Below are positions 1 through 64,000 of a stretch of DNA of 64,000 bases, piece by piece. Location: assembly GCA_947095585.1 (NCBI GenBank), contig OX352761.1:21853777-21917776 (forward strand), read 5' to 3'. This DNA is from Nephrocerus scutellatus. Lineage: Eukaryota > Arthropoda > Insecta > Diptera > Pipunculidae. Made by a program: the position numbers and the translations under genes. The notes beneath the pieces were generated by a model that searched no databases, was not told the DNA's origin, and worked only from the letters and a program-made list of their open reading frames with translations. How positions within the stretch are numbered: the stretch's first letter is position 1; each line of letters starts with the position of its first letter.

Positions 1-834
1 AACTTTTTAATTATTTGTTTAGGCTACTGCAAAGAAACCAAAAAAAGATAAGAATCTAATTGACAGTTTTGGCGTTTTGACGTTTACTTTTCTTTTCTGC
101 ACCGGTGTCCCTCTCGATTCCACGTGTGTGTTTACATTTTTCTACATCGCGTTTTGACGAAAACTTCATTATTTAAATAAAATTTAATTAGAAGTAATGT
201 TGATAGAAGCAAGGATTTTATCCTTATTTAAGACAGGTGAATTCCAAACAGCTTCATGCTTTTAAGAGAGAACTAAAAAGATTTTATTAAGAAATTGACT
301 CTCACGCCCAAAATCAGCTCGCCTTAACTTTCCCTTCTACCAGCGACATCAACCGAAAGCGAATAAAAGTTTTTCCGCTGCAATGTCTGAAGCAATTGAC
401 AAATTTGAAGAACAGAAACAAAAGGCCAAAATAGCTGCAGCTGCAGAAGTTGCAAATAAAGAAGATTCAAACATAAAAGAAGATGATACCAGCGCCCGTT
501 TCATAAAGCATCGTCTAAAGAAACGCAAATGGGAGGAGTACAACTTGACCAAGCAAGAAGATTCTACCAAAAGAGCCAACTTTGATCCAGCCGAGCGGGT
601 GAAGCGGAAAAAGACTGCTATCGTAGTAGGGTATTCAGGGGCCAATTACTTTGGCATGCAACGAAATCCTGGTATGAAGACAATTGAAGAAGAACTCTTC
701 ACAGTGATGCTAAAACATAAATGGATTACCGAGGATGGGTACGAGCAAGCACAGAACGCTAACTTCCAGCGAGCAGCACGAACGGACAAGGGCGTATCTG
801 CCGCTCGGCAGGTGTGCTCTGTTAAACTGCGTAA
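1..834. repeat. Left copy of an exact direct repeat (PUS1 promoter and exon 1)
   Basis: Line-by-line reading shows bases 1-834 recurring at 5051-5884 with an offset of exactly 5050 and no difference that I noticed. The unit holds about 380 bases of upstream/5' UTR sequence plus the whole first coding exon of PUS1. Identity stops four bases after the exon 1 splice donor. The left limit lies at or beyond the window edge. It is either a very recent segmental duplication or an assembly or haplotype artefact. Confidence 0.9.
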
Positions 835-910
835 CCATGTAAAAAATGAGGACGGGGCTTGGATTGAAGATTTTCTGATATATCCAACCGGGAACACCTT
901 GCACAAGTAG
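383..910 (+). pseudogene. Truncated PUS1 exon 1 copy reading into antisense Alg9
   Basis: The first 448 bases match exon 1 of the complete PUS1 gene at 5433, including the TruA-type RTDKGV motif. After the donor position the sequence switches to Alg9-like DNA in the opposite orientation, so the frame picks up about 26 unrelated residues and stops at 910. PUS1 exons 2 and 3, which carry the rest of the catalytic fold, are absent from the following sequence. The donor has changed from GTAAGA to GTAACC, so splicing to a remote exon is unlikely. It is a truncated duplicate, probably non-functional, although its promoter region is intact in sequence. Confidence 0.8.
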
Positions 911-1333
911 ATACGTGTACGAACGCAAAGCGAATTTTGGACTGTATTCCCATGTCTGAAGACCGTGACCATTGATGATGTAGTGAAGAGGTTCCCAGTA
1001 ATTGAACGTTTCATCACAGTCCGAGATATATGCCCAAATGGCACTGCACAGTCGAGCGCTAACGAATGTCTTGAAAGCGGGCATTATTGCGTTTGCCTTT
1101 GAGGATGAAATAGCCGCACCGTCATTCGAGATGACAATGCTAATAAGACGTATTCCGATTTATTAGATAAGCGAACGAGTGATGTGTTCAGCAACTACTA
1201 ACCTCTTCTTTGATTCCTTTTTTGAAGTGCCTGAACTATTAGCATTGAGTTTCCGCGGAGGTCTTCTTGAGAATACCGAATTATTGTCAGATTTATTTAT
1301 GTTATATCGATGCCTTGCTGCCGGAGGGGACAT
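835..1333 (-). pseudogene. 5' fragment of an Alg9-like mannosyltransferase gene
   Basis: On the minus strand an ATG at 1333 opens exon 1 (1333-1203). It joins in phase 2 through a roughly 63-base GT-AG intron to exon 2 (from 1139). Exon 2 encodes the hallmark start of ALG9, an ER alpha-1,2-mannosyltransferase of dolichol-linked N-glycan assembly. The motifs SARLCSAIW, SDCDETFNYWEP and QTWEYSP are visible, and the acidic SDCDETFNYWEP segment is the conserved lumenal loop of this GT22 family. The reading stops at 835, where the sequence becomes PUS1 exon 1 in the opposite orientation. Most of the protein is therefore missing here. It is a broken fragment unless the join is an assembly error. 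Confidence 0.75.
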
Positions 1334-2595
1334 TATTAATATTAGAATAACTTTATCCTCTCCTTATGCGGCTTGACTAGAATAATTTTATTTATTAATT
1401 GTTGTGTTTAGTTTCGTGTTTGGTCGGTCATACAATGACAGCTGACAAAGTGACAAGAGACTTCAATTATTTCAATGCAAGGTCTATTAACAATAGAGTT
1501 TATTAAAAATATGGACTCAGACATTAAGTGCTAAGCAGAATGCTGGTCAGGATAAATCAAGGATATTTTATTAATAAGTATGAACTAAATCTTACGATTT
1601 TTGAAGTTCAACTTCATTGGGCGTGCCTAGGGGATAACTGAAATTAATTTGATCCGCATTTCCGTAGCGGTTGGTGTATATAATAAGAAATTAGTTAACT
1701 ACGTTATCAAATACCTTATCTTTACGATTTAGGTGACATTTACATTATAACAGAAAACATAATTGAAAATTTAAAATTGAGCGATTTCATAGAAAGTATG
1801 ACATTCCCGATGTGAATGTTTAAGTTAAATCGACGACTGCTATATTGTTGCTGAATTGGTGCTTTTTTAATAAACTTCTTAATTTGATAAGTTATTCTTA
1901 ATCGAAGTTATTGAAGAGTAATCAATGGAGAAATACATAAATTCTATAACTAATTGATTTTTTTTTTAATTTTATATGATTTTGTTGACACGCGTTATTT
2001 TCGAAATCGTGAAGTTTTTGTTTTTAAAATTTTCTTATTCAATTCATAACATTTATTCATGAGTCATAACATCCAAAATAAATTTTATTACTCTTTTGTC
2101 TTTAACCTGCATACATCAATTACTTGTAATATTAAAATTTCATAATTCATTATTCACTTCTAAATCGTATGAAGTAATTGGTAAAGTTTGCATTTTCACT
2201 ACTTCAAAGCAAATATTTAAAAGAATATGATTCCATTTTTGACGTGATTTTGAAGTGATTTATTTTAAATTGAAAAAGTAGCAAAATATTAGATTTGTTT
2301 TTGCATTTTGAATTTTTTGCTTGTTAAAGGTAGTCATCAATGGGCGTTTCCTGTACGTTTAGGCAAACACTTGATATTTATAATGTAAAGTTAAGTCTCT
2401 CTTGTAGAATACTTAATACTACATATGCTGGATGTACAACTTATACAATCATTGGCAATGCAATACTTACACCATATCACTTCAATAAAGTTGTACAATT
2501 TTTGGAAAATTCAATATATCACTGATAATGTTGTTTATTATTATTCTTTTAGATTACCTTAAAACGTTGAATAAAAAACTAAATCCAATTCCAAA
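1334..2595. other. AT-rich stretch without a gene; dispersed repeat at about 1975-2200
   Basis: No open frame here has gene-like composition. If the Alg9 fragment is real, its promoter would lie at the left end of this stretch. About 1975-2200 resembles 32220-32420: both contain a TTCTTATTCAAT-type block, a run around ATAACATT/CATTCAT and a block near CTTTTGTCTTTAA. They appear to be copies of one unclassified dispersed repeat. Confidence 0.5.
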
Positions 2596-4634
2596 CAGTA
2601 ATGGTCCAAACCATGAAAATGTAAGGGTACAATTATTGTGACATCACTAAACGACGGCAAAATTATTTGCACAACTGCAAATAATCTTCTGGATATAAAA
2701 CGGTAGTTAAACACCTACTTCTTCTTACTTACTTACTTCCTAATGCAAAACAATGCTATTATTAGTAGAACTTTCCGCAAAATATTACTACAGAAAAATC
2801 CAAAAACAAAAAACCCATAAAAGTGTATAAACTGAACCGGTAGAAGCAGAACATGTTAGCTAATAAAAATACATTTTTAATTTAAAATGTTAAAAACGAG
2901 TATTGTGCGTAGTAGTTTGCTTCGATCTGAAACAAATTTCAAACTGGCGTTGAATTATTTTTTTATTGCGATTTTTTTTTGTGATTTGTCAATGTTCATC
3001 CAGTTCTGAGCTATGTTTAAAGTTCAAGACTCTAGCTCAATGGGAAGTTAGCTTAAAATGAATTACAAAATTCCACCCGCATAGACAGACATACACGAAA
3101 GCGAGCTAATAAAAAATTGGCCAACCGGAAGTGGCAGTTTACTAGTACAGTTTTTCAAGTCTTTGCAAGTATCTCAAAAAGTATAGACTTATGAAAAATC
3201 TGTTAAGTGTAAACTAATTAGAAAAAATTAAAAAAAATTAAAAAAAATTAATATATATTTACTGAAGATTCAGGCCCCGTCCGTAAAAAAAAGTCTTGTT
3301 GTGGGCAAACCTCCTTTTTTTAAAGTAACGCATGTGAAAAAGTTCGAAAGGATTTAAATAAGAATCGTGAGGAGAATTTAGTGAAAGAAGAAGAAGAAGA
3401 AGAAGAAGAAGAAGAATAAAATTCAAGCCTACGTCACAGAAAACAAGCCCTATATAATACCAAAAATTAAGCGGATTCCGCTACATTTGCTACGGAGCAA
3501 AGTTATTTTTTATTTTTTTTTTATTTTTATTGTTTCTATTTAAAAGCAAGCGTCAAACAACCTGTTACGAAACTTAAAAGCCATTCCAAAATTATGATAT
3601 GGAGATGTTTATCATATTGTGGTGTGGTCCGTTGCTCCGTTCATATGACACAGTTACATTGTTTAACAATTTTAAATGTTGTTGCACTGGTGGCAGGAAT
3701 AATATTCATCGGGAGCGATTTCATCCTTTACTATGTTAATGCACAGCTTGGTACATCAAAATGTTTTTATCAAATGTAGGACAAGAAGCTTTTACATGGC
3801 CTCCGCCCTGAATTAAATGTCATAGAAAATGTTTGGCATATAGCGAAATCCAAAATTCCACAAAACATTGGAAAACCTGCATATGAAAAAAAAAAAACTG
3901 AATTTAAAGTTTGCTCGAGAGGACTTGGCCAACATACGAAAATCCATAAAGCAGAATTTTGACGAGCGCTTCGGCTCGATATTTGTTCGTGCCCTTTTCA
4001 TTTGTCCTGGTACTACAGACGAATCCGGCACATTTCACTGTTGAGTTGTTGGCCTTCAAGAGACGTCAAGTTGCAGAAGAACAGTAGTTTTCCCTGGCCA
4101 TGATCCACTGAATAAAGCATCGCGTCGTTTTTAGTTTCGTAATCTTTTTCCGTTTTGCTTTTTCAATGAATCAGAGAGAATTCTAAGAAAATAAATTGAA
4201 ACTGATTGAAATATATTGTAAATTACATTCCTTGGATTTTTGAATTTTAATAAAGGGCTTAGCCCAGCTTATTGCCGTGGCGCAAGTCATTCAGGGAGTT
4301 CTCCCTCTCCCTTGGTAATAAGTTTATCATATAAAAAAAAAAAAATTTTGTAACAGCTTGAAGTACAATTCCGGGGCAGCAAATTGATGGTTTGATTGTT
4401 TCAATGCCAAGACGCCTCTCAGAAGCTATTGCGGTAAAAGGAGCAAATACAACTTAATAGGTAATGCTACGCCAAATAAAACGAATGCGTTTAATATAAA
4501 AATATTTGCCATTTTTAGCTTTCAGGAGTGTTTCGAACAGTTAATTGCACTTGTGCAAATAATAATGCCGCGGTTTAGTGATGTCTCTCACAATAATTGT
4601 GCCACTTGAATTTTCAGTGTTTGAACCATTACTG
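2596..4634 (+). mobile_element. Tc1-like DNA transposon relic with long inverted termini
   Basis: The ends begin CAGTAATGGT and finish with the complement ACCATTACTG, and the inverted match continues imperfectly for about 100 bases on each side. Inside, on the plus strand, are decayed transposase pieces: an IMIWRCLSYCG block near 3595, an IENVWHIAK block near 3828 (normally part of the SPDLNPIENLW region), and a C-terminal SMPRRLSEAIAVKGANTT near 4400 followed by a stop. The last two blocks are separated by about 500 bases of foreign sequence, so the element is interrupted, and it has stops. A (GAA)n run lies near 3390-3417. I could not define a clear TA target duplication. Confidence 0.7.
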
Positions 4635-5050
4635 TTTAAAATTTGATTTTTATTTGTTTGCTGTGTTTTTTTAGTATCAGAGAATGGTTTTATTTTTCAG
4701 CTAAATGTTCCATAGTAGTCGATATGTCCCATGCTTAAAGAAGCAAACAACTACAACTGTCAAAAATGATCTGTATATTTTTCAGAGTAAAAAGATATCC
4801 GAGAATTTTTGGAGAGTAAAACAACGCCTCAAAGAAAAAAGATTTCTCGGAGAATGGTAAAAAATACATAAGAATTCTTACAGTTAAATTATCTCTCCGA
4901 TTACTCCGACACAAAAAAACACAGCCATTTTTTATTAAATTTATTCTGTGGTAACTAGTTATTTTTTTTTCAATTCATGTGCCATACGCCTCTCTGAATG
5001 TTTGAACACAAAAACATATATGAAATATAATTAAATAATGAATTTTATAT
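4635..5050. repeat. Dispersed repeat copy next to the Tc1 element
   Basis: About 4683-4920 resembles 31675-31865. Both share an AGAGTAAAAA start, a CTCGGAG/TCGGAG motif, and a block containing TTACAGTTAAATTATCTCTCC or a close variant. A shorter relative lies near 11215-11300. No coding potential was recognised. Confidence 0.5.
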
Positions 5051-5884
5051 AACTTTTTAATTATTTGTTTAGGCTACTGCAAAGAAACCAAAAAAAGATA
5101 AGAATCTAATTGACAGTTTTGGCGTTTTGACGTTTACTTTTCTTTTCTGCACCGGTGTCCCTCTCGATTCCACGTGTGTGTTTACATTTTTCTACATCGC
5201 GTTTTGACGAAAACTTCATTATTTAAATAAAATTTAATTAGAAGTAATGTTGATAGAAGCAAGGATTTTATCCTTATTTAAGACAGGTGAATTCCAAACA
5301 GCTTCATGCTTTTAAGAGAGAACTAAAAAGATTTTATTAAGAAATTGACTCTCACGCCCAAAATCAGCTCGCCTTAACTTTCCCTTCTACCAGCGACATC
5401 AACCGAAAGCGAATAAAAGTTTTTCCGCTGCAATGTCTGAAGCAATTGACAAATTTGAAGAACAGAAACAAAAGGCCAAAATAGCTGCAGCTGCAGAAGT
5501 TGCAAATAAAGAAGATTCAAACATAAAAGAAGATGATACCAGCGCCCGTTTCATAAAGCATCGTCTAAAGAAACGCAAATGGGAGGAGTACAACTTGACC
5601 AAGCAAGAAGATTCTACCAAAAGAGCCAACTTTGATCCAGCCGAGCGGGTGAAGCGGAAAAAGACTGCTATCGTAGTAGGGTATTCAGGGGCCAATTACT
5701 TTGGCATGCAACGAAATCCTGGTATGAAGACAATTGAAGAAGAACTCTTCACAGTGATGCTAAAACATAAATGGATTACCGAGGATGGGTACGAGCAAGC
5801 ACAGAACGCTAACTTCCAGCGAGCAGCACGAACGGACAAGGGCGTATCTGCCGCTCGGCAGGTGTGCTCTGTTAAACTGCGTAA
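5051..5884. repeat. Right copy of the exact direct repeat
   Basis: This is the same 834 bases as 1-834. Here the repeat flows into a good donor (GTAAGA) and the rest of an intact gene, so this copy is probably the original locus. Confidence 0.9.
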
Positions 5885-6792
5885 GATACAAATTATTGTC
5901 ATTTTAAAGTCGAAACTAGGTTTTGATCCCTTTCTTCCGCAGCTGACAATCTTGATATTGCCAGTGCCAATGCAGACCTTCCCGAGCAAATTCGAATTTT
6001 CGGCGCAAGGAGGGTAACTAAAGGCTTTAATGCCAAGGACCAGTGCAATGCAAGAACATATACATACACCTTACCGACGGTGGCGTTCGGTCATCATACA
6101 GTGGAGCACGAATTTGAGACATTTCGGATTAATCCGGATCAACTAAAAAGACTTAACGAGATCCTTGCTATGTATGAGGGCACAAAGAACTTCCATAATT
6201 TTACCAGTCGCAAGTGAGTCGTAATTTCTCAGCAGAAGTAGTTTTTACATTGATTTGTGTTTCTTTCACCTTAAGACAATTTCTAGACCCATCGGCAAAG
6301 CGATATATAATGTCTTTTTCATGTTCAGAACCATTCCTTAGTCCGCAGGGTGTTGAATTCGCTACCATTAAAGTCAAAGGGCAGAGTTTCATGTTGCATC
6401 AGATTCGAAAAATGGTTGGTCTTACTATAGCTGTTGTCCGAGGGAACACTACGACCAAAACAATTGAGCGCGCTTTTACAGAGGAACGGCTTGATTTGCC
6501 TATGGCCCCTGGATTGGGACTGGTACTCGACACAGTGCATTACGATCGTTACAATGAGCGCTACGGAAGCGATGGCATTCATGAACCGCTAACGTGGGCA
6601 GCGGAAACGGACGAAATCAATGCATTTATCGAAAAATATATTTACTCAAATATCTATGAGACGGAGTTTAAAGAAAAATCCCTTGTCGCATGGATTGAGA
6701 CCCTTTCGCTGCACTCCTATGCTGAAAGGCAAAGCGAAAGCAAGGTAGATGAAACGGCGGAAAAAAACGGAAGCGGTGATGATGAGGAATAG
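5433..6792 (+). CDS. Pus1: tRNA pseudouridine synthase 1 (PUS1, TruA family)
   Basis: PUS1 isomerises uridines to pseudouridine in tRNAs and some other RNAs, in nucleus and mitochondria. Three exons join in phase: 5433-5880, 5943-6213 and 6276-6792, giving 411 residues. Visible hallmarks are a lysine-rich N-terminus, IVVGYSGANYFGMQ at the start of the TruA fold, and AARTDKGVSA with the catalytic aspartate at residue 135. After the first intron come RVTKGFNAK and ARTYTYTLP, then NFTSRK spliced to QFLDPSAKRYI, and the C-terminal SFMLHQIRKMVGL helix typical of the family. The exon 3 acceptor (CTTAAG) is weak but is fixed by phase and homology. Length fits animal PUS1. An AATAAA lies at 6824-6829. 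The gene converges on Srp72, with 116 bases between stop codons, and its first exon is duplicated at 383. Confidence 0.95.
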
Positions 6793-6823
6793 TTGGGAGT
6801 TATAACTACCTGGTATTTTTACG

Positions 6824-6863
6824 AATAAAGAGAAAGAATACCCAAAATGTGTAAATGTTTATT
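6824..6863. terminator. Opposed poly(A) signals of PUS1 and Srp72
   Basis: AATAAA on plus at 6824-6829 and AATAAA on minus at 6863-6858 lie between the two convergent stop codons. The two mRNA 3' ends probably abut or overlap. Confidence 0.6.
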
Positions 6864-6908
6864 ATATTATATTTTACTTTATGCGAAGCACGAAATGCTG
6901 CTTAAAAT

Positions 6909-9195
6909 TTAATGTCTGCCACCCTTCTTCTTTTTGTGAGTGCCACCCTTGCGGTGTTGTTGGCGAGGTCCAGGTGTGGGTTCCTGGTAAACTGGAGTTG
7001 CTGGAGAATTCTTTAAATTGACTCTGTTCGACATGTCGCTGTGAAAGAAAAATAAAACAATAAAGTCGGGTAATCTACGCTTTAACATTAAAGCTGTCTA
7101 TAGTTTACTATTGTTCAGCGGCTCCGGTGGACATTCCCTGAGAACCCTTGATAATATCCTTTGCACGACGATCTCGCTTCTTGCGGAAACCAGTTCTTTC
7201 GTATTTAGGCAACCACCGCTCTGGGTCTGGAGGAACTTCTGCGTTGTAGTTATTTGGCAGTTTGCCCTTACGTTTGCGATTTCGGGGTTTTTTCTTCACG
7301 TCAGCTGGCGTTATGGGTGATTGTTCAATCTTGGCAATTGCTGACTTCTTAGCTGCCTTGGGAGACATTACCCAGTTGGCTGCCTCGAGAGCATCGATTT
7401 CAGAAGTGATAGTAAGCGTCTCCAACGCTGGAAGCTTTTTGCTTATGTCCAGGGCCCTTTTGGGGTCGAATTGGGCATAAGCAATGACCAATTGTGCCAG
7501 GACTTTCATATCATATGGCTTTAACTTGAGCAGTTCTTCAAGGGAACTGGCCGCCGTCTCCGGGGCACCGCCACGAAGATGAAATTCTGCAGCCTGACGC
7601 CACATGTCAGAAAGATCGGCACTGCTCACCTAGATGCAGAAATATTGAGTTTATAACTGTCGATTGGTTTAACAAATAGAAGGGCGGCGACCTACATTGT
7701 TCTTCTTGTACCAGTCAACGGCTGATTTAAGCAGCGCTGACGCTGCTGGCTTGTTGTCGGTTCCCAAATAGAGTGTGACTAAAGCGGAAACTACACCAGG
7801 CTTATACTTAGCTTCGCCTAACGAGAAAAGAACTTCAATTGCTTCCTTCCGATTACCCTATAACCAAAAAATATACATATTACATATAAAAAAGATGCAA
7901 ACATTTTGAACAACCAACCTGCGATAAAAGCATTTGAATGATTGCAAATTTCGAAGCAAAGGTATTTTCCTTGTTGGCGGCAGCATGTTTGTTGAGCAAT
8001 TCAACAGCCTCCTTGTTCTTCTTGTCCTTGATCAATTGTGAGCAGCGGATCAAAATCGATTGGAATTCCAAATCAGGGTACGTCTGAACAAGTTTCTGAC
8101 ACAATTGCTGTACTTGATCGCTGGCATTGGTGAACAAAGCTAACAAACAATTGTTTAATGCAATGGCCTTTTTCTGGCGTGTGGTCAGTTTAGATTCACA
8201 CGACTCAGCCATTGCTGAACGGATTTTCTTCTTTGAATCGAAGACATTCTGATCTTTGTTAATAACCACCGAATTGTTGCTAGCTACGGCAACTAAAGCT
8301 GGATCTTTCGGTTTGTTCTTCAAGCAATCCGCATAAATAGCTGCTGCCTCTTTAAGCTTGCCCTGCATCTGCAGACAGTAAGCAAGCTGTACACGTATAA
8401 TATCCATTTCATCACGAATCTCATCCTCGGAGGCGCCCTCCTCTTCAAAAGCTTCACGGCAGATCTTTTCACTAGTGCGCAACTTGCGTTCAGCCTCTGC
8501 AAACTTTTGCTTATTGGCCAACGCACACGAGCTGTTGTAATATTGCTCATATGTTTCCTCCGGGATATTTGGGATTTCCTTGGTCTAGCGTGTGTTGTGT
8601 TAATAAAAATTTTAATAGAATTTACTTATAGTTTATTGCTGGTGCTCACCTCATCGAAAACCAAATGAGCGACAACAGCACTCAAATTGGTCCGCCGCTC
8701 ATCGTCATAATCGTCCGTGGTGTTCTTGATTATATCCCTGTACGAGTCAAAGCATTCTTCGTAACGTTCCAAACGGTAGAGGACCTGCGTGCGTAGCTCC
8801 TTCAAGTTTGGCGGCAATGGAGTATTCCCACTATCATCGATCGTTTTAAGTGCCTTCTCCGGATAGTTAAGTCGGTACTCGCAATAGGCGCGTTCAAATA
8901 CCAGACCAGTAAGCCTATTCTTTTCGATAAATTTGAAGGCCTCCTCGAATTTCGACACTTGAATAAAGCAAATTACTTTGCAATGCAGTGCGGTCTGGTC
9001 GTTGGCGGAGACACCCAAAACTATAAATCAACAGAAAATGTATAGAGACCTAGATCGAATATTTTTCGTTCTTTGTCACTCACTGCGATTGGCTGCTTTC
9101 ATGGCCTTTTCAAATTCTCCATTTTGGCCAAACTTATGTAGATCCGCATATGCTGCCTTGATGATAGCATCTTTGGGATTTAAATCTTTAGACAT
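6909..9195 (-). CDS. Srp72: Signal recognition particle subunit SRP72
   Basis: SRP72 binds SRP68 and 7SL RNA in the cytosolic particle that targets secretory proteins to the ER. Six minus-strand exons join in phase: 9195-9084, 9020-8650, 8584-7919, 7857-7696, 7629-7109 and 7038-6909, giving about 653 residues, close to the human protein. The N-terminal two thirds are TPR-like helices. Exon 5 carries the RNA-binding signature PDPERWLPKYERTGFR, followed by KGSQGMSTG. Read without splicing, exon 5 ends at a TAG at 7110. A donor that overlaps that stop (TA|GTAAAC) joins in phase to exon 6, which adds a basic tail ending HKKKKGGRH, as expected of SRP72. That last junction is the least certain. The start ATG at 9195 is the only one upstream of the TPR region. 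The promoter lies in the 9.2-kb region. Confidence 0.93.
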
Positions 9196-10257
9196 TTTAC
9201 GGATTTTTCCGTTGTTTTTTTAATAAAAGTGATTCTTTCTTTTCTAGTTACCATATAAACACCCTTCAGATTCACTACCAAAGAGTGTACAAAGTGCTAC
9301 AAAACCAATTAGTAAAATAATTAACCATCAACTTGGAAAAAAGATATCAGCGCTTTGACAGCAGTGTTGAAAATCGTGACGTGGGACAACGTATTAAAAA
9401 GTTAACTAACGATTGTGAATCATATTTTATTCTGAAGTAAAAAGTACTTGACAGCTGAAAGTCGTTGCCAAATTGTGTACGTAAATGAACGTACCGAGTA
9501 ACAAATGAATATTATTCTATTATTTGTTAAAATCAATTATTTAATTATCTATATCTTTATATAATTATCTATATTATAAAAAAAATTAAAAAAAGAATTA
9601 AATAATATTGAGAAATTGCAACTACTCGTCTTTAATTATTACAACTCTTCGTTATTTAATAGTAAATTTCATGACTACAATGTCATGTAGAGTTTTGGTC
9701 AAATTTCTTCTTGGAATTGTAAATTGAATTCTATAGCTTAGTTCAAAGTTCGACCACCATATTTTATATGGTTACAATATTCAAAATTCCTTGTCAATTT
9801 ATATGTTTATTGGTAATTATTGTTTTTCTATGTTTTATTATACATTTTTGTACATGAAATACGTGAATATTAAATAATTACTTTTTATATTTAATAAAAT
9901 ACAAAAACAACATTATTGCAAATCTTCAGAGGAAAATTAAGTTCTAAAAACCAATTCGTTTTTGACTCACTCAAATGATAAATCTTTATAAATTCTGTTT
10001 TGAATTACATACTCAATGATGTTCATTGCTTTTACTCTGCTTTACTCTAGTTAGTTCTTCTTTTCTTCTTTCCTTTACCCTCTTCCTTTCCTTTTATCAA
10101 TTTCATAACACCCACGCTAAGCATTATAAAGGCGCAAATCCCTTGAGCGTGTGTACATTATAAAAAAAACCAAAAACAAAATAAAAATGTTTATGTCCAT
10201 TCTCTTATAACCAAAAGTATACTGAATTCAACTATAAATGCTGAAAAAAAAACACAT
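9196..10257. other. AT-rich intergenic DNA upstream of Srp72
   Basis: No gene was found. About 10060-10160 contains a short dispersed motif (CCACGCTAAGCATTATAA and a GCGTG near ATTATAAAAAAAA). Related copies lie at about 26090-26185 and, inverted, at about 39600-39670. About 10195-10270 resembles 49845-49915 (shared ATAACCAAAAGTATACTGAA). Confidence 0.5.
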
Positions 10258-11160
10258 ACAAAGCACTGTGGTTAAAAATAAAAACAAGCAAATGTAAAAA
10301 AAACTCAGTTTTTCGGGTACACTTTGTGCTTTTATGTATAGATCGACACATGCCACTTGCCATACGCCAAACAGTTCTTTTAGTTTTACATTGTATTATA
10401 TGGTAATAACCGCCAAATTATCCGTTTTTGAGGTCGGTCCGAGCCTATTTCAAAGTATTTTCTTTTTTCCATGCATCACACACGCGGCACGTGACTCACG
10501 CCACACGCGGGATATAAAAATTGGCCCTTAGATTGAGTTACTCACAAAATTTCAGCCCTCTAGTTCGTGCGAAAGGTGATTAAAAAGGACCTCAAAAAAC
10601 GAGAAAATGGCGACATTACCACCCATCACACGCGTCATATGCGAACGGTACACACGTCACACGCGGAATATAAAAAAAAAAAATGCTACTTGCGATATAG
10701 ACACTCACTCTCTAGGTCTAATGAAAAAAGTCGAGAACAAACATTTCTACCCTTCACCAGACGCGGAATATAAAAAATGCCTGACTGAGACAGTCACAAA
10801 ATTTCAGCTCTCTAGGTCGTGTAAAAGGTTGCTCAAAGAAAACAAAAGAAACCAACCATCCATCACACGTGTCACTCGCGGAATATAAAAATGCTATTTG
10901 GAACCTGAAATAATTTGAAAGTTTAAAAGGACCTCAAAAAAGTCGAGAACGAAAATTTCTACCCTTCACACATACGCGGAATATAAAAAATGCCTGAGTG
11001 AGACAGTCACAAAATTTTAACCCTCTCTAGGTCGTGTAAAAGGTTGCTCAAAGAAAACAAAAGAAAAAATATGTTCAACCATCACACGCGCCACACGCGT
11101 CACTCGCGGAATATAAAAATGCTATTTGGAACCTGAAATAATTTGAAAATACAGAAAAAT
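10258..11160. repeat. Satellite-like block with ACACGCG/GGAATATAAAAA units
   Basis: The phrases TCACACGCGGAATATAAAAA, GACAGTCACAAAATTT, CTCTAGGTCGTG and GTTGCTCAAAGAAAAC recur in the same order at intervals of roughly 100-200 bases. The block starts with a leader containing CAGTTTTTCGGGTACA and a GATCGACACATGCC segment. A second block with the same leader and units lies at 54786-55400. Small open frames inside it look like repeat by-products and are not called. Confidence 0.7.
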
Positions 11161-11539
11161 AGGGGTCAAGTTAAATAAAAGTTTTTAAAAAAAACACAAC
11201 TGATAAGTGTTCTGACAGATCTGATCAAAGAAAATATTATGGTTTTTATCGAATAAGTAATTTGTCTGTTCTCTTCGATTTCTCCGACATAAAAAAAGCC
11301 TTAAATATCATATTATTTGTGAGTGGGTGCAGAGTAAGCAGATAAACGTGCCCTACACCTATACTTATGAAATGATTGCATATGTGCTTACCAAAGAACT
11401 TAGCACGACAAACATTTTAAGATCTGTTCCGCAATGGGGATGAAGTTTTAAAATTTAATTTAATTTAGTGGGAGTGTTGAAATCAAAACATATTCCCTAT
11501 ACTGTTAAATTAACATGTATGCAACTTCACCCTGTTTAA

Positions 11540-12400
11540 TAAATCTTTCTTTGTGTTTCAATTAATTGCCAAAGAGCGTTTCTTTTTTTCCTCTGCAATT
11601 TTAATTAAATGTTTTAACGGAAATGACATTTTGTATTTGATAGTCACTTGTGTGGCGCATCGTTGTGAACACGGAAAAAATGTAAGTGCCAATAAATTTT
11701 TAATTGTGTTTGATAGTCCGCGCAGCATACAGGTCGTAACAAATTTTACGCAGGACCGTTATATTCAAATGCAAGTCCGCCGAGAGCCAACTTTAACTAT
11801 CCGACAATTACAATCACGCATGTGGACAACTGCAAACTTTTATGTTAGTGACCAAACCAGCAGAAATAGACTACACATAAACAATCTTCACACTCGCCGC
11901 CCGTTGAAAAGCCTACCGATACGATCGAAAAGCTAAGATTTGTGAAAGATGTGCACAGGTACAATGGAGGCGCTGTTATGGTATGGGCTGGAATTATGAG
12001 TGGTAAAAGAACTGATCTCGTTCTTACAGAAGGGAACTTATCGGCAGCTAGTTATATCAACGTGATACTGGAACCTGTCGTGCTTTCATTACCAACACAA
12101 ATCATCTTAATGCACACAGAGTAGGAATCACAACCAACTGGTTGGAAGCACAGGAAATCTATGTGTTACCATGGCCAGAACAAACCCGGGATCTAACACC
12201 TATTGAACATGCCTGGGAACAACTTCAACGAAGCATTCTGCCACATTTAACATCAATAACAACGCGAGTGTAATTATGCAATCTCCTTCAAGCTCACTGG
12301 AGAAATATTCCACAAGACAGCTTCGATACGTTGATGAGTTCCATGCCCAAATGTTGCCAAACTGTCATTAATGCAAGAGGAGACAACATCAATTATTAGG
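11540..12400 (+). mobile_element. Tc1-like transposase relic
   Basis: Plus-strand frames show an N-terminal HTH-like stretch (REPTLTIRQLQSRM), and then, in another frame, GGAVMVWAGIMSGKRTDLV and AASYINVILEPVV, which match the catalytic region of Tc1 family transposases. The frame breaks near 11930 and stops at 12122. The following bases continue the theme (EHAWEQL-like) with more stops. It is inactive and distinct from the element at 2596-4634. No termini were identified. Confidence 0.7.
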
Positions 12401-12680
12401 AAAGAAGAATAACTGTAATAATTAATTGAATTAAAAACAAATAAAAAAAATCTGAATTGAGGAATTCGTAAATTTGTATTTTTCTTCTGTTATAAGAATA
12501 CGTTTTTACCGATATCCCAGAAATGTTTTGATACCTTATGTGAAATCGATGCATCTTCTAGAAACAAAAAACAAAACAAAAATCAAACCAAATTCAATCC
12601 AATGGCAACCTGTTTCATTTACACTTTTGATGTGAGCATTATTATTACTATATATATATATATATATATATAACAAAAGT

Positions 12681-12957
12681 GGCCGCCGTGGCTCAGTGGA
12701 TAAGTGCATGCAAGCGTGGTTCGAATCCCAGTAACACCAAAAGTATTTTACATGGTCCCGAATGTCGTCTGACAAACGTCGGAAAGTAATAACTTGTCAC
12801 GGAAAGCTTCCCAATTTACCGTTCGGATATGTAACTAAATTGTATGTCGCTTCCATTTGTGTGCAAAAATATACATGCACAACACAAATGATGGCGAGAA
12901 GCTAAGCCTTTGACCACAACGGTCTGTCGCACCGAATATTATTATTATTATTATTAA
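12681..12957 (+). mobile_element. tRNA-derived SINE, copy 1
   Basis: The 5' end resembles a tRNA gene, with an A box-like TGGCTCAGTGG at 12689-12699 and a B box-like GGTTCGAATCC at 12718-12728. A conserved non-tRNA body (CGGAAAGTAATAACTTGTCACG and a cytidine-poor CACACAAATGATGGCGAGAAG part) follows, with a tail of ATT repeats at 12938-12957. Related copies on the minus strand lie at 47707-47914 and 48803-49096. A (TA)n run precedes it. It is not a true tRNA gene because the arms do not pair into a cloverleaf that I can see. Confidence 0.8.
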
Positions 12958-12965
12958 TATATACT

Positions 12966-13260
12966 AGTTTTTAGCCCCGGCGTTACCCGGGACACATCGA
13001 CCCCACCCACCGACACAAAATTGAAACCAACCCTCACCTATCCGCCACTGACCCAAAGTTGTAGCCTAGGTCGCGAGTTCATACATAAATGCCATGGAAA
13101 ACGGCATTTTTTAATTTTTCCCGAATTTTCCAAGTTTTTTCCGAATTTTCCAGCTTCTTATAATCAACCTCGGACTATTACGATTTTTTTTTTAAAATGA
13201 GCCAAATTGGTCTAGCCGTGACAAGGTAACAGAGAGACAGACAGACAGAGTTACTTTCAC
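12966..13260 (+). mobile_element. Non-autonomous repeat with AGCCCCGGCGTTACCCGG start
   Basis: It starts ACTAGTTTTTAGCCCCGGCG and finishes with ACAGAGAGACAGACAGACAGAG followed by TTACTTTCACATTTA. This layout is that of short elements very common in insects (RTE-related SINE or degraded LINE tails). A related start (ACTAGCTTTTATCGGGCG) lies at 50274. No coding sequence. Confidence 0.5.
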
Positions 13261-13265
13261 ATTTA

Positions 13266-13514
13266 GAGCGTGGCCACACAGGCATGAGAATAAAAGTCAT
13301 GTTCAGCGAAACAGGTAGGTTTCTAGTGAGTTGGAATAGAAAGCTTGATTCCACCGCAAGTCATCTACAAAAGATGACTTTAGGCCAAAGCATGAACGTT
13401 CTATAAATCAAAAAACAACAACAAATTGACAAACATATAAACGAATCCTTCGTTATGTCTAGCCACAACGTTCTTTGGCATGACTTTCATTCCCATGCCT
13501 GTGTAGCCACGCTC
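13266..13514. mobile_element. MITE, Harbinger-like, copy 1
   Basis: The termini are inverted: GAGCGTGGCCACACAGGCAT at the left and the complement of a close variant at the right, about 37 bases long. A second, 262-bp copy with the same ends lies at 26923-27184, where the flanking trinucleotide TTA is duplicated. TTA/TAA duplications are typical of PIF/Harbinger elements. Confidence 0.8.
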
Positions 13515-13804
13515 TTTTAATATAATAGTAAAGTAATGATTCGTAATGATAAAGATAGTAAGGATATGGATATGGATATAGAAAAAACATAAATTAAATT
13601 TACTTGAGAAAAATATTTATTTGAAATCAATATTTTAAAGCAATGTTGCTTTGGTAAAGCTAAGCTGGTTTTACTTTAATATCTCAAAGCAACAGCTTTT
13701 GGTTTTAAATTTTCGATGCATTTTAATTTTTATGTGTTGATACTAAAACATTGTTTCCTGGATTATTACACTTTCTTCGTCTTAGTTCATTTTATAAAAA
13801 AACG

Positions 13805-14084
13805 TATATAAATAATTTTCTTTAATAAATTTAATTTATATTCTTCCAAAAATTTCACTTTAAATTTCAGTTTTGCTTGCTCTCAAACTAATGCAAAGTC
13901 ATTTCTTACGACAAGATGACAACCCTTCGAAAATAATTTTCGATTATATAAATAATTTTGTTTAATAAATTTAATATATATTATTCCAAAAATTTCACTT
14001 TAAATTTCAGTTTTGCTTGCTTTCAAACTAATGCAAAGTCATTTCTTACGACAAGATGACAGACCTTCGAAAAAAAAATTAAAA
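13805..14084. repeat. Two tandem copies of a 140-bp unit
   Basis: The unit from TATATAAATAATTTT through CTTACGACAAGATGACA occurs at 13805-13944 and again at 13945-14084 with few differences. No gene is present. Confidence 0.8.
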
Positions 14085-14348
14085 AAACATCGCCTTACGG
14101 TGAGCATCATGACTATAAAATGGCTTTAGTTTTCATAAACCAAAAATTTTTTGGTTTACATTAAAGACACTTCGGCTTTATTCTTATGCGATTGTTGTTG
14201 TAAGCCAAGCTGGTTTTGCTAAAGCAACACAGCTTAAGTTAAATTTTCGTTCGCTTTTGTTTTAGATCTGATAATAGTCCAAAGCGATGCGGTTCGAATA
14301 GGAATAGTCTAATTAAATTCGAATATTGTATGTTAAAGCCCAACTCAC

Positions 14349-14763
14349 AATGTCACGTTCGGGCGCTCGCGCGTTGATGGGCGTTGTATCGACTTTACGA
14401 TATATTCTCTCCAACGCACGACCTCGCAATTTGCAAAACGAAATGCCGCTTCAGGTTGTTGTGCGTTTATATGACAGATAATAAAAATACAGATAATTTA
14501 AAAATTTAAAAAAGACACAAATAATTGGTGTTTAAAAAACTTTTATTAGCTGTGATAAAAATAGAGATAAAATAAAAATGAAAAGTAAAATATTTCAACA
14601 CAGCTGTGAGCTGTCAAAAAGCGCGACTTAGTAGAAAGTAGCTCTACTCGAGCGTTGCACAGGCGTCTACGATATAAAGCATGAGGTCACATTTATGATT
14701 GCTTTATATGTGCGCAGTGTTTCTACTCAATATGTCAACGCACGAGCACCCGAACGCGACATT
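14349..14763. mobile_element. MITE with AATGTCRCGTTCGGG termini
   Basis: The left end AATGTCACGTTCGGGCGCTC is matched by the complement at the right end, at about 14734-14763, for about 30 bases. The interior is AT-rich and non-coding. One copy was seen. Confidence 0.65.
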
Positions 14764-14766
14764 TGC

Positions 14767-15008
14767 TATATTGCTTTCAACAAAAAAATAAAAATTACAA
14801 CAACAAACATATTGGATAGACCAGAAATGGTTTAGCGTTATTTAACCAAATTTTTAGTTATAATTCCCACCACCAGAGTCGACTTTTAAAAATTATGTAT
14901 GGATAAGTTGGCAAACACATGAAACAAAAAATTGGTTAGTTTTTGCTGTTGCTTTGATCAGCCGTTAACCACAAAAAATACCTAACTCATTTTGTTGAAA
15001 GCAATATA
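14767..15008. mobile_element. MITE with TATTGCTTTCAACAAA termini, copy 1
   Basis: The left end TATATTGCTTTCAACAAA is the complement of the right end TTTGTTGAAAGCAATATA. A related copy lies at 37329-37606, sharing GACTTTTAAAAATTAT, GGATAAGTTGGCAAACACAT and GATCAGCCGTTAACCACAAA. It abuts the MITE before it and lies just upstream of the TMEM130-like gene. Confidence 0.8.
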
Positions 15009-15486
15009 GAAATTGTGATTTGGTCTTAAGTTGCACAAAATTCTCGCCTCTTGCAACTCCTTATATAGTTTACTATTAAATATATTACTAAAACCCTCTG
15101 GCAACATCATACAACGAAAACAAAACTACGTACTTACTGTCAGTTGTAACTTATGGCGTAGTCAAAAAAAAATCTCAAAAAGTGTAATGTGCAGTGTGCA
15201 CATACGGGGTATAACTACTTGGTATTTCGATTCGATTCCAGCAAATTTATCGGAGTTCGAGCTTTATGTGCTCTTTTCCTAATCCTTACACGTTAGTAGT
15301 TCGTTGGAGGAATTGTGCAGCTAGTATAGTATTATAAAATATATACTAAACATTAATAGTTGTAAGATAGTACGAAGACAAGTGTCGGGAAAACGAAAAA
15401 AGTGCTTTGTGAATTATCATCCTTGTATGAGTAAAACCCCCAATCCTGGCCTGATTCGAACTTCAAAGCTAATTATATGCAACAAA

Positions 15487-18400
15487 ATGATAAATAAATC
15501 AAATTTTACAATTTTCTTGACAATATGTGCAGTAGCTTCAGGTAATCAATTAGAAACCGGAATGGTCCAATAAATTATCCTCCCCATTTTCTCTTGCAAA
15601 TCAATAACCCGCCCATCACTCAATAGTTAATTGCATTTATTTTCTAAAACTATAAATTCATTAATTTTGATTGCTGTTTGCCTTAGTTAAAGCATACACT
15701 GTCGAAATCAAAAGCACTAGGTCTTCTGTGCTTGGATCCTACATCAATTTCACGGCGACTCTCTATGACGATGGGAAAATTGCGAAAAATTCATACTACG
15801 AATACAATTGGGAAGACAACGCCAATCCTGGACATTCAGCTGTAAGTAAAGTTCCCTGAATGCCAAAACGAAGAAAAAATATTTATAAATATTATTAATC
15901 ATTCTATTTGTTGGCTGTTTGGGGCGTATGCTTTCTAGTTGTTAATGTTGTTGTGCTTGTTTTGTTTTGCTTTTTGATATTGTATCGCTTATGAGCTCAG
16001 CAAACGCATACAATAAGATCGCCGATAATGCAAACGCTTGCAAGCAAACAACAAAGAAGCAATACTGACGACTTCGATATGGCGGCTTAGTTGTTAACAA
16101 AAGCGAAAATGTTGCCTTTTATTTCGGGTCGATGATAAGGTTTTGCGCCTTAGATTGCAGCTTTAATATATGCAACAGATGAACGCAAATAAACTTTTCT
16201 TTATCACAAAAAGAAAATCATTTAAATCTAAAATTTGATTGACCACCGCAATCAACAAACGTTGACTGTCGATAAACGTCGTCGACTTCGTGAATTTAAC
16301 AATGACTTTCTTTGCTGTTAGCAATGAAACGTGCTTGAAATTCTTGATTTACATTTTATTTAGCATTTTATAGTAGTGCTGTGTAATCTTTTCAGTCTGA
16401 CTAACTCTAACGCTGCAAATAGAAGCGGCTTTATCAGTTATGATATCGCATAACGCTCGCTTTGTATTGATTAGCGTTTGAAGTATGTTTCTCTTTGTAT
16501 AGACCCTTTCGTTTGAAAAATTTATTAGTGGATATCTTAAATCTAAACAAACGGCCAACTATTTTTTATATAAAATTGCATACAAAATTATTCTAACGAT
16601 GCAGATTTGATTAGGATTTCATTGTGATCTTGCAAACAGGTTAAATTGAAAAATTCCATCAATAATATTAAATTACAGCGATGTCTCAGATCACAGGCAG
16701 ATCAGCCGGTTATTCCACAACGTTAAAATACCAATAAGCACAGAAAATTATTGAACTTTGACGAAATACTTCTTTTTCACAACTGATTTTATTGTATTTG
16801 CGCCGTGAAAAATATCCGGTTTTGGTGATTAGGTCTTCTTGCTATAAGAATAATTAAAATTTAAATATTAAGCTGGAAATTCCTGAATTCTCATTACATA
16901 ATCTTTTAATTGCAGGAAATCAAATCGGAATTACCTTATAGCAATTGGTCAGTGGAATACCCGAAATCATCATCGTATGGTCCTGGCAAGTATCGTGTTA
17001 CACTGCGTGTCGAGCGAAACTTAATCATGTGGTATACAATTGCGGAAAAAAGTATTGAATATGAAATCACCGATGCCCTCAATGGAGCAATGTTGTTGGA
17101 ACAGAATGACGTGGTTCGTGAAAAGGAATACGTTTCCACCAAATTACCAGTTAATCATACAATTGCATTAAAGCAAAGTGATATGGACTTTTTGAAAAGA
17201 AATGCCACAAGTATTCAGACGTTTTGGTTTCAAAATTGTACCTACTTGGGTGTTACCGATGGCTTTTCGTACATAAATCTCTACGATACGCCAGACGTGG
17301 AGTACGAAGTCGAAGCACTAGTAATTGCTTCGTTTGAAAAGCTACCAGATCCAATTCCAAGTACGACAACAACGACCACAACGACTACAACAACAACTAC
17401 TACGACGACGACTACTACTACTCTTACTACTACTCCAAAACCTACCACAACCAGTACCAGTACAACGTCTACAAAACCAACAATAACAACTTCACCAACG
17501 ACTGCAACAACTAGATCTTCGGAAAATATTACACGCAGTCGACGTGACACAATTTCAAAAGCAATTGAATTTAATAATCGTACAGCATATGCAAATGCAA
17601 AACTGTTGGGATTGGACATTTCTTCATTTCATGGAGTAGAGCTGAGTGATGCTGCACCACAGACAAAAATTGCACCTTTGGTTGATCCAAAGGATGAAGC
17701 TTTTAAAGCGCAACAAACTGCTCACCACCTACTGCGTCCTGAGGACACAAAACGTCCGCCGTACAATTGTGCCAACAAATCGATGATTGCTATTGACCCA
17801 AAGAAGACCTATGGTTACTTCAAAAGGAGAGTTGTCTCCAAAGGTAAGAATTTAGTTACCGTCTCTTAAAAATAACACATATTATTTTTGTAGTGCCCGT
17901 TGCTAATTTCACTGCAACTGGTAAGGTTTGGCTTCAGCGTGGTGATATATTAAATTTGGAAATCACCTGTACAGGATCAAAATCACTGCAATATTGTTAC
18001 AATGTTTACGAAGGTAATTGTGGTCGTGTGGATATAAGTCAATCTAACTTAATTGATATTTTCTACATCTCACAGCACCCTACAATAAAACCGGCAATGA
18101 GACGTGTCACTTTTGGATGGACATTGATAATTGCCATTTCAATCTACAGCGTTGGTTCGCAGGTAGTAAAACGGTGTTGTTCTTTATACGCAATGATGTC
18201 TCAGAAGTCACCAGTCAGGTGACCATAAATTTCTATGAAGGTGAGTTGGTACACTCCGCTTCAACTGAATTTTTCAAGGGTATGGTATTCATTATTTCCA
18301 AATAACGTACGTGAATTGATCATTTCTTGCTGCTAACTGTTTGTCTATGATGTTGCGAAAAGAAGTGAGAAAGAATAATTCAAAAACGCTTGCTTAAACG

Positions 18401-19128
18401 TATCAATCTTCGCAGTACACATAAAAACAATGAATATAATAACCATGTACCTATTCAGGTGACGAAAGAAAACAGATTTTTTCCATATGGAATGCTTTTG
18501 AAGAGATCCAGAGAAAAAATAACGTTGCTTTTTGAATTACTCTTTCTCAGTTCTTTTCGCAAAATCATAGAAAAACAGTTAGCAGCAAGAAATGATCAAT
18601 TCCCGTACGATATTTGGAAATAATGAATACCATACCCTTTAAAAATGTTGTACCTATTCAGTTGACGCAAAGTGTATAACTGATATATGATTATAATTGA
18701 TATATAAATTCTGAACTTTTGCAGCGAAAGAGCAGTCTCAGCTATCGGTGATTGTGGTGCCAGTTTCATTTAGTTTAGTTGCTGTCATTTTAGTTGTGTT
18801 TGGCGTTGCGTACTATATACAAAGTCGAAATCGGTAAGTGGCTAAAAGTATTATCGCGTTTGATGAATTCAATTTAATTTATTCCTCTCATCCGACTAAC
18901 AGTTTCACCGTTGAAGTGGCCGATTTTAATTTTGGCGAAACACAATCCGTCGATATGGAATACAAAACATTCCAGCAGCGTCTCATCGACAGTATTTGCG
19001 ATGCGATTCCCAATCGCCAATTATTTAGTAGATCCAATTCGGATTTAGGACCCGAATCGAACAGTCCAAGTGGTAATGGTGGTGGTAGCGGTGTGGATAG
19101 CTCAATCAGATACAATTCTATGACATAA
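15487..19128 (+). CDS. TMEM130/PMEL-like type I membrane glycoprotein
   Basis: Seven exons join in phase: 15487-15541, 15687-15841, 16916-17843, 17894-18013, 18076-18240, 18725-18833 and 18903-19128, giving 585 residues. Exon 1 is a signal peptide (NFTIFLTICAVAS); in-frame ATGs at 15382 and 15427 are alternative starts. The ectodomain has PKD-like segments with several N-glycosylation sites. A threonine-rich mucin-like tract (residues about 218-271) is followed by a furin-type RSRR site near 276. One transmembrane helix lies at about 481-505. The cytoplasmic tail has FTVEVADFNFG, which I recall as a close match to the VEVADF motif of vertebrate TMEM130. This architecture resembles the PMEL/GPNMB/TMEM130 family, although the exact fly orthologue is unknown to me. 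Intron 5 holds a large hairpin repeat beginning at the donor. Confidence 0.85.
18244..18682. repeat. Foldback (hairpin) repeat inside intron 5 of the TMEM130-like gene
   Basis: Bases about 18244-18393 and 18523-18682 are imperfect reverse complements. Shared blocks are GGGTATGGTATTCATTATTT, GAATTGATCATTTCTTGCTG and a GCGAAAAGAA part. The loop is about 130 bases and repeats a piece of the right arm (GTACCTATTCAG). The left arm starts three bases after the exon 5 boundary, so it overlaps the splice donor. Confidence 0.85.
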
Positions 19129-19539
19129 GCTTATAATGCCAAACAAAAAATAGTTGTTATAAAACACGAGATCAGAATTCAATTATCTCTCTATACAGTA
19201 GATATTAGGTGTATAGATTTTTTATGTAATTTTGTTTGTCTATTGATCAAAATTTTAGTTTAGTATTTATTTTTTGAAGTGTTTGGCTTTTTCAAAACGA
19301 TTAGAGGTTTTTCCTTTAGAGCAACTCATTTTTCTTACATTAAAAACAATCACAATCGACACACACCAATCGTCATTCACATTATCTGCCAAAGTTAGAT
19401 TAAAACAATCGCAATTAATTCAAATTATTTAAGCAAAATGTTTTCGATTAATGAGATATTATGTTTTTTCGATAACAAAACACCAATGTGAATTACGTTA
19501 TTTATTTTTTCTTTTCACATTTAATTTACACACTGTAAT

Positions 19540-19806
19540 GTAATTATAATTTTTATATTTTCTATCCCAAAACTTACAACAACTGAAGTAGAATATACGT
19601 ATCATTCAGAAAGATCGATTCAAGAAGACCGAAAGCAAAAAGTCTTTAACCACAAAAGAGCGCAAACAGTCCACGTGGCGGAGGCTTCCGGTTGTCCTAT
19701 TGATTCCCTTGAATCACGTGAAATCCTTAGCGATCAGCAGCACATTTTCCGTAGGCAACGTTCTACAGGAGACCTGATGGCTTATCTAACTGAAAAGTGG
19801 AACTAG
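19540..19806 (+). other. Unassigned exon-like open stretch in the TMEM130-like 3' region
   Basis: Beyond the stop of the TMEM130-like gene, one plus-strand frame stays open for about 90 codons and ends at a TAG at 19804-19806. Its composition is protein-like (HVAEASGCPIDSLESREILS, then RRQRSTGDLMAYLTEKWN). It has no ATG at the left and could be entered at a TCATTCAG acceptor near 19600. It may be an alternative terminal exon, a terminal exon of another gene, or chance. I do not recognise it. Confidence 0.35.
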
Positions 19807-20599
19807 TATATTTACAAATCGATCTTTTTGGGAGGAACCGTGTATTATAACCTATTCATTAATCAATCATTCCTTCATTTGGTTTCCTTTCAAAGTTTTG
19901 CAATCTGTAAGGAGACTCCATTAACAAAAAACATTCTGTGTCACGTTAAATAATAAAATTTACATATATAGATAAGACAGAAAAGAAAACCGCTATATAA
20001 AACACACATCTTGTGATAACCAAATCAAAATTATATAGAATGAAAGCAATAGAATACCGAAATCACTATTATTTATATGTAATTAACTATATAATGAGAG
20101 AAATATTATGTTATTACGATATATGAGAAATTGGGGAAAGCCCAAAACAAATAAAATTTGTTAAGCATTCATAAACTCATTGATTTTGAGCATAAATTAT
20201 TATTAATCTTCAAATATATATTTATATAGTAATTATTTTTATTATCTCGCACTATACAAACACATTTTTTTTTATAGAATTTAGTTTAAGAAATAAAATT
20301 TTACTACCTTTACACATATAGTGTATATATGTCGCTAGTTGTTGCATACCAAATCCCTTCCACCCCAACAAACCCTTGACGATCTCTTTTTACAAAATCT
20401 AAAGAGACAAAATTATCAGATGCAATTTACAAACACCCTCTAAAAAATAGTATTACTCAATCATTATTCAATAAACCAAACACATAACAAATTTCATATG
20501 TAAATAGGAAAATAAACAAAAAATGAAAATAAAAACTAATTCAACTGAATGTTTAATTTTTGGAAAATTTGGAATTTTTCAGGTGTCTCACGTAGTCAC
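19807..20599. other. AT-rich stretch without a recognised feature
   Basis: Nothing gene-like was seen. It may include the distal 3' UTR of the TMEM130-like gene. Confidence 0.5.
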
Positions 20600-22330
20600 C
20601 TGGTTTGTACCCATATTCTAGTTGCACCCTAATAGCGCATCTAGTGGGCCGTCTTTCTAATAAAGATTGGCAGTGGTGAAAGCCCTACAACAGCTTCTAA
20701 TGCAGTCGTAAGGCAGGTGCGCATGACACCCGTTATATATACCTAGACAGGCAATTCTTTGTAGCTTCCGTTCAAGAACTTTCGGCTACCATATGATGGC
20801 CGCGTACGTGATAATTGGTCTGACCATCATAGTATACATCCAACGTATCATTTTAGGATTAAGACCCCAAGCTCTGCCGTAGAGGTGTCCTCTGGCACGT
20901 TCGATTGCAGACTTGATATGAGAATTCCAGTTAAGTCGTTTATTAAGGATGACTATAATGGTTTTGAAAGGATTTATGGAAAGCCCTTCTCCGTAGCACC
21001 ATTCTCGGACGTGAAGTAACGCAACTTGGATAACATGTAGCAACCCTTCTGTTTCCCACTCATGAAAAATCATACGTTAGTTAGTTCGACAGTAAGATAT
21101 TGGTTAGTTCACGAACGAAGCACATAAGAACGAGACAAAGGAAATGAACGTATGAGCAAGTATATCTTTTTTAACCTGTTCTTTTGCGAACCAGTACAGT
21201 GAGAGAATGAGCAAGTGGTTCCTTTGTTTTGCTAACCAGTTCGGTGAACGAATGACTATGACGAGTGACCATAGAAAGGGAGAGAGGACAGCCCTTCAGT
21301 CACCGACACATACACTCCCCTGAGGAGAAAGTGATGACCCGACTTTAAAGCATAGCTCTTATCCATTAGTTCGTCGAGCCTTCGATACCTCTGCTACTGA
21401 TTGCTCTTGTTATTGAGTCGTAGTCAGTGTTATTGAAAGCAACCTCAATGTCAAGGAAAGCACTCAGAGCAATTTCTTTGGAAGAAAAGGTTCCTTCCAT
21501 CTTTTTAATAGTGAAGGGTGTCCTCTGTTCTTTTACCTTTCCTGTATGCAAACTGACTTGAGTGTAGAGGGCTAGACGTATCTAACCAGGCTATGATATG
21601 AACATCAATAAGTCTCTACATAGTTTTGAGAATGAAATGATATGTTAGAGCGAACCAGTACAGTGAGAGAATGAGCAAGTGGTTCCTTTGTTTTGCTAAC
21701 CAGTTCGGTGAACGAATGACTATGACGAGTGACCATAGAAAGGGAGAGAGGACAGCCCTTCAGTCACCGACACATACACTCCCCTGAGGAGAAAGTGATG
21801 ACCCGACTTTAAAGCATAGCTCTTATCCATTAGTTCGTCGAGCCTTCGATACCTCTGCTACTGATTGCTCTTGTTATTGAGTCGTAGTCAGTGTTATTGA
21901 AAGCAACCTCAATGTCAAGGAAAGCACTCAGAGCTATTTCTTTGGAAGAAAAGGTTCCTTCCATCTTTTAGATAGTGAAGGGTGTCCTCTGTTCTTTTAC
22001 CTTTCCTGTATGCAAACTGACTTGAGTGTAGAGGGCTAGACGTATCTAACCAGGCTATGATATGAACATCAATAAGTCTCTACATAGTTTTGAGAATGAA
22101 ATGATATGTTAGACCTAAAAGGTCTGTATAATTTATGCAGCTCACTAGGCCTATTGCCTGGTTTAAGGATAAAGATTACGTTTACCTTGCTCTAGGTATA
22201 CGGAATGTAACCCCAGTTGAAGCTGGCTCTTAATAAAGCAATCAAAGCCGGCAGGATGAGTTCAATTGCCCTCTGTAAGAGCGCTGGAAAAATGTATATC
22301 TGGACTATTTTTCCCGATAAATGCGTCTCC
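20600..22330 (-). mobile_element. LINE (R1/LOA/I-like) reverse transcriptase fragments
   Basis: Minus-strand translations show RT pieces in order: an LKTM-type block near 22110, LHSSQFAYRKGKRTEDT, then FLDIEVAFNNTDYDSI. At 21073-20786 comes the C-terminal RT part, with NWNSHIKSAIERARGHLYGR and WGLNPKMIRWMY. There are many stops and frame changes. The same class of element occurs at 42440-46540 and 59900-61225. Confidence 0.75.
21186..22113. repeat. 464-bp tandem duplication within LINE debris
   Basis: Bases 21186-21649 are repeated at 21650-22113 with an offset of 464 and only about three or four differences (for example AGAGCAATT against AGAGCTATT). Both copies carry the same RT fragment on the minus strand, so the duplication happened after the LINE inserted. 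Confidence 0.9.
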
Positions 22331-23211
22331 TATGATTAGGAGCTTTATGCTATGTGTGTGAAACACAAGCACAATAACTCCTCGTGAATGCTCGATGGGA
22401 TATGCTGAACGCTGAAGGATCCTTTAGATTACAATCAAAGACTCACTTGAATTCAGGTGTTGCACAGCACCTATATAACAAATCTGATAAAACCCTTGAA
22501 TGAAGGATCATAACTTCCATTCGTTTAGCTCTCGATCACAGCAAGTACGAGTCAACAGACTTGAGTCATTTATTCTGGCGATGAAAGAACCACTTCTAAT
22601 CTCTGGCGATAGAAGGCTTATAACAAGATTAATTGGTGTTTATGTGTGCTGTGCTTGTGTTCCTTGCTCCAGCAATTCGGTGTACCCATCATGCAAGCGG
22701 AGCACATACACTTGAGTGGTGTTAGAAACGGCGATAAGCCTACAAGTCGAAGGGTACTCATATAAGAAAAAATGGCTACGAATTATCCTGTAACCGTCCT
22801 GTCAAAACGAAACGGGGAAGTGAACTTGAAGTGAAGAAGTGATCATGCAATGCTTTCATTAAGAGACTAGACGCTATCATCCGCGCCAAAGGCTATGTCA
22901 AGCAGTAACGTTTTTTACATAAAATTTAAAATGTTTTTAACATTCTCGAAAATTAAATAAAAATATGCATAATGACGAAGTTAAACTTCGATCGCCGGCC
23001 CCGTATATAGATGCTAAAAAATGTTTACGCAGATAATCTCCAATTTCCGGAATCATTTGCATTATTTAATCTTTAATTGTTCACAAACAGTTCACATTTA
23101 TCGTTAAAAACCTTAGCAGCATGCGACTTTTGCAATTCGTACATGAAAAGTTAACAACATTAGTACTAAGACATCACATTTCAACAAAAAAGTTATTCAC
23201 TTCTATATTAG
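22331..23211. other. Region without a recognised gene
   Basis: Short open frames only, none with a recognisable domain. The right end is the 3' UTR side of the TFIIF beta gene. Confidence 0.5.
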
Positions 23212-24101
23212 CTAATCAGATTCACTATCAGACGGCGATTTCTCGTTTTTTTTCTCATCAGTCTTGTAATGGCGATATTCCTTCTTCAACTCCCACATAT
23301 TCTTATGAGGATTCTTCATGTTATAATCACAGACTTCTTTGAGGATTTCTTTCAGATAGCCAATAGGCTGTTTTGTGATCTTAACCAAATCCTTAATATT
23401 ATAGTATTGATGCTTCTCAAATGCATTGAAGAGCATATCCATGACAGAGTTTTTGTCGCCGCGGGCTTTTTTACCTTCAGCTTTCTTCCGTTCAATATAT
23501 TCTTTCTGTAAGAACGAGAGCAAGCAATATATTAATAAGCTGTACATTTCTATGGAATTACTATCATTATTATATTTACATTGTGCTTGTGATCATTAAC
23601 GGGTTTAAAGTTTTGCACGATCTTGTCAATTGGTTTAACGCGTCTTTGTGGAACCGACGCCTTTTTGATTGAGTCCAATTTTAATTTCATATAACACGTG
23701 TCGGCAATCGGTCGACATTCCAACTTTTGGACAATACGACCTTCCATATAGATTTTTTCAAATTCTGTGGATGCATCGTCCTTAGTTTTTTCTGATGTCC
23801 CTGCATGAGAAAAAACTCCTAAAGTCTGTTTAGTCACCACGGAGACATCGAGAATGTGTTCTGTTGGAATTTTCTCATCAGGATCCAGATTGACAACAGC
23901 TTGTGTGAGTGATAGTGAAACTTGTGCTTTTTGGCCAGGTGTCTTGCTGATACGCAGTTTGCCAACGTCCATATTCGACGGCGCTTTCTCCCATTTCGTC
24001 GCAATGTACTTTGGCACCTTTACCAGCCACACTCCACGACCAGCATTTGAGAGGTCAAGCTCCTTGTCGAACTGAAGTTTTTCCTTTTCATCTTTTGACA
24101 T
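23212..24101 (-). CDS. TfIIFbeta: Transcription initiation factor IIF subunit beta (RAP30)
   Basis: TFIIF beta pairs with the alpha subunit, binds RNA polymerase II and helps recruit it to promoters. Two exons join in phase 0: 24101-23580 and 23505-23212, giving 271 residues, the usual length. Exon 1 holds the N-terminal dimerisation domain (DLSNAGRGVWLVKVPKY, then SLSLTQAVV) and the middle region (MEGRIVQKLECRPIAD). Its end and exon 2 hold the C-terminal winged-helix DNA-binding domain (MDMLFNAFEKHQYYNIKDL, then PIGYLKEILKEVCDYN and the KNMWELKKEYRHY segment). It ends in an acidic serine tail. ATG at 24101 matches the family start. The gene has no close host neighbour; LINE debris lies on its 3' side and Harbinger relics on its 5' side. 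Confidence 0.95.
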
Positions 24102-24849
24102 CGTAAACTTCGGAGTTTAGGTTAACTACAAAGCAAAATTCGTAATATTTACAAATCATAATTGAATTCTACCTTTCTTACCGTAAAAGAATTAAAGCGT
24201 AAGTGTCCCTCTACTTAATTCTTAAGAGATCAATGCTTACCGTCAAAACGAAATAAAGACATATCAAGTCCAACAAGAAATCAGCTGAGCGCGTGCGATT
24301 GGATGATTCGAGCATTACTCGTTGTCTCTATCTCAAATTACAATAATTCTACAATAAAACAATTTGCTTTTTGTATGTATGGACATGTACACGTAAACGT
24401 AAATTAGAGCCGAATTGAAGGGAAAATGTTGAAGGATTATTTTTGCGATTTTCAAAGTCAGCACAAATAAAAATGGCGATATTTGAAATTGAAGAGAAGG
24501 GTCACACTGCAAAAACCGAGACGGAGGCAGAGAAAATTTAGAACTTATATATTAGTTTGCGTTAAATTTGGTAGCTGTGATCAAATAAATTATGAACAAA
24601 ACTCAATATTTAGAACGCATAATGCCTTAAGATGCAGATGCCACAAAAACATATGTTTTCTCATATACGATAACATATTATTTTATTTTTGCCATGATTT
24701 TTTTCAGCGATAACTCCACCATTTTCCTAAGTCATGCAAACTATTTTATTGTAGTATTATTTTTGTTAAGGTGGAAACAACGAACTACGATTTACAAAAC
24801 CTCCTGGCGGATAAATTTTTACAAGCAATTAACAGCTCGATTTTGACGT
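24102..24849. other. 5' flank of TFIIF beta, no gene seen
   Basis: It contains the presumed TFIIF beta promoter. No convincing TATA box or coding frame was found. Confidence 0.5.
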
Positions 24850-26420
24850 TGGAGTTACGATTGTCTTAGGCCATACACGATCAATATATTGAACAATAAA
24901 TTGCACAATTTATTTGCTGAATGAGAACACTCATAAAAATTTACTAAATGAACTATTACTAACTGAGCCAAGTGATTTTTTAGACTAGACGATACAGGAA
25001 ACACATTTGAGGATTTAAAATTTACAAGTGCGATATCAGCCCAATCAATCGGGAACATTTTAGTGGAAACTGCACAGCCTTAATATACACATTAAAAGAT
25101 TACATATAGGTAAGAAATGTTAAACCTTTTTATTCATACATTTGTACACGTTTATTTATTACTGTTTACACTTTTTACTTAAAGTTTAGTTAAAATTGTA
25201 AAGTACAGATCCCAGAGACGGAAGATTAATGGAAGGTAGTAGCGAATGGTTTTTATAACCAATGGAATTTTCCAAATTGTTTGGGCGCAGTAGATGGCGA
25301 GCATGTATCGATTAAAAAGCCTGCGCATTCGAGTCTTTGTACTACAATTACAAGAAATATTTTAGTGTTATGCTCTTGGCTGTAGTATATTCAAATTATT
25401 AATTTATAATAGTAGATTGCGGAATAAACGGGCGTGTATCACATGTATCATCAGTTGTCTCCCAACCACCGCTGAGCACGGTCGTGCTGCTGCTGCACTC
25501 CAGCACTCGCGAATTTAAAAAAAAACAACAAAGTGTAGTGTTGTGTGTTTGCACACAAAAAAATCAAAATGCAAACAAACGGTTCGCGCGATCGGTCGAT
25601 CACTAAGTGCAAAGTGCAGTGTGTGTGTCCGTGTGCCCCATCATCAACAGAGCAGCTAAAGAATTTGGTGAAACGTAACTGTCGTATGTTTTTCATGCGG
25701 CAGTTTGTTTATGATCTAATTCTTTAGCTATAAGAATAACGGATTGTGAGTGATTTTTTCTTTTGGTGATTTAACTCATTTTGTCGTGAAGGCATAACAC
25801 TGACGACAATTTGTGTTAATAATCAAATTTGAGACATACTCTTCCCAATTCGGTTAAAAGAAGCGGTAAATTGTGTTTTGTGTGTTTGTGTTTCTGCAGT
25901 GGTGTGTAATTTCAGAGAGGATCTCAGCAACATATGTGGGCTGAGAACGAATTTTTTCGCTTAATTCAAGGATTTGTTCTTCAGTACACGTATGTGGAAT
26001 GCTCTGCCAAGCTCTGTCTTCCCACATCACTATGATCCACAGACATTCAAAACACAAGCTCATAGACAACTCCTCTTTTCTCCTCTTCTTCCTTTTCCTT
26101 AACGCCCACGCTGTGCCAAGCATATAGCCGAGCATTATAAGGGTGCGAACCCATTGAAGCGTGCGCGAATTATAAAAAAAAATGGAGGAGTCCTAAGCTA
26201 TACCGCATTCGGAATGTTTTTTTTTATAAAAGTTGCTTAAAATTCCAGAACTTTGAATTTTGTCAAATAGTGCAACAAAACCAGAGATGCTTTTGCCCCG
26301 ACTGATAAATTTATGAAGCCTTGCAGCCAAATAGGTCTAACGATTGAAAAACGTATATTTAATTATCGACTCAGTCGTGCACGACGTGTTGTGGAAAATG
26401 CATTTGGCATCGTGGTTTCT
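24850..26420 (+). mobile_element. PIF/Harbinger transposase relic, copy 1, with an inserted stretch
   Basis: Plus-strand fragments are ISAQSIGNILVETAQ near 25030, then WNFPNCLGAVDGEHVSIKKP near 25258 with YNYKKYFSVMLLAVV (the first catalytic Asp region). After unrelated DNA (about 25440-26200) comes NYRLSRARRVVENAFGI near 26360, the family's C-terminal block. Frame breaks and stops make it dead. The inserted part includes the dispersed motif near 26090-26185. Confidence 0.75.
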
Positions 26421-26922
26421 TAAAAGGGAAAAATGAATAACTTATTTAATCAGAACAAAATTGTGGGACCGATCTATTTCGAAATTTAATATAAGTGGCA
26501 AAGTATTGTTTGTATCTTCCTCACTCTAAAGCCCCTTTTTTGGGATTGTCAATTGGTTGAAATCTAGCGGCGGATAAACGAGATAGCATGTTATAGTAGC
26601 ATTGTTATAGTAATAGTTATAGTTTTTCCGATCAAAGCCATCTTCCATGCCTTTTGGAAATCGGGCTATATTTTATCTCTTTCAAAAAATAACTTGGTAT
26701 CTCGCTTATCCGCCGCTAATTTTCACTAAAAATAAAGTAGATCAGTAAGATATATTTCATATTCAGCTTCTCAGTAGGTGCGAGTGCGTACACAATAGTG
26801 ACTACAATGTGATAATGCGTCATTCACCGCTACATTACGACATCTAGATAGCGGCACCGCTTTCCTAGGAAAAGCTTTAAGTATTAAGTTTTTCATTGTG
26901 AAAGCACGGTAACGGTGCTTTA

Positions 26923-27184
26923 GAGCGTGGCTACACTAGCATGGAAACAAAGTCATGTCCAACAGGTAAGTTTCTAGTGATTTGGAAAGAGAGACCTTGA
27001 TTCCAATGAAAGTCCACCGAAATTCATCTACAAAAGATGACTTTCGGCTTTAGCATGAACGTTCTATACGACAAAACAACAACATATTGACAAACATACC
27101 CACAAACACACACAAATGCTTCTCTAAGTGTAACCACAAGTCCATTGGCATGAATTTTATTCCCATGCCTGTGTGTCCACGCTC
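26923..27184. mobile_element. MITE, Harbinger-like, copy 2
   Basis: The 262-bp element starts GAGCGTGGCTACACTAGCAT and ends with the complementary sequence. It is flanked by TTA on both sides (26920-26922 and 27185-27187). The partner copy is at 13266-13514. It lies between two Harbinger transposase relics, a plausible but unproven source of transposase. Confidence 0.85.
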
Positions 27185-27359
27185 TTAGATTAATCGAGGG
27201 CACCAAATTTTCAGCTACCTGTCAGGTCAGAAATAAGAATGTCACTTGTTTTACTAGAAAACTGTTTTTCTACGACGAGCCTGGAGAAGGAGGATTAATA
27301 TTGATAAGTGAAGCAGTAAGACAACAGCTTGTGCAGCTGTACTTTATTATGTTCTTAAC

Positions 27360-28010
27360 TGTTACTAATGGTTATAATATATATATTTAGCATTTCGAAG
27401 ACATTTGTAGTATTACTGGAATAGGTATAGTTGGCGCTATTGATGGTTTTTATATAGCACCCAAGCAGCCTTTTGGGAACTCCATTGACTTCTATAACAG
27501 AGAGCAATTCACTCGCTTCCTTTGGAAAGTTGATCATTATTAATATCACATCGCATTCTAAGTGCAAGCGTGCAGGCACTTTAACAAATTTTTCAGGAAC
27601 GTGAGATGATGTTCATAACTGTAATTTTGAGCGATCGAGGGCCAATGCGCGCCACTGAAATTAATTACGGGGGCCCACAAGAGAAAAAAACTAAAAACTT
27701 CTCCTTCATCCTTACTTGGTCCATAGGTTTTAAAATTGGGTGTTGCTCCTACCCAAAGTATGACCATTTGGTAACCACATTCAAAAACAATGGTTAGCCG
27801 GCAGCTGATCAGAAGAGTTTCAATGCTGTACGGCAAGTCATAATTATTGAAAACTCATTTGGTCAGTTGAAGGGAAAGACTCAAGTACTTATACGTGTCT
27901 GAAATTGATCTAGTTGTTAAATTTATTATGTTGTGGTGTCTGCTACATAATTTCATTATCCATCCAAAAAAAGATAAGTTAAATAAGCTACTGGGTTCAT
28001 ACCCGATTGA
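27360..28010 (+). mobile_element. PIF/Harbinger transposase relic, copy 2
   Basis: Plus-strand pieces are IVGAIDGFYIAPKQP near 27430 (equivalent to GAIDGKHV), YNREQ, and later FNAVRQVIIIENSFGQLKGK near 27820 (equivalent to the ARxxVENAFGRLKGR block). It is more diverged from copy 1 than a recent duplicate would be, and it carries stops. Confidence 0.75.
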
Positions 28011-28219
28011 TTAAGGTTATATTTCCTTTTTAATTTTTAATAATTGTTATAAAATTATATTTTTATTGATATTAATTTTATGGTAATATCATATTACTGG
28101 ATAATTAACCTCTTGTTGTGGCAAAAAATGGAAACGAAAGCGAAAGCCGCTATGAAGAAACGGAGTTCTCTTGACGATCTTTGGCCCAATGTCTTGATAG
28201 GCATCAGGGTTCTTTCAGT

Positions 28220-28650
28220 GCGTATAACCAATCGTTGTGGAAAAGACGTACAGAGACTGTATAAACCCAGTCATACCGGCCACCTGGAATCCCGCCACTG
28301 TCCGTTCAGCCTCTAATAGTATACACTATAATACACTATCTGCAGCAGTCTCCTCAAGCAATGTTAACAGGGTCCTTGGAACACCCTCTATAAATAACAG
28401 CGAAAAGTCGCTGCCCAGGGAAACCCGGAAAACCCTGGCACAACTTCGGTCGGGCTGGTGCCATATACTTCAGAGCTATAAAACTCGCATTATACCTGGA
28501 ACCAATGATCTCTGCCCCGACTGTAACCAAGGCACCCATAATACCAACCACCTATTCCTCTACCCCCTTCACCTAACGGATTTGGACGTTGCAGATCTGT
28601 GGTCCAACCCTGTTTGCGTGGCCTCTTTTCTTGGCCTGTCAACATAACTC
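28220..28650 (+). mobile_element. Jockey-type LINE ORF2 C-terminal fragment
   Basis: The frame reads LPRETRKTLAQLRSGWCHIL, then DLCPDCNQGTHNTNHLF and a final VCVASFLGL. This is the cysteine/histidine C-terminal domain of Jockey-clade ORF2 proteins. No RT domain is present upstream, so it is 5' truncated. Confidence 0.8.
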
Positions 28651-29145
28651 GACGACCATGCACCACCATTAGTAAATCTAATTAGTGTAGGAACTTTTAT
28701 TTTCTATCTGCTTTGCTTGCCATAAGCCTTTAGTTCATTTAAGTACACTGCGAAATTAAATAGGTTTATTTGTACTGGGAATGAGAGTTTAATGTTTGGA
28801 GAGTTTCCTCTTGATCTTGTTTCAGGCCTGCAGCTGCTACAACAACAACAATTTGAGAGAGTAAAGAGGGAAACCACCATTATGAAAAAATTCATCTTTA
28901 TAGAGTCGATAAATTTTAATTATATTTTTAAAGATAGAATCGTGAATAACATCCCATATTTAATAAATAACATAAACACTATGGAAAAGTAATTTTAAGT
29001 AACTAAAATATAACTTCAAGTACATATAAAATTCAGTCTAGCATTATAATTATTGTTCTGAGGACTAAGTTGTCCTTTAACTAGAAAAAATGGCAACTTA
29101 AAAAACTAATTTATAAATTAAAGTATGTACATAGAAATTATTGTT
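28651..29145. other. No recognised feature
   Basis: AT-rich. It includes the presumed 3' UTR of the Myb/SANT-like gene on its right side. Confidence 0.4.
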
Positions 29146-30225
29146 CTAATCTCTTAACATCTGCCGTAGAATCTTGACTTTATCTTCTTCTACTTTGAGT
29201 TCTCGCTCCCTCATCGCCATATTCTCTTGGTGTTTGTTCTTTTTGAATTTCAGCAAAGCTTTCGCCTGTTCAACAGACTGTTTCAAAACACTGATTTTTT
29301 CTTTCTCCAATTCCATCATATATTTTTTTTGCCTATAGTCAAAATCATTTTGTGACGACCTTTTTAAAATATGTGACTTCATATGGTTTGTGCTAGATGA
29401 TGCGATTGGTGATTGAACTGAAAAATATGCCACTTTTATGTTATGTTGTTATATGTTGAGTAATTCCTTACCGTTTGGGATCCCAACGAATTCTAAAGGC
29501 GACATTTTTGTCAGTTGAAACGTAATCGTCTCGTCGTCTTTAAAAAACTCATCCATCATATCGTACAGGTGCCAGCTACTCAGAGCACGACCACTACCCC
29601 ATTTATTATTATTTGATTTGATGCTTAAGTATCGTCTCTTCAGATTAGCTAATTTTTTAGCTAAAGAATCGGCAGTAACCGCAGAAACTTTTTCGTTTCC
29701 GTACTTTGCAACAAAGCGTGCACGAATGCACTCCCAAAAAACCTTTTTTTTTATTTGGGGACTTCTATATTTATCTAAATCTTCCAAAAGAAGACTAACT
29801 AGATATTTTTCCGAATCCTTCCGCCAAATGAATTCATGTGCATCCAGGGAGACTAATAGCTCTCCTGTCGAAGCTGTCGTGGATTGACAATTCTGATCTG
29901 GACTCTGCTGCTGGAGTTCTGTTGCTGCAGATGTATTTGTTGGTAAGTGCTGAATATTCGGGTTGAATTGAAGATTCGGATCTGGACTGTGCTGGTGGTG
30001 CTCTGCTGTTGCAGATTTATAAGTTGGCATGTGTATAATATTCGGTTTGGATTGAAGATTCCGATATGGACTGCGCTGGTGTTCTGTTGATGCCAATGTA
30101 ATTATTGGAATAAAGCTACGAACTTCTCCATCTCCCATAGCCTTTAGGGATTCAGTGTTTTGTGACGTATCTTTAACATCATATGGGACACCATCAATCT
30201 CATCCGTAAGCGTGCAAGGGTCCAT
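29146..30225 (-). CDS. Myb/SANT-like DNA-binding protein with C-terminal coiled coil
   Basis: Two exons join in phase 1: 30225-29472 and 29417-29146, giving 341 residues. The first 120 residues are polar and contain three imperfect repeats (QxSPDxNxQ spaced by SATEHQ-like text). Residues about 129-230 form a trihelix or MADF/Myb-SANT-like domain, with FIWRKDSEKYLVSLL, KKVFWECIRARF, AKKLANLKRRYLSIKSNNNK and WHLYDMMDEFF. The C-terminus is a charged helix rich in K and E, probably a coiled coil for dimerisation. Such proteins are either gene regulators or the second ORF of PIF/Harbinger transposons. The nearby Harbinger transposase relics make the latter origin plausible, but this frame is intact while those are dead. 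Function unknown. Confidence 0.75.
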
Positions 30226-30743
30226 TTAATTGTTTATTTTCGTTGTTTTCTTATAAACATAAAACGAATATAATTTCTGAAACAAAATCGTTTCGTTAAC
30301 AGATATGACAGCTGTCAAATTTCAAATAGAAAACAGAAGGAATCTAAAAAAAATAATGTGGTTTTTTGTTTACATTTTATTGTTGCAAGGTGTGTGTAAT
30401 GCGTAATTCTGAAAAGTTATTCTCTGTTTTGGTTTTCTTCTTTAAGTTCACAAAACTGTTTTCTCAAAGTATATACTAATAAAATATATTTATTTTTGAA
30501 AAAAAAAAAAATACGGAAAACAGAAATCGAATGGCAAATTGTGCAACGTGCAAAGCAAAATAACATCAGTGTAAAAAAGAGGGGGCGTTTCTGCAGTATG
30601 GCCCACATGCAAATTTAGGCACCCTGACAAGTCCACTACCACGCCCCTGACGACCCCTTTTGTGGGCAGCAAAAATAAGGAGGCGGCCACGCCCCGTTTT
30701 TGTAGGAGGGCCATACAAACAAGGATTTTTTTTTAGAAAAATC
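30226..30743. other. 5' flank of the Myb/SANT-like gene, no gene seen
   Basis: No convincing ORF. The right half is unusually GC-rich for the region (GGAGGCGGCCACGCCCCG near 30690) and may be part of the following repeat. Confidence 0.4.
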
Positions 30744-31068
30744 CATTTACCCAAGTGATTTGAAGGAGGTTTGGGGGTTAATTGGTACCATATAAAAGGT
30801 AATAAAAATACCTTCCATTCCTTTCATCATAAAAACAGTAGGACTATGCAGAACTAATTTTTACCTTTCATTTTTTATCAATATTTTGGCCCGCTCACTT
30901 TTAAGCACGCCTCTTTTTTACCTTTTATATAAAAGACAGTTTTTTGACTCTACTACTGCCGAAGGTGGCTCGATTGGCCTAACTTTTTTTAAAAATGGAA
31001 GGTATTTTTATTACCTTTTATATGGTACCAAATAACCCCCAAACCTCCTTCAAATAACTTGGGAAAAT
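30744..31068. repeat. Inverted repeat with arms of about 78 bases
   Basis: The left arm 30744-30822 and right arm 30990-31068 are near-perfect complements. They share GAAGGAGGTTTGGGGGTTA, GGTACCATATAAAAGGTAAT and AAAATACCTTCCAT. A MITE or foldback element is likely; no target duplication was defined. Confidence 0.85.
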
Positions 31069-33756
31069 GAAAAAATGAGATTTTCAGGGAGTGTACAATG
31101 AGGGCTTTCATGGAAGGGGTGTCTGGAACCCCAAATCCAATGCGGGTTATACTGCAGTTTATCCAAAGAGGGACAACACTTTTTGCATGAAATTTGAAGA
31201 AAATTGGGAAATGTTTCTTAAAAATATGTCTGGGAGCCCACCAACCTGAGGTCGATCTATTCCTAATCTTTACAAAAAGGGCAAAGAAGATTGATCCAGC
31301 ACATCCAATGCGGTAATTAGGGAGCAGTTTAGGTTAGATATCGAGGCATTTAACCAATTATGCAAAAGCCTGCATTACATGAAAATCAGAATTCTGCATT
31401 CTAGGTGATTGGAAATGCTAACAGGAGCCTGTTGCACTCTGCAAAGACGTGAATGATGTACTAAAAGTAGAAAATAGCGATAACCAAACCAAAATAGTTA
31501 GAGTGGCGTATGAGAATGCAGATGAAATTTATGAAGCGGGTGAAGGAACTGAAGCACATACATATCGTTATTTGATAATTAATTTCGTTTTTTAATATTT
31601 CAATTTAAAAAGTAACGTTTATCTAAAAGTAGAAAAGATTTGATAAATTAACATTTTCTAGTTAAATTGAATGTTTTATTTCTCACCATAGAAGTCGACA
31701 TGTCTCATGTGTCATTTTCCATTCGGTATATTTTTTTAGAGTAAAAATATTAAATCCGAAAATTATCGGAGTGTAAAAAACGTCCAGAGAAATTAGTTTT
31801 TTCTCAGACAATGAAAAAAAAACATATCTGAATTGTGACAGTTAAATTATCTCTCCGTTTATTTTCCATAAAACAGGTCCGAAATCACATTCAGTAGTCT
31901 TAAGTAGGTTGGGAAATGGTGGTTTCTTTGGTTGGCTTTGTCAGATATTTATAAACAGACAGATCGTTCCGTAGTTGTAGTTGTTAGAAAATTGTAGTTA
32001 TATAGAGAATGAAGCATAAAATTAACTAAAGTGAACAACTGAGTATGAACAGTTTAGCAAAAGTAACAGAGTAATGTGTACAACAAAGTCATAACAGTGT
32101 AATACTTGAAAGTTTTAGCCCCCTCTGTAAAACAGTTTTACTTCAAGAAACTATTCGGTTTTTTTAATTAACTACCTTGTTACCTACATCATTGAATAAT
32201 TTGTACAATAAACGAATAAAAAAATCGGGTTTTTTTTGTTTATTAAAACTTTCTTATTCAATCCATGAACATCATTCATATCATTCAAAAGAAATGTTAT
32301 AACTCTTTCGTCTTTAAACTTCGTACATCAAATTATTGCAATACTTATATTTAATTCATAAACTGTGACTAATAAGTCGGTTTTGTGTTGTATTTTTTAA
32401 ATCACGTTGCCAATTTCGCTGAAGGTGACAATACGCATTTTTTTTTCATTTTTATCATCTTTATTTAATGGCTCATATTTCCCTTCTTTGCAATATACAG
32501 ACAATTTTCATTCGGTCATTTCTATTTTTTAAGTTAATATTATTAATTACTAGCTGTACATCCAGAGTTTCACTTTTACATATGGATTTTACCATTTACC
32601 GTTAACCGTAATGAAATCGACAACGGTAATTAATAAAAAATGTTTTCTATTAATTTGAAAATGGACCAGTTAAAACAAATAATTTGACTTTTATACACTA
32701 CATTAACTACGTAGTAAATCAACATTTATTACGTAGTCAATCTTGTTGATTTATTTTATAATTTTTTCTTGTAGTTTAACAACTCAGACATTTGACCATA
32801 GACAAAAAAATAGATAATAATAATACTTTTATCTTCTCATTGCTTTTTTTTCGTTAAAGACTGGGGCCCCGAATTGCGTCGACTCGTTTTGCGTTGTTTC
32901 GATTTGCGGCCTCAAGCAAAAAATTCGGTTTGCATGCATGCAACCAGCATGGAAGTCATGCCAATGAACGAACCTGCTATGAAAACGGCAAAACGAGTTG
33001 TTCGCAAAAAAAGTTTATTCATGTTCCTTATAATTTTATTTTAAATTTCTTACTTGAGACTATGAGATATGTATACTGAAATAAAATATTTATGTCAAAT
33101 TAAATGAACTTTTTAATGAAATAAAGAAAATGGCTCATCTTTGGAACCCAATCTACTGCCAAAAGTATTGAATTGTATGGAAAAATTTGTTTCGATTTGC
33201 GTCACAAAATATATATTTTTTATAAACTTTGGAACCAATCTGCAACCAATTGTATAGGAATATACGAGAAAATGTGTTTCGGTTTGCGTTGTTTCGTTTT
33301 GCGTGCAAAATTTTTAGAACGATTCTACGACGCAAATCGGGACCCCAGTGTAATCGTCTTATTATGTTTTTGAGGTAGGAGCTATTTCACACTATATATA
33401 TTATATATATTTTAAACCAAAGAATTATTTAACAATAGCTGTATTTTATTTGCCTAGGCATATGGAATTACAAGAACAATTGCAATATCTTATTTATTCT
33501 TTGGAATAAGAAAACCTGCTGTTTTGCTGGCTATCAAATTCTAATTCCTTATTCCTCGGCAATTAAAATACGCCTAATGAGATAAAAGGTATTTTTTAAA
33601 ATGAACATTTATGCTGGCAACAATGTTTTTCTCAATAACCAAATTATTGCATTTTATGAACCAGATTCTGACAATTCACTAATTCAGTTCTTTTGACCAT
33701 CGTTACTGCTTAAGTGCTGTGCCTGAGATTAATAACAAATAAATAAAACTAAAAAT
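31069..33756. other. Intergenic repeats, no host gene
   Basis: It contains copies of the two dispersed repeats seen near the left edge: 31675-31865 (with 4683-4920) and 32220-32420 (with 1975-2200). The motif GTTTCGATTTGCG and variants recur at about 32895, 33190 and 33285. No gene-like frame was found. Confidence 0.5.
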
Positions 33757-34296
33757 ATGTCTTTACTTCTTAGATTTGTGCGAAATATTGTCTCTAGCAA
33801 CATGATCCATATGAGGACATTCACAACAACAACACCTATGATGTTAAAAGAAAGTAAGTTACTGAGTTTTCGTCTCTCAGCTGGTGCCTAACCTCTTCTG
33901 TCATTATTCGCAAAACCCACAACAGTTCAAGCTAAACAGGAAAATGGTGCACTCGTAATCCAAGGAGTTCAAATCACATCTCCACGGTCGAATAAAATGC
34001 TTCAATCTGCCTGCCAACCGGGATTTTGTCCCGAATGCACTCTTGGCCTTGATATCAAACACACCGATGTGCTTATTCTGTCACAATACGTTCGTTCAGA
34101 TGGATGCATGCTGCCAAGGCGGATTACTGGATTGTGCAGACGACAACAAAAACGAATTGGAATGCTAGTTACCATGGCTCAAAAGGCAGGTCTTATGCCA
34201 AATTTAACGCCCGAATGGAGCAAAAAAGACCCAAAGAAACGCTTTGGTTGGAAGAAGTATAATAAGTACTTTTTGGAGTCGACAATAAAGATTTAA
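33757..34296 (+). CDS. mRpS18A: Mitochondrial ribosomal protein S18A
   Basis: This is a bS18-family mitoribosomal protein, imported into the matrix. Exon 1 (33757-33853) encodes a basic, serine/threonine-rich presequence starting MSLLLRFVRNIV. It joins in phase 1 to exon 2, whose acceptor is at 33925 or, six bases on, at 33931; both keep the frame and give 155 or 153 residues. Exon 2 carries NKMLQSACQPGFCPECTLGL, then DVLILSQYV, PRRITGLCRRQQKRI and the family's MAQKAGLMPNL end. The three cysteines before the DVLIL block fit the zinc site reported for mitochondrial S18 proteins. AATAAA lies at 34360-34365. The gene converges on the zinc-finger gene, 168 bases between stops. Confidence 0.95.
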
Positions 34297-34464
34297 ACAA
34301 AAAAACGCATATAAAATGTATTTTTAATATCAGTTTTATTGGTATTTATATTAGCAGTCAATAAAAACAGTACAACGATAACTATAAGTTCAAAACTTAA
34401 TCATTTATTTATATCAGCCGGCAATACAAAAAATGTACGATTATTATAAGTTTAAAACTTAATC

Positions 34465-37012
34465 TCAGTTATAATTAGTGTTAAGCGATAGTAGATCATC
34501 AACGGATTTGTCTGCTTCCAAGTGTGTTAGAATATGTTCTGGTGAAGAAGGGTAAAGTGAGACTTGTTAAATACTGATAATGAAATTTATTGGTTAACAG
34601 AAATGCTTACGTCCTAGAGCACCTCGGTACATAAAAGACTCATCACAGAAGTGACATTTAAAACGTTTCTCGCCAGTGTGAACTTGTTCGTGGTCATTTT
34701 GAGATTTTCTCGATAAGAACGTTTTATCACAGTATTGACAACTGAAAGTCTTACGTGCTGAAATGGATAGAAATCGAATAATTCTAAATTGGTTTCTTTG
34801 TTATGTAAGACACAGTAAAACTTACATTCATTGTGGGTCTTCAGGTGTACCTTTAAGTTAGAATCTAACGCAAATGACTTTCCACAGTAGCCACAAGTAT
34901 GGGATCGTTTATTCAAATGGACTGAGTCCACATGAAGATTTAAATGTAGCTGTCGTTTAAATACAGCACTGCAGATCTCACATACGTATTGGCGGAATTC
35001 TCGGTGCATTTTTGAATGAAGCTGCAATTCATTTTCGGCTCCGAACAGGCAACCACATTGACGACAAACGAATTTTCCAAATTCATTTACATATTTACTG
35101 CCCCCATCTTCGCTTTCGTCATCATCATGATCATCCTCATCCTTAACTTTGTTACTTTCAGTAACTAACGCACTCACATTAATCTCGGAAGAATGTTTTG
35201 AATGCATGTGAGACCCTAATTGATGTGCTAAACGAAATTTTCGATTGCAGAGTTTACAGTGAAATGGACGCTCTCCTGAATGGGTCATTTTGTGCAGGTT
35301 GTATTGAATCTTTTGTACGAAACTTTGTCCACATAGTTCGCAACGGTGTGGTTTTATCCCGGTGTGAAGACGCAAATGAGTTCGCAAGGCACAGCTCTGC
35401 GAAAAGCCTTAACGAAAAAATAAATACATACATAAATACACAACTAAAGCGGTTAAACAATTCGGCAAAACCTTTTAGGCAGACTTCGCATTTGAAAGGA
35501 AGTGGATCGGCGTGCTTAAGAATGTGCTCCTGGCATGTTATTTGATGACGATAAGCTAAAAAGAAATACGATCAGTGAATAGCTTCAATCTTCAATTAAC
35601 TTACCTCTTCCGCATATGTGGCAAACGAAGGGTTTCTCATTGGTATGTGTACGTTCGTGATTTAGTAAATGAACCTTTTGATGAAACGATTTTTCACATA
35701 ATTTGCACTGAAATCGTTTATCACCATGTGTACGAATATGATAAGCGAATCGCATTTGAGTATAGTTCTCGAATTTTTCGTGACAAATGTGGCACGTGTA
35801 TGTTGAAGTCAGATGAAAATTCTTATGATGGCGTTGCAGATGCAATTGCGACCGAAAGCTCTTCGGACAGGCATCGCATTTAATGGTGTCGCAAGCATTG
35901 TGCTTGGTCTTGTGTTGTTTTAAAGAAAGAAGACATTTAAATGAGCTTGAACATTTATCACAAGTATATGGTTTCTCTTGTGGGTGCGCACGTCTCTGAT
36001 GGTCCCCGAGACTTTTGCGATCTCGGAAGCTATCAGGGCAGATTTTGCATTGCAATGGTTTGCGGATTTTGCGATGACCATCGTCAAGATTTTCACTATC
36101 AGAACTCGAGTCTGAAGCTGATTGCTCCTCCTCATCGCTAGTGTACGTGGGCTCATCGTCACTGCTTGAAAAATTAAAGGCGGATTGTTCAGGCACATCA
36201 TGCCGCTGTGTATCACCATCATTATCGTCGACAATGGGTTCACGAGTCGGTGCAAAATCATCCATCTCTTTCATCATGACCGTATCTTCTTCCTCTAGCT
36301 TAATTCCTTCCATAGTTCGAAAATCTATCGGCACACCCGCCTCTAATGGGATCTCATCGAAAAGTGGTTGCGGTGGTGTACCCATTGTACTTTCCTGATA
36401 GATTAAATTTTTGTCAATAATTTGGAAGTCATCCGAGTGTTGTGATCGCTGCGGAGAATCTCCACTAGTTTCAGAAACCTCTTCAATAAGAGCGTCAGCA
36501 TCGAATGGTGACGGCGGCAACTCTGAATGCAAGCTCAGCACATCAAGCGGCTTTGGTGAATTTTTGCCACTGTTATTTCCAGAAGCGATAACACTGAATT
36601 CTTTGAAATAGGATTCCAGAACTTTTTGTGTATCGAGACATTCCTCGCGAAATAGCTTCACACTGCGAAATCGATCAAAACATTCTCGACAAATTTGTTG
36701 TGGTAGTCCATCGCCAGCTGTTATCTAATTGGAGAAAATGACAAAAAATAAAGTGACGGAAAAATCCAAATGAGCAAATCAATTCTGTACATTCAGTTTC
36801 CATATGAGAAATTCGCCATAAATTTCGATAATTTTAGCACTAGGAACATTTTTTCTATCGCCATCAACTACACTAACATCGCAGTCATTACTTATGTCGT
36901 CGTTATCATCGAAAATTCTACAAAATTCCATTGTGTCATTGTTGTAGTACCGACTGCAAGTACGACATGTCTGGTCGAGGAATGTACTATCCAAGCAAAT
37001 GTTGAGCGACAT
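34465..37012 (-). CDS. ZAD-domain protein with 14 C2H2 zinc fingers
   Basis: Six exons join in phase: 37012-36791, 36724-35605, 35555-35472, 35407-34826, 34757-34611 and 34538-34465, giving 742 residues. The N-terminal ZAD has Cys pairs at residues 16/19 (CRTC) and 86/89 (CREC); ZADs dimerise in fly transcription factors. A long acidic, serine-rich linker follows, then nine fingers, a short acidic run ([14 protein letters not shown]) and five more fingers. The last finger is split by the final intron. Choosing the CACCAG acceptor at 34539 restores exact C-X2-C-X12-H-X3-H spacing, which decides that boundary. This family is expanded in higher insects and acts as DNA-binding regulators or architectural proteins. 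The exact orthologue and targets are unknown. Confidence 0.9.
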
Positions 37013-37328
37013 TTTATCAAATTTCAGCTTTTATTCGAGCCCTCCTTCTTTATATTGCAAAAAATCTCGTGGCTTGCAAAAATTTTTTGTAAACCCGAAT
37101 CAACTGTGGATTTTCCCCTAGTGCTCAGTAAACTATGAACCTGCCGCTGCCAGAGTAAAATGTAGTGTTTGCCTTCGCATGCTAGATGCTACATGCTACC
37201 CACACTCAGGTGTCAAGCTAGAAGCTAACAATACAAAACAACCCAATTGAGTTTGGTTTGTTGATGACTTGAGGTTGACAGCTGACTTTTCGTTTGCAAA
37301 ATTCATTTACTTACAGCTATACTTGCTT
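37013..37328. other. 5' flank of the zinc-finger gene
   Basis: Probable promoter and 5' UTR; no defined motif. A short TAGATGCTACATGCTA near-repeat lies near 37180. Confidence 0.4.
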
Positions 37329-37606
37329 TATTGCTTTCAACAAGAAAATAAAAATTACAACAACAAACACATTGGATAGAACAGAAAGTGGTTAAGCGTT
37401 AACCAAAAAAAAAGTGGTTAAGAAATATTTAACAAAATTTTTGTTTATAATTCTCACCACCAGAGTCGACTTTTAAAAATTATATATGGATAAGTTGGCA
37501 AACACATGAAACAAAAAATTTACCAAAATTTGGTTAGTTTTTGCTGTTGCATTTGATCAGCCGTTAACCACAAAAAATACCTAACTCATTTGTTGAAAGC
37601 AATATA
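37329..37606. mobile_element. MITE with TATTGCTTTCAACAAA termini, copy 2
   Basis: It has the same ends and interior blocks as 14767-15008, with small indels that include an internal doubling of AGTGGTTAAG. It too lies just upstream of a host gene start. Confidence 0.8.
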
Positions 37607-37729
37607 GCAATTGTCATGGATGGAAATTTGCAATGAAAACATGTGGAGATACGAAAAAGTTCCTTAGGCTAAGGTTACATTTCGCATGAAAAATTGTTCG
37701 TACAAATTAATACGAAATCATCGGTGTCC

Positions 37730-38295
37730 GGCTAATTGTTCTCGCACAATTGTTAGCGGACAGTTGCTCTCGCACAATTATTCTCGCACAATTGTTCTCA
37801 GGCAATTGTTCTCGCACAAATATTCTCGAACAATTCTTCTCGTTCTTCTCAGGAAATTCTTCTCAAAATTTTAATTTGTTAAAATATAAAATTACTTAAT
37901 AAATGAAGTGTTTCCTTTTAAAAGGCGTTTTGGTAGCCTATCGACATACTGTAAAATACAGTGCGCTCATTTAGTTTATATTAAGTTAGGAGTTTTTCCT
38001 TTTAAAAGACGTTTTTGTATTTTATCGACACACTATAAAATACAATGCGCTCAATTAATTTAATTAATAATTAATTTCTATGCAGTCATGATTAGAAAAT
38101 TTTAATGTGAATAAGGCAGTTGCATCGAAAAGAATTAGTCTAATTATTCTCAAACATTTTTGTTAAATATTATGGCGTTTATTCACAAAATATCGGCCGC
38201 CGATATTGTGCGAGAACAATTGCCTGAGAACAATTGTGCGAGAATAATTGTGCGAGAACAATTGTGCGGGAACAATTGTGCGAGAACAATTAGCC
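37730..38295. mobile_element. Foldback-type element with internally repetitive inverted arms
   Basis: The left arm (37730 to about 37830) consists of repeated CTCGCACAATTGTT-like units. The right arm (about 38203-38295) is its complement, built from GTGCGAGAACAATT units. Outer ends are GGCTAATTGTT and AACAATTAGCC. The loop holds two direct copies of a segment of about 80 bases (CCTTTTAAAAGRCGTTTT, ATCGACA, AATGCGCTCA). Tandemly repetitive inverted arms are the mark of foldback transposons. No ORF. Confidence 0.85.
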
Positions 38296-40283
38296 TAGAC
38301 TCTATTTAAATTCGAGCATATATTCTGTTTTTTTTTCAGTTGTTCGTACGAATTTTAATAAAAAAAGGACAGGGTAGACTGTGTCGTCTACACGGCCGCG
38401 AGGGTTTGGAGCGTGACAACGGTTACAAACATTTACTGGCAATGCACTGTTTGTTTTTTATTTTTTTTTATTTAATTTTTATGTATGTACATTTAACTTA
38501 AATTAAAGTGTATATCTAGTTTTCCAGTTTATGTTGTTTTAAAATAATTTCCGAGTTTAAACCTTTTAATTCAATTTAATTAGTAATGTAATGTGAGTTG
38601 AGCAGAGAACCAACCAACAGAGACTATACTACACTACTACTTCTCTAGAGAGGGTTTTGGTTTACGGGCTCACATGGTCTATAGTGACGTTTAGACGGCA
38701 TACGAGTATATTTTAGAGGGTGCAGCTTTATTTGCCAAAAAACAATTGGGGTAAAATACTAATTATATTGCACGGTAATTTCAATATAAACTTTGCCAAG
38801 TATCATGTATCTTCAATGACTGAATATCATACACATGCGGAAATACAAAGTCAGGCAACTCATTCCACAAAATTTTTGAGCGATCGATCGATCGATACGT
38901 CCAAAGATAGGTCTAAAACTGTTTTCGTTAGTATTATAAAAAAAATATGACAGTGCTACGACTTGCACCGTAGCTCGTAATATAAATACATCATCATCAC
39001 ATCACATTATAAATACATTATTTATAAGCGAATTTTAATATTCATAACCACTGTGAAGTGGCTGCATATTGCATATTGGATATTGCATATCACTGCCCAA
39101 ACAGAGTAATGCAGCTTTTGGTTTCAACTCATAAAAAATTTGAGTAGTTTCAAATTAAATTTGAAAATAAAAGAAGGGAGCAGCGCTAACCAATGCATCG
39201 AAATGGTATGCTAAGAATGTCGCTTTGAAACATGCAGGCCAATTACTCATCATTAAATTTCTTTTGCATGGTTCTCTCCCTTCTGTAATTGATCGAAGAG
39301 TTATTTACTCTAGTTACTGTAAACATGAGTAAGGATAAGATAAGCGAAAAGAAAAGGAAATAGTTGCAAGGAAGCTTGCAGGTTTTCATTGTTAAATGCG
39401 TCTTTTTTTGTAACTTATAGTAATATTTTTTTTCTGTAAAACGACCAACACGAGAGCACTGTATCAATTTATGCAATTCTTTAGGTAAAACTGTTGTATT
39501 AGTTGTATCATATGTCGTGCCTTAAAAACCAACAAACCATAAAAATTGGAAAATTTCCAGTAAATTCTCTAATCAGCAAAATTTGAAAGAAATCTTTTTT
39601 TTTATAGTGTACACACGCTAAAGGGGTTTGCACCCTTATAATGCTTAGCTCAGCGTGGGCGTTAGGAAATTCGGGAGGAAAATATGAGATGTCTATGCAC
39701 GCGTGTCTTAAACGATCATAAAAATGCGGAAACACAGAATCAGGCAAATCATTTCACATAATTATTGTACAGCTAAATAAGGATTCTATTAATTGCTTGG
39801 ATCGTCCGATGATAAGTTTGCAAACCGTCGAAACCACTAAAAAATCTGTTACTTTTACACCTCATCCATGAGCTCTTGAGTATTACCGACACAATGCTAA
39901 TTTACATTATATGTAAATTTGGTGTTATGTGCGTTTGTTTGGCTGGCTTTTATATAAATGCACACCGTTGATCGTATCTATTCAATTTTTTTAGGATTAT
40001 TCAAACACATTATGAAGGAAACCGTAGACATATTTTCGCCGTAAATAACCACTTTTTAGATGATTAAAGTAGCAATTAATTTATAATCTGCACACAAGTA
40101 CTTTATTGCACTTGGCATCTTATATTAATATGATATAAATTTGAAGCTTTGTGTGTTTGTTATTTTTTTGCTGGGTAACTGCGGTAGTCGATTGGTGCAG
40201 GGGGTCAGTGGGTATGCGCTTTGTTGGAGGGCAGTTAGGTGGATGTCAGTGGGATGGGACAGCCGGGAAAAGTTGTAGATAAG
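38296..40283. other. Region without a recognised gene
   Basis: It holds an ACATGCGGAAATACAAAGTCAG motif at 38832, echoed at about 39722 (ATGCGGAAACACAGAATCAG), and an inverted copy of the GCATTATAA dispersed motif at 39600-39670. A GATC microrepeat lies at 38880-38895. No gene-like frame. Confidence 0.4.
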
Positions 40284-40710
40284 GATCGCTTGGGTAATGA
40301 ACAAATGGGCGTGAGGAATAAAATGCGTGACAAACCAAAGCGTCACAAATCAAAGTGTGATGACTAAAAGCCATGATGAACCAAAACATGATATGCCGTG
40401 ATCGCTTGGGTAATGAACAAATGGGCGTGAGGAATGAAAAACGTGACAACGCAAAGCGTGACAAGGCAAAGCATTACGACTAAAAACCATGACGAACCAA
40501 AACGTGACATGGCCTTAATATTGTACACCTGGGCTAATTAAGTTTTGTTCAAAATACAAACGACAACATATGCTTATCTTGCGCAAGTGTGACATATAAC
40601 ATGTATTATAACACTACATACATATTTAAGGCTATAAAAATCTCTTTTATAATCTTTGGTAGTGTAATAATCCCTCTTATGACTTCACTTGAAGTTCCAA
40701 ATTAATTGTG
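40284..40710. repeat. Direct repeat flanking the LINE nest, left copy
   Basis: GGATCGCTTGGGTAATGAAC and the following 110 bases occur twice in tandem (about 40284 and 40398). They are then followed by a CTTAATATTGTACRCC segment through TAAAAATCTSTTTTATAATC. The same series appears at 47027-47350. It may be the 3' UTR of the plus-strand LINE family, one copy being an older truncated insertion. Confidence 0.7.
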
Positions 40711-40949
40711 GGTGGTAAGTGGACGGGTGGGTGGTCTGTAGGGGGTAGGTCAGTGGGCGGTGGATCAATGTGAGGGTAAGTTAGGTCAGTCAAATTTTCA
40801 ATTATGTACCCCCAGAAAAATTTCACTCCTTCCTCCTTTAAGAATAAAATTGCAGGTCAGCTGTCTCTAGTAAAAAACAGCCCAATTAAGCTACGTTAGT
40901 TGCCCTTCCGAAGAAAGCCTTGTTAAGTTTGGATTAGACAGAAATAGAG

Positions 40950-43900
40950 CAAACACCATAATAAACAGGTCAAAAATAAAAAATGACCAAAAGATTCGAG
41001 ATAGCATGCGAAAAATTTTAGATTCAGATTCAAACGGTCGAAGCTTTTGGTCGTTTGCTGCCATGGTCCTTCGTTATTCGATTATGGTATTCACTATGAA
41101 ACAGATATTGAGAAAGCTAATCTCATAGCTTCTCATTTTGCTGGTGCGTCTACCCTTTTTTTAAACTCACCAAAGCCTACCAATTCTCCCCAATCTATTC
41201 CCAGGTATGTCTAAAATCTATTTCCGGCCACGGGTTGTTTCAAAAATTCTTGGGCTTCTTCTTGGAACTTGGGCCCAATAAAGCAACTGGTCTTGACGGT
41301 ATTCCGCCATTAGTATTGAAAATATGTTATCATGCCTTGGCGAAACCGCTTAGCAAGTTGTTTCATCTCTTAGTGAAGAGACTGGTGTTTTTTCGTCAAT
41401 TTGTAAAATAGCTAACATTCAACCCGTTCCGAAAAAAGGTGATAAATCTGCACTAACTAACTAACCACCACCCTAATGCTTTGTTGTCGATTCTATCGAA
41501 GGTAATGGAATCTATAATTAGGTAATTTGAGACTGAATGCTCTTTTATCCGATATGCAGTATCGATTTCGCAAAAATCGCTCTTCAGGTAAACACATGAC
41601 GTGCATGACTCTTTGTTGAGAGCGAAGCATTTAAAATCGAGGTGAATCAAGCGTTGTTTCCTTGGATATATCAGGGGCTCTTGATAGACTATGGCATGAT
41701 TATCTTGTTAATAAGATTCGTGCGCTCAACTTACACTCCACTCTTATAGCATGGATTGTAGATTATTTATGGAACCGTAAAATAAAAGTTGTTTTGAACG
41801 GTATATCTTCAGCTTCACATGGTATCACTGCTGGCGTGCCACAAGGGTCATCCTTGTCGCCTACGCTCTTCTTGATATACATCAGTGACTATTTGTCTTC
41901 TACAACCTGTAATATCCATTCGTTTGCTGATGATACAACGTTATCGGCTTCCATTAAGTTTGTTAGTCAAAAATATTGCAATTCCCGCTCAATTGATTCG
42001 CGTGAATTAACGAACACGACAATTCTGTCTAACATTCAAGTCATTCTTGATTGGGGCAGCTTTAAAAGGGTGGAATTTATCCCAAATAAATTCCAGTCTT
42101 GTCTTTTTTCTCAGAAGACAGTTAAACATTACATGTCACCAGTAATTTATGGTGCCACTATTGCGAGATGAGACTCACTTAAGATGTCAGGTTTGAAAGT
42201 TTCAAGTGAACTTTCCTGGAAGGAACAAATTTATGGAATTTCAAAAAGAGCGAGCCAATGTTTGGGTTTCATAACACGTTGTAACTTCTACTTCACCCCA
42301 TCTGAAGTATTAAGATTAAATAGGACTAATGTTAGACCAATTTTAGAATTTAATTCATATGTGTGGGGTGGGGCTCCGAGAACGCATTTGCATTATCTTA
42401 ATGGAGTTCAGAATAGAGTTATCCGTTTGATAAACGATGTAACCATTTTTTTTTACCATTTATTATTATTATTATTAGGTTGGTGGGCTGAAAAGCCTGG
42501 TGCACTGCGACCTAGAGATCTATTGTGCGTCCCAGATAATTACCACTTTATGTGGTGGCTTAGTTCCTTTATGTATGCCATTACGTCTGCCAATTCGATC
42601 CAAATGGCATTCTGTTCTGGGACTGTGTGAGCCTTGAGCTGCTTAAGTCTTTTCCGTGTGAGAGCATCACACATAAACAGTATATGTTCTGGCGATTCTT
42701 TTGCCTTGTTACAGAAACGGCAACTGTCCGTCTGGGATTTTCCCATTTTTTTAAGTGACTATTGAATGGGCCGTGTCCCGTTATGTACTAGACTAGAGAT
42801 CTAAGTGCATGGCGGTTCAGTTTGATTGTCTTGTCTTGTGTGTTTAATGTTATACTTGAGAAGCCTTTTGGTTTATTTCATCCCTGTCGACGATTCCCAT
42901 TCAGCTTCGATGGCATTCTTAGCCCACTCTTTAATCTTGTTTTTGAGGTGGCTAAGGGAGTAGGCAATGCTTGGTTCTGGCCCAGTAAATGTACCTTCTG
43001 CGCCTTCTCTTGCGCAAAGATCTGCTGCCTCAATCCCTACAATGCCTGAGTGCCCTGGAGACCACATAAGGGTGATTTTATTGGATTTGGCCACATATGG
43101 ATGCATGATATGGGAGGTTATTGATGATATTTGCAACTTGATGACGCTCTGGAATTCTTACCAAGAAGTTCCTTTGGAAATAAGTTGTTTTTGTCATTAA
43201 GTCTGATTGTAGGAAAATTCCATAATCCGAGTTTATTTTGGAAATGATGTTAGTATGTCCTGGTCTATTGGATTTGACCTGATTGTGTATGTTGGGAGTA
43301 GAGAGTCTTAATCCAACTTCACTTTTAATGTGTATGTGAAGTGGTGTCAGTCCTAGAATCTTCTCGAGGCCAGGTCTTTATGGCACCTGTTGCACTAAGG
43401 CAAATGAGTCTTTGGATCTTGTTGAGTTTTGAGCGTGTCTTAGATGGCTCTGTTTATGGCCACCATATCAAGGCTGCGTATGCCAGCCTCGGTCTGATAA
43501 TACTCTGGTATAGCCATAGAGTCATTTGCGGTTTTATTCACCACATTTCATTAAACATACGTTGGCATGTGAAGTAAGCTTTATTAGCTTTGTTAATAAT
43601 GTATGTCATATGGGAGTTTCATGTTTGTTTTTGATCAAACATAACTCCCAGATATTTGGCTTCCGGCATTGTTTGGAGGACCTTGCTTTGGAAATTAAGT
43701 GTAGGAAAATTCATTTTTCTTCTCTTTGTGAAGATGGTGCACACTATCTTGTTTGGGTTGACGCTTACGTTCACCTCCTTACACCATTCGTTTACTAGTT
43801 TGAGAGAAAACTGCATTCGTTCTGCTATCGTACTCTCGAATTTGCCACGAACCATGAGGACAAGGTCCTCCGCACAGCCAATGTTGGTGATACGATTGTT

Positions 43901-46900
43901 CTTAAGCCTAGAGAGTTACTGGTCCATTACCAGCAGCCATAAAAGAGGTGACAGGAATCCGCCTTGTTGGCAGCCTCTAGGTACCGCTACTGTGATGGCT
44001 TCGTCGCCAAACGAGGCCCGAATTCTCATACCTCTTAGCATGATTATAACCCATCCTATGATTGAGGGTTCAACACCCTTGTTTCTGGCTTGTGATTAAA
44101 TCACTTCGAAGTAAGTGTTGTCAAAAGCGACTTGAATGTCTATGAAGGCGCATATTAACATTTCTTTGTTTTGAAGTGTGTCTTCGATTTCGTCTGTCAA
44201 CTCGTGCAGTGCTGTTTCTGTTGATTTTCCAGTTTGAGGGTTACTTTGGGGTACATTAAATTTTATGTAGTGACCTAATAACTTCTCCATGGATTTAAGT
44301 AAAAATGAAGATAGGCTGATTGGTCTATAGGACCTAGCATCTTTGGGAGATTTTTTACCTACCTTTGGCAAGAAAATCCCTCGCACTCCTCTCCAGCACC
44401 TTGGAACGTATTCTAGGCTGTAGCTGGCTTTGTAGAGTGTCGCAAGCAGAGATTCTACCTTATGGTAGCCGCGTTGCAACAGAATTGGGTAGACCCCGTC
44501 TCCTCCAAAGGATTTGAATGGGCCGAATGAATTTACTGCCCAGCGGACTGTTTCAATGGAGAAGATGCTTTTTGAGGGCCTATAGGCCTCGATTTGTATG
44601 ATATAAGGATATGAGTTTATATCCTCGTTCTCTTCATCTTTACCCAGTATTAAGCAGTCTGGAAAGTCGTTTTTTATGAGGCAGTCGAGAGTTTCGTATC
44701 TTGTGGTTGTCAATTCTTCGTTGGGTTTCTTGACTGATCCGAGTGGATTTGTGTGATCGATGGAGAGAGCCTTGTGAAGTCAACATGCTGTTGGGAGTTT
44801 ATCGATGCTTTCACAAAATTCTCTCCAGCTATTACGTTTGCTGCTTCTTAGTGGCGCGTTGTATTTGGTAAGGGAAGTTCGATAGGCCGTCCAAATATTT
44901 GTTTGTGCGGCCTTGTTGAAGAGTTTACGAACTTCTCTTTTCTTAACCTCGAGATCGCGGTTCCACCAAAAAACATGTCTCGTAATTTTGACTCGGGCTG
45001 CAAGACAGCTTGTGTGGTAGGCATTTATGATTGCCTCGGTACCGAGGAATCTAGATCGGCAATCGAGTTTATTCGGGTACTAATACCAGTCAATTTTGCT
45101 TGCAGTGTGTCTTGATAAACTTGCCAATTGATATGTTTGGAGGTTCTTATAGTGGATTGAACTCTATTGTTAGTTTCTACTTTGAATTTTATGTGGTCTG
45201 AGAGCGCTGCCTCTCTCATAACGTGCCAGTTTCGAATTGCGCTGGCCGTACCCTTATCCGATAGAGTAAGGTCCAGAACTTCCCTCCTTATGGCGTTTAT
45301 TAAAGTTGCATCACTCCCCACTTTATTTATAACTATGTTAACAGATAGGCAGTAGTTAAGGATTAATTCACCTCTTGTGTTTGTGTCGGTGCTTCCCCAG
45401 ACTACGTGGTGTGCATTTGCGTTGCATCCAATCACATATTTTTGATTGTGAGCTAGGCAGTATTCAACGAAGCTCTGTGTTGTTTTTGGTGGAGATTCTT
45501 CATCATCTCCTGGGAAATAGGCAGCGGCAAAGTCTCTGGAAATGGATTGATTTATGGAATAGATGTTATACTGGTGGCGATATAGGGTAGCTGTCCTTGG
45601 TCTCTCGTCACCTGTGCTATAAATACAATTACCTATTAATTCAGGGTGAATTCTATCCTTGTTGGATCATGGCTCCTGAATAAGAGCGATGTCCCAGTTG
45701 TAAGCCACAAAGTGGTGGCAAATGTTGTGGCTTCCTTGGACCGTGTAGGTTTATCTGCACGCAATTCAACAGATTGTTGGTATATTGGACTGTTTGGTGT
45801 GACGTTCGGTTCCAGTGTAGTTAGAATTGCGGCTGGCTGGATAGGTCTTGCTGTTTCGAGGCCAAGTTTTTTTTTTTTTTTTAGATATTTTGGCCTGTAG
45901 TGGTTTACCTGGCCTCTCGTTGACATGTACCGATTGGCCGGGTTGCGATACTTGGGTCTTAGGCTTTACCCTGTTACCGGAGGTTTTTGGGCAAGGAACC
46001 GGCTTGGCAGCCGGGTTTGCCTGTCCTGTTTTTGATGTGGTTTTGTCAGGTCTGATTTCCGCTATATCTTTTTTAGTTTTTTCGTCTTGTTTGAGTCGGA
46101 AATAGACCGACCCAAAGAGCCAATTGACCCTATAGTTAGAGCCCTTTAAGTTCTCCGCTATCTTTGGCGACACTGAAACAGTCAGTTGGAGTTAGTCATT
46201 TTCTTTATCTTTGCGAGAGAGAATCTTCCAGTCTCCGTTTCTAAGCTCCTTATTTTGGACCACCAGGCGCCTGCTTATCTTTTCGTTTGTTTCATTCATA
46301 AGTGGAGAAGATAAACGAAGAAGAATTGGTTGTGGGGGATTTCATCCTACCCGAGTAAGCCATTCAGCCGTGTCTACATCCGCGCAGCCTACAAATAGCC
46401 AGCCGTTCTAAGGTCGGCATCCCTGAAAGTTTGGGCTGATTCTGTCAAGAGGGAGCTCTGCTACTGCGTCCATTATATGGTCTTGGGTTTTTCGACAGCT
46501 GTGCCGTCTCTAATTTGACATCGGGATTACATTGGTCGGTAATATTCATTAATTTATCTCTTAATTCTTCGGAGCACAGACGAAAGGTAGGAGCTTTAAC
46601 TGTTTAACAACAAATTTTACATCGGTAGATGTTCTTCAGAAACCCGTTCTCTAGCTCCAGGTCCTTTTGTCAGCAACGTTAACACTCGTTTCAGGTCTAA
46701 TCAACATAGAATTGCCTTAAAACCACTTTCATGTACAACCCAATACTTCAATTCCTCCTTGTATCCGAGAGTGATTTGGAATCAATTGGTCGACTCCATG
46801 TTTTCCGAATCTTTTAATCTACAGGCCTTCAAAATAGCCGTCAACGACTTTCTGAAGGACGACCGTACCGTAAAATGTTTATTTGATTATAAGTTAGAGT

Positions 46901-46925
46901 TGGCTGGAGAAAAACCAGTCAATTA
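40950..46925 (+). mobile_element. Plus-strand LINE interrupted by a second LINE
   Basis: RT fragments are NKATGLDGIPPLVLKIC near 41275, ISGALDRLWHDYLVNKI at 41670, GVPQGSSLSPTLFLIYISDY at 41838 and the catalytic SFADDTTLS at 41920. Then come ELSWKEQIYGISKRA and the conserved thumb region ending RVIRLINDV at 42440. The sequence resumes only at about 46545 with HRRKVGALTV, then RVIWNQLVDSMFSESFNLQA and VNDFLKD, stopping at 46923. The intervening 4.1 kb is another element in the opposite orientation. The clade is CR1/Jockey-like and not resolved by eye. Frameshifts and stops make it dead. Confidence 0.8.
42440..46540 (-). mobile_element. Minus-strand LINE (LOA/I-like with RNase H) nested in the first
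   Basis: Read on minus from the right: a lysine/proline-rich ORF end (46170-45766), an endonuclease with GCNANAHHVVWGSTDTNTRG (45435) and VLDLTLSDKG, then RT (44713-44096) with RPISLSSFLLKSMEKLLGHY and IDIQVAFDNTYFE. Further RT is at 43855-43619 (VNPNKIVCTIFTKR, EAKYLGVMFD). RNase H follows at 43136-42873 (LMWSPGHSGIVGIEAAD) and a C-terminal CRFCNKAKESPEHILFMC near 42716. The 3' end is a run of TAA repeats at about 42460-42478, as in I-like elements. Several frame breaks are present. Confidence 0.8.
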
Positions 46926-47026
46926 AACAAAAAACGAATTTGCAATGATGACTATAATTATTCAATGCAAGATGCCTATACCAACAATGCCTTCCTTGCA
47001 ATAAGAAACAATTTATTTTTGTTGAT

Positions 47027-47350
47027 AAGGATCGCTTTGGGTAATGAACAAATGGGCGTGAGGAATGAAAAACGTGGCAAGGCAAAGCGTTACGACTTAA
47101 AACCATGACGAACCAAAACGTGAGGTGGACTTAATATTGTACGCCAGGTCTAATTAAGTTTTCCTACAAATTCTGTCCAACTCCGTATTCGTTCAAAATG
47201 CAAACGAAAACATATTCTTATCTTGTGCAAGTACGACACATAATATCCATTATAACACTACATGCTTTTTAAAAGCTATAAAAATCTGTTTTATAATCTT
47301 TGCTAATGTAATAAACCCTCACATCAAGTTTCAAATTAAGTGGCAGTCTG
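47027..47350. repeat. Direct repeat flanking the LINE nest, right copy
   Basis: It resembles 40398-40710, starting GGATCGCTTTGGGTAATGAA. It follows the plus-strand LINE's last codon by about 100 bases, which is where that element's 3' UTR should lie. Confidence 0.7.
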
Positions 47351-47706
47351 GAGATGGTTGGTTTTATCTCAGGCTATAAGAAGATCGCAAAGTATCTATG
47401 GCAGTCAAAAAGTTGTGAACTTTTGTTGAATCAGTTGCTCTGGTGTTACTTATATTCAATTTGAATTTATTTTGAATTAAAAAAAAATCAGTTTTAGTTG
47501 CATTGCGAAATTGTGTTAAGAATCTTATTTTGAATTTATAAGCCAGGTAAGTTTACTAAGTTGTAAGGGATCTGTAGGTTTAAGTGATCCTTTTGCATTT
47601 TTTTATTTATTTATTTATTTTTGTGAAAACAACGGCAAAGACATGAGTGTGCCTAACTATTTCTTAAAGTACATAATACAAAAAAAAAACATAAAATACA
47701 GTTGGG
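47351..47706. other. No recognised feature
   Basis: AT-rich with homopolymer and TTTATTTA runs only. Confidence 0.4.
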
Positions 47707-47914
47707 AATAATATAATAATAATAGTTTGGTGTGACAGAGACCACTGCCTACAATTTAATGCCGTGTCCGACCAGCGAATTGAGAAGCTTTCTCGGATGT
47801 TAGTCAGGCGTTCGCGAGAGGTGGGACCGTGAAAAATACTTTTGATATTTTTCAGGATTTGAACCTCGAACCTCCTGTTGAGAAGTCCATGTACTTACCA
47901 CTGAGCCACGGCTA
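47707..47914 (-). mobile_element. tRNA-derived SINE, copy 2
   Basis: On minus it starts AGCCGTGGCTCAGTGGTAAG and carries a B box-like GGTTCGAGGTTCAAATCC region, followed by the SINE body, and ends with a TAT/TAA-rich tail near 47710. It is more diverged and shorter than copy 1. Confidence 0.75.
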
Positions 47915-48029
47915 AAATTAAAATGAGATCCCAAATTTAGCAGTTAGCTTTCTGACTTGACTCGTATAAAGTTTGAATTCAGTTGATTTTGCCATATCAG
48001 CTGAGCCAGTAATGATTTTTAAAATGGCA

Positions 48030-49255
48030 TTATAAGGTAATTCTCTATATTAACTTTACGTGCCCGTGGCTGGCGGACTAGCTGGCTGGCTGGTCAGATT
48101 TTGTGATCAAAGCCCGATTTATTGAAATTTTGCGCACTTGTGTATTTCCGGTGACAATACTTTCTGTAAAAAATTGGGGCACCTCGGGCCTAAAAACAAT
48201 TTAAAAAAATTTACCCGATATATTAACTTCGCGTGTCCGTGTATTTGTGGGTTTGTGGATTTGTTTGTCGTGGAATCTTGCGATCATTTTTTAACCCACT
48301 CCACAAAGTCATATTTCGTTGAAATTTTGAGCACATGCATATCTCTATTCAAATTTGGGGCCCGAGGGTCGGGGGCTCCCATACAAATAGTTTACAAAAT
48401 TTACCCGATTTTCTTCAAATTTTTTATACATGTGTTTTTATAAAAATTTTGGAGACCCCGGACCCCGGGATAGTGATGCCCCGGAGTCATGGGACCCTAT
48501 AAATTTTTTTTTAAAAAATTAACCCGATTTTCTTCAAATGTTATACACATGTGTATCTCCGATAGACAACAATTTTTGTAAAAATTTTGGAGAACCCTGG
48601 CCCCGAGATCATGGGGCCCTATACAGACTCCGGGGTCGTGGGGCCTCATACAAATTTAAAATAAAAATTAATCCGATTTTCTTAAAATTTTATACACATA
48701 TGTATCTCCGATGGACAACACTTTTTGTAAAAATTTTGGAGACCCCGTGGTCGTACAAATAGAATTTTTTTTTAAAAAATTAATCCGATTTTCGTTATAT
48801 CTTATAATAATAATATTCGGCGCGACAGACTATTGTGGTCCAAGGCCTACCTTCTCGCAACCATTCGTGTTGAGCATGTATATTTTTACACACAAATGGA
48901 AGGGACCTACAATTTAAGGCCGGATCCGAACGGCGAATTGAGAAACTTTCCGTGATAAGTTATTACTCTCGGAACGTTTGTCATCCATTCGCGAGAGGTG
49001 GGACACACTGAAAAATACTTTTGGTGTTACTGGGATTCGAACCACGAACCCCCTGCTCAGTAGCCATGCTCATTTTCACTGAGCCACGGCGCCCACTTTA
49101 TATTTTATACACATGTGTATATCCGATGGACAAGACTTTTTGTAAAAATTTCAGGCCCTGGTGCCCATGTACATTTTTTAAAAATTAGCTCGATTTCGTT
49201 CAAATTTTAAACACATAATATGTATCTCCTACTAGAGAATTTACATGAAAAATTC
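48030..49255. repeat. Tandem-repeat element with ATTTTCTTCAAATTTTATACACAT units
   Basis: A leader (AATTCTCTATATTAACTTTA, CGTGCCCGTGG) is followed by units of about 110 bases that contain CCCGATTTTCTTCAAATTTT, ACACATGTGTATCTCCGAT, ACAACACTTTTTGTAAAAAT and a G/C-rich GGGCCCCGGGGTCGTGGGGC part. The element ends with TAGAGAATTTACATGAAAAA. The leader and end share AATTCTCTA/TAGAGAATT as short inverted termini. A SINE is nested in it. Relatives lie at 50030-50185 and 61230-62720. Confidence 0.8.
48803..49096 (-). mobile_element. tRNA-derived SINE, copy 3, nested
   Basis: On minus it begins GGGCGCCGTGGCTCAGTGAA with a GGTTCGTGGTTCGAATCCC B-box region, and ends in TTATTATTATAAG at the left. It interrupts a unit of the tandem-repeat element, so it inserted later. 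Confidence 0.8.
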
Positions 49256-50029
49256 TAATTTTCTGTATATAATGTTATAATGGAGATGGATAGAACTGCA
49301 ATTTTTAGTTTTTAAGCCTCTCCACTTCAATGTTAGAGTGAAGCAATGACAGAAAGAACATGATGATTCTTTATCGGAACATACGACACGACAATTTCCG
49401 TAAAACCAAACTCAATTGAGAGTTAAGTTCAATAGGCAGCCTGGAATAGGCATCTATTATTTTTACGTTGAGTTCCAACGAAAGCCATGGCTGCGGTTCG
49501 GAGCTTTTTAACATCTTCTAAAAATTCTTCTGCGAACGAGTTCAATTGGAACTGTTTGTCATTTGTTCGACTCATTGCGATGTTGGACCGATTCTTTTCC
49601 TGTATACAGGATGGGTTTACATAAGTATAGCCAATGATGGAATCGCAGGCAAATCATACTTTGACTTCGTATATTGCTGGCTTGAACGGAATGTACTCTA
49701 CAGGTCTGGTCTATACCTATAAAGTACAAATGACGTGTTGAAGTCGTTAAGTCCTGTTTTCTTGTAAACCTTATAAATGCACAAATTCATAACTTTTTGG
49801 ACCAAATCTTAAAAAACAGCCCATAAAATTTTGCATGTAAAATCTCTAATAACCAAAAGTATACTGAATTTCACTATAAATGCTGAAAAATAAAAGCACA
49901 TGGGAAGCACAGCAACCCAACAACACAACAGGCCCAATCGTAAAGCAAAGCAGCGCTGCTCACAGCGCACAAGCGCAAACAGAATATATATATATTATAA
50001 TATGACGTGATTTGATGCAGCTATATGGC
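49256..50029. other. No recognised gene
   Basis: It contains the ATAACCAAAAGTATACTGAA dispersed block near 49850 (also at about 10208) and short TA runs. Confidence 0.4.
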
Positions 50030-50185
50030 TGAGGGGGGAGCCCCCCGACCACGGTGCCAATCAACTTCTTAATAGAAAGTGTTGTCATCGGAAATACACA
50101 TGTGAGCAAAGTTTTAATAAAATCGGGCTTTAGGAAGTTGGTTAAAATTGAATTGAAAAGGTCTAGCCAGACATGGTAGTACACG
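50030..50185 (-). repeat. Inverted partial copy of the tandem-repeat element
   Basis: On minus it reads AAAGCCCGATTTTATTAAAA, CACATGTGTATTTCCGATGA, CAACACTTTCTATTAA and a GGTCGGGGGGCTCC part, matching the first unit of the element at 61600-61920. Confidence 0.7.
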
Positions 50186-50273
50186 GAAAGGTTAATATGA
50201 ACTTAAGTTGAGAGAGGTACAAAAGGGAGCATCTAAATGAAAGCATATGATCATATATATATATATATATATA

Positions 50274-50530
50274 CTAGCTTTTATCGGGCGCTTCGCCAGC
50301 CGCACACATGAATCCCCGCCTAGCCATCAATACCTAGTGATCACTAGCTAGTGAGGGCTGTACTATTGCCTAAACCTAAACAAAGCGCCACCTCGATCGG
50401 ATTCGCACTATGTGAGATTATGTTAAGACGCATTATAAGTGAAAGTTTCAGCTCAATCGGCTGTCTAGTTTTAGTGTCGTATTACAAACCAAGAGAAATT
50501 CATTTTTATATATATGTAGATTATAGTACG
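50274..50530 (+). mobile_element. Short non-autonomous element related to 12966
   Basis: It starts ACTAGCTTTTATCGGGCGCT after a (TA)n run, contains TCAGCTCAATCGGCTGTCTA, and ends in a (TA)n-rich AAATTCATTTTTATATATATG. The organisation matches the widespread insect RTE-related short elements. Confidence 0.45.
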
Positions 50531-51089
50531 AACAAAGCAGCGCAATGATGCCGCTGTATGGCGTGATGTTCACACAAAACAGAGAACAGAAAGCAACGTA
50601 GCGAACAGTGCAGAACACAGCACACAGTCAATTTGATGCCCGACAGTTTTCTCGTTGACTTTAGTTATTTAGTTACAAAATTTGTTGCCACGAAAGGTGC
50701 TTTCATTTAAACGGGATGCCTATATATATATATATAGCCCATATAGCCTATATTCACTATGAAAGACCATTCTAAATATACTGGCGAAAGAATTTTTGAA
50801 ATCGGTCAAGTTGTTTTAAAAATTACCTCCTACATACAAACCAACATTACCTCTTTAAAATATTAGTATAGAAATATATAGGCGGTCAGCCATCAGCAGA
50901 ATAGGGGGAATAACACAGAATGCCCTAGAATTGCAGGTGGCCGTTACTATTTCTGACTGGTGGGAGTGTGATCAACCCTCTACGTGGTGGCCGCCGGTAA
51001 TTTTCCTCCAATGCAGGAAAAGCTGAATGATCGGGGTAGTCCCTTCAAAGTAAAGTTGGAGCGAGGCCTATAACATAAAAAGTTATTAT

Positions 51090-53760
51090 TACGGAATCCA
51101 AAATCAGCCTCGGATATACTGATGAACGACGACGACCACGGCAACGAAAACGGCTAAGCGATTTAAGAATTTTCTCATGGAACGTACGCTCACTGTATAG
51201 AGTTCGAGCTGCACAGCAGCTGCCCGATACCCTGTCTAAATATAAGGCTGACAGGGAATGGTGTCTTACAAAAATCAGAATATGACACATATTACAGGTG
51301 TCATGCAAGACATGATGTGCTCGGGGTGGGGTTTCTAGTCAGCAAAAGAATGAAACCCACCATTATCGGCTTTAAAGCAATAAATGAACGGCTATGCAAC
51401 CTTCGCGTCCGGGGCAAATTTAAAAACATAAGCCTCATAAATGTTCACGCACCTACAGAGGATTCCCCAGATGATGAAAAAGAAGAATTCTTTGAATCAG
51501 TCGAACGGGATCTCCATGCCTGCCCTCAGTATGATGTAAAAATCATTCTGATGGATATGAATGCTAAAATAGGTAGGGAGCCAGTATTCAGGCAGTACAT
51601 TGGCACCCATAGCTTACACGAGAACACTAATGACAATGGACAGCGAGTCATAGAGATGGCAGCAAGCAATAATTTGGTAGTTGCGAGTACAAGGTTTGCG
51701 CGTAAAAATATCCACAAAGCCACCTGGGTATCTCCCGATGGAGCCACTCGCAACCAGATAGACCACGTGTTGATAGACCGCCGCCACAACCCGAACCTGA
51801 TGACGGTACGAACGTACCGAGGTGCGAACGTCGACTCGGACCACTATCATGTTGGTATGGTGCTCCGAGCGCGGATTACATCATCACAAAAGACTGCATC
51901 CGCGAATCAGATTCGAGTCAACACGGCTGCCCTTCGCAATGAAGAGACCAGAAACAACTACGGTCAAGCGATAGGACTCGCCGTAAATGCAGGGAGAGTA
52001 AGTCCTGTGGCTGAGATGCCGAGCGTAGAAGAGAAATGGACACGCCTTAAATATACTGTCATCAGTACTGCTGACTCCATCTTAGGCAGTAGTCGTAGAG
52101 ATCGAAACGACTGGTTCGATGACGAATGTAAGCTAGCGACTGAACGTAAGAATGTTGCGTACCGAGCAATGCAACAATCTCATGGAACGCGGGCACGCGA
52201 AGATGAATATGAAGAGCTCAGAAGATATGAAAAAACAGTTCACCGGCAAAAGAAAACAGCCTGGGAGAAGAATCTCGTCCGTGAACTGGAGCAGTACACA
52301 GAGCAAGGATCGCACCAGGCGCGGAAGTTCTACCAAAGGGTTTGCGGTATGACACAATATACACCGCGTTGCACATACTGCAAGGACAAAGATGGTAATC
52401 TGATCGCCGATCTCAAAGGTATCTTAGAGCGATGGGAAGAGCACTTTCATGAATTGTTAAATGGCCAGTTAACTAAGGAATTGGAGGCTCCACCAGTGAC
52501 CGAAGATTATACTATGCTGCCTCCACCAAGCATAGACGAAGTTAGGAGAGCGATAAGTCGGCTCAAAGATAATAAGGCCCCGGGAACTGATGGGATCCCA
52601 GCGGAACTGATAAAAATAGGAGGCCCCACATTACACCAAGCAATTCATGAAATAATAGTGCAAGTATGGGAAGAAGAAGCTATGCCAGAAGACTGGCGAA
52701 GAGGCATCCTGTGCCCCATACATAAGAAGGGAGATATCACAAAATGCAGCAATTATCGTAGTATAACGTTGTTGAGTACCGCGTATAAGTTTTTCTCCTC
52801 TATCCTTTAAGACAGGAAAGCCCCATATGCTTAAGTCATCATTGGTCCATACCAGTATGGCATCATTCCAGGCAAATCAACAACTGATCAAATTTACACC
52901 CTAAGGCAGGTGATGGAAAAATGTCTAGAGTTTCAAAACTCACTACACCATCTTTTTATAGACTATAAAGCCGCCTATGATAGCATAGCCAGAGTAGAAC
53001 TTTTTAGAGCCATGAGAGAATTCGGCATCCCAAATAAACTGACACGACTATGTAGGTTGACCATGACCAATGTTATAAGCCAAGTTAAAATATCCGGATC
53101 ACTATCAAGCCAATTCAACATCTATAACGGGCTCCGACAAGGGGATGAGGACTGGCCTGCGTCCTCTTCAACCTGGCGTTGGAGAAAGTGATCCGAGAGT
53201 CTGAAGTAACGACCAGAGGAACAATCCACTATAAGTCCATTCAGATGCTTACGCAGACGATAATGACATTGTTGGTAGTAACCGAAGAGCTGTAGAGGAA
53301 GTTTTCATCCAGATAGAGCAGGCGGCACGAAATCTGGGGCTGCAAATATGAGAGCAAAACAAAGTACATGGTGTCCACGTCTGCGAGTAGAAGATCTAAC
53401 ATTGGTCCCTCAGTTCAAATAGTGGAGTGCGAATTTGAAGTAGTGCAATCCTTTAACTATCTCGGGTCAACTATAGCAGCCGATAACAGCATGGAACCAG
53501 AAATACGCGCACGGTTGCTTAAAGCCAACAACTACTATACTCTGTTAAGACTCTTCAAATCCAGGAACTTAACCATAACCTCCAAGCTGCTGATATATAA
53601 GACAATGGTCATACCAGTACTTACATATGCATCCGAGACTTGGGTGTTTAGCAAAAAGCATTCTGACCTCTTAGCCGCATTCAAGAGAAAAGTCTGACGG
53701 AGAATTGTTGGCCTCGTATGTGAGGAAGGACGATTCCGGAGACTGTATAATCATTTGTAA
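51090..53760 (+). mobile_element. RTE-clade LINE, decayed
   Basis: The endonuclease begins near 51165 (FSWNVRSLYRVRAAQQLPDT), lacks a stretch after YKAD, and continues in the open frame 51317-52810 with INVHAPTEDS, MDMNAKIG, NNLVVASTRF and QIDHVLIDRR, then SDHY. The RT follows: RAISRLKDNKAPGTDGIPAE, PIHKKGDITKCSNYRSITLL. After a stop near 52808 come GIIPGKSTTDQIYTLRQ, HLFIDYKAAYDSI and GLRQGDE. The YADD box region (about 53250) is out of frame. The C-terminal RT part is at 53368-53697, with SFNYLGSTIAADNS and VIPVLTYASETW. At least four frame changes or stops mean it cannot be autonomous. Confidence 0.9.
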
Positions 53761-54785
53761 GTTTTATGACTCAAAAGTGGTAAACTGCTAAGCAAGCAAT
53801 GTGAAGACTAGCACTTAATACATTCGGGTCTAACATAATGAAGAAGAATAAAGTATTTTGTTAAAACTCAGATGATTATAAAAGCGATGATAATAACGAT
53901 AAAGTTGATAATCAAGATTTAGTAGGATTTCTAAACAATATTTGAATAATTGAAATCTAATACGAAATTGGGTCCACATTTGGTCAGTTGGAGCTATACT
54001 TCGATAAAGAGGAGCATTTAATTTATTTTTCCAAAACACACAACCCACTGTTTTTTTATATTTAGCTGAAAATAACTCTGATTTACCGAACTTTCTTGCT
54101 AATTATATAGTAGCATGAGCCATCGGTGGAAGAGTTTACGCAAATGCTACAATGAAACCTAGACCTATATGGTTGTGGATCTTATATCTACAAAAAAGCC
54201 TTTTAAGATCGACATGTCGAAGTGGAGTAGCAAATCAAAACCAGTTACCCCGCAAAAATTGAGTTTTCCCACAGGACCTCCAAACCAATGAGGCAGCAGC
54301 GAAAATATTCCTTTGTGTGGGCTTAGCTGTTCAATTGCCATCAAGGAAGTGCAAAGGAATAGGTAGGTCAAAAGAAGGATGAAAAACTGTCATATCTACT
54401 CCCAATATCCCGATTATGACTTTGCTCGAAAAATGCATGTTTGAAGTCATGAAGTGATTCTTTTGCACTAATAATGGTTAAAAGAATTTGCTAGTGGTAT
54501 CATAGTCAGTTCTGAGAACATGGAAAATCACTACTGCAGACTATAAATCGTCGATAAAATTTAGGCATAATGCACCACACAATCTGGACAATGACAGAAA
54601 TAACTTCCGTCCACATGACCCACCTGTTACGAGAGATATCCTTTGTTGCATACATTAAGAATCAGAGCGCAGCATTGTGTGCCCGATCCCCAACAAAACC
54701 TACACCAACTATAAATGAACTACTATATAGGCTCCCCGTATTGTGTGAACTCATTTATCTACTCATCAATAATCTTTTTGGCACC
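53761..54785. other. No recognised gene
   Basis: Short open frames without recognisable domains. About 54550-54740 could be old LINE sequence (a single frame with HMTHLLREISFVAYIK), but I cannot support that. Confidence 0.4.
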
Positions 54786-55400
54786 TATTAGTGCGGATTT
54801 ACGATAAAACAAGTAAATGCAAAAAAACTTCGTTTTTCTGGTACAAACTTTTATATATACATCGAAACACGACACACGGTCGTTTATTATTTGGCAATAA
54901 TCGCCAAAATAACTGTTTTTGAGGTTGAGGCTATTTGAACGAATTTCTTTTTTTCCACGCTTCACGCGACACGGGACACGCGTCTCATGCAGAATATTAA
55001 AAATGCTATTTTGAAGTTAGACACTCACAAAATTTCAGCTCTTTAAATCGTGTGGAAGGTGGTTAAAAAAGCCATCAAAAAACGAGAAAATGGCGTAATT
55101 TCAAACCATGACACGTTTCACACGTGAAAAGTGACACGCGTCATACGTTCAATATAAAAAGTGCTATTTTGAAGTTAGACACTCACAAAATTTCAGCTCT
55201 CTAGGTAGTGTGGAAGTTGGTTGCAAAGTACCTCAAACAAGTCGAAAAAAATAAAAATTTCAATCCATCACATGTGGCTCATGCGACACGCGTCATACTA
55301 AAGTTAAAAAGGACCTCAAAGAAGTCGAAAAAACAAAAATTTCAACCCATCACACGTGCCACACACGACACTCTAACGACTCTAACGAATGCGGACGAAG
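54786..55400. repeat. Second satellite-like block with ACACGCG units
   Basis: It has the same leader (CGTTTTTCTGGTACA, then ACATCGAAACACGACACACG) and the same units (GACACTCACAAAATTTCAGC, CGTGTGGAAGGTGG, AAAACGAGAAAATGGCG) as 10258-11160. Three units are visible. Confidence 0.7.
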
Positions 55401-55876
55401 AAATCCCACTTTGTTTCGAATGAATAATTTTTCTGACGTGACATTCACCCCGAACTATAATATAATTAAGTAAGTACAAGTAAGGGAATATCAGCAATAA
55501 ATTGTGTATATCCTTTGTTGCGGTGGAATAAATCATTGTGTACAACGTTCCGGTAAAAGACTTTGTTTTCCTTCATAATGTAGACCAGAAAGTCTTGGAA
55601 AATTGGTTCCAAGAGGGTATAAGTTAACTCAGCGTTTTGTATAACAGCGCCTTGAGTAATACTTAATCCAGGAGTTTCGCGGCTTAACACACATACACAC
55701 ACGCACAGAAAATCCTTCTGAACATAAAATTGCGGTTGTAAATTTATAATCTTTTAAAAAAATTCATTATTTTATAAAGTTAACCGTTAAATATTAATAC
55801 AAAGCAAACATAACTTTTCTTCTTTCAGAATATTATTCACAAAGAAAGATCTTCATCGATCTTCTAACAAAACATC

Positions 55877-58800
55877 ATGGTTGTTGATAAAAACTGGGGT
55901 TTAAATGTGTATGGGGGTGGGTATCCTCATACGAACTGTGAAAAACTTTTCCAAGTTAAAATGGCTGCTGCTGATGTGTACAAATTGTATGCAGTTGATA
56001 ATGGTACGTTGTACAGCTTCCGCTCCGATGGAGACAGGTGGAAAGTCGACACTCAACTGATTGGTTTGGGAAATCCCTTGGCCGAGTTACGTCATGTTGT
56101 CTCCATTAGTGATAGCAAGGATGTTATCCTGTTAAAGGAACCGAAAGGCATTAGCATGTACGTATATGAGAATAAGAAGAAACCCAGTTTGGTGTTTAAA
56201 TCAGAAGATAAAAATGCCAACTGGTTCAATCCCAACTATGAAATCAGCTTTGGAAATTTTTATAACGACACAATATCAAGTATCGGATTGATGACGACCG
56301 ACAGTGAGCAAAACGTTAAATTTTACACTATCACGTTGAAAAACTTGCTTTTGCAAACAAATCATGTGCAGCCACTGCTTAATACTAACATAAGTACCAT
56401 TTTGAATAAAAAATTCCCAGCAATATCTAAAATTATGATGGCCAATTTAAAGAAACAACCAAATCAGCAATTGATAGCAAGAAATGCAGTTGGTTTAAAT
56501 GTATTTGAGTTCAATGCATATAATTACATCAATTATGTCATGCAAATTCCATATGCAGGCTTACCGTCTAATGCAAAAAATGGAGACGAACTTTTTTTTC
56601 CGGATCTTACTGGTCAGCTTGAGTGGAATGACATTGCCCTGTTCAACTCTAGCGGAATGTTTGTGTATGGGTACGCGAATTTGAATGACACATACAAGTT
56701 CATTACATACAATCCATTGTTCTCTGAAGCCAACGGATGGACGAACGCGCATACACGTACCGTAAGATTCGGTGACATCAATCAAGATGGTCGGGATGAG
56801 ATTATATTCACTGGACCAGCAGGAATTGAAATACATTCTTACGATCAGATCGCCAACAAATGGAAATCGTTACTTAGTACTTCAAAATTATCGGCAATGC
56901 AACGTCACACAACGCTTCTGCAAGTATTACCGCGAGAACGCAATTCGGTTTTGTTTTCACATCACTCGGGCAAATTTTATTGGTCAAAGATTGTCGAAGA
57001 AGCAGTTGAAGTGATCGAAGATCAATCATCAATGGACAAGAATTTCCCGTTGCCATTGAATAACATCACAGCAGTTGTTCCTATGTACAAACCAAGGGTC
57101 GAGAATGTAAGTACCCTTTACTTAAGGGATACAATATTTTGGTCTGAAATGTTGGATTCAATTGTTAATCCTGCCACAGGAAAGCCGAAGTTCGTGTTGC
57201 CACTGATTGATGATCCATATTCATTAATTAAACTACGTCTGTTCTACGACGGTAGCCACGGTGGCACTGGCACTTTAGGTGAAGGATGGTCCATACCGCA
57301 AAACTTCATTATTCTGGACCATCAAGATAGTATTTTCCCAACTGATGAGAGCTACTTTTTGGTAGTAGACGATATTCCGCATAAGCTAAAACTATTGCCT
57401 GCAAATTCTACTCTGGGAGTTCAAGTTTATACCTTGGAACATGCGAATAAAGTCATCGTTGAAAAAGAGAAAATCTGGGCTAATTTTTATCCTGCCAGTA
57501 ATAAGTGGGAGATTGAATTTGGATCTGATCATAAACATATTTACGGCAGTTTCTCAACTCAGAATGAAATCTACGGCGCTGTATCCAAAGAACTAACATG
57601 GAAGAATTGGCGAGGTGCTGGTTTTGATGACAACGAACAAGTGGAACGCGTTAACATGTGGTATTTGGGTGCAGTGGAAATTAGAGGGATAGTGAGTAAT
57701 CTGAAATATGATGTAGTCGTGGAGCCGGTTAAAGGTACCAATTTCGGTTATACCAAAGAGGTTTACTTGAAAACAATGCGCAGCAATGAAACGGCACTCA
57801 CATTTTCCTACCACAACAAAAATGCCAGCGAGTATAAGCAGTTTCCGAACCAAGACAAGCAAGGGAACTACATCCGCGAAATGATGCAATCTCGATTTAT
57901 TTCCGGTTACAAATACACCACCACAACTAAGCAACAAACCGTCACTTTCGAATACACTATTTTAAACAGTAAACGTGTTCTCACCTCTCTGAAGCAAACA
58001 CCCGATTATACCGAGAACCCAGTAATGATATTTGAATATACCGAGTTGCCAGCAGATACATGTTCCATGGAAAGCTTAACTTTACCAACTGGCGTAAAAT
58101 TTAATTTCAATTACACTCCAATGGGAAAGTTCAAGCCTATAGATGAAAGCATAGTTCGAGAGATGACTGTTTCAGATAATTACATTGTGACCAATGGACC
58201 CGATTTCACGCTGGTATCGTACATAGATAACGACCAAAAACAAGTCGTCTTACGCATGTTTACCCAGGACTTATCCCAAGAGGTATACACCTCGGAACCA
58301 GATATAAAGTGGCCTCTTCTTGGTCCATCAGGCGCAGTACAACACTATGAGATTCTAATGGGAAATTCTTACTTTGCTGTAGTAGCTTATAGCCAAACTA
58401 AAAAACATCTTTACGGATGTGGGCGACACATGAACGGCGACTGGCACACCAACTTTGAACAACGCGTTTACCAAAGTGACTCTGTAATGATCAGCGGAAC
58501 TACATTCGTTTTAATATCGGATCCTGGAAGAGAAAATTCTCTGATCGAGTGGAAACAAAGAGAAGGAAAATGGCGCACGCAGGAATTTGAAAAATATACA
58601 CCGTTTACAAGCATAGCTGTCTACCGGAATACATTCGCAATGTACAATGACACTGATATTTTATTGGGATACAAAAAAAGCGAAAATGACAAAAATTGGA
58701 GTTTAGTACCGCTCTTTTATTCTCCAGGCTCCCTTAAGGCAACAAACGACATTTTAACCAAATTTAACCTGGATACAAGGACGCACACACTTATATTTGG

Positions 58801-61800
58801 TTTCTTTCGGAACAATGCCCTACAAATTAGCCAAAATCTAATCGTTTTGAGTGAATTAGTTATTGAGAATGATAATCGTCTCCTAACAAGAATAAAATCG
58901 TACACAATTGGACGGGACTATAAAGTTGCCAAGAACGAAACCGTTGACGTAGCTCAAGATACTTTAGCAGACATACCATCTAAAGAGTATAGCGACAACA
59001 CATACAAATATGTCCACATAAATGGAGAGATGAGGATAAAAGAAACTAATTTAAAAGACTCATCGATAAGTCGTTTACTTCCCACCCCCACAGAGATGTT
59101 TCTCCTTAACCTCAAAAATTACCATGTGTCATTGAGTGGCCAAATATTATCGTGCAATAAAAATAGTTATTCGTTTAGCGGAGTGAAATGGCGCCACTTA
59201 AATGTTACAGAAGATCAACGCCTTCAGACTGTTGTGGATATTCCATTGGGCGATAAGTTTATTATAAGTAAGACAAAAGCACAACCTACGGTAAGACTTT
59301 TAAATGCCACCACAAATGAAATGCTTTTTGATTTTAACGCAAAGAATATAAGTAGTGTCCAGATACACTTCCCTATATATTTGGCATCGCAGGAGTCTGG
59401 AAAGGCTATTTCTATAGTTGAGCTCATGAATGGAAAAACACCGGAATTTAAAAACACCACTCTGCCAGTGTCAGAAGAACTAAGTCCGTATGGAAGTGCA
59501 AGAACATTGATCACGCATGAGGCTCAAGGGAAAGGTAAGCGCTTGTTGATTTTCCGGCCACTATATGGAGTCCGTCGCTTTATTCCGAATTATGTGGTAA
59601 CTCAAGCGACAATTTTAATACCTGGCGCAACTGGAGGGTCCAAGGAAAGAGTCACCGGCTATGTATATGATGAGGATTCTGTCAAAGTAGGAATCGATAA
59701 CATATATTATGAGCATACAGATATATTGCCTGGAAATAACATGGCACTCTATGGTTCTGTAAACATTACGACAGTATCTGTTGCATATGTCAACGGTAAA
59801 AACAGAGTTGTAAAAGTTACCCAACTAAAAAACAAAGAACATGAAGAACAGGAAGACACTGAAGAGGAAATAAATCATAAAAAAGGTAAGGTTATCCATT
59901 AGGTTAGGTTAGGTTAAGGTGGCTGTCAGTGAAACCGACACACTTAGACCAGTAATGATCCATTATGATACCACACGGATCAGGAAAAATTCCCCCCACC
60001 TACTCGATGAACCAATTAGAGCTTCGTATGAAGCGTAGGATACTACCAGTATTTCAATGTTGATGAGATCATTAGTGTCGTTGTAGAAGAAATCTCCCAT
60101 ATGGAGTTTACGTTGTTGGGAGAGGGCTGGACAAGTACAGAGAAGATGGACGATGGTCTCATCCTCCTCCTCATCCATGCATTCGAGAAGACTCCAAGTC
60201 TTGCTACATGCCTGCCTATGAGACAGTCTCCGGTGATGGCACCTACAATAGCACCGATGTGCGATCTTTTTTGAGAGATCAAACACTTGGAGCGTTTCGG
60301 ATCCAGCTTGGGCCAGATCGGCTTTGTCTTTATGCAAGTTGTACCGTTTGACCACCTACAGTTAGTTTTTACATTAGTATCCTGCTTGAACAGGAGTTTC
60401 CATGTAGCGATTGGTATGCCTATGGAACCATATTCAGGTAAGAAGGGTAGTGTAGTTCCTTGCTTGGCGAGTTTGTCAGCCATACAGTTACGCGGAATGT
60501 CTCTGTGCCCCGGCACCCAACACAGGTGAATATAGAACTGCTCCGCCATCTCCACGAGAGATGATCGGCAGTTAAGGGCTAGAATTGAATTTGTAGAGAC
60601 TGATTCCAGGGATTTCAGTGCAGCTTTGCTATGCGAGAACATACGAATATGTAGCGGATATGACGTTTCTCTTCAGCCAAGACAAGGCTTCACTGATCGC
60701 CATAATTTCATTCCGATTTATTTGCTGTAAATATCGAGTGGTGCAAGGTCGAACAGAATGTCCAATACGGCGGATGGGGTTGTACAAAGTGCTCCGCTCA
60801 AACATAGACTAGCTGATCTTTGGACTTTGCTTAATTTGTCAAAGTTTACTTTCTTATTTAATCTTATACTACCGCTGTATATAGCCAATGGGTTATATGG
60901 GGTTGAAGGCTCCAACGGCTACCAATGGCCTTTTTGCATGAGAAGAGTGCCACTGTGGCTTTACGACCTCTTCCTTGTATGTTAGGTTTCCAGCTTAGCT
61001 TTCTGTCCGAAATAAGAACCAAATACTTGACTCTATAAGAGAATTTTAAGCTTATACCTATTATGGAAGAGGGTTAATAAGTGGGACTTTATATTTCCTG
61101 GAGACTAGGACAAGCTTAGTTTTTGAGCTTGTTGAGAGCATTCTGCAGGAGTTCATTTAAGGTATTCGGGTATTTTCCTGAGACGGCAATAGCAACGTCA
61201 TCCGAATAAGCGATTACTCTGCACCCATACAAATTTTATAAAAAGAAGTACCCGATTTTCTTCACAGTTTATAGACATGTGTTTCTCCGATGGAAACACT
61301 TTTTGTAAAAATTTTGGAGTGATCAGGATAAGGGGGCTCCATTTGAACTTTGTGTATCAATTAGAGAATTTACACGAAAATTTTAAATTTTTATGGGTTG
61401 TTTATATTTTGAATTAACTGAACTGATGAACGACTCCTTTCGTTGGAATTTTTTGGTAGAAATATTTCTTCATTGTAAATTTGGAAATGGTTTCCTCTTT
61501 TTAAATTCTCTATATTAACTTAACTTGCCCGTGGGTCGTCGGTCGTCGGTCGTCGGTCGTCGGTCGTCTGTCGTGGATTCTTGCGCTCAATTTTTAACCC
61601 ACTTTCAATGGCCCGATTTTATTGCACACATGTGTATTTCCGGAGAAAACACTTTCTATTAAATTTTGAGGCCCCTCGGGCTGCGGGGTCGGGCCCTTAT
61701 ACATTTTTTAAATATCTATACTGGCATCAGATATTCGTCGCCCTTAATGGACTGTGTGCGGTGTGTGCTGCGCAGTCGGCTGTCGTGGAATCTTGCGATC

Positions 61801-64000
61801 AATTTTTAACCCACTTCCCAAAGCCCGATTTTATTGAAATTTTGCACACATGTGTCTTTCCGGAGACAACACTTGCAACACAATTTGAGGCCCCTCGGGC
61901 CCCGGGGTCGGGGGGCTCCCATACAAATATTTTACAAAATTTTACTCGATTTTCTTCAAATTTTATACACATGTGTATCTCTGATAGACAACACTTTTTG
62001 TAAAAATTTTTTTTTTTTTTCGTGGGACCCCAGAAATTTTTTTTCAAAAAATAGCCCGATTTTCTTTAAATTTTATATAAGCGTGTATCTCAGATAGGCA
62101 ACACTTCTTGTACAAATTTGGAGAACCTGGGCCCCGGGTTCGTGGGGCCCCATATAAAAAAAAAATTAACCCGATTTTCTTCAAATTTTATATACGCGTG
62201 TATCTCCGATAGGCAACACTTTTTGTGAAAAAATTTGAGACCCTGGGCCCCGGGTTCGTGGGGCCCCATAAAATTAAAAAAAAAATAATTAACCCGATTT
62301 TCTTCAAATTTTATATACGCGTGTATCTCCGATAGGCAACACTTTTTGTAAAAATTTTGGAGACCGTGGTCGTGGGGCCCCAACATTTAAAAAAAAAAAC
62401 TAACCCGATTTTCTTCAAATTTTATACACCTATGTATCTCCGATGGGCCACATTTTTTTTACAGTTTTTGAAGTGAACGGGCCCTGATGGCCCATATAAA
62501 TTTTTTAAAATTTAGCTCGATTTTCTTCAAATTTTTAACACATGTGTATCACTGATGGACATAACTTTTTGTAAATTTGTTGGAGTGATAGGGCCCTGAG
62601 ACCCGTGTGGTGTCCATGTAAATTTTTTAAAAATTAGCCCGATTTTCTTCAAATTTTAACACATACCTATCTCCTATTAGAGAATTTACATGAAAAATTT
62701 TAATTTTTATGGGTTGTTTTTTTTTGTATTAGAGACGGATAAACTGTTAGGAGGTGTTCTCTTCTTCGTGGCTGGTCTCTTCGCTGTTGATTTTCATTCT
62801 ATGCCGGTGACATTGTTGCAGGTATTACGTTTTGTTAGTGCTCCACACAAAATTCTCAATTCTCTTATCGTTTGAGTCAAGAAGTTTAGGAATTTTTTTC
62901 GAGTCTTTTAATCCCATTATGTTTTTCCAGTATATAGGAATTTGTGCATTTTCTTACTCAATTACTAGCGACATAGAGGGCTAGGTCTTAAGGAATAAAG
63001 TCTTTGCAACTTTTTTGGCCATTGAGTTGGCCATCTTATTGCCAGTGTGCCCTTCGTGTCCCTGGTACACAAAAAAATATAACTTTATAATTTTTTGCCA
63101 GTTTGTTTAGGCATTCGACGACTGCATCAATTTGAATTCATATTTTTTAGTGGCTTAAGCACAGCTTCACTGTGGTCTTTTTGTCTTTATTGGCCTTTAT
63201 GCTAGCAAGTGCAGCAGGCATCTTGGTCATGCTATTACCGCCCCTACTTCCTCAGTGGTTTTTCTGATGGGTTTCCTATACTTAGGCCTTGCTTATGATT
63301 GATGTTTCGGCGGATGCCATCAATATTGCCTGGCGAATTAGTTTAGCCTATACCAAATGTATCATACACAACACAAATGAAAAAACAAACATATTTTTTT
63401 ACTCGATTTGTATTTTTATTCGCAGCCTCAACGCTCTATGGCAAGGACGGTTATCTCGAAATCGCTCATTTTCCTTTACACCCGCTGGCCAGTCAGATGT
63501 CAGGCTATATTGGTTTTGAGGATTATGAGAATAATCAGATTGGCGTGAACAGAAGTTGGAGCTTTAAGAATGACAAGATTGAACGAGGAGGATTTGCCCT
63601 GACCGGCCAAAATTATTTGCACTTAGATGGTGGATCTATGGAGGGATTGTTTCAACCGCAGTACCAGCATCAAGAGTTTGTGGCATCGTGCTGGATTCGC
63701 ACAAAATATGTAAACAGTGTCCTCAATGTAAGCACTGTAAAGCCATACCTTAAGGCAGGCATTCTCACAGCAAATGGTGGTAGCGTCGTGAACTTCATAG
63801 GTAAAGTGAACTTTCAAATTAACGATTGGTTTTATATGGAAGTTATTGTCGATCTGAATTATGCGCATGAAATGCTTAAAGCCGCCAACGAATCGCAGCC
63901 TGAAAATCTCCAAGTTGCTATACGAGTTGGACCAATGCCCAATGATCCAATTGATGTCGACAATGTTCGCTTTGCCCCATTGAACTCCAACTTTGATGTA
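55877..64000 (+). CDS. Giant Rhs/Tc-toxin-derived protein, SGS-like (5' part, continues beyond window)
   Basis: Exon 55877-59885 (1336 codons plus one base) joins in phase to an exon starting at 63426 that is still open at the window end. Residues about 1-450 look like a beta-propeller, with an FG-GAP/VCBS calcium loop near 295 (FGDINQDGRDEIIF). From about 460 the GTLGEGWSIP motif opens an Rhs/TcB-like shell. Residues about 775-1060 look like a second propeller. A charged E/K linker ends the exon. The next exon has a lectin-like sandwich (GYIGFEDYE, LHLDGG, ASCWIRT). Many N-glycosylation sites suggest an extracellular or lumenal protein, but no signal peptide is seen. A TAA lies 12 bases before the ATG and an acceptor at 55828, so the first exon may be upstream and non-coding. 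This order matches mosquito SGS proteins, themselves related to bacterial Tc toxin subunits. Function unknown. Confidence 0.8.
59900..61225 (-). mobile_element. LOA/I-like LINE 3' fragment in the SGS-like intron
   Basis: On minus: an RT remnant VIAYSDDVAIAVSG near 61215, then an RT C-terminal part, and RNase H at 60642-60043 (IHLCWVPGHRDIPRNCMADK). A GDCLIGRH region and a cysteine-rich C-terminus (60216-60130) follow. The element's 3' end is GGTTA repeats at 59903-59918, not poly(A). It lies about 15 bases after the exon's splice donor. Confidence 0.8.
61230..62720. repeat. Tandem-repeat elements in the SGS-like intron
   Basis: These are two elements of the 48030 family. The first is a remnant (61240-61390) ending TAGAGAATTTACACGAAAAT. 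The second (61505-62715) has the leader TTCTCTATATTAACTTAACT, a GTCGGTC microrepeat at 61537-61568, about nine units, and the end AGAGAATTTACATGAAAAAT. Open frames inside are repeat products. Confidence 0.8.
62940..63260 (-). mobile_element. LINE RNase H remnant
   Basis: On minus, VYQGHEGHTGNKMANSMAKK (63075-63015) matches the WVPGHxGIxGNExAD block of LINE RNase H domains. The rest is too decayed to assign. Confidence 0.6.

Follow-up and report, generated by a model that had tools for sequence, protein, structure and literature searches.

A nuclear SGS/Tc-type capsule gene of Nephrocerus scutellatus with a probable self-cleaving core and a cargo that differs between two inverted copies

The window analysed here, a stretch of 64,000 nucleotides of a 142-Mb contig (OX352761.1) of Nephrocerus scutellatus, carries a chromosomal capsule gene on its + strand, made up of exon A (55877-59885) and exon B (from 63426), together with host genes for PUS-like, TFIIF-beta and zinc-finger proteins. 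Exon B ends beyond the window at the window-equivalent position 70915 (C1:21924691), giving a gene of 3832 codons in total, with the following features:

55829..55876, + strand: probable 5' UTR, placed from sequence only, after the splice acceptor TTTCTTCTTTCAG ending at 55828
55877..59885, + strand: exon A, 1336 codons plus 1 nt, comprising beta-propeller 1, Rhs shell start, beta-propeller 2, shell strands and 'fence'
55877..57076, + strand: beta-propeller 1 region, residues 1-400, matching SGS4 residues 84-312 (E=0.00019)
57116..58126, + strand: Rhs shell start (GTLGEGWSI), residues 414-750, matching SGS1 383-697 (E=1.5e-13) and SGS4 404-651 (E=5.7e-6)
58154..59626, + strand: beta-propeller 2, about residues 760-1250, its ends inferred from the collinear stretch of SGS1, 705-1216
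59804..59885, + strand: charged linker at the end of exon A, at about the place of the SGS1 'fence'; exon ends collinear with SGS4 1289/1301 and SGS1 1326
59886..63425, + strand: phase-1 GT-AG intron of 3540 bp, with donor and acceptor identical in the paralogue
63426..64000, + strand: exon B start (carbohydrate-binding module), the remainder lying outside the window (L010 2-6991)

The long first exon, already noticed in a preliminary description of this DNA, is real: the ORF 55877-59902 (1341 codons) lies in a stop-free run of 1344 codons, against a maximum of 212 in 100 Markov-1 resamples of the window, which rejects a chance origin. An in-frame TAA at 55865 makes the ATG at 55877 the start, and the acceptor TTTCTTCTTTCAG and leader upstream of it are also found in the paralogue. 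Two stop-free GT-AG pairings exist between donors 59860-59905 and acceptors 63300-63440, and the 59886/63426 pairing was chosen because its exon B start continues the alignment with SGS4 (exon A ending at SGS4 1289 and exon B starting at 1301). The phase-matched intron that had been proposed is thus upheld by an alignment continuing across it and by a junction repeated in the paralogue, and the gene, spliced and on a chromosome, is endogenised as supposed. Inside the intron we find short repeats and an antisense, LINE-like RNase H remnant (60043-60642, minus strand; Pfam RNase_H E=6.7e-5, just under the Pfam cut-off).

Both exons run collinearly with mosquito SGS4 and SGS1, two proteins of solved structure, and exon A finds SGS4 in the PDB with E=7.8e-18. 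The GTLGEGWSI motif stands at residues 465-473, where it had been read as a shell start, and aligns with the shell starts of SGS1 and SGS4, the only PDB entries matched by a profile of this region. The FG-GAP-like loop suggested near residue 295 has a counterpart at residues 250-310, although weak and under the cut-off (Pfam FG-GAP_3 E=0.0015). A second propeller-like region was also recovered, SGS4 1044-1289 matching this part of exon A with E=8.9e-7; the likeness is clear at residues 1073-1327 and very weak (2.1 bits) at 850-1014. In SGS1, beta-propeller 2 spans 705-1216 and the 'fence' 1303-1321 (PMC9935623). No hydrophobic signal-peptide-like segment was found in residues 1-400 with a Kyte-Doolittle 19-mer, whose maximum over exon A is only 0.93, at residue 1235. 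In an AlphaFold model of residues 1-1200, SGS1 (8fjp) was the top structural match (E=1.2e-38, the next being 4.6e-13; TM 0.25), but with a mean pLDDT of only 62.6 this low-confidence model was taken as support only; residues ~770-1030 were modelled best, with pLDDT mostly 70-90.

The part of exon B inside the window matches SGS4 (E=3e-12), SGS1 (E=9.9e-8) and a Cardinium protein (E=1e-28), and beyond it the matches reach E=4.5e-223 with SGS1 and E=4.2e-21 with Rhs_assc_core. In order, exon B holds a carbohydrate-binding module, an Rhs core with autoprotease residues, a hydrophobic region, and weak deaminase-like and Latrotoxin_C-like matches, so that the continuation guessed for the gene past the window was indeed there. 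The exon start, previously called lectin-like, does correspond to a carbohydrate-binding module, that of SGS1, but the lectin-CRD itself lies further downstream. Alignment to SGS1, whose autoprotease Asp2729 and cut at 2733/2734 are given in PMC9935623, revealed the Arg and two-Asp set and a predicted cleavage site, and the Rhs core is predicted to cut the chain after exon B residue 1468. Among the hydrophobic segments that follow the core, the first two are kept in both intact copies, as is a furin-like RSRR motif. The deaminase-like match scores 21.1 bits (Pfam cut-off 25.9) and the Latrotoxin_C-like C-terminus 16.7 bits (cut-off 25), the latter segment aligning with the Latrotoxin_C part of the Wolbachia protein P0014 at E=1e-13. 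A majority consensus of nine proteins (capsule gene, Wolbachia, Armigeres, bugs and unnamed ones; A4) retains NCAEPHV...RCDxC and RxRRS. The Tox-SGS domain (PF15651) was not detected at E<=1 from exon B residue 167 onward or at E<=0.1 in the last 436 residues, in searches whose HMMER filters discard most matches above about 0.1. With propeller 1, shell, propeller 2, carbohydrate-binding module and Rhs core in the order of SGS1 and SGS4, as in the SGS-like RHS capsule superfamily, the proposed giant protein of Tc/Rhs ancestry is confirmed in outline, and the identity of the locus as a nuclear insect gene for an SGS/Tc-type capsule is, judged from sequence, hardly in doubt.

A second intact copy, an inverted paralogue, lies ~73 kb further along the chromosome, and another contig carries a third copy in a decayed state. 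The intact copies have the phase-1 GT-AG intron in common and an open exon A with 89.8% amino acid identity. Their comparison, one pair of copies in one genome with 500 bootstraps, gave for the exon B shell dN 0.031, dS 0.058 and omega 0.53 (0.39-0.74), with 0 of 500 bootstraps above 1. For the cargo (codons 1490-2095) dN rose to 0.533 and dS to 0.408, with omega 1.31 (1.04-1.65), and its gap-free first 151 codons (1490-1640) reached 2.43 (1.50-4.20). Omega was 1.09 in codons 2096-2310 and 0.38 (0.15-0.88) in the last 185 codons, where the extreme C-terminus is conserved again; the two cargoes are homologous versions rather than unrelated domains. These values were identical under three alignment settings, and other estimators gave 0.49-0.55 for the shell, 1.22-1.37 for the cargo, 0.37-0.58 for the last 185 codons, and 2.27 and 2.74 for the first cargo stretch (with no YN00 value). 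A three-segment fit put breaks at codons 1489 and 2100 (nucleotide identities 0.964/0.632/0.892); cargo divergence thus begins 21 codons after the predicted autocleavage site, and is about tenfold that of the exon B shell. Exon A gave 0.80 (0.59-1.14), not clearly below 1. Of 34 windows covering exon A together with the shell part of exon B, 5 had an omega above 1, three of them above 2.4 at very low dS; omega in the propeller-2 stretch (exon A codons 826-1051) exceeded 4, on very few synonymous changes, and this stretch has possibly diversified too, in a place that may overlap the lid touching the cargo in SGS1. Intron divergence was dropped as a neutral yardstick because the alignable pieces may be transposon copies.

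This pattern, a constant delivery part with a variable C-terminal part as in polymorphic toxins, leads us to favour, on balance, a domesticated self-cleaving capsule with a diversifying cargo, encoded by one of two intact inverted paralogues. That the product is a secreted, self-cleaving capsule seems probable; that selection diversified its cargo falls a little short of that. Secretion of the protein would need no signal peptide, as seems to be the case for SGS1, and the Rhs core would cut the chain after exon B residue 1468, leaving the released C-terminal part enclosed by the shell. Propellers and carbohydrate-binding domains might then bind target surfaces, the helices aiding the C-terminal part to cross the membrane, and the two copies could deliver different cargo versions, driven apart by selection as their targets changed, whether these are parasitoids, microbes or food hosts. 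More tentatively, the insect may have domesticated an entire polymorphic-toxin device of bacteria and still use it as such, the locus then belonging to a host-encoded arsenal in which a constrained self-cleaving capsule, in at least two chromosomal copies, stays constant as a vehicle as its payload changes under positive selection.

The contrast between shell and cargo could also come about if two old paralogues had their flanks homogenised by gene conversion, leaving a cargo that diverged without selection. The raised cargo dS (0.17-0.41 against 0.058 in the shell) means that part of the contrast reflects different age, whether because conversion homogenised the shell or because an older copy took part in recombination; the sharp breaks and a shell dS that varies from 0.01 to 0.18 between 151-codon windows fit such a mosaic, and the decayed third copy indicates that older paralogues existed. 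Conversion alone does not, however, produce the excess of dN over dS in the cargo, and in 8 of 8 pairs of relatives compared, too, variation is greater past the core than within the shell (e.g. 78.9 vs 43.5%), a comparison that cannot separate selection from low constraint. We regard this mosaic as a serious possibility, though not a probable one. Rather unlikely is a domesticated non-toxic protein whose function, in saliva, at the gut lining or in adhesion, resides in the shell and the receptor domains, with a residual cargo that drifts under weak constraint. Relaxation could explain why omega is close to 1 both in the cargo taken as a whole and in codons 2096-2310, and the cargo motif matches are weak, but the gap-free stretch lies above neutrality, and in both copies the reading frame stays open and the first two hydrophobic segments are retained along with the RSRR site and the constrained C-terminal end.

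Fourteen relatives were found at E<=0.001 among 7979 scored proteins, the top three being Wolbachia proteins, in agreement with the bacterial affinity that had been anticipated. Exon A aligns with three Wolbachia RHS proteins at 608-667 bits (local phmmer) and with the Cardinium plasmid protein at E=5e-66; Cardinium was dropped as nearest relative once the Wolbachia proteins led the search. A first exon A protein search, with length limits that exclude SGS proteins of ~3300 aa, had given 0 of 7269 candidates at E<=0.001. Pattern scans of genome contigs (49 and 244 matches) confirmed no relative and a scan of viral contigs (41 matches) found none; tblastn against phages gave nothing at E<=0.1, and the Cardinium N-terminal part matched only itself in PLSDB. 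In trees that include Wolbachia and bug relatives the capsule gene is a separate lineage, maximum-likelihood trees of both exons placing it outside the Wolbachia+Armigeres clade. Grouping with the bug proteins was rejected by the AU test for exon B (p=0.0018) and not for exon A (p=0.104). Common descent with mosquito SGS from a dipteran ancestor, as true orthologues, would explain the shared architecture, the insect hosts, the PDB matches with SGS4 and SGS1, and an initial tree, lacking the Wolbachia and bug rows, that joined the gene to SGS1/SGS4 against the Cardinium type (99.9/100). Nevertheless, identities to mosquito SGS are the lowest among the named groups (16-20% over exon A, 31-33% over the exon B shell), the AU test rejects the grouping (p=0.000321 for exon B, 0.000262 for exon A) although the SH test does not (p=0.062 and 0.088), and Tox-SGS was not found, so that the earlier assignment as an SGS relative stands for the superfamily but is not supported for orthology, which is very improbable. 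A recent Wolbachia insertion or contamination, suggested by the best relatives, is scarcely credible given identities of only 32.5-33.6% over exon A (two proteins) and 47% over the exon B shell (three), the intron with its transposon-like remnant, adjoining host genes, a dispersed paralogue and a decayed copy, and nesting within Wolbachia+Armigeres disfavoured by AU (p=0.047 exon B, 0.024 exon A; SH p=0.107 and 0.046). Most likely, the capsule gene derives from RHS giant proteins of arthropod endosymbionts, with those of Wolbachia as nearest relatives.

Blood feeding is the usual explanation for mosquito SGS proteins. The separate ancestry of this full-length capsule gene in another insect, and the further sequences held by sandflies, assassin/kissing bugs, a damselfly, a biting midge and a bark beetle, suggest repeated uptake of endosymbiont RHS capsules by insects, which calls for a broader explanation. 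To describe the locus as an undescribed system was too strong, as SGS-type proteins outside mosquitoes have been published by Zhang 2012 (PMC3482391) and, for lacewing venom, in PMC12758981, and a Rhodnius protein is annotated 'SGS1-like'. The novelty lies in a second intact copy whose shell is constant and whose cargo diverges, a contrast that offers a direct, testable signature of the selected part, the cargo. Moreover, five insect-labelled proteins, insect by label only, fall among Cardinium-type sequences, 3 of 5 on contigs of 16.5 to 94.7 Mb, and bear on a gap stated in a 2025 review, according to which reports of gene transfer between symbiont and host did not yet exist for Cardinium (PMC12342168).

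Among known systems, Tc toxin BC components, teneurin-like chains and T6SS Rhs proteins share the Rhs core and at most ~100 residues before it (E 1.8e-9 to 6.1e-4), their best matched stretches being confined to the core region; none of these chains appeared at E<=10 when the PDB was searched with exon A or with its pieces. A teneurin was rejected, the best stretch of teneurin-like chains covering only residues 1123-1304 of the L010 protein, around the core, and no EGF family appeared in Pfam scans of the exons. The RHS protein of Cardinium plasmid pcBtQ1 (WP_176453742) has the same capsule, its gene being found with 91% of exon A and 98% of that portion of exon B which the window contains, and its type has insect relatives in Lutzomyia, Phlebotomus, Culicoides, Dendroctonus and Ischnura; it belongs, however, to another clade, with 35-38% identity over the exon B shell, and the Cardinium protein has an ankyrin-repeat tail. 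The Rhodnius prolixus 'SGS1-like' (P0020) and Rhynocoris fuscipes (P0021) proteins are likewise insect-held with a Latrotoxin_C end and 40-42% identity over the exon B shell, but form a separate branch by the exon B AU test. With mosquito SGS1 and SGS4 (PDB 8fjp, 9on3) the capsule gene shares architecture, autoprotease residues, a hydrophobic region after the core and the want of an evident signal peptide, SGS1 having been modelled from residue 1 (PMC9935623); the AU test and the undetected Tox-SGS domain set it apart, and SGS genes are apparently intronless (PMC2647948), unlike this one. Closest are the Wolbachia RHS giant proteins (P0013-P0015, of which P0013 and P0014 carry Latrotoxin_C) and an Armigeres subalbatus protein (P0018), which at 3251-3935 aa are similar in length, with a similar order of parts and 42-47% identity over the exon B shell; the Aedes gene AAEL004181, which has no introns (PMC2647948), is probably of the same type. 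In contrast to these, the capsule gene of N. scutellatus is nuclear with an intron, lies outside their clade in maximum-likelihood trees, and bears unlike cargoes in its two host copies.

The 3′ edge of the window cuts through the gene, and the remainder of exon B was read from contig C1 of the same genome, a 613-Mb assembly of nine contigs in which the window corresponds to C1:21853777-21917776. The two exons, which add up to 3832 codons, and the exon A match of a second, inverted copy are located as follows:

Window 55877-59885: exon A, 1336 codons and a single extra base that goes into the codon spanning the junction.
Window 63426 to C1:21924691: exon B, a single open frame of 2495 full codons.
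C1:22008897-22012919, minus strand: exon A match of copy 2, 90% identical, without stops.

Within the donor and acceptor stretches tested, two GT-AG pairings were free of stops; with 59886/63426, the alignment with SGS4 (PDB 9on3), a solved mosquito salivary gland surface protein, carries on across the junction. Inside the intron, by eye, a unit containing 'CCCGATTTTCTTCAAATTTTATA' recurs several times in tandem-like fashion (window 61500-62720). About 3 kb upstream of the gene lies an endonuclease/reverse-transcriptase-like open frame (window 51317-52810; Pfam E=0.0051, below cut-off), to which a frame between both gene copies is related, also by eye. An 834-bp stretch that includes the 5′ portion of a PUS-like (pseudouridine synthase) gene is present at window 1-834 and again, about 5 kb away, at 5051-5884. 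The two are 100% identical and reflect either an assembly artefact or a tandem duplication of very recent date.

The SGS/Rhs affinity proposed in the preliminary description was borne out, as both exons match the solved structures: exon A matches SGS4 (E=7.8e-18) and its shell start SGS1 (PDB 8fjp; E=1.5e-13), and the part of exon B that starts at residue 167 matches SGS1 (E=4.5e-223) and SGS4 (E=5.9e-212), whereas the matches of Tc, Rhs and teneurin-like chains to exon B are confined to the surroundings of the core. Of the Rhs core, autoprotease and transmembrane segments that this description proposed to look for beyond the window, the core, the autoprotease residues and hydrophobic segments are present downstream. 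Exon B contains the NCBIfam Rhs_assc_core (E=4.2e-21), and in the alignment its autoprotease residues line up with the SGS1 set, Asp2729 included, with a predicted cut after exon B residue 1468. Hydrophobic segments past the core occupy exon B residues 1458-1491, 1507-1551, 1710-1733 and 2308-2326 in copy 1, and 1456-1487, 1500-1544 and 1598-1616 in copy 2. An RSRR motif occurs at exon B position 2217 of copy 1 (2136 of copy 2), and the majority consensus of a nine-protein alignment retains both RxRRS and NCAEPHV...RCDxC, which we take to be a putative furin site and putative deaminase motifs, respectively. Pfam matches to YwqJ-deaminase (21.1 bits) and Latrotoxin_C (16.7 bits) fall under their cut-offs of 25.9 and 25.

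Searching with exon B returned 14 of 7979 scored proteins at E<=0.001: three from Wolbachia, one from Armigeres, two from heteropteran bugs, four of the mosquito Tox-SGS type and four unnamed. In PLSDB, exon A had a single plasmid match at E<=0.1, Cardinium pcBtQ1 (E=5e-66), and exon B matched the same gene (E=1e-28), its sole other match being a Streptomyces plasmid (E=0.5). With the Cardinium protein as query, 11 of 1059 scored candidates proved to be relatives, and five of the 11 carry an insect label. Bit scores from one program and query were for exon A 608-667 in Wolbachia, 552 in Armigeres, 475-559 in three unnamed proteins, 439 in Rhodnius, 241 in Rhynocoris, 192-325 in eleven Cardinium-type proteins (the twelfth, P0012, is without most of the region and unlisted), 115 in the mosquito SGS protein P0024 (P0022, P0023 and P0025 being unlisted) and 14 in the protein P0026. 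For exon B they were 1513-1661 in Wolbachia, 1506 in Armigeres, 1278-1560 in three unnamed proteins, 1312-1346 in the bugs, 857-1083 in twelve Cardinium-type proteins, 679-811 in four mosquito SGS proteins and 126 in P0026. Proteins labelled Lutzomyia, Dendroctonus, Culicoides, Phlebotomus and Ischnura (P0004, P0005, P0010, P0011 and P0012) sit among Cardinium RHS proteins, with 44-68% identity over an aligned part that for two is about one third of the query. For three of the five insect-labelled Cardinium-type proteins the contig is 16.5 to 94.7 Mb long, and Cardinium-to-insect transfers are possible. The bug proteins P0020 (Rhodnius prolixus 'SGS1-like') and P0021 (Rhynocoris fuscipes) form a bug-specific branch, each with a strong Latrotoxin_C match at its end (E=1.6e-92 and 1.3e-16).

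Three trees agree: one from the exon B shell (28 rows), one from an 18-row subset of it, from which wPip, P0026 and eight members of the Cardinium type were dropped, and one from exon A (18 rows). In all three the gene pair is a lineage of its own, falling between a Wolbachia, Armigeres and bug group (supports 87.1/90, 89/81 and 88.2/87, respectively) and a group of mosquito SGS and Cardinium-type proteins. A tree from 944 exon B columns including the decayed copy deviates by placing the bugs weakly (52/54) with SGS and Cardinium instead of Wolbachia, as does an initial small tree that lacked Wolbachia and the bugs and joined the gene to SGS1/SGS4. AU tests gave p=0.0003 for both exons when the fly was grouped with mosquito SGS, 0.0002 for both with the Cardinium type, 0.0018 (exon B) and 0.104 (exon A) with the bugs, and 0.047 and 0.024 within Wolbachia, Armigeres and P0016. 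SH rejected none of these groupings for exon B (p=0.058-0.107); for exon A it rejected the last one alone (p=0.046). Since the trees are effectively unrooted, with a very long P0026 branch, the direction of transfer is argued from how the proteins are spread over taxa and from earlier work (Klasson 2009, PMC2647948).

Among the best candidates scored, exon A has at least seven matches in the genome, namely the gene, its second copy and five pieces of a third one on contig C2. Copy 2 has intron ends identical to those of copy 1, with 1336 codons in exon A and 2432 in exon B; it ends at C1:21997517 and copy 1 at C1:21924691, hence about 73 kb lie between the genes. An assembly artefact is unlikely for this inverted pair, because 5.2% of the aligned exon A bases differ and the copies stand in opposite orientation on one contig. 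Beyond copy 2, overlapping open frames of 258-307 codons (C1:22015429-22016223) start with long single-residue runs, i.e. a long trinucleotide run, as seen in the first 60 residues of each. The C2 copy is decayed, with 20 stop codons across seven tblastn segments in three frames, two overlapping exon B segments, and exon A and exon B matches that abut, the intron region being absent. Its longest exon B piece joins both intact copies (100/100) at 54-55% identity, which indicates that the gene family is old in the source lineage.

Comparison of the intact copies divides exon B at codons 1489 and 2100: nucleotide identity is 0.964 before the first break, 0.632 between the two and 0.892 after the second. 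The first break lies 21 codons beyond the predicted autocleavage site. For this single pair of copies, with bootstrap limits, omega was 0.80 (0.59-1.14) in exon A, 0.53 (0.39-0.74) in the shell and 1.31 (1.04-1.65) in the cargo past the first break (codons 1490-2095). Over the first 151 gap-free codons of the cargo it was 2.43 (1.50-4.20), over codons 2096-2310 1.09 (0.65-1.84) and over the last 185 codons 0.38 (0.15-0.88). These values did not change across three alignment settings, and alternative estimators gave 0.49-0.55 for the shell, 1.22-1.37 for the cargo, 0.37-0.58 for the last 185 codons, and 2.27 and 2.74 for the first cargo stretch, where YN00 gave no value. Along exon A and the exon B shell, omega exceeded 1 in 5 of 34 windows of 151 codons. 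Two overlapping ones in propeller 2 (exon A codons 826-1051, window 58352-59029) exceeded 4 with a dS of 0.011-0.016, too few changes for a firm omega; judging by rough collinearity, this stretch may coincide in part with the SGS1 lid, which contacts the cargo helices. As dS itself is raised in the cargo (0.17-0.41 versus 0.058 in the shell), gene conversion or recombination also shaped the pair. Both cargoes are homologous versions, not separate toxin domains. The contrast between shell and cargo may be general among relatives, given that all eight pairs examined are less conserved past the core than in the shell.

By analogy with SGS1, whose domain limits and mechanism follow PMC9935623, the protein would cleave itself at the Rhs core and keep its C-terminal part inside the shell until release. 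Judged by hydrophobicity alone, the gene has no evident signal peptide; the same analogy suggests that the product would nonetheless be secreted. In a lacewing-venom study, an SGS-like protein was likewise the single exception retained past a signal-peptide filter (PMC12758981). For the cargo, parasitoid protection would be a reasonable first idea to test, after the hypothesis of Verster 2021 for gall midge RHS genes (PMC8455502).

In the open PMC papers searched, which leave out most subscription papers, we found no description of a separate-ancestry SGS-type gene in a non-mosquito fly, nor of a shell/cargo contrast between host paralogues. Already in print are a wider presence of SGS proteins in arthropods (PMC3482391), RHS genes in gall midges (PMC8455502), an SGS-like protein in lacewing venom (PMC12758981), and RHS toxins of SGS-like type in Rickettsia felis and Cardinium (PMC4316617).
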